Source: Serratia plymuthica (GTDB taxonomy: Bacteria > Pseudomonadota > Gammaproteobacteria > Enterobacterales > Enterobacteriaceae). From it: DNA of 64,000 nt. Below the pieces are notes generated by a model that was not told where the DNA came from, made no database searches, and saw nothing but the letters and a program-made list of their open reading frames with translations. The translations under genes were made by a program, and so were the position numbers. This document shows, one piece after another, positions 1 through 64,000 of the stretch. The stretch lies in NCBI RefSeq assembly GCF_018336935.1, contig NZ_CP068771.1, positions 1,798,001 through 1,862,000 on the forward strand. The letters run 5' to 3'. Position 1 is the first letter of the stretch, and each line of letters starts with the position of its first letter.

Positions 1-128
1 AGCAGCAGTCGCTGTATTTTGCTTAACGATGGCACGTTATGGCTACGGGGCGAGATATCTGGACGGAGCATATGAAAGATGTACCATCTAAGTGCTGACA
101 AATATCTCTATGGATATCAGATATAATT

Positions 129-161
129 AACGCGGCAGTCTAAAATCTTGATTGCCGCGTT
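129..161. terminator. Hairpin 3' of the first small gene
   Basis: Nine-base arms AACGCGGCA and TGCCGCGTT enclose a 15-nt loop. There is no clear U-run on either side, so it is a weak candidate terminator for the minus-strand gene ending at 179 or for a gene entering from the left edge. Bases 1-94 are open in one frame without a start and could be the tail of an upstream gene. Confidence 0.35.
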
Positions 162-178
162 CTGATACTGAGGGGTAT

Positions 179-418
179 TTAAGCTAATTGTGTAGTAACA
201 CAAATTTTGTGAGTCCGGTGAGAATTCTCAATTTCCCAAAAGATGTGTTGAATTTTAGTAATCTTTACGTTTTTTATTGATTCGCTATGATTTAAAGAAT
301 GCCCACTGATCTCATCACCTACATTTAATGCACCAAAAGGCGTGCTACTTTCATACAAACCCGCAACGCATGAAAGATCTTCCGGGTCATAGATCTCCAA
401 AATATACTGTGTTTTCAT
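179..418 (-). CDS. Hypothetical protein, 79 aa
   Basis: I do not recognise this protein. It has no signal peptide or membrane segment. The first half is acidic with a GLYESSTPFGALNVGDEI segment, which could be a small beta-rich fold; the second half is basic and mixed. Codon use is AT-leaning like the two genes upstream of it on the same strand, so it probably belongs to the same accessory island. It lies 263 bp downstream of the Abi_C-like gene, a gap in which I see no gene, so co-transcription is uncertain. It could be an accessory part of that module or an unrelated cargo gene. Confidence 0.5.
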   Translation of the reverse strand: MKTQYILEIYDPEDLSCVAGLYESSTPFGALNVGDEISGHSLNHSESIKNVKITKIQHIFWEIENSHRTHKICVTTQLA

Positions 419-681
419 TCTTTATCCCTATGTTAATCATCGGTTCTATGCTGTTTCTTGTCGATAGTACACTTTTATAGGGGAGTGGAACAGTGCATAA
501 GATACTTTGTGTGTATGCAAGTCATTCCCAGGCAAAGGACATTCTGGTTATATTCAGTGTTCGGTGCAAATACATGCAAGATTGGCTGACTGGTAGCCAA
601 GCTAGGAACAGCATAAACTGCTAAGTCTGATGGTTAACTAATCAGTCGGTGTGCCGTATTACCTTTTGTACCAGTAAGATA

Positions 682-1443
682 TTAACTTTTTTCTTTAAGA
701 TTTAGCCAAGTGCTGATAAGGAACAGGGCCATAGATCCTGATAAGTTTACGGCTAATTCTGCATGTCTTGGATATGGCTTCGTTGATGATCTATTCTTTC
801 CGTGAGCATCACCTAGTTTATTGCGAAGAGTGCCTAAGCCATTTACAACTGCGGAACAACCGCCAAGAATCTGTTTGAAAATACTCTCAGTATGTTGGTC
901 GGCCGATAAATTAAGTTCTTTTGATAGTATTTTATAAAGCTCTGACATTTCTATGTTTTTATTATTGTACGCCACTCCCATATCATCCAGAATGTGTTTG
1001 CAAACGGTTTCTATAAGTGTTCTTGCAGATGTTATTGCTCCATCTGGATCTGTATGGCGTCGTTCTAGCGCTTTCGCCCAAACAGTGTGGACACTATCCT
1101 CATCAAATCTCCTTAACACATTAGAAATGTCTTCATCCGCTGGGGTTTTATTTTTTCCTTCTAAATAGTCTAAGAGGGGCTGAAAAGCTTTATAAATGAT
1201 TTCTCTGCGAGGATCATACTTTTCGGTTTTTTTTATATATCCCCAGAATTCTTTTAAGGAGCGGTTAGTTCTTACAAAATCAGGTAAGAGCTGTAGCAAT
1301 GATTGATTTTGTAGGAAATAAGTTCTTAGAAGTAAATAATCAGAATTAGCCTCATCTTGGGCACCAGTAGCTCTTGCGATCATTATATTTTGGAGCGCTT
1401 CTGCGCGTTCTAGGTCGTTTTGCAGAGTATCTATAATATTCAT
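682..1443 (-). CDS. Abortive-infection C-terminal (Abi_C) family protein, HEPN-like
   Basis: 253 aa. The N-terminal ~120 residues are helical and unassigned. From about residue 131 the sequence TDPDGAITSARTLIE, followed at 202-215 by GLGTLRNKLGDAHG, is the signature of the Abi_C family found in phage-exclusion proteins. R207-N208 and H214 give an R-N-x5-H arrangement that fits the Rx4-6H motif of HEPN ribonucleases; that it cleaves RNA is inference. It sits 69 bp downstream of the GHKL-ATPase/nuclease-like gene on the same strand and probably shares its transcript. The ATG at 1443 has only a weak ribosome-binding site. AT-rich codon use marks it as acquired. It could be the effector of a two-gene defence module. 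Confidence 0.75.
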   Translation of the reverse strand: MNIIDTLQNDLERAEALQNIMIARATGAQDEANSDYLLLRTYFLQNQSLLQLLPDFVRTNRSLKEFWGYIKKTEKYDPRREIIYKAFQPLLDYLEGKNKTPADEDISNVLRRFDEDSVHTVWAKALERRHTDPDGAITSARTLIETVCKHILDDMGVAYNNKNIEMSELYKILSKELNLSADQHTESIFKQILGGCSAVVNGLGTLRNKLGDAHGKNRSSTKPYPRHAELAVNLSGSMALFLISTWLNLKEKS

Positions 1444-1512
1444 TTCAATTTTTTAACCAATCAGATGGAAATTTCTAAATCTATAATTCAACCCAGCGTA
1501 TAGCTAGCTCCC

Positions 1513-3531
1513 CTAGGCGGAAGGCAGTCCAAGCTTATCGAAGAATGCCCGGTTACGCTCTTTGGCCGCTTTCACTAACTGGTCAAAACTAATCACTTCT
1601 ATATAGGCATGAGAAGGTTCGTTGTAACCGAAATAGCCCATTCCATCAGATGTGATCCGTAAGTTGGCTCGACGACAGCGCCGATGCATAGATTCAGTGA
1701 GGTCACAAAGTACATAACAATAACCTGGTATATCATTATTGCCCGGAATAGGGCGACCGGATTTTGTAGTGACTTTTCCCTCACGTATCCGCTCTAAATA
1801 GCTGAGCGCTTGATCAATAGGGTCTTTATCTTCGCCTTCTCGCATATCATTACGCATGGGGCGTTTAATTTCGATAACAGTAATAGCAGCAAGTGGGAAG
1901 CTGCTCTGGTCGTTAACAAGAAAAGGATTATCAAACACCCTCAGGCTGAGCAAGTCTGGCTCTTTGGTTGAGTCATTGCCAGTGATTGGCATTGAGTTGA
2001 GCGTTTTATCAGAAGACAAATAATTATGAAATGCCAAGCGTTCATCGATCAACCAAAGGTTGCAAGAGTCTAGGAAAACCTCAGCTGAATCTTTGCGCAT
2101 AGGCATGATTAGCTCGTGAATCATATCTTCACGGGCGTACTTTCCATCTTCTAGCCGCTCGATAGATTTTTGTAGCAGGTCGATAATTACCTTGCGATGA
2201 GAAATATAATTGGCAAGGTCTGATTTTTTAAGGTCTCCAGCTTTGCGTAAGTACTCACCTAGCCGTTCCATGTATTCCTCTACATGTTCCTTGTTCTGAG
2301 GTTGCATGATGTCATGGCCTTCGCTCACTAACTGACGTTCCACCTCATACCACTGAGCGTGCAGGTGTAGCTCCAGCTCTTTATCTGATTTTTCAGGGTC
2401 AACGATCAGTAATTCTTCTGCAACATAATTGGCAATGGGGCGATAGCGTGGCGCATGAGTGTTGATGAAATCATCTACTCGTCTGCGACCAGCCGACACA
2501 TTTTCTGTCAGGACATCTTGCAGATACTCTTTAGTACGCGTTAATACAGCTTCCCGAATATCTTTAAAACTCACTTCGTTGAGTATGTCCTCAACATCTT
2601 CTGCAATATCAAAAGAAATACGTTCACTGCGAACGTGTTGATTAAGGTAGTCGGAAGATACATAGCAGGTATAAGTGAATTCACCAGAAGCGTCTGAAAT
2701 TTTTCCGTACAGGCCGGGAAGTTTTCCCTGAATAGATTCTTCTTTAACCAGTCGATTGGCTGCGCAGAGTGCCAATTGATGTTTTTTATTAACGGATGCG
2801 CGAAACTTGATATGGGTTAAGTCGAATTGGTAATCACGAATTGTAATGGTTTCGAGAAATGCGCTGGCATGCATATGCTCTTCAAGCAAATGGTCAAGGT
2901 CAAAAACCTCGTCCGCGTCCTCTAGAAGTATCTTGGGTGCACTTCCCTGTCGCACAAAATACCAGAGCACATGTTCGAGCAACTGATTTGCTATGGACTG
3001 GCCTTTTGCAGGAACCTGCTTTCGAAAGCTTTCATCATAATCAACCAGCTTGATAAGAGTGCCTGGCTTTTGAGATGTAGCCTCTACAACCTTTTCACCA
3101 TGGACTCCTGATTTATCGTTGAAGCGAAATACGCGCTTTTTAAGCTTACCATCAACATCGAAAAAGTGGCTTTCCACTTCGACCAGAGCAAAGACTTTCA
3201 GCCACATCAGGCGACCAACCCCCCGGCACCCCTTGTCAATCTTATGGTCCGAATCGAGAGTTTTAAATGACTTAAAGTTAGCCTCGTCAAAACCACAGCC
3301 ATTATCGGTGATGGTAAAACTGACGATTGGAGGCTGGGACTTTGTGTCTAGATCCAGACTGCCTTGAGAGGCGCGATTGATGCGGAGAACAATCTTTCCT
3401 TCGGAGGCATTATCCATTTCTTCAATAGAATGAATGGAGTTTACTACTGCCTCAAATACTGGCATTAGGCCATGACTTTTCGGCAGCGAGGTATTTCGCA
3501 GACGCCCCTTTAAATTTGTTTGTAAACTCAC
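1513..3531 (-). CDS. GHKL (Hsp90/MutL-like) ATPase with C-terminal PD-(D/E)XK-like domain
   Basis: 672 aa from a GTG at 3531, chosen because AAGGGAGG lies 7 nt upstream; an in-frame TTG at 3555 would overlap that site. The N-terminus is a GHKL ATP-binding fold: N-box FEAVVNS (E27, N31), ATP-lid start TDNGCGF (D76, G78, G80) and GCRGVGRLMW (101-110). The middle ~250 residues are helical, possibly coiled-coil. Near the C-terminus VIEIKRP (E554, K556) followed by DQALSYL (Q574, Y578) looks like the ExK...QxxxY core of PD-(D/E)XK nucleases such as DUF4263/Shedu. ATP-gated DNA cleavage is inference. The Abi_C gene follows in the same direction. No named defence system is recognised with this pairing, but I could not search. 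Confidence 0.7.
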   Translation of the reverse strand: MSLQTNLKGRLRNTSLPKSHGLMPVFEAVVNSIHSIEEMDNASEGKIVLRINRASQGSLDLDTKSQPPIVSFTITDNGCGFDEANFKSFKTLDSDHKIDKGCRGVGRLMWLKVFALVEVESHFFDVDGKLKKRVFRFNDKSGVHGEKVVEATSQKPGTLIKLVDYDESFRKQVPAKGQSIANQLLEHVLWYFVRQGSAPKILLEDADEVFDLDHLLEEHMHASAFLETITIRDYQFDLTHIKFRASVNKKHQLALCAANRLVKEESIQGKLPGLYGKISDASGEFTYTCYVSSDYLNQHVRSERISFDIAEDVEDILNEVSFKDIREAVLTRTKEYLQDVLTENVSAGRRRVDDFINTHAPRYRPIANYVAEELLIVDPEKSDKELELHLHAQWYEVERQLVSEGHDIMQPQNKEHVEEYMERLGEYLRKAGDLKKSDLANYISHRKVIIDLLQKSIERLEDGKYAREDMIHELIMPMRKDSAEVFLDSCNLWLIDERLAFHNYLSSDKTLNSMPITGNDSTKEPDLLSLRVFDNPFLVNDQSSFPLAAITVIEIKRPMRNDMREGEDKDPIDQALSYLERIREGKVTTKSGRPIPGNNDIPGYCYVLCDLTESMHRRCRRANLRITSDGMGYFGYNEPSHAYIEVISFDQLVKAAKERNRAFFDKLGLPSA

Positions 3532-3646
3532 GGCGCAGCCTCCCTTTTTAGCCAAGAAACTCGTGCAGCTACTCTATAGGTAAGATGCTAAATGATACCA
3601 CGACTTACTGATTTACATATCATTTTATGGGTTGGAGCTTATAGGG

Positions 3647-3956
3647 TCAAATCCATAGCGCCAACGGCGATTTAGGGGCTGATTGAGAGTGTAAGTATCC
3701 CCACATCATGACCTTTTGCTCCTTGAGATAAGTTGCATGGTTGTATGTTCGGTGAACATTGTTTGTATCAGCATGTGTAAGTTGAGCCTCAATATTCACC
3801 CAACGCAAACATGCTGGATTTACCGTTGAGTTTAAACCGATAGCGCCATGCCTTTTTGCCATTGGGTTTCACTTCGAGGTAGAGTCCATTGAAATCATTG
3901 AGCCGATAGAGTTTTTCTTTCGGCTTGGCAGTGCGGCATTGCGTGTCAGTGAGCAT
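3647..3956 (-). pseudogene. P4-type tyrosine integrase, internally deleted
   Basis: The first part (from an ATG at 3956) encodes an Arm-type DNA-binding domain typical of P4-like integrases, ending at ALGEY followed by a stop near 3790. In another frame, from about 3805 to 3647, lies a typical integrase C-terminus with IEAQLTHADTNNVHRTYNHA, which carries the box II histidine and probable catalytic tyrosine. About 300 residues between them, including the catalytic Arg and HxxR, are missing and the frames do not match, so the enzyme is dead. It marks the right edge of the island beside ychF. No tRNA att site is visible. Confidence 0.8.
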
Positions 3957-4086
3957 AACGGGGCCTTGTTTATTTATTATACCGTTGTTGTACTCACTTA
4001 AAATGAAGATGGAAGAATGTTGCACTCATCCATGTACTCATTTTTGACTGCTTTGTTACGAGATGAGTTGAGACGCTATGAAATGA

Positions 4087-4112
4087 AAAATCCACGCCAT
4101 TGCGTGGATTTT
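4087..4112 (-). terminator. ychF terminator
   Basis: Perfect 11-bp stem (AAAATCCACGC / GCGTGGATTTT) with a 4-nt loop, 59 bp past the ychF stop. The T-rich continuation reads best on the minus strand. Next to it, ttatgaggttt (4111-4121) and aaacctcataa (4145-4155) form a second, looser inverted repeat of unknown role that might be part of an attachment site. Confidence 0.6.
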
Positions 4113-4170
4113 ATGAGGTTTGCCCGTCTTTATGAGATTCACTAAAACCTCATAAGACAACAGCTGAAGC

Positions 4171-5262
4171 TTAGACGTTGAACAGGAAGTTCATCACGTC
4201 GCCATCTTTAACGACGTAATCTTTGCCTTCTGAACGCATCTTGCCGGCTTCTTTGGCGCCTTGCTCACCCTTATAGGTGATGAAGTCTTCGTACGCGATG
4301 GTTTGCGCGCGGATAAAGCCTTTCTCGAAGTCGGTGTGGATTTTACCGGCCGCCTGCGGGGCGGTAGCGCCCACCGGGATGGTCCAGGCGCGCACTTCTT
4401 TTACGCCGGCGGTGAAGTAGGTTTGCAGATTCAGCAACTCGTAACCGGCGCGGATCACGCGGTTCAGGCCCGGCTCTTCCAGGCCCAGCTCGGCCATGAA
4501 CTCGGCGCGGTCTTCATCTTCCAGCTCGGCGATGTCGGATTCCACGGCGGCGCACACGGCAACCACTACGGAGCCTTCGGCTGCGGCGATTTCACGCACT
4601 TTGTCCAGGTACGGGTTGTTCTCGTAACCGTCTTCGTTGACGTTGGCGATGTACATGGTCGGTTTCAGCGTCAGGAAGCTCAGGTAGCGGATGGCCGCTT
4701 TGTCTTCTTCGGTCAGGTCCAACGCGCGCAACATACCGGCGTTTTCCAGCTGCGGCAGGCATTTTTCCAGCGCGGCCAGTTCGGCTTTCGCGTCTTTATC
4801 GCCGCCTTTGGCTTTCTTCTGCACGCGGTGGATTGCGCGTTCGCAGGTGTCGAGATCCGACAGCGCCAGCTCGGTGTTGATGACTTCGATATCATCAGCC
4901 GGATCAACCTTGTTGTTCACATGGATGATATTGTCGTTTTCGAAGCAGCGCACCACGTGGCCGATTGCCTCGGTTTCACGGATGTTGGTCAGAAACTGGT
5001 TGCCAAGGCCTTCGCCTTTGGATGCGCCCTTCACCAGGCCGGCGATGTCGACGAATTCCATGGTGGTTGGCAGGATGCGCTGAGGCTTGACGATCTCGGC
5101 CAGCTTGTCCAGACGCGGATCGGGCATCGGCACCACACCGGTATTAGGTTCAATGGTACAGAACGGGAAGTTGGCTGCTTCGATACCCGCTTTGGTCAAC
5201 GCATTGAACAGGGTGGATTTGCCTACGTTAGGCAGGCCGACGATACCGCATTTGAATCCCAT
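4171..5262 (-). CDS. ychF: Redox-regulated ATPase/GTPase YchF (OLA1 family)
   Basis: 363 aa, the usual family length. YchF is a ribosome-associated Obg-family P-loop NTPase that prefers ATP and modulates translation and the oxidative-stress response. The P-loop GLPNVGKS is at residues 9-16 and the G3 region is [10 protein letters not shown]; a coiled-coil insertion and C-terminal TGS domain ([14 protein letters not shown] onward) follow. In E. coli it is in an operon with pth; here a divergent SulP gene separates them, so it must have its own promoter in 5263-5636. Confidence 0.97.
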
Positions 5263-5636
5263 GTTGTTATCACCTTAAATATCTTAACTATCAGCTGGTT
5301 AGGGTTAACCCGCTGCATAAATGGCAAAATAATGCGGCCATTATACACGTAATGGGCGTTTATCTCGATCTGACTGTGTACTCGTCATGCTTGCCGCCCT
5401 GATGCAACTCCAGGTATGGCGGATACACAGGAAAGACGGGTAGGTTGGCCGGTTTTCGATTGAGATTTGGATCACATTTACACATACTGCGCTTCTGATT
5501 AACCTACAGGAAACGCGCCGGTGTCCTTCTTGCCCAGCCCCCCTGAGTTGCCTCTCTGCCGCGGTTTGCCGCGCCATACGGCCCTGGTTCCTGTTCAGCG
5601 GGGATGTCTTTTTGAACTGTCAGAAGCGAATCATTC
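5263..5636. other. Divergent intergenic region ychF / SulP
   Basis: 374 bp without a supportable gene. It must hold the promoters of ychF (minus) and of the SulP gene (plus). The segment around 5388-5425 (cttgccgccctgatgcaact) resembles one end of the palindromic repeat seen at 9621-9743 and may be a degenerate copy. Nothing else recognised. Confidence 0.4.
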
Positions 5637-7166
5637 ATGTTTAACCTGAGCAATGTCAGGCTGTCGGACGTCAAGAACGAGGTCCTGGCGGGCTTTGTGG
5701 TGGCGGTATCGATGATCCCGGAAGCGGTCGGCTTTTCGCTGGTCGCCGGGCTTTCCCCGATTGTCGGGCTGCACACCGCCTTTATTATCGGCCTGGTGAC
5801 GGCGTTGTTCGGCGGCAAGCCGGGCATGGTGTCGGGCGCAGCCGGTTCTATTGTGGTGGTGCTGATGAGCCTGGCGGCGCAGCACGGCATGGGATACGTA
5901 CTCTGGGCGACGATTTTCGCCGGCGTGATCCAAATCCTGATCGGCGTGTTCCGGCTGGGCAAGTTTATTCGGCTGGTGCCGTTGCCCGCCATTCACGGCT
6001 TTGTTAACGGCCTGGCGATTGTCATCATGCTGGCGCAACTGCATATGATTGCCGGGCAGGGGCCGCTGATGTACGGGCTGGTGGCGCTGGCGATCCTGGT
6101 GGTGGTGTTCTTCCCCCGGCTGACGCGAGCGATCCCGGCTTCGCTGGCGGCACTGATCGCGGTTTCCGCATTGGCTGTCGGGCTTAATCTGCATACGCTG
6201 CGGGTTGGCGATCTGGCGGATATTTCCGGTGCCTTGCCGCATTTCAGCCTGCCGATGGCGCCGTTCAACCTGGAAATGCTGAAAGTGGTGCTGCCGTACG
6301 CGTTAGTGATCGCCCTGGTCGGCCTGATTGAATCGCTGTTGACCATGACGGTGCTCGACGAAATGGGCGGCAAGAAGGGTAACGGCAACCGCGAGAGCAT
6401 CGCTCAGGGGGCGGGCAACACGATTTGCGGCCTGTTTGGCTGTTTTGCCGGCTGCGCGATGATTGGGCAATCGATCATCAACTTCACCTCAGGCGGCCGT
6501 GGGCGCATTTCCGCCGTGGTGGGCGCGTTGTTATTGATTTTGTTCGTGGTCAGCCTGTCGGGTTATATCGGCCTGCTGCCGGTGGCGGCGTTGGCCGGGG
6601 TCATGCTGGTGGTGTGTTACAACACCTTTGAATGGAGTTCGCTGCGTCGTCTGCGCCGCATGCCGAAGATGGACGCGCTGGTGATGCTGCTGGTTACTCT
6701 GATCACCATCTTTACCGATCTGGCGGTGGCGGTAATCAGCGGGGTGATTATCTCGGCGCTGGCGTTTGCCTGGCAGCAGGCGCGCATCCGCGTTCGTCAG
6801 CGCCAGGTAGAGGGCGATGTGGCGGTGTATCAACTCGACGGCCCGTTGTTTTTTGGCTCCACGGCGGCGTTTGCCGACCTGTTTGAGCCGAAGAACGATC
6901 CGCAAAGCGTGGTGCTGGATTTTGCCGGTACCCGGGTGATGGATTCCAGCGGGGTGGAGGCGATCGATAAGCTGACGGCGCGTTATCTGGCGGCGGGGAA
7001 ATCCATCCGCCTGCGCCATCTGAGCGGCGATTGCGTACGGCTGCTGAAACAGGCCGGCCCGTTTTGCAGCCATGAGCTGGACGACCCGCAATATTATGTA
7101 GCTGAAGAAGGGTATCAGACCGATGACAGTAACCTCGGCGAAGAAACCTTCAAGGTGCGGACGTAA
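5637..7166 (+). CDS. SulP family anion transporter with STAS domain
   Basis: 509 aa inner-membrane protein. The N-terminal ~380 residues form the SulP transmembrane core (PEAVGFSLVAGLSPIVGLHTAF and GLIESLLTMTVLDEMGGKK are family hallmarks), and about residues 395-490 form a C-terminal STAS domain (VVLDFAGTRVMDSSGVEAI). SulP proteins carry sulfate, bicarbonate or dicarboxylates; the substrate here cannot be read from sequence. It is clearly distinct from DauA at 17284-18972. It lies convergent to pth and divergent from ychF, splitting two genes that form one operon in E. coli, which suggests insertion of this gene. Confidence 0.9.
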   Translation: MFNLSNVRLSDVKNEVLAGFVVAVSMIPEAVGFSLVAGLSPIVGLHTAFIIGLVTALFGGKPGMVSGAAGSIVVVLMSLAAQHGMGYVLWATIFAGVIQILIGVFRLGKFIRLVPLPAIHGFVNGLAIVIMLAQLHMIAGQGPLMYGLVALAILVVVFFPRLTRAIPASLAALIAVSALAVGLNLHTLRVGDLADISGALPHFSLPMAPFNLEMLKVVLPYALVIALVGLIESLLTMTVLDEMGGKKGNGNRESIAQGAGNTICGLFGCFAGCAMIGQSIINFTSGGRGRISAVVGALLLILFVVSLSGYIGLLPVAALAGVMLVVCYNTFEWSSLRRLRRMPKMDALVMLLVTLITIFTDLAVAVISGVIISALAFAWQQARIRVRQRQVEGDVAVYQLDGPLFFGSTAAFADLFEPKNDPQSVVLDFAGTRVMDSSGVEAIDKLTARYLAAGKSIRLRHLSGDCVRLLKQAGPFCSHELDDPQYYVAEEGYQTDDSNLGEETFKVRT

Positions 7167-7174
7167 TAGCGGCA

Positions 7175-7199
7175 CGCAGCGGGCGGCATGCCCGCTGCG
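7175..7199. terminator. Hairpin between convergent SulP and pth genes
   Basis: Perfect 10-bp GC-rich stem (CGCAGCGGGC / GCCCGCTGCG) with loop ggcat in the 40-bp gap between the two stop codons. No long U-run, so it may act as a bidirectional transcript-end barrier. Confidence 0.5.
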
Positions 7200-7206
7200 G
7201 TAACTC

Positions 7207-7797
7207 TCAGGCCTGCGCCTTGAAGCTGTGCAGGCGGCGAACGGTTTTTTCCAGCCCGTCGGTCAGCAGCACTTCAGTGCAGCGGGCGGCTTCATCTATC
7301 GCTTCATCAATCATTTTTTGCTCGCTGGCCGGTGGCTTGCCGAGCACAAATCCTACCACCTTGTTTTTATCGCCCGGATGACCAATGCCAATGCGCAAAC
7401 GGTAGAAGTTCGGGTTATTGCCGAACTTGTTCTGAATATCCTTCAGCCCGTTGTGGCCGCCGTTACCGCCGCCGAGTTTTATTTTGGCGATGCCCGGCGG
7501 GATATCCAGCTCGTCATGCGCCACCAGGATTTCGTCCGGCTCAATGCGGTAGAAATTGGCCATCGCCAATACCGCTTTGCCGCTCAGGTTCATAAAGGTG
7601 GTCGGCACCAGCAGCCGCACGTCGTTGCCCGCCAAATTGAGCCGCGCGGTATAACCGAAGAATTTGCTCTCTTCCTTCAATTGCTGGTTATGGCGTTGAG
7701 CCAGCAAATCTACGTACCAGGCGCCGGCGTTGTGCCGCGTCTGGGCATATTCAGCGCCCGGATTCGCCAGGCCGACTATCAATTTAATACTGCTCAC
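7207..7797 (-). CDS. pth: Peptidyl-tRNA hydrolase
   Basis: 196 aa (E. coli 194). It hydrolyses the ester bond of peptidyl-tRNAs that drop off ribosomes, recycling tRNA in the cytosol. The active-site set is visible: N12 and H22 in [18 protein letters not shown]70 in TTFMNLSG and D95 in AHDELDIP. The C-terminal lid [23 protein letters not shown] is intact. It is divergent from ychH as in E. coli, but separated from ychF by the SulP gene. Confidence 0.98.
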
Positions 7798-7997
7798 TGG
7801 GAAATTCGCTATGATCGAGATAATGGAAAGGGCATTAGTCTACCTGCCGCCGCCGCGAATGACAAAATCCTGATGCCCAACCCCGGCGTATTGATTCAGC
7901 GATAGGCTGAAAATTAAATTATTCATTAGAAAAACCATTCAATTTGTTGGCTAACAAACCGGATAAGGTAAAGATTTGTCACGTTTTCTTTACCATT

Positions 7998-8041
7998 TGT
8001 GATCGTCTCCGCAAACCCCTTGTCGGACCAGGGACTATACT
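7998..8041 (+). promoter_or_regulatory. Class II CRP-dependent promoter of ychH
   Basis: TGTGATCGTCTCCGCA (7998-8013) matches the CRP consensus TGTGA-N6-TCACA at 8 of 10 positions. A -10 TATACT is at 8036-8041, which predicts transcription start near 8048 and places the CRP centre at about -42, the class II position. E. coli ychH is known to be CRP-activated. The pth/ychH gap (7798-8112) holds nothing else recognised. Confidence 0.55.
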
Positions 8042-8112
8042 TAACTTATCAAAGAGGGTTAACCCTTTGCTGAGTTATCCCGGTTGGCATACAGCACTAT
8101 GGAGGTGACAAA

Positions 8113-8391
8113 ATGAAACGTAGAAACGCGTGCAGAATGGGCAACTTTTTTATGGGGCTGGGGCTGGTCGTGATGATCGGCGGTGTCGGATACAACATTC
8201 TTGCTGAAGTATCGCAGCTCGATTTACCGCAACTTTTCGCCCATGGCGCCGTCATGAGTATTTTCGTCGGTGCGTTGCTGTGGCTGGTCGGTGCGCGTAT
8301 CGGTGGCCGCGAGCAGGTTGCGGATCGCTACTGGTGGGTAAAACACTTTGATAAACGCTGCCGCAACGATCAACATCGTTCGCAGCATTGA
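8113..8391 (+). CDS. ychH: Stress-induced inner-membrane protein YchH
   Basis: 92 aa with two predicted membrane segments (MGLGLVVMIGGVGYNILA and GAVMSIFVGALLWLVGARI) and a basic, His-rich tail. YchH of E. coli is a small inner-membrane protein induced by stress and CRP-cAMP; its molecular role is not settled. A good Shine-Dalgarno (GGAGGTGA) precedes the ATG. Position next to pth matches E. coli. Confidence 0.93.
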   Translation: MKRRNACRMGNFFMGLGLVVMIGGVGYNILAEVSQLDLPQLFAHGAVMSIFVGALLWLVGARIGGREQVADRYWWVKHFDKRCRNDQHRSQH

Positions 8392-8475
8392 TTAAAAAAA
8401 CAGAAGGGAAACGGCATTACGGCAAAGGAGATCTGCCGCGTACTCAGGTCTGGGACCATGTTTGACTACGAGTAG

Positions 8476-8510
8476 AAAACCCGTTGCTGCTTGCGCACCA
8501 ACGGGTTTTT
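8476..8510 (+). terminator. Terminator after ychH
   Basis: Stem AAAACCCGTTG / CAACGGGTTTT followed by TCTTTTTCT. It lies between the convergent ychH and prs genes and could serve both strands because both arms start with A/T runs. Confidence 0.85.
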
Positions 8511-8576
8511 CTTTTTCTGCTGCCGGGCAATAGATTCTTCCGGTACGGCAGGGCGCCGCACCGAAAAGAAAATGAA

Positions 8577-9575
<999 letters not shown>

Positions 9576-9620
9576 CTAAGGGGCAGTTAACGATGCCGGC
9601 GCAATATCATACGGGTGTGT

Positions 9621-9743
9621 TACCCGTCATACTTGAAGTTGCCTTTGTGTTGGCTGCACTCACTCACCCGAATCACTTACCTGAGTAAGCTCATCGGGAG
9701 TCACTCGTTTGCCGCCTTGAGGCAACCCCAATTATTTAGGGCA
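9621..9743. repeat. Palindromic intergenic repeat (Serratia/Yersinia type)
   Basis: About 123 bp running from tacccgtcatacttgaagtt to caattatttagggca, with an internal gcactcactcacccgaatcac / gtaagctcatcgggagtcactc core. From memory it matches a repeat common in intergenic regions of Serratia and Yersinia. The ends are imperfect inverted complements. It lies in the leader between ispE and prs. Confidence 0.65.
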
Positions 9744-9820
9744 TAAAAACTCACTTCAAACCGCAGCGGCGCAGGGATTACAGGGCCAGGTGTGCATGAC
9801 CCTGCGCAGCGAAACGAGAA

Positions 9821-10687
9821 CTACGGTTCAATCTGCCCGGAGCGGATGCGATGTAGTGGAGAGACGTTAACGCCACGCGCTACAAAACCACACAACCACT
9901 CCGGAGCTTGATTTAACACCTGACGGGCGGCGATTTCTGTGTCGAATTCAGCAAACACACATGCACCTGTGCCAGTCAGGCGTGACGGCGCGTATTCTAA
10001 CAGCCAAGAAAGAAGCTGTTCAACCTCGCGAAAACGTTTTCTTGCGATTGGTTCGCAATCATTTGCGTAAGTTGCCTGCAACAGCACATTTAACGGACGA
10101 ACCGGGGTGTCTCTTTTTAATTCCGCGTCGCCAAAAATGACCGGGGTAGGGATGCTGACGCCCGGATGCGCCACCAGATACCACTTTTCTGCCGGGTTGG
10201 CCGGCTGCAATCGTTCGCCGATGCCTTCGGCAAACGCCGCATGACCGCGCACAAAAACCGGCACGTCGGCACCGAGCGTCAACCCCAGCTCAGCCAACTG
10301 ATCGTCGCTCAGCCCGCAATGCCACAGTTCATTCAGCGCTACCAGCACCGTGGCGGCGTTGGAAGAGCCGCCGCCCAGTCCGCCGCCCATCGGCAGGCGC
10401 TTATCGATACTGATGTCGGCTCCGCGCGGGGCCGTGTTCACCCCGTGGCTATCGCAATGCTGTTGCAGCAGGCGTGCGGCGCGGACGATCAGGTTTTGCT
10501 CGTCCGGCACGCCATCCACCGGCGTCAACAGGCGGATACGGTCGTCCTGGCGCGCGTCGATGGTCAGCGTATCGCCGTAATCCAGAAACTGGAACAGCGT
10601 TTGCAACTGGTGGTAACCGTCTTCGCGCCGGCCGGTAATGTACAAAAACAAATTTAGTTTAGCGGGAGATGGCCACTGGCGGATCAT
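9821..10687 (-). CDS. ispE: 4-diphosphocytidyl-2-C-methyl-D-erythritol kinase
   Basis: 288 aa GHMP-family kinase of the MEP isoprenoid pathway; phosphorylates CDP-ME with ATP. The N-terminal substrate motif [22 protein letters not shown] and the glycine-rich ATP loop [15 protein letters not shown] are both present. Its ATG overlaps the lolB stop by 4 bp (ATGA), indicating translational coupling. A PurR-like operator for prs is embedded at 10028-10043. Confidence 0.98.
10028..10043 (-). promoter_or_regulatory. PurR operator for prs, inside ispE
   Basis: On the minus strand AAGAAAACGTTTTCGC, which as I recall it is identical to the PurR site reported for E. coli prs. It lies about 500 nt upstream of the prs start; the E. 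coli leader is about 300 nt, and the palindromic repeat in the gap accounts for much of the difference. Confidence 0.7.
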
Positions 10688-11307
10688 TTGAGGGTCCAGT
10701 TATCCATTTTCAGTTTGATGCGTTGATCGCCCTGTTGCAGTTCCAGGCGGCTTGGCAGCTGCGGTTTGAGATCGCTGTTGTAGTCCTGGTAATCCACGGT
10801 CCAGGTCTGGCCGCCTTGCTGATAAGTCAGCTTGCTCAGACGGTACTGGTCATCCAGCGTGAAATCATTGGCCTCGCCCGGCAGGCCGAGCATCCACTGG
10901 CGCAGGTTATCCAGCGGGATCGCCATGCCGGTCAGTTTGCGGATCATTTCTTCGGCGTTGTCGCTGACATAGCGTTTGCCCTGGTTGTCCGTCAACTGCA
11001 CCACGTTCTGTTGCACGTTCAGGTCAAGCTCGGTGCTGCCTAGCGGGTTGGTCAGCAGCAGGCGGTAGCGTTCCGGCGAAAATTGCTGCCAGAAGAAGCG
11101 CGCATAGACTTTTTTCTGGTCCGACAGATAGGCGAAAGAGCCGCGGGTTTGATATTGCCCGAGCTGTTGCACCTCTTGCTCGTGGGCGCGCCACTGCGGT
11201 GAGGTTGGGCTGGTAGCCGGGCCGCTTGGCTTGGTGGTGGTACAGGCGGCCAGCACCAGGCTGGCCAGCGGGATCAGACGTAGCAAACTAACTTTGCGGA
11301 TTGGCAT
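10684..11307 (-). CDS. lolB: Outer-membrane lipoprotein receptor LolB
   Basis: 207 aa from the ATG at 11307 ([11 protein letters not shown]), the E. coli length; an upstream in-frame ATG at 11340 would put 11 residues before the signal peptide. The lipobox is VLAAC, so the mature protein starts with a lipidated Cys. LolB takes lipoproteins from LolA and inserts them in the outer membrane, completing the pathway begun by LolCDE (also in this window at 25.5-28.6 kb). [23 protein letters not shown] is a typical mature N-terminus. Confidence 0.97.
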
Positions 11308-11843
11308 AACTTTCTCTTGTCCTTTTGTCCTTGCGGGCATGCACAGCGAAATCTTTTTTCAGCGTTCACGCTAGCGGGGGAACGCGATAGCGTCAACACG
11401 CCCCGTTGTGAATATCACCGTCTTTTTGACGTGATAACAGGCGCTTTAACGGCTGACGGCTGAGCTTTGGGTTGCCATAAGATTAACACAATCGCCCGGT
11501 CGTGCTGCGCAGGCCGCGAGAATATCTTCATATGGCCAGCGTTGTTCGGCGGGCAGGTGAGCGGCGTCCCGCGCGCTCTGCTTACTATTTGGGCGACATT
11601 AACCGTTCAATCAGGATAACTTATTGATGAATACTGTGCGGATCGTCGCGTTTCAAACTAAAATTTAGTGTGCTTATTGATCTGGATATAATTTAACTTT
11701 TTGAATTTATTATTATTCATTGATTGGTTTTGGCTATATCAGCGATTGAACGGAAGATGCGGTTGTTACTTTTATTGATCCCGCGCATCAAGTAGAATGC
11801 CGTTCAACGAGAACCCGTACCAACAGAAGTATTACTCGAAGCA
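11308..11843. promoter_or_regulatory. Divergent lolB / hemA control region
   Basis: 536 bp without a gene. An AT-rich stretch at 11640-11730 contains TATAAT (11687-11692) with TTTAGT 17 bp upstream, a plausible hemA -10/-35 pair; the transcript would have a leader of about 145 nt. No operator recognised. lolB needs its own minus-strand promoter here, which I cannot locate. Confidence 0.4.
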
Positions 11844-13106
11844 ATGACCCTGCTGGCGTTAGGTATAAATCACAAAACCGCTCCGGTTTCTCTGCGTGAA
11901 AGGGTGACCTTCTCCCCAGAGTCTATCGATCAGGCGCTGACCAGCTTGCTCCAACAACCGTTGGTGCAGGGCGGAGTGGTGTTGTCTACTTGCAACCGCA
12001 CCGAGCTTTATCTCAGCGTGGAGCAACAGGAACATCTTCACGAACAGCTGGTCGCCTGGCTGTGTGAATACCATCACCTGCGTCCGGAAGAAGTGAGCAA
12101 AAGCCTGTACTGGCACCACGGCAACGACGCCGTCAGCCACCTGATGCGCGTGGCCAGCGGGCTGGATTCGCTGGTGCTGGGCGAACCGCAAATCCTCGGG
12201 CAGGTGAAAAAAGCCTTCGCCGAGTCGCAACGCGGCCAGTCGCTCTCCGGCGAGCTTGAACGCCTGTTCCAAAAATCCTTCTCCGTCGCCAAACGCGTGC
12301 GCACCGAAACTGAAATCGGCGCCAGCGCAGTCTCCGTGGCCTTTGCCGCCTGTACGCTGGCGCGCCAAATCTTCGAGTCGTTGGCCGATTTGAACGTGCT
12401 GCTGGTTGGTGCCGGTGAAACCATTGAACTGGTGGCGCGTCACCTGCGCGAGCATAAAGTGCGGCATATGATTATTGCCAACCGAACCCGCGAGCGCGCC
12501 CAGTTGCTGGCAGACGAAGTCGGCGCAGAAGTGATCACGTTGCCGGAAATCGACGAACGTCTGGCGGATGCCGACATCATCATCAGTTCTACCGCCAGCC
12601 CGCTGCCGATCATCGGTAAAGGGATGGTGGAGCGGGCGCTGAAAGCGCGTCGCAACCAGCCGATGCTGCTGGTGGATATCGCCGTGCCGCGCGATATCGA
12701 GCCGGAAGTGGGTAAGCTGGCGAATGCCTATTTGTACAGCGTGGACGATCTGCACGCCATCATTCAAAACAACCTGGCGCAGCGCAAAGCCGCGGCAGTG
12801 CAGGCGGAATCGATCGTTCAGCAGGAAAGCACCAACTTTATGGCCTGGTTGCGCTCGCAGGGCGCAGTGGAAACCATCCGTGACTACCGCTCGCAGGCCG
12901 ACCAGATTCGTGCCGAAATGGAAGCCAAAGCGCTGGCCGCTATCGCGCAAGGCGTTGATGCGGAACAGGTTATTCACGAACTGGCCCACCGGCTGACCAA
13001 CCGCCTTATTCATGCCCCTACCAAATCCCTCCAGCAGGCCGCCGGCGATGGCGACGTGGAGCGGTTGCAGTTATTACGCGACAGCCTCGGGCTGGATCAG
13101 CATTAG
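11844..13106 (+). CDS. hemA: Glutamyl-tRNA reductase
   Basis: 420 aa. Reduces Glu-tRNA(Glu) to glutamate-1-semialdehyde with NADPH, the first step of C5 heme synthesis. Catalytic Cys50 is in [12 protein letters not shown]; the NADPH-binding segment is [17 protein letters not shown]; the C-terminal dimerisation domain ends in LLRDSLGL. The N-terminal [14 protein letters not shown] segment includes the Lys-rich region that in related bacteria confers heme-triggered proteolysis. First gene of the hemA-prfA-prmC-sirB2-sirB1-kdsA series. Confidence 0.98.
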
Positions 13107-13137
13107 TTTTCTCTTTTAACAGGGTTTAATACCACGC

Positions 13138-14223
13138 ATGAAGCCTTCTATTGTTGCCAAACTGGAAGCGTTACAAGAGCGCCATGAAGAAGTGCAGGCG
13201 CTGCTCGGCGATGCCGGCGTCATTGCCGAGCAGGATCGGTTCCGCGCCCTGTCGCGCGAATATTCGCAACTGACCGACGTCAGCCGTTGTTTCCTGGAAT
13301 GGCGCCAGGTGCAAGAGGATCTGGCTACCGCAGAAATGATGCTGGACGATCCGGAAATGCGCGAGATGGCGCAGGAAGAGATGAAGCAGGCCAAGGCGGC
13401 GACGGAAGAACTTGAACAGCAACTGCAACTGTTGCTGCTGCCGAAAGACCCGGATGACGAACGCGGTATCTTCCTGGAAGTGCGCGCCGGCACCGGCGGC
13501 GACGAAGCGGCGATCTTCGCCGGCGATCTGTTCCGCATGTACAGCCGCTATGCCGAAACGCGCCGCTGGCGCGTCGAGATCATGAGCGCCAACGAAGGCG
13601 AGCACGGCGGTTATAAAGAAGTGATTGCCAAGGTCTCCGGCGACGGCGTCTACGGCCAACTGAAATTTGAATCCGGCGGCCACCGCGTGCAGCGCGTACC
13701 TGAAACCGAGTCGCAGGGGCGTATCCATACCTCCGCCTGCACCGTGGCGGTGATGCCGGAAGTGCCGGAGGCCGAATTGCCTGAGATCAATGCGGGCGAT
13801 TTAAAAATCGATACCTTCCGCTCCTCCGGCGCCGGCGGTCAGCACGTCAACACCACCGACTCGGCGATCCGCATCACCCACTTGCCGACCGGCATTGTGG
13901 TGGAGTGCCAGGACGAGCGTTCGCAGCACAAGAACAAAGCCAAGGCGATGTCGGTGCTGGGCGCGCGCATCCGCGCCGCGGAAATGGCCAAACGCCAGCA
14001 GGAAGAGGCGTCAACCCGCCGCAACCTGTTGGGCAGCGGCGATCGTTCCGACCGTAACCGCACCTACAACTTCCCGCAGGGAAGGGTGACCGATCACCGC
14101 ATCAACCTGACGATTTACCGTCTGGATGAGGTGATGGAAGGCAAGCTGGACATGCTGATTCAGCCGATAGTGCAGGAATATCAGGCCGATCAGCTCGCAG
14201 CGCTGTCCGCAGAGCTTGAATAA
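13138..14223 (+). CDS. prfA: Peptide chain release factor 1
   Basis: 361 aa. RF1 recognises UAA and UAG stop codons and triggers peptide release. The universally conserved GGQ is in [20 protein letters not shown], and the [17 protein letters not shown] segment is typical of class I release factors. Starts 31 bp after hemA and overlaps prmC by one base (TAATG), so its modifying enzyme is translationally coupled to it. Confidence 0.98.
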
Positions 14224-15056
14224 TGGATTATCAATCCTGGCTGAAGGCGGCAAGTGCGCGGCTGACGCAGAGCGAAAGCGCCCGACGTGATGCCGAGATC
14301 CTGCTGGGCTTCGTGACCGGCAGGGCCAGGACCTTCCTGATGGCGTTTGGCGAAACCGTTTTGACGCCGCAGGAACAAGAACAATTGGAAAGGCTGCTGG
14401 CGCGCCGCGAACGTGGCGAACCTGTGGCTTATTTGATCGGCGAGCGCGAGTTTTGGTCGCTGCCGCTGTCGGTATCCCCCGCAACCCTGATCCCGCGTCC
14501 GGACACCGAATGCCTGGTGGAACTGGCGCTGGAGCGCTTGCCGCCTTCTCCCTGCACTATCCTCGATCTGGGTACCGGCACCGGTGCCATCGCGTTGGCG
14601 TTGGCCAGCGAACGCCCGGATTGCGCGGTGACCGGCGTCGATTTGCAGCCGGAAGCGGTGGCGCTGGCGCAGCATAACGCGCAGAAGCTGGCGATCGGTA
14701 ACGCACAGTTCTTGCAGGGCAGCTGGTTCGAACCGCTGGCCGGCCAAACCTTCGCCCTGATCGCCAGCAATCCGCCTTATATCGACGCCGCAGACCCGCA
14801 TCTGGCGCAGGGCGACGTTCGTTTTGAACCGAGCAGCGCGCTGGTGGCGCAACGGCACGGGCTGGCGGATTTGGCCGCCATCGTGCAGCAGGCGCCGCAT
14901 TATCTGCAGCCACAGGGTTGGCTGTTGCTTGAACATGGCTGGCAGCAGGGGGAAAGCGTACGCGCGCTGCTGCAGGCCGCAGGTTTTATTTCGGTCGCTA
15001 CCCGCCGTGATTACGGCGATAACGATCGCGTGACGTTTGGCCAATGGCCGCAGTAA
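14223..15056 (+). CDS. prmC: Release factor glutamine methyltransferase
   Basis: 277 aa. N5-methylates the Gln of the GGQ motif in RF1 and RF2 using SAM. The SAM-binding motif is ILDLGTGTGAIALALA and the catalytic NPPY is in IASNPPYIDAADPHL. A helical N-terminal RF-binding domain precedes it. Starts at the last base of the prfA stop. Confidence 0.98.
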   Translation: MDYQSWLKAASARLTQSESARRDAEILLGFVTGRARTFLMAFGETVLTPQEQEQLERLLARRERGEPVAYLIGEREFWSLPLSVSPATLIPRPDTECLVELALERLPPSPCTILDLGTGTGAIALALASERPDCAVTGVDLQPEAVALAQHNAQKLAIGNAQFLQGSWFEPLAGQTFALIASNPPYIDAADPHLAQGDVRFEPSSALVAQRHGLADLAAIVQQAPHYLQPQGWLLLEHGWQQGESVRALLQAAGFISVATRRDYGDNDRVTFGQWPQ

Positions 15057-15104
15057 CTGAAAACCAACGATAACTAAGCACACAGCGAATAAAAAGGAAG
15101 CGAT

Positions 15105-15503
15105 ATGGCAGTCTACACGGCGTTAAAACATCTGCATTTGTTGACGGTCGCCCTCAGTATTGCCTTGTTTGTGATGCGTTTCTTCTGGAAATGGCGCGAC
15201 TCGGCCATGTTGAACAAGCGTTGGGTGAAGATAACGCCGCACGTTAATGATACGGTGTTGTTCGCCAGCGGCATTGCACTGGTGGTGATGTTCAAGTTCT
15301 ATCCGCTGCTGGGCATGGACTCGTGGCTGACCGAGAAGCTGTTTGGCGTTATTATCTATATCCTGCTTGGCTACGTCGCATTGGGCAAGAAGACCAAAAG
15401 CCAGAACCTGCGCACCTTGGCGTTTGTGCTGGCGCTGGGCTGTCTGTACCTGATAATTAAACTTGCCACGACGAAATTACCCTTTCTGATGGGATACTTA
15501 TGA
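15105..15503 (+). CDS. sirB2: SirB2 family inner-membrane protein
   Basis: 132 aa with four predicted membrane helices (LHLLTVALSIALFVMRFFW, TVLFASGIALVVMFKFY, LFGVIIYILLGYVALG, LAFVLALGCLYLIIKLA). Same position as E. coli ychQ. Biochemical role not established; the family was first described in connection with Salmonella invasion regulation. Its stop overlaps the sirB1 start by 4 bp. Confidence 0.92.
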   Translation: MAVYTALKHLHLLTVALSIALFVMRFFWKWRDSAMLNKRWVKITPHVNDTVLFASGIALVVMFKFYPLLGMDSWLTEKLFGVIIYILLGYVALGKKTKSQNLRTLAFVLALGCLYLIIKLATTKLPFLMGYL

Positions 15504-16309
15504 GTAGCATTGCTGATTTTGAATTTAACACCTCGCTGCTGAGCGAGGGCGTAATCCTGGTATCGCAGTCGGTACGGCGTGATTTCCCCGTCGCCGACGT
15601 CGAACGCAAGCTGCAACAGCTGGTCGACGATGCGCGTGCGGCCATGCCGCAGGATCTCAACCAGGAACAGCAACTGGACGCACTCATTGAGCTGTTCTTC
15701 AAAACCTGGGGTTTTGGCGGCGCCGGCGGCGTGTATCGGCTGTCCGACGCCATCTGGCTCGACAAGGTGCTGGAGGGGCGTCAGGGTACACCGGTCTCGC
15801 TCGGCACCATTTTCCTGCATATCGCCCATCATCTCGATTTACCGCTGTTGCCGGTTATTTTCCCCACCCAACTGATCCTGCGCGCAGACTGGCTGGATGA
15901 CGAAATGTGGCTGATCAACCCGCTGAACGGCGAAACGCTGAACGAACATCAGCTGGAAGTGTGGATCAAGGGCAACCTGGGCCTGGGTGCCGAGCTGGAA
16001 GACGACGATCTCGATGAATCCGAAAACATCATGGTGGTGCGTAAAATGCTGGATACGCTGAAAGCCGCCCTGATGGAAGAAAAGCAGATGGAAATGGCCC
16101 TGCGCGCCAGCGAAACGGTGCTGTGCTTCGATCCGGAAGATCCTTACGAGATCCGCGACCGCGGGCTGATTTACGCCCAGTTGGAATGTAACCACGTCGC
16201 TATTTCCGATCTCAACTATTTTGTCGAACAGTGTCCTGAAGATCCCATCAGCGAAGTGATCAAAGTACAGATCCACTCGATTGAACCTAAACAGGTTACG
16301 CTGCATTAA
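15500..16309 (+). CDS. sirB1: SirB1 family transglutaminase-like/TPR protein
   Basis: 269 aa cytosolic protein. The N-terminal two thirds are a transglutaminase-like SirB1 domain (LNQEQQLDALIELFFKTWGFGG; PVSLGTIFLHIAHHLDLPLLPVIFPTQLILRA), and the C-terminus from about residue 180 has TPR-like helices (ALRASETVLCFDPEDPYEIRDRGLIYAQL). Equivalent to E. coli ychA. Function uncertain; coupled to sirB2 and followed by kdsA. Confidence 0.93.
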   Translation: MSSIADFEFNTSLLSEGVILVSQSVRRDFPVADVERKLQQLVDDARAAMPQDLNQEQQLDALIELFFKTWGFGGAGGVYRLSDAIWLDKVLEGRQGTPVSLGTIFLHIAHHLDLPLLPVIFPTQLILRADWLDDEMWLINPLNGETLNEHQLEVWIKGNLGLGAELEDDDLDESENIMVVRKMLDTLKAALMEEKQMEMALRASETVLCFDPEDPYEIRDRGLIYAQLECNHVAISDLNYFVEQCPEDPISEVIKVQIHSIEPKQVTLH

Positions 16310-16320
16310 TTCATTAAAAA

Positions 16321-17239
<919 letters not shown>

Positions 17240-17256
17240 GCGTTATCGCCGCGATA

Positions 17257-17284
17257 AAAAAGCCCGATGCGTCGGGCTTTTTTT
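17257..17284 (+). terminator. kdsA terminator
   Basis: Stem AAAAGCCCGA / TCGGGCTTTT with loop tgcg and a following T-run, 18 bp after the kdsA stop and abutting the convergent dauA stop. The matching A-run on the left makes it usable in both directions. Confidence 0.88.
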
Positions 17285-18972
17285 TAGTTTTCCAGCGCCG
17301 CCAGCGCTTCCGGCAGCGTCGAGTAGAAATGCAGTTTTCCCTCTATCGGTTGTATCCGCGCCCGCGCCAGCGTTTTCAACGGCTGGAACGGAATATCGGT
17401 GATCGCCAACTGCTTGCCTGCGGGCAGGGCCTCAATAAAACGCTGCAGGGCGGTTAAGCCCCCTGCGTCCAGCACCGGCACCGCGTCCCATTGCAGCACG
17501 ATCACGTCATAATTTTCACTGCGTGCCAGCAATTCATTAAAGATGCGTTCAGCGGCGGCGAAGAACAGCGGGCCGTTCACTCTCAATACCAGGCGGCCGT
17601 TTTCGGCGCTCAATTCGCTCAGCCGGGTCATGCGTGCAATACGCCGCATAAACAGCAACGAAGCCAGCACTATGCCCACGGTAATGGCGATCACCATATC
17701 GAACAGCACCGTCAACGACATGCACAGCAACATCACCAGAATGTCGTCCTTCGGCGCCCGGCGCAGCAGATAAATTACCTTGTGCGCTTCGCTCATGTTC
17801 CAGGCCACCATCAACAACAGCGCCGCCATCGCCGACAGCGGTAGCCAGGACAGCCACGGCGCCAGTACCAGCAACGCCAGCAGCACCAGCAACGCATGGA
17901 TAATCGCCGATACCGGCGAGGTGGCGCCGGCGCGCACGTTGGCCGCCGAACGGGCGATGGCGGCGGTGGCGGTAATGCCGCCAAAAAACGGCGCAATGAG
18001 GTTACCCGCGCCCTGGCCGATAAGTTCGGTGTTGGAGTTGTGTTTTTTTCCGGTCATGCCGTCCAGCACCACCGCACACAGCAGCGATTCAATCGCGCCC
18101 AGCATCGCCATGGAAAACGCCGCCGGCAGCAGGGCGGAAAGGGTCTGCCAGCTCAGCGGCATCGGCTTGCCGCCCGCGGCGGGCAGATCCCACGGCAGCA
18201 TCAGTTGCGGCAAGATCGGCGGGATGCCGTGCCCGCGGCTGCCATCGGCCAGCAGGTAACTGAAGCGGGAACCGATAGTCGCCACCTGATGATCAAACAG
18301 CGCCAGAATGCCCATGACCGCCATCCCCGCCAGCAGCGCGGGCAGATGACCGGGCACCCGCAGGCCGAGCTTCGGCCAGAACACCAGTATCAGCAGCGTG
18401 ACCGCACCGATCAGCGTGTCGCCGATATCCAGCGTCGGCAGCGCCTGCAACAGGGCGTAAACCTTGCCGACATAATTTTCCGGCATCGCCGCCAGTTGCA
18501 GGCCGAAGAAATCCTTCACTTGCAGGGTGGCGATGGTGATGGCGATCCCGGAGGTAAAGCCCAGCGTAACCGACAGGGGAATGTATTCGATCAGACGGCC
18601 GAAGCGAGCCAACCCCATAATCACCAGAAATACGCCGGAAAGCAGGGTCGCGATCAGCAGTCCGGAAAGGCCGAACTGCTGCGATACCGGGTAAAGGATC
18701 ACCACAAAGGCGGCGGTGGGGCCGGAGACGCTGTAGCGCGAACCGCCGCTGATGGCGATAGCGATGCCGGCGACCGCCGAGGTGTAGAGCCCGTACTGAG
18801 GGGGCACGCCGCTGGCGATCGCCAGTGCCATCGCCAGCGGGATGGCGATAATGCCGACGGTGACGCCGGCGATGGCGTCTTTAAGCAGGCGTTGCAGGGA
18901 ATAGGGTTCTCGCCAGCAGGCGTCAATCAGCGCGCTGAACGGCCGGATACCGGTAATTTCGTGCGTTTTCAT
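17284..18972 (-). CDS. dauA: C4-dicarboxylate transporter DauA (SulP family)
   Basis: 562 aa. Very similar in sequence to E. coli DauA (559 aa): [26 protein letters not shown] N-terminus, [22 protein letters not shown] and [23 protein letters not shown] in the membrane core, and a C-terminal STAS domain ([23 protein letters not shown]). DauA takes up succinate and other dicarboxylates at acidic pH and binds acyl carrier protein through STAS. In E. coli it lies between ychH and prs; here it is convergent to kdsA. Confidence 0.93.
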
Positions 18973-19203
18973 CTAAGGTGCGGACCAAGTCTATAAAAGA
19001 GAACGGAATGGCGGGCCAGGTAAGGTCCGTCTCGAATAGCTGATAGACAGACTACGCCAGTTGCGGCGGCGATTCCTAGATATACATCAAACGGACGCAG
19101 AAAATCGCAGTCAGGCTATTTTGATGGGGAGGGCGAAGCGGGAAAGGCAGCCAGGCCGCGGATAAGGCGGCCGGCAGGAAAAATATAAAGAGACTTTTAC
19201 CGC

Positions 19204-19689
19204 TTAGTGTACCGAGGGCAGGGATAAACCGAGAAAATGTGCCAGCGTGCCGACCAGCAGGTTATGGTCTTCCAACTGCGGTGAACCTGAGATGCTTAGG
19301 GTGCCGATGCAGCCTATGCCCGCCAGATTGATGGGAAAAGCGCCGCCGTGTACTGAGTAGTCGCGCACGCTCAGGCCATAGCGCTCCTCCAGCGTCGCCT
19401 GCCGCTGTTGCAAGCGCAGGCCGATAGCGTAAGAGCTTTTGTGAAAGTGATTCACCACGTTGCGTTTGCGTCGCACCCAGTCGGCGATGTCCGGCGTGGT
19501 GCCGGGCATCGCGTAATAGAACAGCGTCTGCCCGGCCAACTGGATTTCGATGGCGATACTCAGACGCCGTTGCTCTGCGGCGGTCTTCAGCGCCGTGCCC
19601 AGCTCCCAGGCGGTTGCATGGTCAAAATGGCTAAAGGTCAGCGTGGCTTCCTGTTCGCTGAGCGCACGCAACTCATCATCAGTATTCAT
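19204..19689 (-). CDS. UPF0303 / heme-degrading-domain protein
   Basis: 161 aa, GlcG/HbpS-like fold (UPF0303 family). Conserved features are LGTALKTAAEQRRLSIAIEIQLAGQTLF, DWVRRKRNVVNHFHKSSY and the glycine-rich GGAFPINLAGIGCIGTLSISGSPQLEDH. Members are small cytosolic proteins; some relatives bind heme, but there is no direct evidence of function here. It lies downstream of dauA with a 231-bp gap and 119 bp beyond the mfd stop, all on the minus strand. Confidence 0.85.
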   Translation of the reverse strand: MNTDDELRALSEQEATLTFSHFDHATAWELGTALKTAAEQRRLSIAIEIQLAGQTLFYYAMPGTTPDIADWVRRKRNVVNHFHKSSYAIGLRLQQRQATLEERYGLSVRDYSVHGGAFPINLAGIGCIGTLSISGSPQLEDHNLLVGTLAHFLGLSLPSVH

Positions 19690-19808
19690 GGCTACCCCCG
19701 TTAATCTTGGCTGCGGACAGAGTATCCCGAACTGAAAAAACGGGATAGACAGCTTGGCGATAACTTAGAACCGCAGCCGGGCAATATAGCTGCCGCCGGG
19801 GCCGACAG

Positions 19809-22800
19809 TCAGGCCGCCAGCGTGTGCTCGCGGAATGCGGTCAAGAGCTCCTCGGTGAATTTCAGGCGTTTCTGGCGATCGGTCAGGTCCAGCATAAACT
19901 TCAGCTTGGTCGGCCCATCCAGGCGATAAATTTGCGGATTGCTTTGCAGCAAGCCGATCAGGTAACCCGGATCGACCCGATTCTTTTCGCCAAACTCGAT
20001 AAATCCGCCGCGCTCGTTCCCCTCTATGCGCTTAATCCCCAGTTTCTGCGCATGTTGGCGCAGCGCCGCGCTTTGCAACAGGTTGCGCGCCGGATCCGGC
20101 AGCAGGCCGAAGCGATCAATCAGCTCCACTTTCAGCTCTTCCAGTTCACCGTCGTTTTTCGCGCTGGCGATGCGTTTATAGAACGACAGGCGGGTGTTCA
20201 CGTCCGGGATAAAATCGTCCGGCAGCAGGGCCGGCATGCGCAGCTCCACCTCGGTTTGGTTGCTGGTGAGATCTTCCAGCGACGGCTCGCGGCCGTTTTT
20301 CAACGCGTCGACCGCGCTCTCCAGCAGCTCCATGTACAGCGAGAAGCCGACGGTGGTCATCTGGCCGCTTTGATCTTCACCCAGCAGCTCGCCCGCACCG
20401 CGGATTTCCAGGTCATGGGTGGCCAGCGCAAAACCTGCGCCGAGATCTTCAAGCGAAGCGATGGCTTCCAGCCGTTTGTGCGCGTCGGTGCTCATGGCCT
20501 TCGGATTCGGCGTCAGCAGATAGGCGTAGGCCTGATGGTGCGAACGACCCACGCGGCCACGCAACTGATGCAGCTGCGCCAGCCCGAAGCGATCGGCGCG
20601 TTCGATGATAATGGTATTGGCGCTGGGAATATCGATGCCGGTTTCAATAATGGTGGTACAGACCAGCACGTTAAAACGCTGGTGGTGGAAATCGTTCATC
20701 ACCCGCTCCAGATCGCGTTCGCGCATCTGGCCGTGGCCGATGGCGATACGCGCTTCCGGCACCAGTTCCGCCAGCTTCTCTGCGGCCTTCTCGATGTTCT
20801 CCACGTCGTTGTACAGGTAGTAAACCTGGCCGCCGCGCAGCACTTCACGCAGGATAGCCTCGCGAACCACCAGGCTGTCGTACTCGCGCACGAAGGTTTT
20901 CACCGCCAGACGACGGGCCGGTGGGGTCGCGATAATCGACAGGTCGCGCATGCCGCTCATCGCCATATTCAGCGTACGCGGGATCGGCGTGGCGGTTAGC
21001 GTCAGGATATCCACATCGGCGCGCATCGCCTTGATGCGCTCTTTGTGGCGCACGCCGAAACGGTGTTCTTCATCGACGATCAGCAGCCCCAGATCTTTCC
21101 AGCGCAGATCGCTCTGCAACAGTTTGTGGGTGCCGATGATAATGTCAACTTTGCCGTCGACGGCGTCGTCCATGATCTGTTGCTGCTCTTTGGCGCTGCG
21201 GAAACGCGACATCATCTCGATGCGAATCGGCCAGGTGGCGAAGCGGTCGCGGAAGTTGTCGAAGTGCTGCTGCGCCAGCAACGTAGTGGGCACCAGCACC
21301 GCCACCTGCTTGCCGTTTTCCACCGCCAGGAAGGCCGCGCGCATCGCCACTTCGGTTTTGCCGAAGCCGACGTCGCCGCACACCAGCCTGTCCATCGCCA
21401 GCGGCTGGCACATGTCGCTCAGCACGGCGTTGATAGCCTGTTCCTGGTCTGGGGTGGTTTCAAACGGGAAGCTCTGGCAGAACAGCTGATACTGTTCGCG
21501 GTTGTGTTTGAAGGCGAAACCGGATTTGGCGGCGCGCTGGGCGTAAATATCCAGCAGCTCGGCCGCCACGTCCCGCACCCGTTCCGCGGCTTTCTGCCGT
21601 GCGCGCGTCCAGGCGTCACCGCCCAGTTTGTGCAGCGGTGCGTTTTCATCTGCGCCGCCGGCATAGCGGCTGATCAGATGCAGCGAAGAGACCGGCACAT
21701 AGAGTTTGTCTTCACCGGAGTAGGAGAGGATCAGGTATTCGGCCTTGATGCCGCCGGCTTCCAGCGTCGTCAGGCCAACGTAACGCCCGACGCCGTGCTC
21801 CAGATGCACCACCGGCTGGCCGGGGTGCAGCTCCGCCAGATTGCGGATCAGAGTGTCGGTATTGATGGTGCGGCGATTGTCCTGTCGGCGGCGGCTGACG
21901 CGTTCGCCGAGCAGATCGCTTTCGCAGATCAGCGCCCGGTTGCGTATGCCGTCGAGGAAGCCGCGCTCGGAGGCGCCGACCATCATGTAGCGGCCGGCCG
22001 GTTCGGCCTGATCGAGATGTTGAATTAATGACGTGCCGAGTTTGATGCGGCCGAGCAGGTCTTGCAGCGTTTCGCGGCGGCCCTCGCTCTCGACCGAGAA
22101 AATCACGCTGCCGTCAAAGCTTTCTATAAAGCGGCGCAGCTGGTCCAGCGGCGCTTTATTTTGGGCTTGCACCGCCAGATCCGGCAGCGCGCGATAGTCC
22201 AGATTGGTGTTGCCGGCTTTGGCCGGCAGCGCTTCGGTTTTGAGTGCCATGCGCGGCCAGGCTTTCAATTCGCCAAACAGCGCGTCAACCCGCAGCCAAA
22301 GGCTGTCCGGCGCCAGCAGCGGGCGCATCGGATCGACGCGGCGGCTTTCGTAACGCTGGTTGACGTCCAGCCAGAAGCGCTCGGCGGCGCTCTCCAGGTT
22401 GCCGGTATTGACGATCAGCGTGTTGGCCGGCAGGTAGCTGAACAGCGACGGCAACGGCTGGCTGAAGAACAGCGGCTGCCAGTATTCGATGCCGGCCGGC
22501 CAGGTGCCTTTGCTTACCTGCTGGTAAATATGTTCGGCGTCGCGGCGCACCTCGAACTGCTCGCGCCACTGGCTGCGGAACAGCTCGATGGCGGTTTTGT
22601 CGGTCGGAAATTCATGGGCCGGCAGCAGGTTGATGGCCTCGACTTCGCTCAGCGTGCGCTGGGTGTCGACGTCGAAGATGCGCAGGCTGTCGATTTCGTC
22701 GTCGAAGAAATCGATGCGGTAAGGCTCTTCGCTGCCCATCGGGTATAAATCGAGCAGCGCGCCGCGGGTGGCGAACTCGCCGTGCTCCATCACCTGATCG

Positions 22801-23288
22801 ACGCTGCGGTAACCGGCTTGTTCCAACTGGGCGCGCAGTTTTTCGCGCGACAGGCGCTGGCCCTTTTTCATCACCAGCGCGTGGCCGTGCAGGAATTCGT
22901 GCGGGCAGACGCGCTGCATCAGGGTATTGACCGGCAGAATGATGATGCCGCGCACCATGGTCGGCAGGTGGTACAGGCTCGACAGACGGGCGGAGATAAT
23001 CTCCTGGTGCGGCGAGAAGCTGTCGTAGGGCAGGGTTTCCCAGTCTGGCAGCGTGGTCACCATTTGATCGGTAAACTGCTGGATTTCATCGCGCAGCCGC
23101 AGGGCGTTCTGCATGTCCGGGGCGATCAGCATCACCGGCCCGTTATGACGTTCGACGATCTCGGCGCACTCCACGGCACAGGCCGCGCCGGTTAGTTGCC
23201 CCAACTGGCGCACATCGCCTGCGCGATCGGGCAGGGAATAACGGGAGGATGACGATGCAGAACGGTTACGGTTATCGGAGGTGCTCAT
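19809..23288 (-). CDS. mfd: Transcription-repair coupling factor
   Basis: 1159 aa from the ATG at 23288 (an in-frame TTG at 23306 would add six residues). Mfd displaces RNA polymerase stalled at DNA lesions and recruits UvrA. The N-terminus is the UvrB-homology module, the RNAP-interaction domain contains QPVVHLEHGVGRYVGL, the translocase has Walker A GDVGFGKTEVAMRAA and Walker B LLIVDEEHRFG, and the C-terminal autoinhibitory domain follows. It is slightly longer than E. coli Mfd because of a Ser-rich N-terminal leader of about 15 residues. Confidence 0.98.
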   Translation of the reverse strand: MSTSDNRNRSASSSSRYSLPDRAGDVRQLGQLTGAACAVECAEIVERHNGPVMLIAPDMQNALRLRDEIQQFTDQMVTTLPDWETLPYDSFSPHQEIISARLSSLYHLPTMVRGIIILPVNTLMQRVCPHEFLHGHALVMKKGQRLSREKLRAQLEQAGYRSVDQVMEHGEFATRGALLDLYPMGSEEPYRIDFFDDEIDSLRIFDVDTQRTLSEVEAINLLPAHEFPTDKTAIELFRSQWREQFEVRRDAEHIYQQVSKGTWPAGIEYWQPLFFSQPLPSLFSYLPANTLIVNTGNLESAAERFWLDVNQRYESRRVDPMRPLLAPDSLWLRVDALFGELKAWPRMALKTEALPAKAGNTNLDYRALPDLAVQAQNKAPLDQLRRFIESFDGSVIFSVESEGRRETLQDLLGRIKLGTSLIQHLDQAEPAGRYMMVGASERGFLDGIRNRALICESDLLGERVSRRRQDNRRTINTDTLIRNLAELHPGQPVVHLEHGVGRYVGLTTLEAGGIKAEYLILSYSGEDKLYVPVSSLHLISRYAGGADENAPLHKLGGDAWTRARQKAAERVRDVAAELLDIYAQRAAKSGFAFKHNREQYQLFCQSFPFETTPDQEQAINAVLSDMCQPLAMDRLVCGDVGFGKTEVAMRAAFLAVENGKQVAVLVPTTLLAQQHFDNFRDRFATWPIRIEMMSRFRSAKEQQQIMDDAVDGKVDIIIGTHKLLQSDLRWKDLGLLIVDEEHRFGVRHKERIKAMRADVDILTLTATPIPRTLNMAMSGMRDLSIIATPPARRLAVKTFVREYDSLVVREAILREVLRGGQVYYLYNDVENIEKAAEKLAELVPEARIAIGHGQMRERDLERVMNDFHHQRFNVLVCTTIIETGIDIPSANTIIIERADRFGLAQLHQLRGRVGRSHHQAYAYLLTPNPKAMSTDAHKRLEAIASLEDLGAGFALATHDLEIRGAGELLGEDQSGQMTTVGFSLYMELLESAVDALKNGREPSLEDLTSNQTEVELRMPALLPDDFIPDVNTRLSFYKRIASAKNDGELEELKVELIDRFGLLPDPARNLLQSAALRQHAQKLGIKRIEGNERGGFIEFGEKNRVDPGYLIGLLQSNPQIYRLDGPTKLKFMLDLTDRQKRLKFTEELLTAFREHTLAA

Positions 23289-23405
23289 TAAGGTATCTTT
23301 AATCAATGTGTTAAATTTCGCCCTGGCACAAATAACAAAGCGCCTTTACCCGGTAATACTAGCCCACTGGCCAGCAAACTGACATAGGTAAAAGCGCCAT
23401 ATCCG

Positions 23406-23420
23406 TCGTCTTTCAAGCCG
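23406..23420. repeat. REP-like fragment upstream of mfd
   Basis: gtctttcaagccgcc, followed by a GC-rich palindromic gccggcggc segment, resembles elements at 16321-16366 and 25241-25255. It lies in the 232-bp gap between the mfd start and the end of the ammonia-lyase gene. Confidence 0.35.
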
Positions 23421-23520
23421 CCGCGTTGCCGGCGGCATTCATTTGCGGCCCGCGTGGACACTCTCCCTGTCAGGTTTGGGCGAACGGGGCGCCTGGCGGA
23501 GAGTCAACCCGCTGAAGGTA

Positions 23521-24504
23521 TTATGCTTGCGCGCCCATGGCGAGGTATTGCGCGATTTTATCCACGTCGACGTTGCCGCCGCTGACAATCACCCCGACTT
23601 TTTTATCGCGCAAATCCAGCAGCGAATTCATTGCCGCCGCTGCGGCCAGGCACCCGGTTGGTTCGACCACCATTTTCATCCGTTCCATAAAGAAGCGCAT
23701 TTGCCGGCACAACTGCGCGTCGGTGACCGTCAGAATATCCTCTACGTATTGCTGGATGATCGGGAAGGTGAGCGTGCCCACCTGCTGGGTTTGCGCGCCA
23801 TCGGCGATGGTTTTCGGCACCGGAATGCGCACCGGCTGCCCGCTGCGAAAAGCCTGCTGCACGTCGTTGCCTGCCTGCGGCTCCACGCCGTACACCCGGC
23901 AGCCCGGCGACCAGTGGTGGGCCGCTATCGCACTGCCGGAAAGCAGGCCACCGCCGCCGGTAGACACCAGCAACACGTCCAGCGGGCCGACTTCCTCTAT
24001 CAGCTCTTTGGTGGCGGTGCCCTGGCCGGCAATCACCTGCGGGTAATCATAGGGGGGGACTATCGACAGGCCATGCTCTGCGGCCAGCCGTTGGGTAATC
24101 TCTTCGCGGTTCTCGCTGTGGCGTTGATAAATCACCACGTTGGCCCCGTAGCCGCGCGTCGCCGCCAGCTTGGTTTCCGGCGCGTCGTTCGGCATGACTA
24201 TGGTGACGTTGACGCCCAGCTCCCGCGCCGCCAGCGCCATTGCCTGCGCGTGGTTACCGGAGGAAAAGGCAATCACTCCGGCCTTGCGCTGCGCCTCGCT
24301 CAGTTGCGCGATCGCGTTGTACGCCCCGCGGAACTTAAAGGCCCCGACGCGCTGGAAGTTTTCGCATTTGAAGAACAGTTTTGCGCCGGTGAGGTTGTCG
24401 GCCTGATGCGACGTCATGACCGGCGTGCGGAGAGCGTGTCCGGCCAGAATTTCGGCGGCGGCAGAGATATCGGCGGCGGTGATACAGTGGGGCGTTGAAC
24501 TCAT
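23521..24504 (-). CDS. PLP-dependent threonine/serine dehydratase-like ammonia-lyase
   Basis: 327 aa fold-type II PLP enzyme. The PLP lysine is in GAFKFRGAYNAI, the phosphate loop is VSTGGGGLLSGSAIAA, and VIVSGGNVDVD is the C-terminal cofactor contact. There is no regulatory ACT domain, so it is a short catabolic or serine-racemase/threo-3-hydroxyaspartate ammonia-lyase type rather than IlvA. The start has GAGG 8 nt upstream. It is divergent (73-bp gap) from a YheO-type regulator; in other bacteria hydroxyaspartate ammonia-lyases pair with such regulators, which favours a hydroxy-amino-acid substrate. Confidence 0.82.
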   Translation of the reverse strand: MSSTPHCITAADISAAAEILAGHALRTPVMTSHQADNLTGAKLFFKCENFQRVGAFKFRGAYNAIAQLSEAQRKAGVIAFSSGNHAQAMALAARELGVNVTIVMPNDAPETKLAATRGYGANVVIYQRHSENREEITQRLAAEHGLSIVPPYDYPQVIAGQGTATKELIEEVGPLDVLLVSTGGGGLLSGSAIAAHHWSPGCRVYGVEPQAGNDVQQAFRSGQPVRIPVPKTIADGAQTQQVGTLTFPIIQQYVEDILTVTDAQLCRQMRFFMERMKMVVEPTGCLAAAAAMNSLLDLRDKKVGVIVSGGNVDVDKIAQYLAMGAQA

Positions 24505-24577
24505 GGCGACCTCGCGTGGGTGAAGGGGGATTGATTGCCCGGAGTTTTTAACTTACTCTTTGTAAAGTTTTTGTCAA

Positions 24578-25231
24578 ATGGTTAAGTCAATGAGCGATCT
24601 CAGGCAGGAAAATGCGCTACTGCTGCGCGAAGCGGAAAAAATTGTCCAGGCGCTGGGCACGATGTTTGCCCCCAGTTGCGAAGTGGTATTGCACGATCTG
24701 ACACAGCCGGACCATGCTATCGTCGCCATCGCCAATAATCTGTCGAACCGCAGCATTGGTGACGCCGCCAGTGAAATGGGGCTGGAGCGCATCGCTTCGC
24801 CGGACTTTCCGGACGTGGTACAAAATTACGCCAATGCCTTTCCGGACGGGCGTCCGGCCAAGAGCACCTCGATCGGTCTGCGCAACAGCGAAGGCGTCTA
24901 TGTGGCGGCCATCTGCCTCAATCTGGACGTCTCAATCTTCAACAGCGTCAACGCCATCCTGCAACAACTGACCGCGGTAGTGCAGAGTGCGCCGCAGCCG
25001 GCGGCGGGAGGGGCCCGTTCGCTGTCGGACATCGCCGCCGTGATCAACAACTTTGCGGCGTCGCACGCTACCCAGCCGCGTGCGCTCTCTTCCGAGCAGC
25101 GTTTTCAGGTGATCCAGTTATTGAAGCGGCAGGGCTATCTGCAACTGCGCGGGGCGGCCACCATGGCGGCGGAGGCGTTGGGCATTTCACGGGTGTCGGT
25201 TTATAACCTGTTAAAACGGGATGCCGGATAA
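24578..25231 (+). CDS. YheO/DauR-like PAS-HTH transcriptional regulator
   Basis: 217 aa. The N-terminal YheO-like PAS domain (MFAPSCEVVLHDLTQPDHAIVAIANNLSNRSIG; SIGLRNSEGVYVAAICLNLDVS) is followed by a C-terminal helix-turn-helix (RGAATMAAEALGISRVSVYNLLKR). Family members such as DauR repress or activate amino-acid catabolic operons in response to the amino acid. It is divergent from the ammonia-lyase gene, so that is the likely target, with operators in 24505-24577. The start could also be the ATG at 24590; neither has a strong ribosome-binding site. Confidence 0.85.
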   Translation: MVKSMSDLRQENALLLREAEKIVQALGTMFAPSCEVVLHDLTQPDHAIVAIANNLSNRSIGDAASEMGLERIASPDFPDVVQNYANAFPDGRPAKSTSIGLRNSEGVYVAAICLNLDVSIFNSVNAILQQLTAVVQSAPQPAAGGARSLSDIAAVINNFAASHATQPRALSSEQRFQVIQLLKRQGYLQLRGAATMAAEALGISRVSVYNLLKRDAG

Positions 25232-25240
25232 CGACCTGGC

Positions 25241-25255
25241 GTCTTTCAAGCCGCA
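25241..25255. repeat. REP-like fragment before lolC
   Basis: gtctttcaagccgca, third member of the short repeat family noted at 16321-16366 and 23406-23420. It sits in the 245-bp gap between the YheO-like regulator and lolC. Confidence 0.35.
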
Positions 25256-25476
25256 GCGTTCCACTCTGTTCCTGGCAGAAGCATTGGGGTGTGAATGCAT
25301 TCGCTGCGTTTTACATGGGCGCGGCATGCAATGGCCCAGTTCGACGCCATAGGGCAGATGCTGCGGCGGAATGCGCAATAGGCGGAATAAAAGGCGTCTG
25401 GGTGGTTCCCTAAACGAGGTATAGCCTTTATTATCCTTGATCACTTTGCTTAAGCTACGGCAACAAAACGGATTTC

Positions 25477-26679
25477 ATGTATCAACCTGTCGCGTTATTC
25501 ATTGGCCTGCGCTATATGCGCGGGCGAGCCTCAGACCGCTTCGGGCGGTTTGTCTCCTGGCTGTCCACCATCGGCATTACGCTGGGGGTCATGGCGTTGG
25601 TCACCGTTTTGTCGGTGATGAACGGTTTTGAAAAAGATCTGGAAAACAACATCCTCGGCCTGATGCCGCAGGCGTTGATCACCAGCCCGCAGGGGTCGAT
25701 CAATCCCCAGCAGATCCCGGCCTCGATGGCGCAGGGGTTGCAGGGCGTCACCCGGGTTGCGCCGTTGACTACCGGCGACGTGGTGCTGCAAAGCGCCCGC
25801 AGCGTGGCGGTCGGCGTGATGCTCGGGGTGAACCCGGACGAAGCCGATCCGCTGACGCAGTATCTGGTGAACGTCAAGCAGCAACAGTTGCAGCCGGGCC
25901 AGTACAACATCATCATCGGCGAGCAGCTTGCCGGGCAACTGGGCGTCAAACGCGGCGACCAACTGCGGGTGATGGTGCCGAGCGCCAGCCAGTTCACGCC
26001 GATGGGCCGCATTCCCAGCCAGCGCCTGTTTACTATCATTGGCACCTTCCACGCCAACAGTGAGGTGGACGGCACCCAGATGCTGGTCAATCAGCAAGAC
26101 GCTTCGCGCCTGATGCGCTACCCGGCCGGCAACATCACCGGCTGGCGTCTGTTCCTGCAACAGCCGCTGACGGTCGATACCCTCAGCCAGCAAATGCTGC
26201 CGCAGGGGACGCAATGGAAAGACTGGCGTGAACGCAAGGGCGAGCTGTTCCAGGCGGTGCGCATGGAGAAAAACATGATGGGGCTGCTGCTCAGCCTGAT
26301 CGTGGCGGTGGCGGCGTTTAACATCATTACTTCGCTCGGCCTGCTGGTGATGGAGAAGCAGGGCGAAGTCGCCATTCTGCAAACCCAGGGCCTGACCCGC
26401 CGGCAGATCATGTCGGTGTTCATGGTGCAGGGCGCCAGCGCCGGCATTATCGGTTCGCTGCTCGGCACGCTGCTGGGCGTGCTGTTGGCGACCAACCTGA
26501 ATAACCTGATGCCGATCCTCGGCGCATTGATTGACGGCGCGTCGCTGCCGGTGGCGGTCGATCCGCTGCAGGTGACGATTATCGCCGTGGCGGCGATGGC
26601 GGTATCCCTGTTGTCCACGCTTTACCCTTCATGGCGCGCTGCCGCCGTACAACCCGCTGAGGCTTTACGTTATGAGTAA
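25477..26679 (+). CDS. lolC: Lipoprotein-releasing ABC transporter permease LolC
   Basis: 400 aa. MacB/FtsX-fold permease: membrane helix near the N-terminus ([28 protein letters not shown]), a large periplasmic domain, then three C-terminal helices. With LolD and LolE it extracts outer-membrane-destined lipoproteins from the inner membrane and hands them to LolA; LolC carries the LolA-binding hook. Overlaps lolD by 8 bp. Confidence 0.97.
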
Positions 26680-27376
26680 CCATCTTTTGCTGCAGTGCGA
26701 AAACCTGTGCAAGACCTATCAGGAAGGCAACCTGCATACCGACGTACTGCGTAATGTCAGCTTTGCCATGCAGCCGGGTGAGATGATGGCGATTGTCGGC
26801 AGCTCGGGTTCCGGTAAAAGCACCCTGTTGCACCTGCTGGGCGGTCTGGATTCGCCAACCTCCGGCGAAGTGATCTACAAAGGCCAGTCGCTGAATACCC
26901 TGTCGTCGGCGGCCAAGGCTGAGTTGCGCAACCGCCAGTTGGGCTTTATCTATCAGTTCCACCATCTGTTGCCGGACTTCACCGCGTTGGAAAACGCCGC
27001 CATGCCGCTGTTGATCGGCGGCATGAAGCCGGCCCAGGCGCAGGAAAAGGCGCTGGAAATGCTGACGGCGGTCGGGCTGGAAAAACGCAGCAAACACCGG
27101 CCTTCGGAGCTGTCCGGCGGCGAGCGTCAACGCGTGGCGATCGCCCGTGCGTTGGTGAATAACCCGTCGCTGGTGCTGGCGGACGAACCGACCGGTAACC
27201 TGGACAAGCGCACCGCCGACAGCATCTTTGATCTGCTCGGTGAGCTGAACGTGCGTCAGGGCACCGCCTTCCTGGTGGTGACCCATGATCTGCAACTGGC
27301 CAAGCGCCTCAGTCGCCAACTGGAAATGGCCGACGGCCACCTGCAGGCTCAACTGACCCTGATGGGAGCCGAGTAA
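26672..27376 (+). CDS. lolD: Lipoprotein-releasing ABC transporter ATPase LolD
   Basis: 234 aa ABC ATPase. Walker [10 protein letters not shown], signature [10 protein letters not shown], Walker [13 protein letters not shown] and the switch His in VVTHD are all present. It energises LolCE. Both neighbouring junctions overlap (8 bp with lolC, 1 bp with lolE), a tightly coupled operon. Confidence 0.98.
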
Positions 27377-28623
27377 TGGCGGGTGCGTCACTTTCCTTTT
27401 TGACGGCGCTGCGCTTTAGCCGGGGCCGCAAGCGCGGCGGCATGGTGTCGCTGATTTCGGTGATCTCCACCATTGGCATTGCGCTGGGCGTGGCGGTGTT
27501 GATCGTCGGGCTGAGCGCGATGAACGGCTTCGAGCGCGAGCTGAAAAACCGTATTTTGGCGGTGGTGCCGCACGGTGAGATTGAGCCGGTGAAACAACCG
27601 TTCAAAGACTGGTCGTCAATCTTGCCGCGGGTGGAAAAGGTGCCGGGCATCCTGGCTGCCGCCCCCTATATCAACTTTACCGGCCTGATGGAAAACGGCG
27701 CGCAGCTGCGTGCGGTTGGCGTCAAAGGGGTCGATCCGCAACAGGAAAGCCGGCTCAGCGCGCTGCCGCAATACGTGCAGGGCGATGCCTGGGCCAATTT
27801 CAAAAGCGGTGAACAGCAGGTGATCCTCGGCAAGGGCGTGGCCGATGCGCTGGGCGTGAAGCAAGGCTCTTACGTCACGGTAATGATCCCCAACAGCGAT
27901 CCGCAAATGAAGCTGTTGCAGCCCAAACGCATCCGTCTGCATGTGACCGGCATTCTGCAACTGAGCGGCCAACTGGACCACAGCCTGGCGATGGTACCGC
28001 TGGCCGATGCTCAGCAGTATCTGGACATGGGTGACAGCGTGACCGGTATCGCGATTAAAGTTAATGACGTGTTTGCCGCCAACAAACTGGTGCGCGACGC
28101 GGGCGAAGTCACCAATTCCTACGTCTACATCAAGAGCTGGATCGGCACCTACGGCTACATGTACCGCGATATCCAGATGATCCGCGCCATTATGTATCTG
28201 GCGATGGTGCTGGTGATTGGCGTTGCCTGTTTCAACATTGTCTCCACGCTGGTGATGGCGGTGAAGGACAAAAGCGGCGATATCGCCGTGCTGCGCACTC
28301 TGGGCGCCAAAGACGGTTTTATCCGCGCCATCTTTATCTGGTACGGCCTGCTGGCCGGGCTGGTGGGCAGCGTCAGCGGCGTGGTGGTCGGGGTGATCGC
28401 CTCGCTGCAACTGACCAACATCATCAAAGGATTGGAAAAACTGATGGGGCACTCGTTCCTGTCAGGAGATATCTACTTCATCGACTTCCTGCCTTCCGAG
28501 CTGCACTGGCTGGACGTGGTGATTGTATTGGCGACCGCATTGGTGCTCAGCCTGTTGGCCAGTTGGTATCCGGCCAGGCGCGCCAGCCGTATCGATCCGG
28601 CGCGCGTGTTGAGCGGACAATAA
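27376..28623 (+). CDS. lolE: Lipoprotein-releasing ABC transporter permease LolE
   Basis: 415 aa, paralogue of LolC with the same topology ([27 protein letters not shown] at the N-terminus). LolE is the subunit that first captures the lipoprotein substrate. It ends in [17 protein letters not shown], typical of the family, and is followed by a terminator. Confidence 0.97.
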
Positions 28624-28632
28624 TGAAAATCA

Positions 28633-28662
28633 GGGGTGGCGGAAACGCCGCCCCCTTTTTTT
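28633..28662 (+). terminator. lolCDE terminator
   Basis: Stem GGGGTGGCG / CGCCGCCCC (one G-T wobble), loop gaaa, then a T7 run, immediately after lolE and 17 bp before nagK. Confidence 0.85.
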
Positions 28663-28678
28663 AGCCTGAGGGTGGGTT

Positions 28679-29593
28679 ATGTACTACGGTTTCGATATGG
28701 GCGGCACCAAAATTGAACTGGGCGTGTTTGATGCGGATCTGCATCGCATCTGGCAAAAACGGGTGCCGACGCCGCGTGACGATTACCGGCAATTGCTGAC
28801 CACGCTGCGTGACCTGACCCTTGAGGCGGACGAGTTCTGCGGCCTGCGGGGCAAAGTGGGTATCGGCATTCCGGGGTTGCCCAATGATGACGGTACGTTG
28901 TTCACCTCCAACGTCCCGGCGGCGATGGGGCAGCCGCTGCCGCGCGATTTGGCGGCGCTGATTGGCCGCGACGTACGCGTCGACAACGACGCCAACTGTT
29001 TTGCGCTGTCGGAAGCCTGGGACGAAGAGTTCCGTCGTTATCCGACCGTGCTGGGCATTATTCTGGGCACCGGGGTGGGTGGCGGGCTGATCGTGGAGGG
29101 CAAAGCGGTGTCTGGGCGCAATTACATCGCCGGCGAATTTGGCCACCTCCGGCTGCCGGTGGATGCGCTCGAGGTACTGGGGCGTGATATACCTCGCGTT
29201 GCCTGCGGTTGCGGCCATCAGGGTTGCATCGAAAATTACATATCGGGCCGCGGTTTTGAGTGGATGTACGCTCACTTTTATCAGCAGCACTTGCCTGCGC
29301 AGCAGATCATTGCGCATTATCAGGCAGGCGAGCCGCAGGCGGTAGCTCACGTCGAGCGTTTTATGGACGTTCTGGCAATATGCCTGGGGAATCTGCTGAC
29401 CATTATCGATCCGCATCTGGTGGTGATCGGCGGCGGGTTGTCGAATTTTGAAGCGATCTATCAGGCGTTGCCACAGCGATTGCCGGCGCACTTGCTGCGC
29501 GTGGCCAAGCTGCCGCGGATCGAGAAAGCACGCTACGGTGATGCCGGCGGCGTGCGCGGGGCGGCGTTCCTCAATTTGGTCAGCCCAAAGTAA
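28679..29593 (+). CDS. nagK: N-acetyl-D-glucosamine kinase
   Basis: 304 aa ROK-family kinase, E. coli NagK length. It phosphorylates GlcNAc released during peptidoglycan recycling. ATP-binding [12 protein letters not shown] is at the N-terminus, the catalytic Asp is in [12 protein letters not shown], and the ROK zinc site is [12 protein letters not shown]. It lies between lolE and cobB as in E. coli. Confidence 0.96.
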
Positions 29594-29664
29594 TTGGCGT
29601 TGCGGCCAACAACGCTGCAATGTCGAGTAAGAAGGGCAAACAGGGAAAGGTAAGGAGAGAGTTA

Positions 29665-30501
29665 ATGCACACTCGCCATCGGTTGTGTCAGTTTCGTAAG
29701 AGCAAGCATGTGCTGCATCAGCGCTTTCGTTCTCGTATTTTCCATCGCGACACCATGGCGGCGGCCGAGCTGAAAAAGCCGTTTGTGGTGGTGTTGACCG
29801 GGGCCGGGATTTCAGCGGAATCGGGCATCCGCACCTTCCGCGCTGCGGATGGGCTGTGGGAGGAACACCCGGTGGAGGATGTCGCTACGCCGGAAGGTTA
29901 TAAGCGCGATCCGCAACTGGTGCAGGCATTTTACAATGCGCGCCGCCAGCAACTGCAAATGCCGGAAGTCGCGCCTAACGCCGCGCACCGCGCGCTGGCG
30001 GATTTGGAAGCCTGGCTGGGGGATAACTTCCTGCTGGTGACGCAGAATATCGATAACCTGCATGAACGCGCCGGCAGCCAACGGGTGCTGCATATGCACG
30101 GCGAATTGCTGAAAGCGCGCTGCACCAGCTCCGGGCAGGTGTTTGACTGGCCGGGAGATCTCAGCGTGGACGATCGCTGCCATTGCTGCCAGTTCCCGGC
30201 ACCGCTGCGCCCGCACGTGGTGTGGTTCGGTGAAATGCCGTTGGGCATGGACGAAATTTATCAGGCGCTGGCCAAGGCCGACTTCTTTGTCGCTATCGGT
30301 ACCTCGGGCCACGTTTACCCGGCGGCCGGTTTTGTGCACGAGGCCCGGTTGGGCGGGGCGCATACCATGGAGCTGAATCTGGAACCCAGCCAGGTGGAAA
30401 GCCAGTTCGATGAGAAACATTATGGCCAGGCCAGTGAAGTGGTGCCGCGCTTTGTGCACAAATTCCTGGTAGGGAAAGTGGAACGGGCCGACCGGCCTTA
30501 A
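29665..30501 (+). CDS. cobB: NAD-dependent protein deacylase (sirtuin) CobB
   Basis: 278 aa from the ATG at 29665, preceded by AAGGAGAG; this gives the long form with a basic N-terminal extension ([14 protein letters not shown]) like the E. coli long isoform. A short form could start at 29755. It removes acetyl and succinyl groups from lysines, for example on acetyl-CoA synthetase. NAD-binding [31 protein letters not shown], catalytic His in HMHGELL, and zinc cysteines (C in ARCTSSG; CHCCQFP) are present. Confidence 0.97.
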
Positions 30502-30555
30502 TCTGCAGTTCAGAGCGTAGTCCGCTGCGCTCTGGTCTTGCCTGCCGACCGGCCG

Positions 30556-30870
30556 TTATTTTACTGAATGGGCAGGGGGCACGGTGAATTTCAAACAGGT
30601 ATTCAGCCAGGCGGATCTATCCTTTGCCAGGCCGTAGGTGATGCCAATGCAGAAAATGAGCCCGAGGTTGCCAAACAACGGCCAAAAGGTATCCCCGATC
30701 ATTTTGCCAATATGAAATACGCCGGAGTTTTCATTCACCAGCGTGGCGTTGGTAAGAATAGAGCTTAATGCCAGAATCAAGCCAATCACCGGCAGGAAAA
30801 ATATCGGCCCCATCATGGCTTTAGAGAAAATCTGCAGCTTGCTTAAGATATTATCAATAATACCTTTCAT
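30556..30870 (-). pseudogene. PTS EIIC permease, N-terminal fragment
   Basis: 104 codons encode only the start of a glucose-superfamily PTS EIIC domain: MKGIIDNILSKLQIFSKAMMGPIFFLPVIGLILALSSI-type helices and NLGLIFCIGITYGLAKD, then the reading frame ends after a non-homologous tail. A complete EIIC has about 350-400 residues, so most of the permease and any EIIB are missing. AT-rich relative to its neighbours. Probably a decaying remnant; the intact N-terminus suggests a 3' deletion against cobB. Substrate cannot be inferred. Confidence 0.75.
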
Positions 30871-31019
30871 GGCAGTTCCTTTTTATTTTTTAGTGGATAA
30901 CGACGTTGCTGATAAAACTCCCCAGTGTGGCGAAAATAAAAGCATAAGAACGCGGTAATCTTTGCCTTGAATTAGTTATAGGTGGAATGATTTGGCGTTG
31001 CAATCGGTTGCCCGAAAAA

Positions 31020-31052
31020 GGTACCTGTGGTCAGCGGCTGACAACAGGTACC
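31020..31052. promoter_or_regulatory. 33-bp near-perfect palindrome
   Basis: Left arm GGTACCTGTGGTCAGC (31020-31035), centre G, right arm GCTGACAACAGGTACC (31037-31052): 15 of 16 positions pair. No U-run follows, so it looks more like an operator or a cruciform-forming site than a terminator. The bound factor is unknown. Confidence 0.5.
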
Positions 31053-31077
31053 AGGCGTGAAGGGGATCACATCAGGG

Positions 31078-31110
31078 CGCCGGCGGCCTCCAGTCTGGAG
31101 ACAGCCGGCG
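31078..31110. promoter_or_regulatory. Second GC-rich palindrome
   Basis: Outer arms CGCCGGC / GCCGGCG and inner arms CTCCAG / CTGGAG around a single T. It lies 25 bp after the first palindrome, upstream of pepT. It could be a transcriptional barrier between the PTS remnant promoter and pepT or a REP-like element. Confidence 0.45.
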
Positions 31111-31230
31111 AGATTGCACACATCCCGGGAATTAATGATTTCCGTTAATTCTGGTTAAAAATGACCTGTCTCAATATTTGATCCGGATCGGTTCCGCATA
31201 ATGAAATGCGATATTCTGAGGACGGATACC

Positions 31231-32466
31231 ATGAATAAACTACTTGATCGCTTTTTTAACTACGTCTCTTTCGACACGCAATCTAAAGCGAACGTCAAAC
31301 ATGTGCCGAGTACCGACGGGCAACTGAAGCTGGCGCGTGCGTTGCAACAGGAAATGATTGAACTGGGGTTTGAACGGGTGTCGCTCAGCGAGCACGGCTG
31401 CGTGATGGGGACGTTGCCGGGCAACGTTGCCTGGCCGGTGCCGGCCATTGGATTTATTTCTCATCTGGATACGTCACCGGACTTTACCGGCAAGCACGTC
31501 AATCCGCAGATTGTCGAAAATTACCGCGGCGGCGATATTGCCCTGGGTATCGGCGATGAAGTGCTGTCGCCGGTGATGTTCCCGATCCTGCACCATATGC
31601 TGGGGCAGACGCTGATCACCGCGGAGGGCAAAACGCTGCTCGGCGCCGATGACAAAGCGGGCATTGCCGAAATTCTCACCGCCATGGTGCGGTTGCAGCA
31701 ACGCAACATTCCGCACGGCGATATTCGCGTGGCCTTTACCCCGGACGAAGAAGTGGGCAAAGGGGCACAGCTGTTTGACGTCGAAGAGTTCAACGCCGAG
31801 TGGGCTTATACCGTCGACGGTGGCGGCGTCGGTGAGCTGGAATGCGAAAATTTCAATGCGGCCTCGGTGACAATCAAAATTGTCGGCAACAACGTTCATC
31901 CCGGCAGTGCCAAAGGCGTGATGGTTAACGCGTTGTCGTTGGCAACCCGGATTCAGCAGGCGTTGCCGGCGGATGAAACCCCGGAAACTACCGACGGCTA
32001 TCAGGGGTTCTACCACCTCAGCGGCATCAAGGGGAGCGTTGAACGTGCCGAAATGCACTATATCCTGCGTGATTTCGAGCACCAGGGTTTTGAAGCGCGC
32101 AAACGCCGGATGATTGAAGTGGCGCGCCAGGTGGGCAAAGGCCTGCCGCGCGATTGCTACATCGAAGTGACGATCGAAGACAGTTATTACAACATGCGCG
32201 AGCATGTGGCCGAGCATCCGCATGTGATTGCGTTGGCGCAACAGGCGATGCGCGATTGCGATATCGAGCCGATAATGAAGCCGATTCGCGGCGGCACCGA
32301 CGGGGCACAGTTGTCGTTCCGCGGCCTGCCATGCCCGAACCTGTTTACCGGCGGTTATAACTTTCACGGCAAGCACGAGTTCATCTCGCTGGAGGGCATG
32401 GAGCAGGCGGTAGCGGTCATCATGCGTATCGCGGCGCTGACGGCCGAGCGCGGCCGAGAGCGTTGA
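31231..32466 (+). CDS. pepT: Tripeptide aminopeptidase PepT
   Basis: 411 aa from the ATG at 31231 ([14 protein letters not shown]), with GAGG 10 nt upstream; an in-frame ATG at 31201 lacks a site. M20 zinc metallopeptidase that removes N-terminal residues from tripeptides. Zinc ligands and catalytic residues are visible: [47 protein letters not shown] and NFHGKHEF. In E. coli pot genes and roxA flank it; here a PTS remnant and hcxB do. Confidence 0.97.
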
Positions 32467-32548
32467 TTGCCGTTGTCATAATTGCTTGCCGCAACAACGA
32501 TTTGCTCCTAGTGTTTGTGAACATCTTTTCAGCGCAAGGACCTGCATT

Positions 32549-33637
32549 ATGAGTACCGAACACCGTATCGACAGCCAAAGCCTTGAACAATTTGTGCAGG
32601 CCATTTGGCGCCATGCCGGCAGCACGGATCGGGAGGCCGCGCTGGTGGCGGAGCACTTGGTGCAGGCCAATCTGGCCGGGCATGATTCGCATGGCGTCGG
32701 CATGATCCCAAGCTACATGGCGTCGCTGGCGGAAGGGCAGTTGCAGCTTAACGTTCATGCCCGGGTGGTGCGCGATGCCGGCGCGGTGCTGACGATTGAC
32801 GGCGGCCAGGGGTTCGGCCAGGTGGTGGCCAGTGAAGCGATGGACAAGGGGATCGAACGTGCCCGGCAGTTGGGGTTGGCGGCGGTGGCTTTGCATAACT
32901 CTCACCATATCGGCCGCATCGGCCATTGGGCCGAGCAGTGCGCGCGCGCCGGTTTTATCTCCATTCATTTCGTCAACGTGGTGGGTGATCCTATGGTGGC
33001 GCCGTTCGGCGGCAGCGATCGCCGCTTTGGCACCAACCCGTTTTGCGTGATTTTCCCGCGTGAGGGTAAAAAACCGCTATTGCTGGATTTCGCCACCAGC
33101 GGCATCGCCTACGGCAAAACGCGCGTCGCCTACAACAAAGGCCTGAGCGTGGCACCGGGCTACCTGATTGATCAACAAGGCCGGCCGACCACGGAACCCA
33201 GCGTGATGCACGAACAACCTTTCGGATCGCTGTTGCCGTTCGGCGCCCATAAAGGTTATGCGTTGGCTACCCTGTGCGAAATTCTCGGTGGTGCGCTCTC
33301 CGGCGGTCGCACGACTCATGACGCCACGCTGAAATCCGACAGCAGCGCCATTTTCAACTGCATGACCACCATCATTCTCAACCCGGAAGCCTTTGAAGCG
33401 CCCGAGATGCAGACCGAGGCCGAGGCCTTTATCGACTGGGTCAAGGCTTCGCCGCCAAGCGACGGCAAGCCGATTGAGGTGCCGGGCGAATGGGAAGACG
33501 CGAACCGTGAGGCGCGGTTGCAGCGGGGGATCCCGATAGACGACAACACCTGGCGGCAGATTTGCGCGGCGGCGAAACAGGTCGGCATGCCGGAAAACGA
33601 GCTGGACGGCTATCGGGCGCGGGCATTGCCGGTATAA
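32549..33637 (+). CDS. hcxB: Hydroxycarboxylate dehydrogenase B (HcxB/YbiC)
   Basis: 362 aa from the ATG at 32549 with AAGGA upstream; E. coli YbiC is 361 aa. Member of the malate/L-lactate dehydrogenase (Ldh_2) family, NAD(P)-dependent reduction of 2-oxoacids. Family motifs are HDSHGVGMIPSY, NSHHIGRIGHWAEQCARAGFISIHFVN and FGTNPFCVIFP. It is not next to pepT in E. coli, so its position here is local to this lineage. The 82-bp gap from pepT may contain its own promoter. Confidence 0.9.
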   Translation: MSTEHRIDSQSLEQFVQAIWRHAGSTDREAALVAEHLVQANLAGHDSHGVGMIPSYMASLAEGQLQLNVHARVVRDAGAVLTIDGGQGFGQVVASEAMDKGIERARQLGLAAVALHNSHHIGRIGHWAEQCARAGFISIHFVNVVGDPMVAPFGGSDRRFGTNPFCVIFPREGKKPLLLDFATSGIAYGKTRVAYNKGLSVAPGYLIDQQGRPTTEPSVMHEQPFGSLLPFGAHKGYALATLCEILGGALSGGRTTHDATLKSDSSAIFNCMTTIILNPEAFEAPEMQTEAEAFIDWVKASPPSDGKPIEVPGEWEDANREARLQRGIPIDDNTWRQICAAAKQVGMPENELDGYRARALPV

Positions 33638-33673
33638 AAATGGCCCGCACCCGTGCAGAGGAAGGGATGACGC

Positions 33674-34513
33674 TCAAGATTCGTAAGACATTGTGTAGCG
33701 CTTGCCTGTCCGTTCGATACGTGCAAAGCCGAGTTCACCCAGGTGCATGCCGGCGATAAGCGTTTTGTCCGAGCTGACGACATCCAACAGTTTTGACCGG
33801 GTTTCGGCGGAAACGAGCGGCTCCTGGTCAAATGCTATGCATACGTCGGGGCGAGCAATCTGGATATGGGGGAAATGAACGATATCCCCCCAAATCAACA
33901 GACTGTGGCCATCGGATTCGAGGCGATAACCGGAATGCCCGGCGGTATGCCCCGGAAGGGGGATCGCACTGATGCCAGGCAGAACGTCATTATCGGTAAA
34001 CGTACGAATCTTCCCCCGATACTTATCGAATGCCTTCCGCGCAAACAGAAAGTTTCCGCGAGCGCGCTCGCTCGCCCGGCTGAGATGGCCATCATCCTGC
34101 CAGAACGAGACCTCATGCTGGTGGACCACTAATTCCGCATCGGGAAAAGCGACCTCGCCTGATGAGTCCACCAGCCCCCCGATATGGTCGGGATGCGCAT
34201 GAGTCAGAAGGATCGTGTCAATGTCGCAGGGTTGTACGCCGGCAAGTGCAAGATTCGCTTTCAGTTTGCCGCCCCATTGCTTAAATCCCCCGGCGCCCGC
34301 ATCAATCAAGATAGTGCGGCCACGGCCCTGAACCAGGTAACAATTGATATGAATAGAAGCGGGATCTTCCACCCCCGCGTCTTGCTGCAACGTTGACGCA
34401 GCCATTGGATCGATATTGGAGAGCAAATCCAGACCTGCGGAAAGGTATCCGTCGCTGATGGCCGTGACCGAAAACGCGCCAATCTGCCGGCCTGGAAGTT
34501 TCATGTTATTCAT
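33674..34513 (-). CDS. MBL-fold metallo-hydrolase
   Basis: 279 aa from the ATG at 34513 (AGGA 9 nt upstream), which overlaps the preceding gene by 8 bp; an ATG-like start at 34528 is less likely. The zinc motif HAHPDHIGG, a later His in PLPGHTAGHSGY and Asp in IWGDIVHFPH form the metal centre. Overall most like quorum-quenching-type or generic MBL hydrolases, but the substrate is unknown. Translationally coupled to the alpha/beta-barrel-like gene and presumably controlled by the divergent LysR gene. No signal peptide. Confidence 0.85.
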   Translation of the reverse strand: MNNMKLPGRQIGAFSVTAISDGYLSAGLDLLSNIDPMAASTLQQDAGVEDPASIHINCYLVQGRGRTILIDAGAGGFKQWGGKLKANLALAGVQPCDIDTILLTHAHPDHIGGLVDSSGEVAFPDAELVVHQHEVSFWQDDGHLSRASERARGNFLFARKAFDKYRGKIRTFTDNDVLPGISAIPLPGHTAGHSGYRLESDGHSLLIWGDIVHFPHIQIARPDVCIAFDQEPLVSAETRSKLLDVVSSDKTLIAGMHLGELGFARIERTGKRYTMSYES

Positions 34514-35051
34514 CACCGTATTCCTCACTAATACTGCTTTTCGTCAATTGATTCGTCATGGGCGCATAGAGGTGGACGCCCTTCGGCAGCGGTTCCAGGC
34601 CCAGGTCAATGGCGCGCTCCAGCTTCGCCAGCCAGCGAAATTCAGGGGATATCTCCAGGGCGACAGCCTGCATCCGATAAGGCGTGAGGCCCATTTCGAC
34701 GAGCGGCTCCGGGCCGACGGCACTCGTCACCAGATGTTCGTGTTCACCGATGGCCAGGGCACGATCAAGGCCAGCATAAAGATTGCGGTGCCAGTCGGTG
34801 ATGTGCCGTTGCCAGCGCGAGAAATTGCCGCCGCCTTTCTGGCGATACTCATCTCCCTGGAGCACATCGAGATTGTCGATCGAATGAAGGGCAAGGTAGA
34901 CAGGGCAACCGGCGCTCAGCGCCTTGAAACGCTGCGAGGTATGGAACCCGCTCACCGAAATGAGCGCGGGCAGTTTTTCCAGGCTATAAAAATCATTCCA
35001 CTCTGCTTCGCCGGTTGGATCGGCAAAGCTGCATTCGACTGTATAAATCAT
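34506..35051 (-). CDS. Unknown protein, possible dimeric alpha/beta barrel
   Basis: 181 aa from the ATG at 35051 (GAGAG upstream); a longer reading frame to 35180 would run across the LysR promoter. The start MIYTVECSFADPTGEAEWNDFY...LPALISVSGFHTSQRF resembles EthD/DUF4286-like ferredoxin-fold domains, with a second similar half later, but I cannot name a family with certainty. It is coupled to the MBL hydrolase, so both probably act in one small-molecule degradation step. Confidence 0.7.
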   Translation of the reverse strand: MIYTVECSFADPTGEAEWNDFYSLEKLPALISVSGFHTSQRFKALSAGCPVYLALHSIDNLDVLQGDEYRQKGGGNFSRWQRHITDWHRNLYAGLDRALAIGEHEHLVTSAVGPEPLVEMGLTPYRMQAVALEISPEFRWLAKLERAIDLGLEPLPKGVHLYAPMTNQLTKSSISEEYGDE

Positions 35052-35192
35052 TAGATCACTCTCGACCGGATGCCTTGTTGACGTTAAATCATGGTAGGGC
35101 GTTAAAGGCAGCGAAAAAATCGATTTTTCGGTATGCTTCAGTGACAAAAAATCAAGGTGGGTCAGCCGTCGTGGCCCCAATCAGGAACGCTT

Positions 35193-36095
35193 ATGCGCCG
35201 GAAGATCCCGAGCAACACTTCACTGATCGCCTTCGAGGCTGCCGCTCGTCATGGCAGCTTCGCTCGCGCGGCGAATGAACTGTCTCTAACCGAAGGCGCT
35301 ATCAGCCGTCAGATTGGTCGCCTGGAAGCCTTCCTTGGCGTCACGCTGTTCGAGCGAATCGGCAATCGCGTCCGGCTCCTGCCGAACGGGGAACGCTATG
35401 CGGCCCAAATCCGTGAGTTGCTTGACCGCCTGGATCGGGACAGCCAGTACCTGACAGGGCAACCGAGCGATGGCGCAAGCCTGGATATTGCCATCATCCC
35501 GACTTTCGCGATGCGATGGCTTATTCCTCGCCTGTCACACTTTCGGCGGAAGCACCCGAACATCACTGTGCATCTCTCCGAACGCATGGAACCCTTTGTC
35601 CTGGCCGGGAGCGGGTTCGATGCGGCAATCCATTTCGAGCATCCGGCCTGGACGGGAATGCGGACTCACCCCCTGTTGGATGAGGTGCTGGTGCCGGTTT
35701 GCCATCCTGACATTCTGACGGGAGGCGAGGGGACAAGTGCGCTGGACAACTTACCGCGCCTGCACCGACGGCAAAATCCTGAGGCTTGGCAACGCTACTC
35801 TCAGGAGACGGGGATCCCGTTGACTCATCCTGCGATGGGAGCACGCTACGATCTTCATGCCATGTTGATCGAAGCGGCATTGGCCGGCCTCGGTGTTGCG
35901 CTGGTGCCGCGCCTCTACGTTGATACCGAACTTGCGCGCGGAAGGCTGGTCGCGCCGTGGCCGGAGGGGAAAACAATCGCCAAAACCTTCAGTCTCATTC
36001 TCCCGGAACCGATCGCATTAAGCAGTGAGCCCATACAAGCGTTTGCTCAATGGATACTGGACGAAGCGGGGAAAGGAACGACGGTTGAGGCGTAG
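35193..36095 (+). CDS. LysR-family transcriptional regulator
   Basis: 300 aa from the ATG at 35193 (an ATG at 35157 lacks support). N-terminal winged HTH FEAAARHGSFARAANELSLTEGAISRQIGRLEAFLGVTLFER is GcvA-like, followed by a periplasmic-binding-type effector domain. Divergent from the barrel/MBL pair with a 141-bp gap that should hold its operator, so it most likely controls them. Confidence 0.92.
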   Translation: MRRKIPSNTSLIAFEAAARHGSFARAANELSLTEGAISRQIGRLEAFLGVTLFERIGNRVRLLPNGERYAAQIRELLDRLDRDSQYLTGQPSDGASLDIAIIPTFAMRWLIPRLSHFRRKHPNITVHLSERMEPFVLAGSGFDAAIHFEHPAWTGMRTHPLLDEVLVPVCHPDILTGGEGTSALDNLPRLHRRQNPEAWQRYSQETGIPLTHPAMGARYDLHAMLIEAALAGLGVALVPRLYVDTELARGRLVAPWPEGKTIAKTFSLILPEPIALSSEPIQAFAQWILDEAGKGTTVEA

Positions 36096-36215
36096 GAAAC
36101 GTCGTTCCTCTCTTTATTAACGCGAGTTCAGGAACGCGCCGGCATAGGTTTTACGCTATTAACAATTGCGTATATCCCCACGGCGCAGTTGGATGCCGGG
36201 AGCATGATGAAAAAA

Positions 36216-36242
36216 AAGCCACCTGCCGAAGCGGGTGGCTTT
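36216..36242 (-). terminator. roxA terminator
   Basis: Stem AAAGCCACCYGC-type: AAAGCCACCTGC / GCGGGTGGCTTT with loop cgaa; read on the minus strand it is followed by a T8 run. It ends the roxA transcript 19 bp past the stop. Confidence 0.88.
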
Positions 36243-36260
36243 AACCGAGGGTTATCGGGC

Positions 36261-37382
36261 CTAGTCGTTGAAGTACCAGTAACCGCTGTTGATCAGCGCG
36301 GTGAGCGTGGCCAGGAACGACGGATCGTCGATGGCTTCGCCCAGCATGGCGGCGTTAACGCTGAAGTGCTGACACAGCGCGTCGGCGGCTTGCAGATGCT
36401 CGGTATCAATCAGCTCGCCATTCACAAAGCACCGGTCGCCAACGCGCAGCACGCGCAGGCCGCCCAGGCGTTGCAAGGGTTCGCCCTGTTGCAACAGCTC
36501 GTAGATTTCTCCGGCCTGATACGGCGGCTCCGGCGGCGCTGCATCCAGCTCGTGGCGGGTCTGGGAAATGAACTCACCGAACCAGTGCTGGAAGTGTTCC
36601 GGTTGCTGAACCAGATCCAACATCATCTGGCGCAGGGCATCGACTTCCTGCGGCAAGATCTGCGCCGGTTGGTCGCGCAACTGAATGTCCGGATCGCTGT
36701 AACGTTGGCTGCCCAGCTCGCGTGCCAGCACGTAATCGGCAAAGCCGCTGATCAACTCGCGGCCGCTCGGCGCGCGGAAGCCCACCGAGTAATTCAGCGC
36801 ATTTTCCAGCGCATAACCTTCATGCGGGAAGCCCGGCGGGATATACAGAATATCGCCCGGTTCCATTTCTTCGTCGATAATGGCGTCGAAAGGCTCAACC
36901 TGCAGCAGATCCGGATGCGGGCAGTGCTGTTTCATCGGCACCTTTTCGCCTACGCGCCAGCGGCGGCGGCCGGTGCCCTGAATGATAAAGACGTCGTACT
37001 GATCGAGGTGCGGGCCAACGCCGCCGCCCGGGACCGAGAACGAAATCATCAGGTCGTCCATCCGCCAGTCCGGCAGTTGGCGGAACGGGCGCATCAGCGC
37101 GCTGGAAGGCTCATGCCAATGGTCCACCGCCTGCACCAGCAACGACCAGTTGTTTTCGCTCAGGTGGTCAAAGCTCTCGAAGGGACCGTGCGCAACCTGC
37201 CAGCGGCCGTCCTGGTGGCTGACTAGGCGGCTATCCACTTCGTTTTCCATCGCCAGCCCGGCCAGCTCATCCGGGGAGATTGGATCGATAAAGTTTTTGA
37301 AGCCGCGCTTCAGAATCACCGGGCGCTTTTGCCAGTAACGTTGCAAAAAGTCGTTCCAGTCCAGATCTAATTGATAATCCAT
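36261..37382 (-). CDS. roxA: Ribosomal protein uL16 arginine hydroxylase RoxA (YcfD)
   Basis: 373 aa JmjC-type 2-oxoglutarate/Fe(II) oxygenase that hydroxylates Arg81 of ribosomal protein L16. The iron ligands H125 and D127 (in GPHLDQYD) and H187 (PPGFPHEGY) are at the E. coli positions. The N-terminal JmjC barrel is followed by a dimerisation helix region and a C-terminal winged-helix domain. It lies 84 bp downstream of phoQ, as in E. coli. Confidence 0.97.
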   Translation of the reverse strand: MDYQLDLDWNDFLQRYWQKRPVILKRGFKNFIDPISPDELAGLAMENEVDSRLVSHQDGRWQVAHGPFESFDHLSENNWSLLVQAVDHWHEPSSALMRPFRQLPDWRMDDLMISFSVPGGGVGPHLDQYDVFIIQGTGRRRWRVGEKVPMKQHCPHPDLLQVEPFDAIIDEEMEPGDILYIPPGFPHEGYALENALNYSVGFRAPSGRELISGFADYVLARELGSQRYSDPDIQLRDQPAQILPQEVDALRQMMLDLVQQPEHFQHWFGEFISQTRHELDAAPPEPPYQAGEIYELLQQGEPLQRLGGLRVLRVGDRCFVNGELIDTEHLQAADALCQHFSVNAAMLGEAIDDPSFLATLTALINSGYWYFND

Positions 37383-37466
37383 GTTCTATTCCAGCAGAAA
37401 GAAGTGAGCCTGAGTGCGATTATAACGGAAGTTTGGCCCCGTGGATCGGGGCCGGAACGACAGAAT

Positions 37467-38933
37467 TTATTCGTGATGATGGGAATCGTGCTGGCGGGCG
37501 AAGGTGACCTGCATGCGCGCACCGCCAAGCGGGCTGTCGCTGATGATGATGGTGCCGTCATACTGCTCGATAATCTCCGCCGCAACGGACAATCCCAGCC
37601 CCTGACCGGGGCGCAGGGTGTCTACACGCTGGCCGCGCTGGAAGATCAACTCGCGTTTGCTTTCCGGAATGCCCGGCCCGTCGTCGTCGATGACGATGGT
37701 GAGGTTTTTATCGGAGTGGAGTGAGGTAATTTCAACGAACTCCAGGCAGTATTTGCAGGCGTTTTCCAATACGTTGCCCATAACTTCCATAAAGTCGTTC
37801 TTTTCCCCCATAAAGGTCACTTCCGGCGAAATATCCAGCGAGATCACCACGCCTTTACGCTGATATACCTTGTTGAGCGCCACGGTCAGGCTGTCCAACA
37901 GCGCGGGCACGGAGTGGATCTCGCGGGTCAGTACCGTTTGCCCCGAACTGATGCTGGCGCGATGCAGGTAGTAACCAATCTGCTGCGAGATGCGGCTGAT
38001 TTGGTCCAGCATGATAGGTTCGACCTCTTCGATGGTGGTCTGCTTGCCGGTGCGCAGCGAACGCAAGGTGGTTTGCAGCACCGCCAGCGGCGTTTTCAGG
38101 CTGTGGGTCAGATCGGACAGCGTGGTGCGGTATTTGGTGTAACGCTGGCGCTCATTGCGCAGCAAAATGTTCAGATTGCGCACCAACCCACGCAGCTCGC
38201 TGGGGGGATTTTCGTCGAGCTGCTCGCGCTCACCGTTCTCCAGCTCGCCGACCTGATTCACCAGCGCCTTGATCGGGCGCAGGCTCCAGTAAGCCGCGAG
38301 CCACAATAACGGCACCACCAGCAGCAGGTTGGCCAGCAGCACATAGCTGAACCATTCCCAGACCACGTCCGAACGTTGCAGCTCCTGCGGGATGGTGTCG
38401 ACCACCACAATGGTCAGCGCAGGCAGCCGCGGGGTCGCCGCGTAGGTGTTGACCGCCACGGAGTGCGTCAGCGCGTTTTGGTCGTTGTCGTCATAGTTTT
38501 TCAGCTGGTCTTGCGCTTTGGGGTTGTTGCCCAGCACTTCGCTACTGATGCGGGTATCGGTATCGATTTCGTAGAAGTCGGATTTCTCCAGCCACTCTTT
38601 GTTGATGCGCTTTTCCAGCTCCGGCAACTGGCGCTGGCTCCACAGCAGGTTGCCCTTGTCGTCGTAAATAAACACCAGGGTAGGGAAGTTGAGATCGATA
38701 TCGGGCGGAATGGCGATAGTGAGCTTGTTGTCTTTCCATTGCGCCAGGCTGAAGAACAGGTTGCTTTCACCGCGCAGCAAGCGGAAGGCCGTCTTGTCGA
38801 AGCTGACGATATAGCCGACCACCGCCACCAGGCCGTAAGACAGCGACAGCGCCAGGATCACCCCGGCGGTCGCCATCAAAAAGCGCGCGCGCAGCGAAAA
38901 AGGTTTTTTATCCTTGTTGAACATCATGTTCAC
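37467..38933 (-). CDS. phoQ: Sensor histidine kinase PhoQ
   Basis: 488 aa (E. coli 486). Two membrane helices flank an acidic periplasmic PAS-like sensor for Mg2+, antimicrobial peptides and acid. HAMP domain, then the H-box [14 protein letters not shown] with the phospho-accepting His, and a HATPase domain (N-box [21 protein letters not shown]). Overlaps phoP by 4 bp. Confidence 0.98.
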
Positions 38934-39601
38934 TTCGCATCAAAACGATAGCCCTGGCCACGAACCGTGGTGATCACTTCCTGCGGATATTCAGCCTGCA
39001 ATTTTTTGCGCAGGCGGCCCATCAGCACGTCGATGGTGTGGCTCTCGCGCAGTTCCGCATCCGGATACAGCTGCAACATCAGCGAGTCTTTGCTGACCAC
39101 TTTGCCGGCATTGCGGATCAAGGTTTCGATAATGGTGTATTCGAACGCGGTCAGTTTGATTTGCTGTTCCCCGACGCTCAGCTCGCGGCGCGACAGGTCG
39201 ATCTGGAACGGCGGCAAGACGATCACCTGGGAAGCCAGGCCGCTGTTGCGGCGCATCAACGCCTGCATGCGGGCGATCACTTCTTCCAGGTGAAAGGGTT
39301 TGGTGACATAGTCGTCGGCGCCGGCTTCCAGCACCGCCACTTTGTCCTGCCAGCTTTCGCGTGCGGTCAGGACCAGAATGGGCAGCTTCATCTGGTGAGC
39401 GCGCCAGCGGCGGATCAGGCTCAGGCCATCTTCGCCAGGCAGGCCGAGATCGACAATCGCGATGTCCGGCGCGTGTTCCTGCAGGAAATAGTCGGCTTCC
39501 TTGGCATCTTCTGCAGCATCGACCTGATGGCCCATCTCGCGCATCTGTACGGAAAGGTGGTGGCGCAGCAAACCGTTATCTTCAACAACCAATACTCGCA
39601 T
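38930..39601 (-). CDS. phoP: Response regulator PhoP
   Basis: 223 aa OmpR-family regulator. Receiver domain with the phospho-accepting D51 ([13 protein letters not shown]) and C-terminal winged helix ([15 protein letters not shown]). It controls Mg2+ homeostasis and LPS modification genes, and its own promoter through the boxes at 39823-39871. The transcript leader is predicted to be about 197 nt. Confidence 0.98.
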
Positions 39602-39804
39602 GGCTAACTCCTGTGGTTAGGTGGGTGAGCATCCTGTCACCCCGCTAAAAAGGTAACACGCTCTTCAGCGTGTGAGGGATAGCGTGCGGCTACCTTACCC
39701 ATTGATCTTGAATGTTGACGTTATGGTAGGTAGAACCCGCTGTTACCGCAAGAGACGCAGAGCGTTGGCGGGAAATAAGCGCTATCGATTTTATGTTCGC
39801 CGTC

Positions 39805-39871
39805 ATTATCTGCAACGGCTAATAAACGCTGGATAAACAATGGCGGAACAAAGTTAAACCAAACTTAAACC
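39805..39871 (-). promoter_or_regulatory. Autoregulated phoPQ promoter with tandem PhoP boxes
   Basis: On the minus strand: box 1 GGTTTA-AGTTT-GGTTTA (39871-39855) and box 2 TGTTTA-TCCAG-CGTTTA (39839-39823), both fitting the PhoP consensus (T/G)GTTTA-N5-(T/G)GTTTA. The -10 hexamer GATAAT (39810-39805) follows box 2 by exactly 12 bp, the spacing of PhoP-activated promoters; start near 39798. The remainder of the 470-bp phoP/mocR gap holds nothing else I recognise. Confidence 0.82.
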
Positions 39872-40071
39872 GTCGGGTGTTGAAGGATCGGCCCGGAACC
39901 TAAGGAAATCGGCACTGACATGTTTCACGGCAAATGCCCGCGCAGGCAATACGCGCCAGCATCGCTGCCATCCAACGACCGGGTTTGGCACTATGACCCG
40001 ATATGCCCGCTCAGAGGGGGAAATAAGGTAAAGTGAGGCGGTAAAGCCGCCCTCTCTTGACCCGGAGCACC

Positions 40072-41580
40072 ATGAAACACAGCAGCCCACCCACCTCCCC
40101 GGACGCCCTGCAGGCAAGCTTTGCCCGGCATTTGCAACAGGGCATGACGCGCAAAGCGGCGCTGCATCTGGCCATCAAACAACAGGTGACGGCGGGGGAT
40201 CTGCAATATCTGGCGAAACTTCCTCCCAGCCGGGTGCTGGCTGCCGGGCTGGGCGTTTCTCGCGATACTGTCGAGGTGACCTATGCCCAACTGGAAGCCG
40301 AAGGCTACATTGCCCGCGCGGTGGGGCGCGGCAGCTTTGTCAGTTATCAGCGAAGCACCCTGATTGGCCGCGAGCTGTTGGCGGCGGATGATGCCGAAAG
40401 CGCACTGTTGGCGGAGCGGGAACTGAGCGCGCATGGCCGCTCGTTGCTGGTGGCCGCCCATGCGCCGCATACCAGCCGCGCCAGTTCGCTCACGCCGTCA
40501 TTGCCTGACCTGCGGCTGTTCCCGATAGATAGCTGGCTGCAACTGGAAAGGCTGGCGGTTCGGCAGTACGGCGAACCTCTGTTGGGCTATGCCGATCCCC
40601 AGGGAGTGGTGGAGCTGAGGGGCGAGATCATTGAGTATCTGCGGCGCGAAAGGGGCGTTAAGGCCAGTGTGGAACAGGTGATCGTGCTGACCAGTTCCCA
40701 ACAGGCGCTGTCGCTGTGTACCCAGGTGTTGTTCAATCCGGGCGACAGGGTATTTGTCGAAGAGCCGGGGTATCAGGGGGCAAAAAAGCTGGTGCAGTCT
40801 GCGGGGATCATCGCCCAGCCTGTCGCGGTCGATCAAGACGGAATGGATATCGATGCATTAATTGACGCGCGCCATCGTGGGCGGGGCGTGTATGTCACGC
40901 CATCTCATCATTATCCGCTGGGGCATTCGCTCAGCATCGACAGACGATTGAAACTGCTGGAATGGGCGCAGCAGCACAAGGCCTGGATTATTGAAGATGA
41001 TTACGATTCCGAATTCAATTATGACGGGCTGACCAGGGCTTCGCTGCAGGGGCTGGATAAATACCAACGCACGCTGTATATCGGCACCTTCAGTAAAACC
41101 CTGTTTCCGGGGCTGCGCATCGGTTTTATCATAGTTCCGCCACAGTTAATCAAGCCGATGGTGGCCGCCAAACAATTCCAGGATGGTTATACCTCCGCGT
41201 TGCCGCAAATGACCCTGTTCCGTTTTTTAAACGGCGATTTTTATGCCGAACACTTAAGGAATATGCGCAAGCTGTATAAGGCCAGGCTCGATATTCTGCA
41301 TGCGGCGGTCCATCAGTATCTTGCCGCCTGGACCCGGCCGCCGCTGCCGCAGGGCGGGTTGCAATTGGTGTGCCCGCTGGCGGATGCGGCTACCGAGCGG
41401 CGTTTGATTCAGGCCGCCGCCGCGCAGGGAATGAAGGTCTATGGGCTGGCGGATTTTTACACCGGCCAACCTCGGGAAGGGGCGCTGGTGTTTGGCTTCT
41501 CGGCCTACACGCCGGATGAAATCGTAAAATTCATCAAAAAGTTATCCTCCATTTTCAGCGCGCTGCCGCAGGCCGATTAA
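40072..41580 (+). CDS. MocR-type PLP-dependent transcriptional regulator
   Basis: 502 aa from the ATG at 40072 (GGAG upstream). N-terminal GntR-type winged HTH (LPPSRVLAAGLGVSRDTVEVTYAQLEAEGYI) fused to a fold-type I aminotransferase-like domain with the PLP lysine in GTFSKTLFPGLRIGF (about residue 340) and EDDYDSEFNYDG. MocR proteins sense PLP or amino-acid adducts; PdxR and GabR are examples. The target is unknown. Two acetyltransferase genes follow on the same strand and may be its targets; all three are absent between phoP and purB in E. coli. Confidence 0.9.
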   Translation: MKHSSPPTSPDALQASFARHLQQGMTRKAALHLAIKQQVTAGDLQYLAKLPPSRVLAAGLGVSRDTVEVTYAQLEAEGYIARAVGRGSFVSYQRSTLIGRELLAADDAESALLAERELSAHGRSLLVAAHAPHTSRASSLTPSLPDLRLFPIDSWLQLERLAVRQYGEPLLGYADPQGVVELRGEIIEYLRRERGVKASVEQVIVLTSSQQALSLCTQVLFNPGDRVFVEEPGYQGAKKLVQSAGIIAQPVAVDQDGMDIDALIDARHRGRGVYVTPSHHYPLGHSLSIDRRLKLLEWAQQHKAWIIEDDYDSEFNYDGLTRASLQGLDKYQRTLYIGTFSKTLFPGLRIGFIIVPPQLIKPMVAAKQFQDGYTSALPQMTLFRFLNGDFYAEHLRNMRKLYKARLDILHAAVHQYLAAWTRPPLPQGGLQLVCPLADAATERRLIQAAAAQGMKVYGLADFYTGQPREGALVFGFSAYTPDEIVKFIKKLSSIFSALPQAD

Positions 41581-41715
41581 GGGCGTCTATGCGGTCAAAA
41601 TTGGTCTGCTCACTGTTATGAATTGGTCTGTATTCAGTCTGTGATCGTCGGTGTACCCTGTCGGTATCAGGTTATTTCTCCTGTGGAAATAATATCTTAA
41701 AACCAGAGAGGCGCT

Positions 41716-42168
41716 ATGCACCCAGTAAACAATGACGTTGTGGTACGCAAAATACAAAACGGCGATAAATCGCAGTGGTTGGATCTGTGGCAGGGATATC
41801 TTCATTTTTATCGTGCGGACATTGCCGCGCAGGTTACCGAGCACACGTTTGAATGCTTATGCTCGGATCGACAGGTGTATGGGTTGGTGGCGGAAGATGC
41901 AAACGGCAATCTTCTGGGGTTGATGAACCTGATTTTCCACCCTTCAACCTGGAGCTCCGCCGGTTATTGTTATATTGAAGATCTCTATGTTTCCCCGGTG
42001 GCGCGCGGCAAGAAGGTGTCCGAGAAGCTATTTGAGCAGGCTTATCAGCTTGCCAATGAAAGGGGCAGCGACCGGGTTTACTGGATGACGCAGGAATATA
42101 ACGCCCCGGCGCGTTCGCTGTACGACAAAATAGGCAAAAGAAGTTCGTTCATTATCTATACCCGTTAA
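41716..42168 (+). CDS. GNAT-family N-acetyltransferase
   Basis: 150 aa single GNAT domain. Acetyl-CoA loop region YIEDLYVSPVARGKKVSEKLFEQA matches motif A; motif B follows in RVYWMTQEYNAPARSLYDKIGKR. Substrate unknown. It starts 135 bp after the MocR gene and 21 bp before a second GNAT gene, suggesting a small operon. Confidence 0.88.
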   Translation: MHPVNNDVVVRKIQNGDKSQWLDLWQGYLHFYRADIAAQVTEHTFECLCSDRQVYGLVAEDANGNLLGLMNLIFHPSTWSSAGYCYIEDLYVSPVARGKKVSEKLFEQAYQLANERGSDRVYWMTQEYNAPARSLYDKIGKRSSFIIYTR

Positions 42169-42189
42169 TTACAGGTTGCGAGGGGCTTT

Positions 42190-42891
42190 ATGGCGTTCAA
42201 TCAATTCGGGCAGCCGGTGGGCGAGCCATTAACCGATTGGCGGGCACCGCAACGGCCTGCCGGAGAGCCGCTTGACGGGCGCTTTTGTTTTCTGAAATCG
42301 CTTGATCCGCAGCGTGATCACGCAGCCCTGTTCCGCGCATTCCAACTGGCTCCGGATGGCCGCGACTGGACCTATTTATCCATCGAACGGCCGGACAGCC
42401 CGGCGGCGATGTTGCAACACCTGACCCAGCTTCAGGCCAACCCCACGTTGGTGAACATGACGGTGTTCGATAGCGCAAGCCACGCACCGGTCGGCACCGT
42501 GGCTTATATGCGCATCGATGAAGGCAACGGCGTGCTGGAGATTGGCCACGTCAGTTGGTCGCCGGCGATGAAACAACGCTCCAGCGCAACGGAGGCCGTC
42601 TATCTGATGCTGCGCCACCTGTTCGATGATTTGGGGTATCGCCGTTGTGAATGGAAGTGCGACAGCCACAACGCGCCATCCAGACAGGCGGCGGCAAGGT
42701 TCGGTTTCAATTACGAGGGCCGGTTCAGGTATGCGGTGATCACCAAGGGCCGCAGCCGCGATACCGACTGGTTCGCCATCACCTCGGATCGCTGGCCGGC
42801 GATTAAAGCCGCCTTCGAGCAGTGGTTGAGCCCCGGCAACTTCAACGCGCAGGGGCAGCAGCAACAGCGGTTGCAGGCATTTATGCGTTGA
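42190..42891 (+). CDS. GNAT-family N-acetyltransferase (RimJ/RimL-like)
   Basis: 233 aa. The GNAT domain spans most of the protein, with GVLEIGHVSWSPAMKQRSSATEAVYLMLRHLFDDLGYRRCEWKCDSHNAPSRQAAARFGF, a pattern typical of RimJ-like and small-molecule acetyltransferases. A 30-residue N-terminal extension precedes it. Downstream of another GNAT gene and convergent to purB across a terminator. Substrate unknown. Confidence 0.88.
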   Translation: MAFNQFGQPVGEPLTDWRAPQRPAGEPLDGRFCFLKSLDPQRDHAALFRAFQLAPDGRDWTYLSIERPDSPAAMLQHLTQLQANPTLVNMTVFDSASHAPVGTVAYMRIDEGNGVLEIGHVSWSPAMKQRSSATEAVYLMLRHLFDDLGYRRCEWKCDSHNAPSRQAAARFGFNYEGRFRYAVITKGRSRDTDWFAITSDRWPAIKAAFEQWLSPGNFNAQGQQQQRLQAFMR

Positions 42892-42904
42892 GAGTTTAAA
42901 ATAC

Positions 42905-42930
42905 CAAAGGCGGCCATGTGGCCGCCTTTG
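42905..42930. terminator. Bidirectional terminator GNAT / purB
   Basis: Perfect 10-bp stem CAAAGGCGGC / GCCGCCTTTG with a 6-nt loop, between the convergent genes. Confidence 0.8.
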
Positions 42931-42948
42931 TGTTTCTAACCAGACCGA

Positions 42949-44968
<2,020 letters not shown>

Positions 44969-44970
44969 GA

Positions 44971-46074
44971 TTACTCCTGTAAACGCTGTTCGATAATGCC
45001 GCCGCCGAGGCAGATTTCGTCCTGATAAAACACGGCTGACTGGCCTGGGGTGACGGCGGCGACCGGCTCGTCGAAACGCACTTCGATGCGCTGATCATCC
45101 AGTGGCGTAACGGTGCACGGGATGTCCTGCTGGCGATAACGGGTTTTCACCGTACAGCGAAATGGCCCGCTCAGCGGCAGGCGATCGACCCAATGCAGCT
45201 GCTGCGCGATCAGGCCAGTGGACATCAGGCGCGGGTGTTCGTGCCCCTGAGCGACCACCAGCACGTTGTTGGCGACGTCTTTGTCTACCACATACCACGG
45301 ATCTTCGCTGCTGTCCTTCATGCCGCCGATACCCAGCCCTTTGCGCTGGCCAAGGGTGTGATACATCAGCCCCTGGTGCTCGCCGACGGTCTGACCATCG
45401 ACGCTGACGATAGGGCCTGGCTGTGCCGGCAGGTAACGGCCGAGGAAATCACGGAATTTGCGCTCGCCGATAAAGCAGATGCCGGTAGAGTCTTTTTTCT
45501 TGGCGGTCACCAGTTCCAGCTGCTCGGCGATGCGGCGCACCTCCGGCTTTTCCAGTTCACCGACCGGGAACAGGCTTTGCGCGACCTGCCCGTGGCTCAG
45601 GGTATACAGGAAGTAGCTCTGGTCTTTGTTGCCGTCGACGCCGCGCAGCAGGCGGCTTTTGCCGTCCACGTCCTGGCGGCGCACGTAGTGCCCGGTGGCG
45701 ATAAAGTCCGCCCCCAGATCTTCCGCGGCGAATTCCAGGAAGGCTTTGAATTTGATTTCTTTATTGCACAGGATGTCCGGGTTCGGCGTGCGACCGGCCT
45801 TGTACTCTTCGAGGAACAGCTCAAAAACGTTGTCCCAGTACTCTGCCGCGAAGTTCACCGTATGCAGCTCGATGCCGAGTTTGTCGCATACTGCCTGCGC
45901 GTCGGCCAAATCGGTCGCTGCGGAGCAATATTCTTCGTCATCGTCCTCTTCCCAGTTCTTCATAAACAGCCCAGCGACCTGATAGCCCTGCTGCTGTAAC
46001 AAATAGGCAGTAACGGAAGAGTCGACGCCGCCGGACATACCGACGATTACTTTTTTCTGGCTGTTATCTGACAT
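44971..46074 (-). CDS. mnmA: tRNA-specific 2-thiouridylase MnmA
   Basis: 367 aa. Makes the s2U34 modification in tRNAs for Lys, Glu and Gln with sulfur from the IscS-Tus relay. The PP-loop is [15 protein letters not shown], and the two catalytic cysteines are in [11 protein letters not shown] and [13 protein letters not shown]. First of the mnmA-hflD-purB transcript. Confidence 0.98.
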
Positions 46075-46168
46075 GGGGGTCTCACGAACTTGAACACGAA
46101 CCGTGCGATAAAAAACAAGCGCAGGATTTTACCACGTTGGCCGCGTTGGCGCACGGCACTTATTCATC

Positions 46169-46615
46169 TCAGAACGGCCAATCATAGCTGCCGACCAGCG
46201 ACAGCGGGTAACGCTCCGGTTGCTGGTAACAGCGAAGGCTCTCCGCAACCAGCGCGGATCGCAGGTTGGGGGCCTGCAAAATCTCTTCGGCGCTCAGCCA
46301 CAGGCAGCGGTCGATATCGCTGTCTTGCGGCTCGGTGGGCAGGGGGGATTCCAGCTCAATGACAAAACAAAAACGCAAAAACGGCGTGTTGTCCGGGGCG
46401 ATCCACTGGTGCAGCTTGAGGAACGACTGCGGCGTGGCGCGGATGCCGGTTTCTTCCCACAGTTCGCGTTCGGCGGCTTGCACCAGGGTTTCATCGGCCT
46501 CCAGGTGGCCGGCCGGCTGATTCCATAACGCCTTATTGTTGATGGTCTCTTCGACGATCAGAAATTTCCCGGCGGCGTGAACCACGCAGGCAACGGTGAC
46601 GTGCGGTTTAAACAT
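46169..46615 (-). CDS. nudJ: Nudix phosphatase NudJ
   Basis: 148 aa. Nudix box [23 protein letters not shown] fits GX5EX7REUXEEXGU. E. coli NudJ hydrolyses HMP-PP (a thiamine precursor) and nucleoside di/triphosphates. It lies between rluE and mnmA as in E. coli. Confidence 0.95.
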
Positions 46616-46666
46616 AACGGCCCCTTACAGCGGCTGGTTGATGTGCTGGCATACCCTTGGTTTGGA

Positions 46667-47293
46667 CTACAGTGAATCAAGGGTTTTCCATTCGCCAGGT
46701 TGTAATGCACCCAGGGAAAGCTCGCCCATACTGTAGCGAATCAGGCGCAGGGTAGGGAACCCGATATGCGCCGTCATGCGACGCACCTGGCGATTTCGGC
46801 CCTCGAACAGGGTGATTTTAAGCCAGGCGGTGGGGATCGCCTTGCGTTCGCGGATCGGTGGATTGCGCGGCCACAGCCATTCCGGCTCGCCGACCAACTC
46901 CACGCCGGCCGGCAGAGTGGGGCCGTCTTTGAGCGTAACGCCGCTGCGCAGCGGCGCCAGATCGGCTTCCTGCGGCGCGCCTTCGACCTGTACGTAATAC
47001 ACTTTGCCGGTGCGTTTGCCCGGCTGAGTGAGCTGCGCTTGCAGCTTGCCGTCATTGGTCAGCACCAATAACCCTTCGCTGTCGCGATCCAGCCGCCCGG
47101 CGGCGTATACATCGGGAAAAGGAATGTATTCTTTCAGCGTGGCGCGGCCAGTTTCATCGGTAAATTGGGGGAGCACATCGAAGGGTTTATTGAATAACAC
47201 CACGCGGCGCGGACCCTGTGCTACTGCGGGTTTGGCGGCATTCGGTCGGCTGAATCGTTTAACGTTGTGATTTTTAACAGGGAATTTTTTCAT
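46667..47293 (-). CDS. rluE: 23S rRNA pseudouridine synthase E (U2457)
   Basis: 208 aa from the ATG at 47293 ([15 protein letters not shown]); an ATG at 47323 is also possible and neither has a strong ribosome-binding site. RsuA-family pseudouridine synthase with the catalytic Asp in [17 protein letters not shown] and the [19 protein letters not shown] segment. The open frame continues upstream far into the antisense strand of icd, but that part is a shadow. Divergent from icd. Confidence 0.95.
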
Positions 47294-47331
47294 AACAGTT
47301 GAGATTACGGATGATAGGCGCATTATAACCG

Positions 47332-47346
47332 AATCCGTTTCGGATT
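47332..47346. promoter_or_regulatory. Inverted repeat in the rluE / icd promoter region
   Basis: AATCCG-TTT-CGGATT lies 80 bp upstream of icd. E. coli icd is activated by Cra and repressed by ArcA; this repeat is not a clean match to either consensus, so it is only a candidate operator. Confidence 0.3.
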
Positions 47347-47425
47347 GGCGCGGACTGAATATTCGAGTAGTATCTACACGCATCTTACAAAGCATTAACA
47401 AAAATTGCGCTTGAAGGAGAGGTTG

Positions 47426-48679
47426 ATGGAAAGCAAAGTAGTAGTTCCGGCAGAAGGTAAACAGATTACGGTCGATGCCCAGGGTAAACTGGTTGTTCCG
47501 AATAACCCGATCATCCCATTCATCGAAGGCGACGGCATCGGCGTTGACGTTACCCCTGCTATGATTCACGTGGTTGATGCGGCTGTGAAAAAGGCCTACC
47601 ACGGCGAACGTAAAATCTCCTGGATGGAAATCTACACCGGTGAAAAATCCACTCACGTTTACGGGAAAGACGTGTGGCTGCCGGAAGAAACCCTGGATCT
47701 GATCCGTGACTACCGCGTTGCCATCAAAGGCCCGCTGACTACCCCGGTCGGTGGGGGTATTCGCTCCCTGAACGTGGCTCTGCGCCAGCAGCTGGACCTG
47801 TACGTGTGTCTGCGTCCGGTGCGTTACTACCAGGGCACCCCTAGCCCGGTTAAACAGCCAGAGCTGACCGACATGGTGATCTTCCGCGAAAACGCCGAAG
47901 ACATCTATGCGGGTATCGAATGGAAAGCCGGTTCTGCCGAAGCGGACAAAGTGATCAAGTTCCTGCGCGACGAAATGGGCGTGAAGAAAATCCGCTTCCC
48001 GGAACAATGCGGCATCGGCGTCAAGCCATGTTCCGAAGAAGGGACCAAACGTCTGGTGCGTGCGGCGATCGAATACGCCATCACCAACGACCGTGACTCT
48101 GTGACCCTGGTTCACAAAGGCAACATCATGAAGTTCACCGAAGGTGCCTTCAAGGATTGGGGCTACGAACTGGCGCGCGAAGAGTTCGGCGGCGAACTGA
48201 TCGACGGCGGCCCGTGGCTGAAAATCAAGAACCCGAACACCGGTAAAGAGATCGTGGTTAAAGACGTGATCGCCGACGCCTTCCTGCAGCAAATCCTGCT
48301 GCGCCCGGCGGAATACGACGTGATCGCCTGTATGAACCTGAACGGTGACTACATCTCCGACGCCCTGGCTGCACAGGTTGGCGGTATCGGTATCGCACCG
48401 GGCGCCAACATCGGTTCCGATTGCGCGCTGTTCGAAGCGACCCACGGCACCGCACCTAAGTATGCGGGCCAGGACAAAGTGAACCCAGGTTCCATCATCC
48501 TGTCCGCAGAAATGATGCTGCGTCACATGGGCTGGTTCGAAGCGGCTGACCTGATCGTTAAAGGCATGGAAGGCGCAATCGCTGCCAAGACCGTGACCTA
48601 TGACTTCGAACGCCTGATGGAAGGCGCTAAGCTGCTGAAATGTTCAGAGTTTGGCGACGCTATCGTTAAACACATGTAA
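47426..48679 (+). CDS. icd: NADP-dependent isocitrate dehydrogenase
   Basis: 417 aa from the ATG at 47426 with AAGGAGAGG upstream. TCA-cycle enzyme, isocitrate to 2-oxoglutarate. The phosphorylation-site serine used by AceK is S114 in [13 protein letters not shown] (S113 in E. coli), and the signature [17 protein letters not shown] is present. High-expression codon use. The 3' end is intact and is followed by a duplicated terminator that bounds an accessory island. Confidence 0.98.
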
Positions 48680-48691
48680 TTGTGTTTGGTG

Positions 48692-48728
48692 TTTGAATAA
48701 GAACGGGAGCCTTAGGGCTCCCGTTTTT
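48692..48728 (+). terminator. icd terminator / left repeat (attL-like)
   Basis: tttgaataagaacgggagcc followed by the rest of a strong hairpin (AACGGGAGCC / GGCTCCCGTT, loop ttag-centred) and T5. Differs from the right copy only at one position (g versus a in the leading segment). 12 bp after the icd stop. The 320-bp gap 48680-48999 holds no other recognisable element. Confidence 0.85.
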
Positions 48729-48999
48729 GTCGATTGAAAAGTACTCACTGTGGAGGAGCCTATACAGATTGGTTTCGTCCGTGAGAACTATTCTTATGCT
48801 TGAAGTGCGCACCAAATGCTATTTCTAAGATGTTGATAATTGCAGAAACTAAATTGGTGGCTTAATTTAACCAGGACGATGTTATGTAAGTAGATAAGGG
48901 GCTTTTGAGATTGCATAATATAAATATGCATAGGCGATGTGATATTTTTCTAAGGTCCAATAAAGCGGTCAGTGTTAGGGGGTATGTTATTCCGTATGG

Positions 49000-49614
49000 T
49001 TACGAACCTTTACATAAATCATCTAATATTATTTTTGATGAGGTTATGTAGCGTTCTATATTACATATTTGCCCCCGTCGTGTTGTCGCTAAATATGCAC
49101 CGGGTGTTATGTGGTTTTGAGCCCCATAAACAGTTCTTATTAATGCGCGAAAATCATCCCTGGCTGATTTGCTGCGATGTGCTAATACATTTCTGACAAT
49201 TCTCATTTCATTAATTAAATGACTGTGTATATTTACATTTTTTATATAAAAATCGTTTTCATCAATGACGTACTTTACACTGTCTGTTATATATTTTGCC
49301 TTGGTCCACTTCAAATTCATAATGGGTTTTTGACGGCCAAATGTTAAAAAAAGATTGCGTGCCCCAGCAATGCTTTTGCATTTTACAAAAGTAATTGGTT
49401 GTGTAGTATTGGTATAGCATGCCCCAGAGGCCACTTTGAAAGCTATTTCTGAAATGTGTAATTCTAATATTGAAAATGCTCTTAGCATAATCATTTCGGA
49501 TATAATGTGTTGATGCCTGGCATCTAATAAAATGCACTCTCTTCTATACCATAACAAGCGATCCAATGCATAATGTGAGTTTCGTAATGTGATACTCAAT
49601 TTAGGTATGGGCAT
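49000..49614 (-). CDS. HEPN-domain protein partnered with DUF262
   Basis: 204 aa from the ATG at 49614, whose A is the last base of the DUF262 stop (TAATG), so translation is coupled. Mostly helical. RNVLAH at residues 141-146 is a canonical HEPN Rx4-6H motif with the polar residue after Arg. It resembles HEPN families known to sit beside DUF262 genes (MAE_28990-type or RiboL-PSP-HEPN), from memory. Predicted ribonuclease effector of a toxin-antitoxin or abortive-infection pair; activity is inference. AT-rich codon use. Confidence 0.7.
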   Translation of the reverse strand: MPIPKLSITLRNSHYALDRLLWYRRECILLDARHQHIISEMIMLRAFSILELHISEIAFKVASGACYTNTTQPITFVKCKSIAGARNLFLTFGRQKPIMNLKWTKAKYITDSVKYVIDENDFYIKNVNIHSHLINEMRIVRNVLAHRSKSARDDFRALIRTVYGAQNHITPGAYLATTRRGQICNIERYITSSKIILDDLCKGS

Positions 49615-50600
49615 TAGAGAAAACCCTTTATATAGTCTGCGCGAATTCTTCTTTGCGCAATCCGTTGAGTTGTCGATGAGCAAGCATTCTGAAATAAAAT
49701 GTCATTTTGAGATTTATTGTCGGAATTAAATCTTGAATCTATTTCATCGATTACTTCACTAATTTTATTTTTGCTCTTAATTTTCATTTCATCAATGATT
49801 AAGAAAAGAGAAAAGAATAGTGGTTGGCGATTGAAGATAGTATCAGAGAACTTTCTTGGCTCAATCTCAGATAGTTTATCGAATGTTGCGTTAAGTCTCT
49901 CTGTTATTTTTGTTTCGTCATTAAATTCGTCATCATACTCTCTGTACATTTTATCTAAATAGGTGTTACTAAAGTCGGATAGTCCATTGATAATATTGTA
50001 AATTAAATCTGAAGTAAATTGAACTTCGTTCATTCTAGATATATCTGTTGACGAGAATATACTATAGTCACGCCAAAAATTTATCCGTGAGGATGATTGA
50101 GTTAAGCAGAATTGTTTCATTTCTCCACTGTATGCAGCATTGCGTTTTTCTTGAGAGTTTAATGACTTGCTGATTGAGTTTATTCGACCGAAGATATCGA
50201 TTACATCACTATCAGATGCACCAAGTAGATAGCCTACAGGTAATGATGTTAATAAGAATTTTTGCCGGTCATCTTGGGTTAATTCATTTATTCTTATTTT
50301 CTTTTTATATTTTGGATGTTTGGCTGGAAACTCATTGTTTGCATAAGAAATTATACTTCGACATCTTTGCTGTCCATCTACAACTTCTTTAATGCTTTTT
50401 GAATTAATTAAATCTAATGAATGTCTAATGTAAATTGCAGGGATAGGTTTTTGTTCGAACATAGTGTTAATTAAATAAGATTTTTGTGCTGTTGTCCATA
50501 CTGATCTGCGTTGGTACCATGGAGCTAAATCAAGTTCATCTGACTTGCGGATGTTTATTAAGTCTTGTACTACTAGCGATTGATAGTCAACTCTATCCAT
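49614..50600 (-). CDS. DUF262 (GmrSD/ParB-like) domain protein
   Basis: 328 aa. N-terminal DUF262 motifs are WYQRRSVWTTAQKSYLINTM (YQRRSVW, residues 29-35) and EVVDGQQR (75-79), the ParB/GmrS-like NTP-binding and DGQQR signature found in defence proteins such as GmrSD and BrxU. The C-terminal half is helical and lacks the DUF1524 HNH domain of full GmrSD, so it is probably a sensor or regulator whose effector is the coupled HEPN protein. AAGGG lies 9 nt before the ATG. An AT-rich palindrome overlaps its promoter. Confidence 0.8.
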   Translation of the reverse strand: MDRVDYQSLVVQDLINIRKSDELDLAPWYQRRSVWTTAQKSYLINTMFEQKPIPAIYIRHSLDLINSKSIKEVVDGQQRCRSIISYANNEFPAKHPKYKKKIRINELTQDDRQKFLLTSLPVGYLLGASDSDVIDIFGRINSISKSLNSQEKRNAAYSGEMKQFCLTQSSSRINFWRDYSIFSSTDISRMNEVQFTSDLIYNIINGLSDFSNTYLDKMYREYDDEFNDETKITERLNATFDKLSEIEPRKFSDTIFNRQPLFFSLFLIIDEMKIKSKNKISEVIDEIDSRFNSDNKSQNDILFQNACSSTTQRIAQRRIRADYIKGFL

Positions 50601-50626
50601 GGCGTAAACCCTTTTTTGTTAGAAGA

Positions 50627-50651
50627 AAAAAGTAATTATAGTTTACTTTTT
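50627..50651. promoter_or_regulatory. Palindrome upstream of the DUF262 gene
   Basis: AAAAAGTAA-N7-TTACTTTTT, 27 bp upstream of the DUF262 start. Possible autoregulatory operator, though the local AT-richness makes chance likelier. Confidence 0.4.
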
Positions 50652-50677
50652 GTTTTTATTCAATTATCTATGGCGGG

Positions 50678-50884
50678 TTAAATTTTGATGTTGTATTGTT
50701 GTATAATATGATGCTTCATGTCGTTGCATAAATTAGTTTTACAATTATAATTATTTTTGTGATATAAGTGGTGGTGATGTGTGTTTTTTACGATGCAGTG
50801 ATATATTTGTTGCCAGTGTTTTTGTGTTAATCTAATTTTTTTTGGTGATGGTGAATATGCGTTTTTATAACGAGATAAAGCCAT
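50678..50884 (-). CDS. Possible small basic protein, 68 aa
   Basis: Open frame of 68 codons, His/Asn/Lys-rich, between the DUF262 gene and the divergent membrane-protein gene. The first ~30 residues (YSPSPKKIRLTQKHWQQIYHC) look protein-like, but there is no clear ribosome-binding site and the rest is low-complexity AT-driven composition. It may not be translated. Confidence 0.2.
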   Translation of the reverse strand: MALSRYKNAYSPSPKKIRLTQKHWQQIYHCIVKNTHHHHLYHKNNYNCKTNLCNDMKHHIIQQYNIKI

Positions 50885-50906
50885 TCAATAATTAAAGGGA
50901 GTGATG

Positions 50907-51362
50907 ATGGATGCTGACATTATTTCATACGAGTCAATGCTCGCAGCTAAGGCTTCAGCTGACTTTGCGTTTTATACTCTTGTTGTGACAGTCGTATCAT
51001 TAATAATTTCATTGATAACCTTAATTTTCGCTAAAAGAGCACTATATACTTGGAAGAAACAATATACCGAAGATAAAAAAATAAAGCTCATTGAGGCACT
51101 TATTAAATTTAACAATACACTTATAATTATGCCAAAAAATTTGAATGATGACGAGGATAATACCCAAAAGAAGATTATAATAGTAGTAATGAGCGAAGTT
51201 CATACAAGATGCATGGTTTATCTCAAGGATAAACCTAATGATGATTTGTCCGAAAATCTTAGGTTGCTAAGAGATAAGTTTTCGGAGTTCCTTAATGGCG
51301 AAGCATATAAGTCTGAGTTGGCGATTGTGACGAATATAATTTTAATGATGAACTTAACATAA
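50907..51362 (+). CDS. Single-pass membrane protein, unknown
   Basis: 151 aa from the ATG at 50907 (AAAGGGA 6 nt upstream; ATG at 50904 and GTG at 50901 are alternatives). One membrane helix at about residues 20-42 (FYTLVVTVVSLIISLITLIFA), then a charged helical cytosolic domain with KKQYTEDKKIKLIEALIKF. Not recognised. Divergent from the DUF262-HEPN pair and equally AT-rich, so it could be a membrane-acting partner of that module or separate cargo. Confidence 0.6.
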   Translation: MDADIISYESMLAAKASADFAFYTLVVTVVSLIISLITLIFAKRALYTWKKQYTEDKKIKLIEALIKFNNTLIIMPKNLNDDEDNTQKKIIIVVMSEVHTRCMVYLKDKPNDDLSENLRLLRDKFSEFLNGEAYKSELAIVTNIILMMNLT

Positions 51363-52046
51363 TTAATGACTGATAGAGATTATAGAGTGTCTTTCTTGCT
51401 GAACTATTCAGAGCTTGGCGATCCTATTGTTAATGAGATTCTATGTATTGAGCATTTAAATAAAAACGTAATAGTAATCCAAATTACAGGGCTGAGCTTA
51501 TGCTTGGCCTTTATCTTTTTAGCCTCAGTCAACCACAATGCAAACACATCCTGCCTCTTACTTCCTTTAACCGCGTCTGCGGCTGCCGGCACGTGTATAG
51601 CGCGAAGAACTGCACCGGTAAAGTGTTAAGTCATCGAGACGCACATAACTGCAAGGTTAAGGATAAGGGGAAGTCTTGGCGCAGTGATATCACAAATCAA
51701 TGTACCTACCTGTCATCCATCCAGTAATGCCACACAGCGGCATTCACCATTGAAAAGTCGATTACAAATCGCGTAATCACAGGGCTGCACTCTAGTGTTG
51801 CCTTTTTGCATTTCAGTCCCAGCGAACACCGCCGTATAGTTGATAGAAGCCGTATCGCCGACCCGTTACGGCTGGTAGCTCAATCCCTCAGCACTGCAAA
51901 TGTACGGCTCCCATATCCCTGCGTGCTCGCATCATTGAAGCGAAACAACAACATGTGGGTTTGCAATACCTTGATCTAAGGCCGTTTAAATTTGCCTGTA
52001 TTGGTTTATTCTTCTTTCCTGTGGATATTCAATAAAGAAGGGAATC
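51363..52046. other. Decayed satellite-like DNA
   Basis: 684 bp with no intact gene. GC content rises sharply around 51500. On the plus strand, overlapping frames between 51530 and 52010 include fragments (for example VRLPYPCVLASLKRNNNMW) that resemble, from memory, Ash/Icd-like leader ORFs of P4-type satellites; they contain stops and frame shifts. Probably remnants of the element that brought the island. Confidence 0.4.
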
Positions 52047-52487
52047 ATGAAGAGAGTTCATCTGGGGTTTGGGATTTGCGCGCCGGCATTATCGCTTGTT
52101 ATCGCCGCGCTGTTGTTGACGGGGTGTACAAAGACGAGTTCTTCGATTAAACCTGTGCCGTCTGATAAGGGTGTTGATGAGATTTTTGCCGCCTTCGAAG
52201 GTAAAACTGCGCCTGAACCTGGGGCGGAGGCCCGCCAGTATGCCGCGCAGATACAATCCGCCATTCAAAGCAGTTTTCTGGACGTTGGTGCATATGCCGG
52301 TAAGCGATGCGCTTTAAGAATTATGCTGGCACCGGATGGCATGCTTTTAGATGCGCGGGCCGAAGAAGGTGACCCTGATCTTTGCCGTGCAGCGATAAAG
52401 GCGGCCGCAAATGCCCGTTTTCCCAAATCGCCTTCACCAGCCGTTTATGATGCTTTGAAAAATCCTCTATTGGAATTCCGCCCCTGA
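52047..52487 (+). CDS. Lipoprotein carrying a TolA C-terminal domain (domain III)
   Basis: 146 aa. Lipobox LLLTGC (Cys27), a linker of about 35 residues, then residues 61-146 closely follow TolA domain III: RQYAAQIQSAIQSSFLDVGAYAGKRC, RIMLAPDGMLLDARAEEGDPDLC and SPAVYDALKNPLLEFRP. Both domain III cysteines are kept (C88, C113). The TolA membrane anchor and long helical domain II are absent, so it cannot replace TolA. Residue 28 is Thr, favouring outer-membrane sorting. A decoy for TolA-dependent phages or colicins, or a Tol-Pal modulator, is inference. Ribosome-binding site AAGGG. Next to the right repeat. Confidence 0.85.
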   Translation: MKRVHLGFGICAPALSLVIAALLLTGCTKTSSSIKPVPSDKGVDEIFAAFEGKTAPEPGAEARQYAAQIQSAIQSSFLDVGAYAGKRCALRIMLAPDGMLLDARAEEGDPDLCRAAIKAAANARFPKSPSPAVYDALKNPLLEFRP

Positions 52488-52537
52488 GCACCTCAATGAG
52501 AGGGGAAAACCTGTCTACGCTATTCAGGCAGGGTCAA

Positions 52538-52574
52538 TTTGAATAAAAACGGGAGCCTTAGGGCTCCCGTTTTT
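52538..52574 (+). repeat. Right copy of the icd terminator (attR-like)
   Basis: 36 of 37 bases identical to 48692-48728, including the whole hairpin. It now terminates the TolA-lipoprotein gene 50 bp after its stop. Confidence 0.85.
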
Positions 52575-52703
52575 TTATAAGCAACGACCTTATTTCATTT
52601 AGCAGGCTCAAGATAGCATAAGAGGGGCGGTGTAACGCGATGGCAAACGTTGGGGGCCTGTGCAGGCCCCCCGGAATCAACACCATCTCTGCTTCAACAC
52701 CTT

Positions 52704-53816
52704 TTAACTCGCATCAGGATGATTCTTGCCTTCTTCGATAAAGGCTTCATCAATCTCATCGGTGGTTTCCTCGCTGTCGCGGCCGGAAAGGATATTCCAG
52801 CAGGCGATGAACAGTGCGGCGATCAAGGGGCCGATAACGAAGCCATTGATGCCGTAAATCTCCATGCCGCCCAGCGTGGAAATCAGGATGAGATAATCCG
52901 GCATCTTGGTATCTTTGCCGACCAGCAGCGGGCGCAGAATATTGTCAACCAGCCCGATAACCACCACGAAGAACCCGACCAGGAACGCCCCTTGCCACAG
53001 CATGCCGGTGGCGAAGAAATAGATGGCTGCCGGTACCCAGATAATGGCCGAACCGACGGCGGGAATGATGGAGAGGAAGGCCATCAGCGCGCCCCACAGC
53101 AAACTGCCATCGATGCCGGTGATGTAAAATGCCAGGCCGCCGAGGGCGCCTTGCACAATCGCCACCACCACGGTGCCTTTCACCGTAGCGCGGGACACGG
53201 CGGCGAACTTCACGAACAGGTGGTGTTTAACGTGCTCGGACAGCGGCAGCGCCTCAAGCGCCAGGGTCACCAGATAGGGGCCGTCTTTGAGCAGGAAGAA
53301 CAGCAGATAGAGCATGATGCCAAAGCCGACGGCAAAGTTGAACGTGCCTTTGCCGATCAGGAATACGCTGCCCGCCAGGAATTGCCCGCCCTTGAGTGCC
53401 ACCTCGGAAAGCTGCTTTTGTATTTCCGCGGCGCTGTCGAGGTTATGCTCCGCCAGAAAATGCCGTGCCCAGCTGGGTAAATGCCGCATCACGTCGGCCA
53501 GCATCGCAGGCAGTTGGGTATTGTTGTTCTGCAGTTTTTCGTAGAGAACGTTGAACTCAAGCGCCAGCGACGAAGCGATGATCGCCAACGGGGTAAACAC
53601 AATCAGGCAGATCACCAGCAGTGTTAACAATGAGACCAGGCCGTTGCGGTCGCCAAGGTATTGCTTAAGCTTGTTTTTCAACGGGTGGAAAATCACGGCT
53701 AATATGATGGCCCATAGCACCGACGAATAATAGGGACCCAATACGTCCAGAAAAGCGGCGGTTACGATGAAAAGGATCAGAATAAAGAATCCCTTTGAAA
53801 TACCTTTAGACATCAT
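52704..53816 (-). CDS. AI-2E family transporter
   Basis: 370 aa from the ATG at 53816 (AGAGGG 6 nt upstream). About eight membrane helices with the family pattern (GFGIMLYLLFFLLKDG, VQGALGGLAFYITGI, PAVGSAIIWVPAAIYFFATG, GLVDNILRPLLVGK). The family includes the AI-2 exporter TqsA and Na+/H+ exchangers; substrate here unknown. Not the YdiK orthologue. Acidic C-terminal tail. First core gene right of the icd island. Confidence 0.9.
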   Translation of the reverse strand: MMSKGISKGFFILILFIVTAAFLDVLGPYYSSVLWAIILAVIFHPLKNKLKQYLGDRNGLVSLLTLLVICLIVFTPLAIIASSLALEFNVLYEKLQNNNTQLPAMLADVMRHLPSWARHFLAEHNLDSAAEIQKQLSEVALKGGQFLAGSVFLIGKGTFNFAVGFGIMLYLLFFLLKDGPYLVTLALEALPLSEHVKHHLFVKFAAVSRATVKGTVVVAIVQGALGGLAFYITGIDGSLLWGALMAFLSIIPAVGSAIIWVPAAIYFFATGMLWQGAFLVGFFVVVIGLVDNILRPLLVGKDTKMPDYLILISTLGGMEIYGINGFVIGPLIAALFIACWNILSGRDSEETTDEIDEAFIEEGKNHPDAS

Positions 53817-53986
53817 GGCAGTCCCTCTGATGATAGATTTTATCGGTGAATCTTGGCGCTCACCGACATTGACGAGCAGTGAAAAACAAACCATAGCATC
53901 ACAATGCCTTAACAGTTAGCTGATTGTTGGTGAGCGGCGGTTCTCTGGCCTGTAAGCCGATTTGTTTACGGATTTTTGTGTAAATT

Positions 53987-54005
53987 ATCAATAAGTCTTA
54001 TTGAT
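53987..54005. promoter_or_regulatory. 19-bp perfect palindrome
   Basis: ATCAATAAG-T-CTTATTGAT in the 283-bp gap between the AI-2E transporter (minus) and the small membrane protein (plus), 113 bp from the latter. Likely an operator for one or both; the regulator is unknown. Confidence 0.5.
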
Positions 54006-54099
54006 TGTGTTTCATTTTGTGAGTTTACCTTGATGATAAGGGGTGGGTTATCTACGTTTTATGTGAGCGCATTTTCACCTGAAACTAAGAGGTAGGTGT

Positions 54100-54237
54100 A
54101 TGACTGAGCATAAACGACTTAAATTTATTGAGATAATTGTTGCGATCGCTTTTGGCGGTTTGGTGATTTACCTGATGGCCACGGGCGCTTTGTCATTGTC
54201 AGGGTTGGAGCACCATTGGCCATATCCATCAAGATAA
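54100..54237 (+). CDS. Small membrane protein, 45 aa
   Basis: The ATG at 54100 is preceded by AAGAGG. The product starts MTEHKRLKFIEIIVAIAFGG and has one hydrophobic segment (IEIIVAIAFGGLVIYLMATGAL) with a positively charged N-terminus, then a short polar tail ending WPYPSR. Not recognised. Its good ribosome-binding site, the positive-inside pattern and the palindrome upstream support translation. Confidence 0.65.
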   Translation: MTEHKRLKFIEIIVAIAFGGLVIYLMATGALSLSGLEHHWPYPSR

Positions 54238-54541
54238 CTGTAGTGATTTGCCAGGGTATGCTGAACACGGCGGATAAAAAAATAAAATTACGCTATTCAG
54301 AGGTTGCGTTCGGATGAGGAAAGTACGGCGGAGATCCATAAGCTTAAACGCCGGCCGCTCAATCTCCCGCTCAGATCGGATGTCTTTCATCACGCCTGAC
54401 CCATCAGGCGCTTCACCCTTATTTGATCCCCACAACGACTCAAATCGCTATTAGCGCGCCCGATCACACAAAACCCCAGACCGGGTTTCTTCCGTCATAG
54501 ATGCCATGATAGTTTTTATCAAAATCATGATGAGGCAGAAT
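54238..54541. other. Gap before the LacI-family gene
   Basis: 304 bp with no gene I would support; contains the candidate operator at 54507-54521. Confidence 0.4.
54507..54521. promoter_or_regulatory. Candidate LacI-family operator (autoregulation)
   Basis: TGATAGTTTTTATCA, inverted half-sites TGATA / TATCA, 20 bp upstream of the regulator start. A near-identical site is at 55654-55669 before the structural genes. Confidence 0.5.
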
Positions 54542-55579
54542 ATGGCAGGCAAGAAAACCACCATGAGCGCCATTGCCCGGGAGGCACGGGTCGGCATTGC
54601 TACGGTTGACCGGGTGATGAACCGGCGAGCGTCGGTACGGCCGGAAACGGAACGCAAAGTTATCGCAGCGGCGAAAAAACTGGGCTTTGCCCGCGAAAAG
54701 TCTCACCGGTTGTTTGAGGCGGCCGGGCAGTCGCCGGTGCGGCTCAAAATGGGTTTTATCCTGTTGCAACGCGAACATTCTTTCTATGCGCAGTTAGCGG
54801 AAAGCCTGCTGGAACAGGCCGCGCCGTACTACGATCTGGCCCACCCGCCGCAGTTCGTTTTTCATGATATCAGCGCGGTAGGCGATACCGCCGCTGCCAT
54901 TACGCAACTGAGCCAGAGCGTGGATGTGATGGGGGTCGTGGCGCTGGATAACCCGATGATCCGTTATGCGGTCGAAGAGGCCAGCCGCGCGGGCGTCAAG
55001 GTGTTTACGCTGCTGTCGGACCTGTCGGTGCACAGCAGGGCCGGTTATGTGGGCCTGGATAATCAACAGGCCGGCCGCACCGCTGCCTGGGCGGTAGAGC
55101 GTATGTGCCGAAAACAGGGGGAAATCGGGGTTGTCATCGGCGATAATCGCTTCCTGTGCCAGGAAAGTTGCGAAATCAGCTTTCGCTCTTACCTGCGCGA
55201 ACATCTGAGTGGCCACCGGGTGCTGGAGCCGCTACGCAGCCATGAACGGGCCGAAAGCGCCAGACAGGTAACCTTGAGCATATTGGCGCAGCGCCCCGAA
55301 TTGGTGGCGTTGTACGCGCCCTGCGGCGGCGTGGAAGGGATTATCGCCGCGTTGCGGGAGAGCGGCAGGCAGCACGAGGTGATGCTGGTTTGTCACGGCC
55401 CGGTGGAAAACGCGGAGATGGCGTTGATCGACGGCACGCTGGATCTGATGTTGACGCATCGCATTCATGAATTCGCCGCGTCGGTCATCAACACCTTTGT
55501 CGCCGCCGCCGGCGGCGAACACCCTGGATTTATGCAGATCATTAACCGCTTTGATCTGATCACCAAAGAAAATATCTGA
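54542..55579 (+). CDS. LacI-family transcriptional regulator
   Basis: 345 aa from the ATG at 54542 (ATGAGG upstream). N-terminal HTH TTMSAIAREARVGIATVDRVMNRRASVRPET, then a periplasmic-binding-protein-like ligand domain closest to the ribose/sugar-binding PBP type (DNQQAGRTAAWAVERM). It lies just upstream of an isomerase and a dehydrogenase gene that it probably controls. Confidence 0.92.
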   Translation: MAGKKTTMSAIAREARVGIATVDRVMNRRASVRPETERKVIAAAKKLGFAREKSHRLFEAAGQSPVRLKMGFILLQREHSFYAQLAESLLEQAAPYYDLAHPPQFVFHDISAVGDTAAAITQLSQSVDVMGVVALDNPMIRYAVEEASRAGVKVFTLLSDLSVHSRAGYVGLDNQQAGRTAAWAVERMCRKQGEIGVVIGDNRFLCQESCEISFRSYLREHLSGHRVLEPLRSHERAESARQVTLSILAQRPELVALYAPCGGVEGIIAALRESGRQHEVMLVCHGPVENAEMALIDGTLDLMLTHRIHEFAASVINTFVAAAGGEHPGFMQIINRFDLITKENI

Positions 55580-55653
55580 TCGCCGGGCCCCGCTGCGGGC
55601 CGTTGCCCTCTGAGTTGTCGCCGATGTCTTGCGGATCGCGGTCTGTCTGTGTT

Positions 55654-55720
55654 TGATAAAAAACTATCATTACGACTATCAAATTTAACGCGATCTCCAT
55701 CAAAAAATGAAAGTTTCATT
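55654..55720. promoter_or_regulatory. Operators upstream of the sugar operon
   Basis: TGATAAAAAACTATCA (55654-55669), the same half-sites as the regulator's own operator but with a 6-nt instead of 5-nt spacer, and a perfect palindrome AATGAAAGTTTCATT (55706-55720) that resembles LacI-family TGAAA...TTTCA sites. Both lie within 135 bp of the isomerase start. Confidence 0.5.
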
Positions 55721-55785
55721 ATTGTTGGTTTCGAAATATTTGTTTGATACTGGCGCGACATGCTGCCTGAAACGGAACCACAACG

Positions 55786-56709
55786 ATGAATTTACCTATT
55801 GCCAATGCACCCTGCAGTTGGGGGGTGGACGACCCTAAAAATCCCTATCTTCCGCCTTATCAGAAAGTGCTGCAGGAAGCGAGCGCCGCCGGCTATCACA
55901 GCATTGAGCTGGGGCCGTGGGGGTACTTGCCGATCGAGGCCGCGGCTTTGAGTGCTGAACTTGAGCGGCACAGCCTTTCGCTGGTGGCAGGCACCATTTT
56001 TGACGATCTGGTCAGCGAGCAAAACTTCAGCCATATCCTCGCGCTGACGCACAACATTTGCCGCAATCTGTCGCAGGCGCCTAAAGCGCAGAACACTCAG
56101 GGCGGGGCTTTCTCAGCGCCGTATCTGGTGATTATCGATTTCGGCAATCCGCAGCGGGCCAAATTGGCCGGCCAGTATGCACTGGCGCCGCGCCTGAGCG
56201 ATGCGGATTGGAAACGGATGATCGGCCACATCAAAACGGTCAGCGAGATTGCCTGGCAGGAATATGGCGTCAGGCCGGTGATCCATCCGCATGCCGGCGG
56301 CTGTATCGAGTTCGCCGATGAAATCGAGCTGTTGGTTAGCCAAATTCCGCACCAAACCGCCGGATTATGCCTGGATACCGGCCACCTGTATTACTCCGGT
56401 ATGGATCCGGTCGCCTGGCTCGAACGCTATTTCTCCCGGATTGATTACCTGCATTTCAAAGATGTTAACCCGCAGGTGTTCAATGACGTGCTGAAACGCG
56501 GGCTGGATTTCTTTACCGCCTGCGCGGAAGGGGTGATGTGCCCACTGGGGCAGGGTGCAATTGATTATCCAGCCGTGCGCGAATTATTGGCGGCGCACGG
56601 CTATCAGGGCTGGATCACCATTGAGCAGGAGCGCGATCCGCGCAACGTGCAGGGCAGCCTGCAGGATGTGACGGAAAGCCTTAATTATTTGCGAACAGTC
56701 GGTTTTTAA
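55786..56709 (+). CDS. Sugar phosphate isomerase/epimerase family protein (IolE-like)
   Basis: 307 aa AP-endonuclease-2/xylose-isomerase-like TIM barrel. The start NAPCSWGVDDPKNPYLPPYQKVLQEASAAGY and VIHPHAGGCIEF, CLDTGHLYYSGMD, DYLHFKDVNPQVF are metal-binding segments typical of IolE inosose dehydratase and related epimerases. The true substrate is unknown; with the following dehydrogenase it suggests catabolism of inositol-like or keto-sugars. Confidence 0.88.
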   Translation: MNLPIANAPCSWGVDDPKNPYLPPYQKVLQEASAAGYHSIELGPWGYLPIEAAALSAELERHSLSLVAGTIFDDLVSEQNFSHILALTHNICRNLSQAPKAQNTQGGAFSAPYLVIIDFGNPQRAKLAGQYALAPRLSDADWKRMIGHIKTVSEIAWQEYGVRPVIHPHAGGCIEFADEIELLVSQIPHQTAGLCLDTGHLYYSGMDPVAWLERYFSRIDYLHFKDVNPQVFNDVLKRGLDFFTACAEGVMCPLGQGAIDYPAVRELLAAHGYQGWITIEQERDPRNVQGSLQDVTESLNYLRTVGF

Positions 56710-56723
56710 TCAGGAGAAACGTG

Positions 56724-57896
56724 ATGATCAACGGCATTAAACCTCTGGAGCGCTCCCTGCGTTGGGGCATGGTCGGCGGTGGTGGCACCAGCCAAATCGG
56801 TTATATCCACCGTTCTGCGGCGCTGCGCGACGGTACCTTCAGCCTGGTGGCGGGCGCCTTTGATATTGACGCGCAACGCGGGCGCAGCTTTGGGCAAAGC
56901 CTGGGAGTGGCGGCGGAGCGCTGTTACCCGGATTACGCCACGCTCTTTCGGGAGGAAGCCGCCAGGGCAGACGGCATCGAGGCGGTTTCCATCGCCACGC
57001 CAAACAACACCCACTTTGCTATTTGCCAGGCGGCGCTGGAAGCGGGTCTGCACGTGGTGTGCGAAAAACCGCTGTGCTTTACCGCCGAAGAGGCGCAAAT
57101 ACTGGTCGAATTGAGCCAAAGGCAGCATAAAATTATCGGCGTCACCTACGGCTATTCCGGCCACCAATTGATTTTGCAGGCCCGGCAGATGATTGCCGAC
57201 GGCCTGCTGGGCGACATTCGCATCATCAACATGCAGTTCTCTCACGGTTTTCACGCCACGGCGGTGGAGCAGGAAAACCCCAGCACGCGCTGGCGGGTAG
57301 ACCCGCGTTTTGTCGGCCCGAGCTATGTGCTGGGCGACCTGGCCACACATCCGTTATTCCTGGCGGAAACCATGGCGCCGCAATTGAAGGTCAAACGCCT
57401 GATGTGCAGCCGCCAGAGCTTTGTCAAAACCCGCGCGCCGCTGGAAGATAACGCCTATGTGCTGATGGAATACGACAATGGTGCCGTTGGCTCTATGTGG
57501 TGCTCCGCGGTCAACAGCGGCTCGATGCACGGGCAGAAGATACGCATCGTCGGCGAGAAGGCCAGCCTGGAATGGTGGGACGAACAGCCTAACCAGATGC
57601 GTTTTGAAGTACAGGGCGAGCCGGTGCGCATTCTGGAGCGCGGCATGCCTTACCTGGATCACGCCGCGTTGGCGGACGACAGGATTGGCGGCGGGCATCC
57701 CGAGGGGCTGTTTGAAGCCTGGTCAAATCTGTACCGACGTTTTGCGCTGGCGATGGACGCCACCGACCGGCGGGACGAGGCTTTCCTGGCGGATTTTTGG
57801 TACCCCGACGTGCATGCTGGGGCGATGGGGGTGCGCTGGGTGGAAAACTGCGTGCGTTCCGCCGATGCCGGCGCCAGCTGGGTTGAGTTTCGCTAA
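56724..57896 (+). CDS. Gfo/Idh/MocA-family oxidoreductase
   Basis: 390 aa from the ATG at 56724 (AGGAG 7 nt upstream; a GTG at 56721 is closer). NAD(P)-binding start GMVGGGGTSQIGYIHRSAALRD, the family EKP motif in HVVCEKPLCFTAEEA and a substrate-side His in DLATHPLFLAE. Operon partner of the isomerase (14-bp gap). Together they look like a two-step oxidation/dehydration route for a cyclitol or rare sugar; no transporter gene is adjacent. Confidence 0.9.
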   Translation: MINGIKPLERSLRWGMVGGGGTSQIGYIHRSAALRDGTFSLVAGAFDIDAQRGRSFGQSLGVAAERCYPDYATLFREEAARADGIEAVSIATPNNTHFAICQAALEAGLHVVCEKPLCFTAEEAQILVELSQRQHKIIGVTYGYSGHQLILQARQMIADGLLGDIRIINMQFSHGFHATAVEQENPSTRWRVDPRFVGPSYVLGDLATHPLFLAETMAPQLKVKRLMCSRQSFVKTRAPLEDNAYVLMEYDNGAVGSMWCSAVNSGSMHGQKIRIVGEKASLEWWDEQPNQMRFEVQGEPVRILERGMPYLDHAALADDRIGGGHPEGLFEAWSNLYRRFALAMDATDRRDEAFLADFWYPDVHAGAMGVRWVENCVRSADAGASWVEFR

Positions 57897-58049
57897 AGCC
57901 CCGCAAGCGCGGTGGAGCCTCGGCTCGTCCCATTTTAGTTCGTTTTTTCGTCACCCAGACGCCAGAGGGACGATACAGTGATCAGCCTCATTAGAGAAAG
58001 GGGGAAAGGCTGATAGGGTAGGGGTTGGCCTAATCACAAGGAGAGAAGG

Positions 58050-58259
58050 ATGTTAGAGCAATACTACCCGGCGACGATGAGCTCCAAACCCGTCACGGAC
58101 GAACAGCATAAAAGGCGAGTGGCGGTGCAGGTGGCGTTGGAGTTGATCAAGGCCACCCTGTCCGATACCAACGACGGCAACGGCGTGGATTTTCAGCTGA
58201 AAGCCGCCGAAAAGCACATTGGCCCCCTGGCGGATGCCATACAGGAAGCCTTGAAGTAA
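58050..58259 (+). CDS. Small hypothetical protein, 69 aa
   Basis: Good ribosome-binding site (AGAGAAGG). Soluble helical protein with VAVQVALELIKATLSDTNDG and a C-terminal FQLKAAEKHIGPLADAIQEALK. Not recognised. Its last 26 codons and terminator are duplicated at 59554-59677, downstream of the neighbouring beta-propeller gene. Confidence 0.75.
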   Translation: MLEQYYPATMSSKPVTDEQHKRRVAVQVALELIKATLSDTNDGNGVDFQLKAAEKHIGPLADAIQEALK

Positions 58260-58305
58260 GCTCCTGCCGCCCATAATCAACCGCCCCCTTTGGGCGGTTT
58301 TTTTG
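58182..58305 (+). repeat. 124-bp direct repeat, copy 1 (gene end plus terminator)
   Basis: Covers the 3' end of the 69-aa gene, its stop, and the terminator AACCGCCC / GGGCGGTT with T7 (58279-58304). Copy 2 at 59554-59677 differs at five positions, four of them synonymous in the reading frame. Confidence 0.9.
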
Positions 58306-58453
58306 TGCCAGCTTTGCTGGCAAACCGCGTTGAGCGCACAGCCATCGCATGATTGCTGTGATTTTTTCATTAGCTTATTGCCTTTTTCCCGACTAGTGCC
58401 GTTTTCAGCACCCACCTACTATGCAGATCCGGTTAATTACCAGGTTCCCTGTC

Positions 58454-59530
58454 ATGTTCAAGCATACCCTATCATCAACTTCACCACTGCGCTTTGGTGG
58501 TATTACGCTGTTGGTCAGTTTCGTCATGTTCTTTGCGGCTGCCGCGCCGACCCAGGGCGCGCAGGTTATCACCTTTGTGCCCGATGCCGCTGGGGGATAC
58601 CCCGAGAGCATTGCCTGGAATGAGCGCGCCGGGGCGTTTCTGGTTTCGTCGCTGCGTGGCGGGCAGATCGGCCTGGTTTATGAGGATGGGCGCTACAGGC
58701 ATTTCGCCGTCGACCGTTCACAGATCACGACTTCCGGCATTGTCGTTGACGCCGTGCGCAACCGCGTGCTGGTATGCAACGAAGATGTAGGCATTGCGCT
58801 CAGGTCTTCACCCGGTACGCACAATCGCGTGGCGCAGGTGCTTGAGTTTGATCTCGACACAGGTGCGCTGCAACATGTCTATGATTTCTCGCCGTTGAGC
58901 AAAGGACCGACGCTCGCCAACGATCTGGCCCTCGACGCGCAAGGCAATGTCTACGTTACCGATAGTTTCCAGCCGCAGATTTATAAAATCGACCAGGCAA
59001 CCAAGGCGGTTTCGATACTGGTGCGTTCCGAACGTCTGATGCCCGCCACGACCACAGCGGCGTCGGGGGCGAAACCTTATCTCAACGGAATTGTTTTCCA
59101 CCCGGACGGCTATCTGATCGCCGGGGACTATTCCCGTGGTCTGTTGTGGAAGGTGGCGCTGGATGGGACGCACGCTCTAAGCGAAATCAAGCTGCCACAG
59201 CGTTTGAAAGGGCCCGACGGGTTACGTCTTAAAAACCCCGACACCCTGGTGGTGGTACAGTCTTTCCCTGGCACCGGACAGGGCATGTCGGGGGATGTGA
59301 CACTGCTTTCTTCATCCGACGGTTGGGCTAGCGCGCGCATTACCGCTGTTGTCACGCCGCCGGGATTGGATGGACCCACTGCGGCGGCAGTCAAGGATGG
59401 TGAGGTTTGGGTTGTCAATTCACGTTATCCTCGCCTCTTTGCCGATACCGCGAATGCCGATCGCACGCGCGAGTTCAGCATCGTCAAGGTGGCGTTTAGC
59501 GATGGCCAAAATGTCTCCGGGTTGCCATGA
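58454..59530 (+). CDS. Exported SMP-30/gluconolactonase-like beta-propeller protein
   Basis: 358 aa from the ATG at 58454; an ATG at 58421 would add 11 residues. N-terminal signal peptide (FGGITLLVSFVMFFAAAAPTQGA), so periplasmic or secreted. Six-blade propeller features: GYPESIAWNERAGAFLVSSL, LANDLALDAQGNVYVTDSF, YLNGIVFHPDGYLIAGD and GPDGLRLKNPDTLVVV. Substrate unknown; lactonase activity is not assured. It lies between the two copies of a 124-bp repeat, indicating insertion by recombination. Confidence 0.8.
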   Translation: MFKHTLSSTSPLRFGGITLLVSFVMFFAAAAPTQGAQVITFVPDAAGGYPESIAWNERAGAFLVSSLRGGQIGLVYEDGRYRHFAVDRSQITTSGIVVDAVRNRVLVCNEDVGIALRSSPGTHNRVAQVLEFDLDTGALQHVYDFSPLSKGPTLANDLALDAQGNVYVTDSFQPQIYKIDQATKAVSILVRSERLMPATTTAASGAKPYLNGIVFHPDGYLIAGDYSRGLLWKVALDGTHALSEIKLPQRLKGPDGLRLKNPDTLVVVQSFPGTGQGMSGDVTLLSSSDGWASARITAVVTPPGLDGPTAAAVKDGEVWVVNSRYPRLFADTANADRTREFSIVKVAFSDGQNVSGLP

Positions 59531-59553
59531 AGGGCCGTAACGCCCACTGATGG

Positions 59554-59677
59554 GGCGTGGATTTTCAACTGAAAGCGGCTGAAAAGCATATTGGCCCCCT
59601 GGTGGATGCCATACAGGAAGCCTTGAAGTAAGCTCCTGCCGCCCATAATCAACCGCCCCCTTTGGGCGGTTTTTTTG
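59554..59677 (+). repeat. 124-bp direct repeat, copy 2 (truncated gene plus terminator)
   Basis: Encodes a headless GVDFQLKAAEKHIGPLVDAIQ segment with intact stop and terminator (59653-59676). It begins 23 bp after the propeller gene's stop and serves as its terminator. Confidence 0.9.
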
Positions 59678-59780
59678 CTTTTTGTCCGGCATATTCGGAT
59701 TGTTTGTCATAGAGCGAAACGGGAAAAGTTGTAAAATCGACCTCAGGATTATCTTAAGAAAGAGCGTGAGGAGAGCGTTG

Positions 59781-60524
59781 ATGAAGGATGTGCATATCGC
59801 ACTGTCGGGCAGTTGCGTACGGTTGGCTTACCCGGGAGAAGACGTACTGGATTTTCCCGACCGGCTGTCATTCGGGCCGCTGTATGCGCTCGACGACGAT
59901 GGTGCGTTGCAGGCCAGAACCCGCTGGATGCGCGAATTGTACCAATCCGTTCACGCGCCTGAGTGGGACACTTCCGAAGAATGTCAGGCGGGGATGACGA
60001 GGTTAAAAGCGCAGCTTGCCGCCGTTACCGGGCAAGTGACGCTGTGGGTCGGCAATAACGCCGATGAACAGCTGATGCTGCGTGCGTTGCTGCCACTGCT
60101 TGGCGAACTCCCTGTCTTTACCGTCAACGTAACCGAACACACTGGGCGGGCGAGCACCCACTGCTGTGCGGCGGAAATGCTGGAACCCTTGTGGATCCGC
60201 CGACGTGAACTGACCTCGGCAGACAAAACGACACTCACCGCCGACTGGCAACGTCTGCTGGCGGAAAATGCCCCGGTGCGGATCTTTGCGGAAAACGCGG
60301 TTCGCGGCCAGGCGCAGGATTTTCACGACCGCCAATTGCTGGATGCCTGCCCCGCAGATTACACGCAGGGTTCGCGGGTGGTGGGCGAAGCGATGGTGAA
60401 TTCGCCTTATCCGGTGGGGGATGCCTTTCTGAATTTCCGTCTGTACGCCTTGATTGCACAGGGGGCATTACAGGCTCAGACCGCCGGTCTGAACATGAAC
60501 CGCATCAGGGTCAGGCAAGCATAA
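59781..60524 (+). CDS. DUF1835/DUF3658-like protein
   Basis: 247 aa from the ATG at 59781 (GAGGAG upstream). The N-terminal half, beginning with VHIALSGSCVRLAY, WVGNNADEQLMLRALL and VNVTEH, matches the DUF1835 pattern; the C-terminal half (VNSPYPVGDAFLNFRLYALIAQGAL) matches DUF3658. Function unknown in the family. Monocistronic by spacing. Confidence 0.75.
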   Translation: MKDVHIALSGSCVRLAYPGEDVLDFPDRLSFGPLYALDDDGALQARTRWMRELYQSVHAPEWDTSEECQAGMTRLKAQLAAVTGQVTLWVGNNADEQLMLRALLPLLGELPVFTVNVTEHTGRASTHCCAAEMLEPLWIRRRELTSADKTTLTADWQRLLAENAPVRIFAENAVRGQAQDFHDRQLLDACPADYTQGSRVVGEAMVNSPYPVGDAFLNFRLYALIAQGALQAQTAGLNMNRIRVRQA

Positions 60525-60610
60525 ATCCCCTCCCGCCACCTGCCGGTTTTTTTGTGCCTTTTGGCGAGGAAAATACGCCAAAGCGGTTTTCTTGGCCGAA
60601 AGGATCGGCT

Positions 60611-60642
60611 TATAATGCACCGCGGACTGTATAAATAAACAG
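60611..60642 (+). promoter_or_regulatory. SOS-controlled qnr promoter with LexA box
   Basis: -10 TATAAT at 60611-60616 and LexA box CTGTATAAATAAACAG at 60627-60642, a full CTGT-N8-ACAG match just downstream of the expected start. qnrB promoters are known to be LexA-repressed and induced by DNA damage. Confidence 0.85.
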
Positions 60643-60651
60643 GTGGATTGC

Positions 60652-61296
60652 ATGGCGCTGGTTTTGGATGGCGAGAAAATTGGTCGTAACCGGTTTACCG
60701 GTGAGAAGATTGAAAACGGCATTTTTCACAACTGCGATTTCTCGGGAGCGGATCTGACCGGCACCGAGTTTATCGACTGTCAGTTTTATGATCGCGAGAG
60801 CCAGCAAGGCGGCAATTTCAGCCGCGCGCTATTGAAAGACGCCAGCTTCAAAAGCTGCGATTTATCGATGGCGGACTTCAGAAACGCCAGCGCGCTGGGC
60901 ATTGAAATCCGCGAGTGTCGCGCCCAGGGCGCCGATTTTCGCGGTGCCAGTTTTATGAACATGATCACCGCGCGGACCTGGTTCTGCAGCGCTTACATCA
61001 CCAAAACCAACCTCAGCTACGCCAACTTTTCGAAAGTGGTATTGGAGAAGTGCGAGCTATGGGAAAACCGCTGGAATGGGGCGCAGGTCCTCGGCGCGAC
61101 CTTTAGCGGCTCCGATCTCTCCGGCGGCGAATTTTCTTCATTCGACTGGCGTGCCGCCAACTTTACTCATTGCGATCTGACCAATTCTGAATTGGGTGAG
61201 CTGGACGTGCGCGGCGTCGATTTGCAGGGCGTAAAACTGGACGGTTATCAGGCGTTCCAGATCATGGAACGGCTGGGTATTGCGATTATCGGTTAA
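60652..61296 (+). CDS. smaqnr: Pentapeptide-repeat quinolone resistance protein, SmaQnr type
   Basis: 214 aa from the ATG at 60652 (MALVLDGEKIG). Right-handed quadrilateral beta-helix of pentapeptide repeats, very close to QnrB (RNRFTGEKIEN, NFSRALLKDASFKSCDLSMADF, GADFRGASFMNMITARTWFCSAYI, VDLQGVKLDGYQ). Qnr proteins bind DNA gyrase and topoisomerase IV and protect them from quinolones. Chromosomal copies of this type are typical of S. marcescens, so this is an intrinsic gene rather than a recent acquisition; no mobile element flanks it. Confidence 0.95.
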   Translation: MALVLDGEKIGRNRFTGEKIENGIFHNCDFSGADLTGTEFIDCQFYDRESQQGGNFSRALLKDASFKSCDLSMADFRNASALGIEIRECRAQGADFRGASFMNMITARTWFCSAYITKTNLSYANFSKVVLEKCELWENRWNGAQVLGATFSGSDLSGGEFSSFDWRAANFTHCDLTNSELGELDVRGVDLQGVKLDGYQAFQIMERLGIAIIG

Positions 61297-61339
61297 GCGC
61301 ATTGAAGAGCACTTGCTCCTCCTGACACGGCCAGAAAAA

Positions 61340-61738
61340 CTAGCGTGTCGCTGGGGCCAGTGAGTTGATCACTGCATCGGCATTGACCGGGATTTCCCGA
61401 GTCGTTACCGGGATAGTGAAACCCGGCTGTTGGGTGAAGTAACGGGCATCTTCATTGACCGGTGTAACAAAAATCGCCAGATTATCATTGGCCTGCATCA
61501 CGCCTTCCGGTTCGAACAGCGCGAACAAAGGGGAAGCGTGCGTATCGGGCGAAGAGCAAGCGGAAAGCCAGAAACCGTTTTTACTGGTGTACTTGCACTG
61601 GGCGTTTTTACCGGCGATTTGGGTAATTTGCTTTTCAAGCAGCGCATTAGCGTTTGACACATAGCTGGGCGGCGTCGGCTGACACCCCGTCAGACTGATA
61701 GCAAGGGCTACCAGAGCCACTGTCTTTTTGTAAATCAT
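61340..61738 (-). CDS. Putative lipoprotein, 132 aa
   Basis: The signal peptide ends in the lipobox ISLTGC; mature residues start CQPTPPSY. Two further cysteines (QCKY, SACSS) could form a disulfide. Not recognised. The ATG at 61738 is chosen; 61744 also possible. Convergent to smaqnr with a 43-bp gap. Confidence 0.75.
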   Translation of the reverse strand: MIYKKTVALVALAISLTGCQPTPPSYVSNANALLEKQITQIAGKNAQCKYTSKNGFWLSACSSPDTHASPLFALFEPEGVMQANDNLAIFVTPVNEDARYFTQQPGFTIPVTTREIPVNADAVINSLAPATR

Positions 61739-62016
61739 AACCATCCCGTGACAACCACCTAGGTAACTATATTGGTGCTTTACTATAACGATCCTAGCAA
61801 CTGCGATGCGCCGTTGTCGAGAACTTATTGATTGGTTAAGGTTTTGTTACTAAAACATGACAGCTGGACAGGGGTATTAACAGCGCGTACCCGGCAGCCC
61901 TTCACCTTTATATCAGCAAAAAATCAAAGCAACGGTGACAAAAAGGGTCATCTGAGCGCCATGTTCAAGCCGTAGATAAATACCGAGAGAGCCTGCCGGA
62001 GTGCAGTTATTTAAGT

Positions 62017-62424
62017 CTAAACGGATTTTCCCGTTGGTACGCCTCGTGAAATATTGGTCGCGATACCCTGCAGAAAGGCGACGCGGGATCCGCTTTTTGC
62101 ACGGGCGTCGGGGTTTATCAAACCCGAGGCGGGTTTTGCCTTGGCGAACAGGCGGCAGCCAAACCAAATCAGATAGCCGGCTCCGGCGATTTTGACCGCC
62201 ATCGCCAGCCAGGGGAACAGGGCAAAAATCAGGTCGATGCCGAGAATTGCGCCGCTGGCCCAGAACAGATTGACCAGCACTATGCCGGCTACCAGAGCGA
62301 AGGCTTCCGTTCGGCGGGCAGAGACGGCTTTATGCGCTACGGCGACAAAATTGGGGCCAGGCACGACTACGCCGACGACATACAGGGTGAAGACGGCGAT
62401 TACTGCGGGCATATCGATCATCAT
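62017..62424 (-). pseudogene. LysE-family exporter, truncated
   Basis: 135 codons encode the N-terminal three or four helices of a LysE/RhtB amino-acid exporter (LYVVGVVVPGPNFVAVAHKAVS, YLIWFGCRLFAKAKP, FLQGIATNIS), then run into unrelated sequence (RGVPTGKSV) and stop. Intact members have about 205 residues. The 3' half is lost between about 61913 and 62040, probably by deletion; transport activity is unlikely. Confidence 0.75.
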
Positions 62425-62645
62425 GTTACGGCCGATTCAGAAAGGAACATACCGGCAGTTTTATAATGAATCGCGGCCATAATCCATCCTGATAACGTGC
62501 GGAGCGAAAATTTGTCTTCCGTCTGTATGTCGCCTTTCTCGGCGGTGAGTTTTCCGCGGGGGAGCGTAATAAATTCATCGTGTAAGTAAATATAATTATA
62601 AATATCCCTTGATTAAATAATTCAGCTGTGTGTAAATAGCGTCAT

Positions 62646-62818
62646 CGGTTTGTAGTACAGACCTTATGAAAGCAGTTTTAGTAAAGCAGTTCTCAGTATT
62701 AGTGATATCCCATAGATACCTCTTCTTCCGCGAATTACCTTCTCTAGTGCCCAATAAGTTTCCAACAAAAACAGACCTCTATCGCCGTATGGCGTCTCAA
62801 AATATAAAGGAAATATCT
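62646..62818 (+). promoter_or_regulatory. cspA-type cold-shock leader
   Basis: About 173-nt leader. CGGTTTGTAGTACAGACC (62646-62663) matches the start and cold box of E. coli cspA mRNA, and CGCCGTATGGCG (62782-62793) matches the hairpin region near the start codon, followed by AAAGGAAA as ribosome-binding site. In cspA this leader is a temperature-dependent structure that raises translation in the cold. AT-rich DNA upstream (62580-62640) with TAAATA near -10 is the promoter. The rest of 62425-62645 holds nothing recognised. Confidence 0.75.
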
Positions 62819-63031
62819 ATGTCTACTAAAATGACTGGTTTGGTAAAATGGTTTGATGCGGGTAAAGGTTTTGGTTTTATCTCTCCGGCAGACGGCAGCA
62901 AAGACGTGTTCGTGCACTTCTCTGCCATTCAGAGCAATGATTTCAAAACTCTTGATGAAGGCCAGCGCGTTGAGTTCACCATCGAAAGTGGTGCAAAAGG
63001 CCCTTCAGCAGGCAACGTAGTGGTTTTATAA
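62819..63031 (+). CDS. CspA-family cold-shock protein
   Basis: 70 aa from the ATG at 62819 ([20 protein letters not shown]). OB-fold with RNP1 KGFGFI and RNP2 VFVHF; an RNA chaperone that melts mRNA structure. Sequence and leader put it in the CspA/B/G/I group. WFDAGKG replaces the usual WFN(A/E)xKG, a conservative change. Confidence 0.95.
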
Positions 63032-63108
63032 TTTTAAGGTAATGTTTTATTTCTTGCGATAGCGATGATGGCTTGAGCCGGAGCGGATGAGAAATAAAAA
63101 GTTGCCCG

Positions 63109-63138
63109 AATAAACTCCGGGGTTACCCGGAGTTTATT
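63109..63138 (+). terminator. Terminator of the cold-shock gene
   Basis: Perfect 13-bp stem AATAAACTCCGGG / CCCGGAGTTTATT, loop gtta, followed by ttaaa. 77 bp after the stop. Confidence 0.8.
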
Positions 63139-63531
63139 TAAAGCTGAATATTTCGCTCTGTTTTAGTTGCGGTAAATATTCTCAACAGAAAAACAGATTG
63201 GCGTCGCCACGTTAATAACGACACTGATTCAGTCTTTTTTTCTGTTGTGAAAAAGTTGTGCTTAGGCTGCGTAACGTTGGAGTGTTCGATGGACGCTTAC
63301 GCCATAACATGACAGCCGGGAAAGTAACCGGCAAACATTGATGACCCTGGCTAAACGCCGGGGTTTTTTTATGCCTGTCGGTCAGAGTGCATCGTTCCAT
63401 GGCCAGAACCGCCGGGGCCCGATAAGCGGTAATCCTGGCGCTGAACTAAACTTGAACTGTAGAGGAAACGAGTGAAAAGCCCCTGTCGGGGCGCCATTTC
63501 TGTTCATCAGCGCAATGTGGAGGGCAGCATC
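63139..63531 (+). other. Gap with an orphan terminator
   Basis: 393 bp without a gene. A terminator-like hairpin (CCCTGGC-taaac-GCCGGGG plus T7, 63345-63370) has no gene upstream of it, so a small RNA ending there (roughly 63250-63370) is possible. The usp promoter and its ribosome-binding site (GGAGGG) are at the right end. Confidence 0.4.
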
Positions 63532-63960
63532 ATGGCTTATCAACATATCGTTGTCGCAACCGATCTCAGCGAAGACGCGGAGTTTCTGCTCGGTAAAGGC
63601 GCCAGGCTGGCCGGCGCTCTCAATGCCAGGCTATCCCTGATCTATATCGATATCCACCGTACCGGCTATTACGCCGAACTGGGCGTGGGTGAATACAACT
63701 ACACCGACTCTACTTTTTCGGAACGCGTGAAAAATACGCTGAACGCGATCAAGGGCCAGTCCTCCTATCCGGTTGAAGAGGTGATTATTGGGCGCGGCGA
63801 ATTGACGCAAGAGCTGAATAGGGCGGTGAAAGCGAAGGGCATTGATTTGGTGATTTTTGGCCATCACCAGGATATCTGGAGCCGGCTGATGTCATCGGCG
63901 CGACAGGCCATCAACCATCTGCAGGTTGATCTGCTGGTGGTCCCCATCGACAAGAAATAA
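63532..63960 (+). CDS. Universal stress protein, UspA family
   Basis: 142 aa from the ATG at 63532 (MAYQHIVVATDLSEDAEFLL), GGAGGG upstream. UspA/C/D-type alpha/beta fold with the conserved FGHHQDIWSRLMSSARQAINHLQVDLLVVP C-terminus, close to E. coli UspA in pattern (HHQDFWSKLMSSARQ). It does not show the G-2x-G-9x-G(S/T) ATP-binding motif, like non-ATP-binding UspA types. Induced by growth arrest in relatives. Confidence 0.92.
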   Translation: MAYQHIVVATDLSEDAEFLLGKGARLAGALNARLSLIYIDIHRTGYYAELGVGEYNYTDSTFSERVKNTLNAIKGQSSYPVEEVIIGRGELTQELNRAVKAKGIDLVIFGHHQDIWSRLMSSARQAINHLQVDLLVVPIDKK

Positions 63961-64000
63961 ATCTGCTTATCGCCGTCGCTAAACGGGACGGCGATGATTT

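Follow-up and report, generated by a model that had tools for sequence, protein, structure and literature searches.

A candidate GHKL-Shedu nuclease gene and an Abi_C gene in a ychF-linked island of Serratia plymuthica

The locus at the 3' end of ychF

Near the start of the window, by which we mean the whole 64,000-nucleotide stretch analysed, two genes lie on the minus strand, 69 bases apart. The larger (1513..3531, -) codes for a 672-residue protein with a GHKL ATPase part and a predicted Shedu-type nuclease part; the smaller (682..1443, -) codes for a 253-residue protein of the Abi_C/AbiJ type. Both reading frames are intact, the larger from either of two starts: GTG at 3531 or TTG at 3555, which would add eight residues. 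We take 3531, also the start given in an earlier note on this DNA, to be right because a ribosome-site-like GGGAGG stands ahead of the GTG and relatives of the protein begin at the same residue.

The earlier note had placed the pair in low-GC DNA beside a dead integrase, and this mobile setting is borne out. The GC content is 0.39-0.45 across positions 1-4000, against 0.53-0.61 across 4001-9000. Next to the larger gene lies an integrase remnant (3704..4000, -). Its positions 3793-4000 share 97% identity with the beginning of a ychF-linked integrase gene of E. coli (locus L057), and 3704-3794 share 82% with a piece of this gene close to its end; as the start piece directly adjoins the near-end piece, about 870 bp have been lost by internal deletion. 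A 102-bp direct repeat follows at 4081..4182 and takes in the end of ychF. It is the right copy of a pair, identical at 100 of 102 positions to the left copy outside the window (G000:C1:1793885-1793985). The two copies flank both genes and thus mark out an island, about 8.2 kb long, at the ychF 3' end.

The stretch of ychF and integrase has partial matches in 628 of 5426 E. coli genomes, and each of the 30 matches listed covers ychF and an integrase; in one E. coli genome inspected, the cargo of the ychF island is a retron. Promoter-like sites (12, against 10.3, s.d. 2.9) and terminator-like sites (5, against 3.6, s.d. 1.8) are near chance in number.

Several other features were seen around the pair. 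Downstream of the Abi_C gene, a 79-residue reading frame (179-418, -) matches no family above cut-off. Left of the window, the island holds a SIR2-like fragment (L002:14303-14671; SIR2_2 just below cut-off) and a 431-residue reading frame of no Pfam or PADLOC family (L002:12373-13668), and a YhfG-like and Fic gene pair lies just beyond the left repeat (L002:11029-11871). The window has another low-GC stretch at 49000-52000 (0.32-0.40).

Architecture and known relatives of the 672-residue protein

The larger protein is laid out as a GHKL and S5 part (about residues 1-345), a helical middle and a Shedu-type PD-(D/E)XK domain (about 455-672). Conservation was read from 16 sequences, the window copy included, with identities down to 27%. 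The GHKL residues E27, N31, D76, G78, G80, G104, G106 and R107 are kept in all 16, and N77 and G101 in 15. A fold search recovers the GHKL fold for the N-terminal part, while the Pfam HATPase model scores 17.3 bits, below its 25-bit cut-off; a PDB sequence search with the protein or its profile gave nothing better than E 0.1.

In the C-terminal part, D526, E554 and K556 are kept in 16/16 sequences and Q574 in 15/16, in keeping with the ExK...QxxxY-type pattern noticed earlier. Profile-profile comparison of this domain with Shedu gives 96.6% and a score of 69, where shuffled profiles reach 21.1 at most; an earlier comparison with a thinner profile had been weak (8.5%, E 0.004). The match speaks for a PD-(D/E)XK fold of residues 455-672. 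As the AlphaFold model of the nuclease part is poor (pLDDT mostly below 50 at residues 460-566), this predicted fold draws on profiles and motifs. The absence of Shedu entries among the 50 matches listed in each of two fold searches says little, since those lists are taken up by the GHKL domain. In single-sequence scans, the family is matched by none of the Shedu models in Pfam, PADLOC and NCBIfam, SduA_C and PADLOC SduA included, and PADLOC TmtA gives a single weak match (0.0028) in one of the 16 members. Motifs and profile match together uphold the GHKL ATP-binding site and its fusion to a nuclease domain of the Shedu type, both of which the earlier note had proposed.

Among close relatives (L011, L013 and L017), the last 70 residues of the nuclease part occur as two distinct sequence types, as if they had been exchanged by recombination. 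One copy carries a stop codon (L004:8004-10019) and another is split into two reading frames (L022:4457-6483).

The earlier note did not recognise the pair as a named system. For the larger protein this does not hold, as it shares its architecture and the positions of key residues with VcSduA of Vibrio cholerae and with paraMORC3 (PMC12137116; PMC2292703). VcSduA has a GHKL N-terminal part and a DUF4263 C-terminal part, its activity is abolished by E27A and by K557A, and it alone protects infected cultures at every MOI tested; its class is given as Shedu type I-D, with a link to paraMORC3 (PMC12137116). Set beside it by description, the window protein has the same GHKL ATPase, clamp-like middle and DUF4263-type nuclease in a single gene. 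By position only, the key glutamate is residue 27 in both, and the key lysine is 557 there and 556 here. The neighbours differ: GrwAB for VcSduA, and Abi_C, the integrase remnant and ychF for the window copy.

Iyer et al. (2008) defined paraMORC3 as GHKL and S5 followed by a C-terminal domain of the restriction-endonuclease fold, located paraMORCs mainly in restriction-modification (R-M) operons and noted a stand-alone subset (PMC2292703). The window protein has this very order of domains, with the D and ExK residues in the last; its relatives likewise have R-M neighbours in many cases and stand alone in others. We found no difference from that description, and the window copy falls in the stand-alone subset. 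With Shedu SduA (DUF4263, Pfam SduA_C; PDB 8ti8, 8ps4) the likeness is confined to the C-terminal domain and appears by profile comparison; the window protein differs in its GHKL part and in the lack of a single-sequence match to SduA_C or PADLOC SduA. Since VcSduA and paraMORC3 have already been described, the 672-residue protein is of a known type.

The protein has matches in 2/369 genomes of the class and 4/295 of the family, the own genome included in both counts. When viral contigs were scanned, the GHKL protein as a single query brought up no relative, and the alignment as query brought up 41 GHKL-Shedu loci. Distant relatives occur on viral contigs (L089-L125) and in one temperate phage record (L071), where the gene lies beside an integrase and is annotated as an amidase.

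The Abi_C neighbour and its linkage

The 253-residue product of the smaller gene matches Abi_C of Pfam at E 1.3e-21 (76.9 bits, cut-off 24), as the earlier note had it. Its R207-x6-H214 motif is kept in 8/8 sequences, and its fold is of the HEPN kind. With the AbiJ/Abi_C HEPN family (PMC3710099) it has in common the Abi_C domain, R-x6-H, a HEPN-like helical fold and a polar residue right after the arginine, here N208; it differs in that about 105 N-terminal residues have no assignment to a named AbiJ N-terminal domain. A PDB sequence search gave nothing better than 0.5. The protein occurs in 4/295 genomes of the family, its own included, and relatives are found in E. coli prophages.

Two genes of defence families on one strand, 69 bases apart, invite the reading that the earlier note gave them, that of a two-gene module. 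In such a module the GHKL nuclease would sense or cut phage DNA and the HEPN protein would act as a coupled RNase effector. We scanned 127 loci with an Abi_C-relative profile and a GHKL-family profile, leaving loci of the own genome and duplicates out of the counts. None of the 78 other GHKL-Shedu loci (23 genome contigs, 11 plasmids, 1 phage record, 3 from genome search and 40 viral contigs) has an Abi_C relative, and none of the 25 other Abi_C loci has a GHKL-Shedu relative, so that the adjacency looked for among homologues is found in none of them. The flanks are unequal (about 0.2-10 kb, three Abi_C loci short-flanked and some contigs ending beside the gene), and an occasional linked pair may therefore have escaped the scan. 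In the 23 genomes of L004-L026, which carry close GHKL-Shedu relatives, Pfam PF14355 finds one Abi_C gene, in Bartonella, on another contig than the GHKL gene.

The DNA itself breaks between the genes. The block common to E. coli prophages and the Abi_C gene spans 692-1455; the GHKL block extends to 3530-3549 from a start at 1506 in one locus and at 1512-1513 or beyond in the others. Positions 1456..1505 match neither set of relatives, and the two genes look to have been assembled from different sources. VcSduA, moreover, works alone (PMC12137116). On the linkage counts in the loci scanned and the separate DNA blocks we reject a GHKL-Shedu and Abi_C system, and hold the coupled-effector reading to be very improbable. 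Because the genes do not travel together in the related DNA examined, we read them as most likely chance neighbours in a ychF defence island. Their spacing on one strand makes co-transcription in the Serratia strain possible.

Restriction-modification neighbours and the proposed function

A second alternative is that the window copy has been stranded from an R-M operon: it would normally act together with the proteins of a type I (or IIG or III) system and be idle without them. It was weighed on 24 close relatives (at least 65% identity), sorted by eye: 20 loci on genome contigs (L004-L022 and L025), plasmids L035 and L038 and genome loci L072 and L073; three Bartonella copies (47-48%) and more distant relatives were left out. 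In 11 of the 24 (L007, L009, L011, L012, L014, L015, L019, L020, L035, L038 and L072) the gene is last, right after hsdR-AAA-hsdM-hsdS, with an extra Shedu gene between hsdS and GHKL-Shedu in L015 and L035. Four more lie beside other R-M or helicase genes: a different type I set in L017; an MmeI-like type IIG set with helicase and GIY-YIG genes in L004; a type III-like gene upstream in L008, one opposite-strand reading frame away; and in L016 GIY-YIG and Shedu genes with a reading frame that by eye resembles the L004 helicase. The neighbour in L006 is Shedu only. The 2008 account also places paraMORCs mainly in R-M operons (PMC2292703), and the best HsdM match in the window genome is weak (E 4.6e-7, 33%).

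Against a stranded remnant, the window copy retains its motifs and its ribosome-site-like GGGAGG, and VcSduA is reported to need no partner (PMC12137116). Part of the neighbours of eight of the 24 (L005, L010, L013, L018, L021, L022, L025 and L073) was scanned and no R-M gene was recognised; the DNA upstream of L005 is masked, and the contig of L010 ends there. Two plasmids carry the same type I operon without GHKL-Shedu. There is no such operon near the window copy; the AAA protein of this operon has no match at 1e-80 in the 369 genomes of the class, which by itself shows little. In a tree of 24 proteins (without the partial L012 and L020, the L004 copy with a stop, the split L022, and L072 and L073), the closest partners of the window copy are L005 and L010 (99/98), in whose available DNA no R-M gene was recognised. 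The type I label, carried by 8 rows, needs 3 changes on this tree, no better than shuffled labels (500/500 as low). We consider a stranded, idle part improbable.

The slot after hsdS deserves a remark. In the two plasmids it holds a SIR2 gene (Shewanella baltica) or a 43-residue reading frame (Vibrio campbellii), whose GAGAS stretch makes it look like the beginning of a SIR2 gene. The first 27-30 bases of the slot in these plasmids agree to 93-96% with the hsdS boundary in eight other loci. Across L035, L038, L072, L085 and L086 the gene after hsdS varies: GHKL-Shedu, Shedu plus GHKL-Shedu, SIR2 or the short SIR2-start-like frame. The open-access literature searched yielded no description of this arrangement. 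We tentatively suggest, at somewhat less than even odds, that GHKL-Shedu genes are cassettes exchanged at the 3' ends of R-M operons; in one family of type I operons they would enter the slot behind hsdS, where the boundary is near-identical. On this view the GHKL module would provide a second line of defence, a nuclease gated by ATP and coupled to R-M, and solo copies, that of the window among them, would have become independent of R-M.

Our preferred reading, with a probability of roughly 0.85, is that the 672-residue protein works alone against phage as a nuclease of the GHKL-Shedu kind (paraMORC3; Shedu type I-D, VcSduA-like), with the Abi_C gene an independent HEPN RNase-type abortive-infection gene of the same island. 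The stand-alone role is not certain because many close relatives sit in R-M operons. We infer activity of the window copy, its clamp cycle and trigger, and RNase activity of the Abi_C protein. The GHKL and S5 dimer would close like a clamp on binding ATP, as in MutL, Hsp90 and MORC, and the closed clamp would load onto invading DNA. ATP turnover would license the PD-(D/E)XK domain (E554, K556) to cut that DNA, sparing the cell. The Abi_C protein would work apart from it, stopping the infected cell by RNase action.

Of the earlier note, the domain identity, the Abi_C neighbour, the dead integrase and the mobile setting thus stand; the module and the absence of a named relative do not. A striking gene pair is most likely a chance neighbourhood, and a false two-gene system is not named. 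The locus contributes one more GHKL-Shedu member, which goes unrecognised as Shedu in the libraries searched (Pfam, PADLOC and NCBIfam). The defence gene that closes a type I R-M operon seems to vary, and this makes the long-standing question of how paraMORC ATPases and restriction are related testable.
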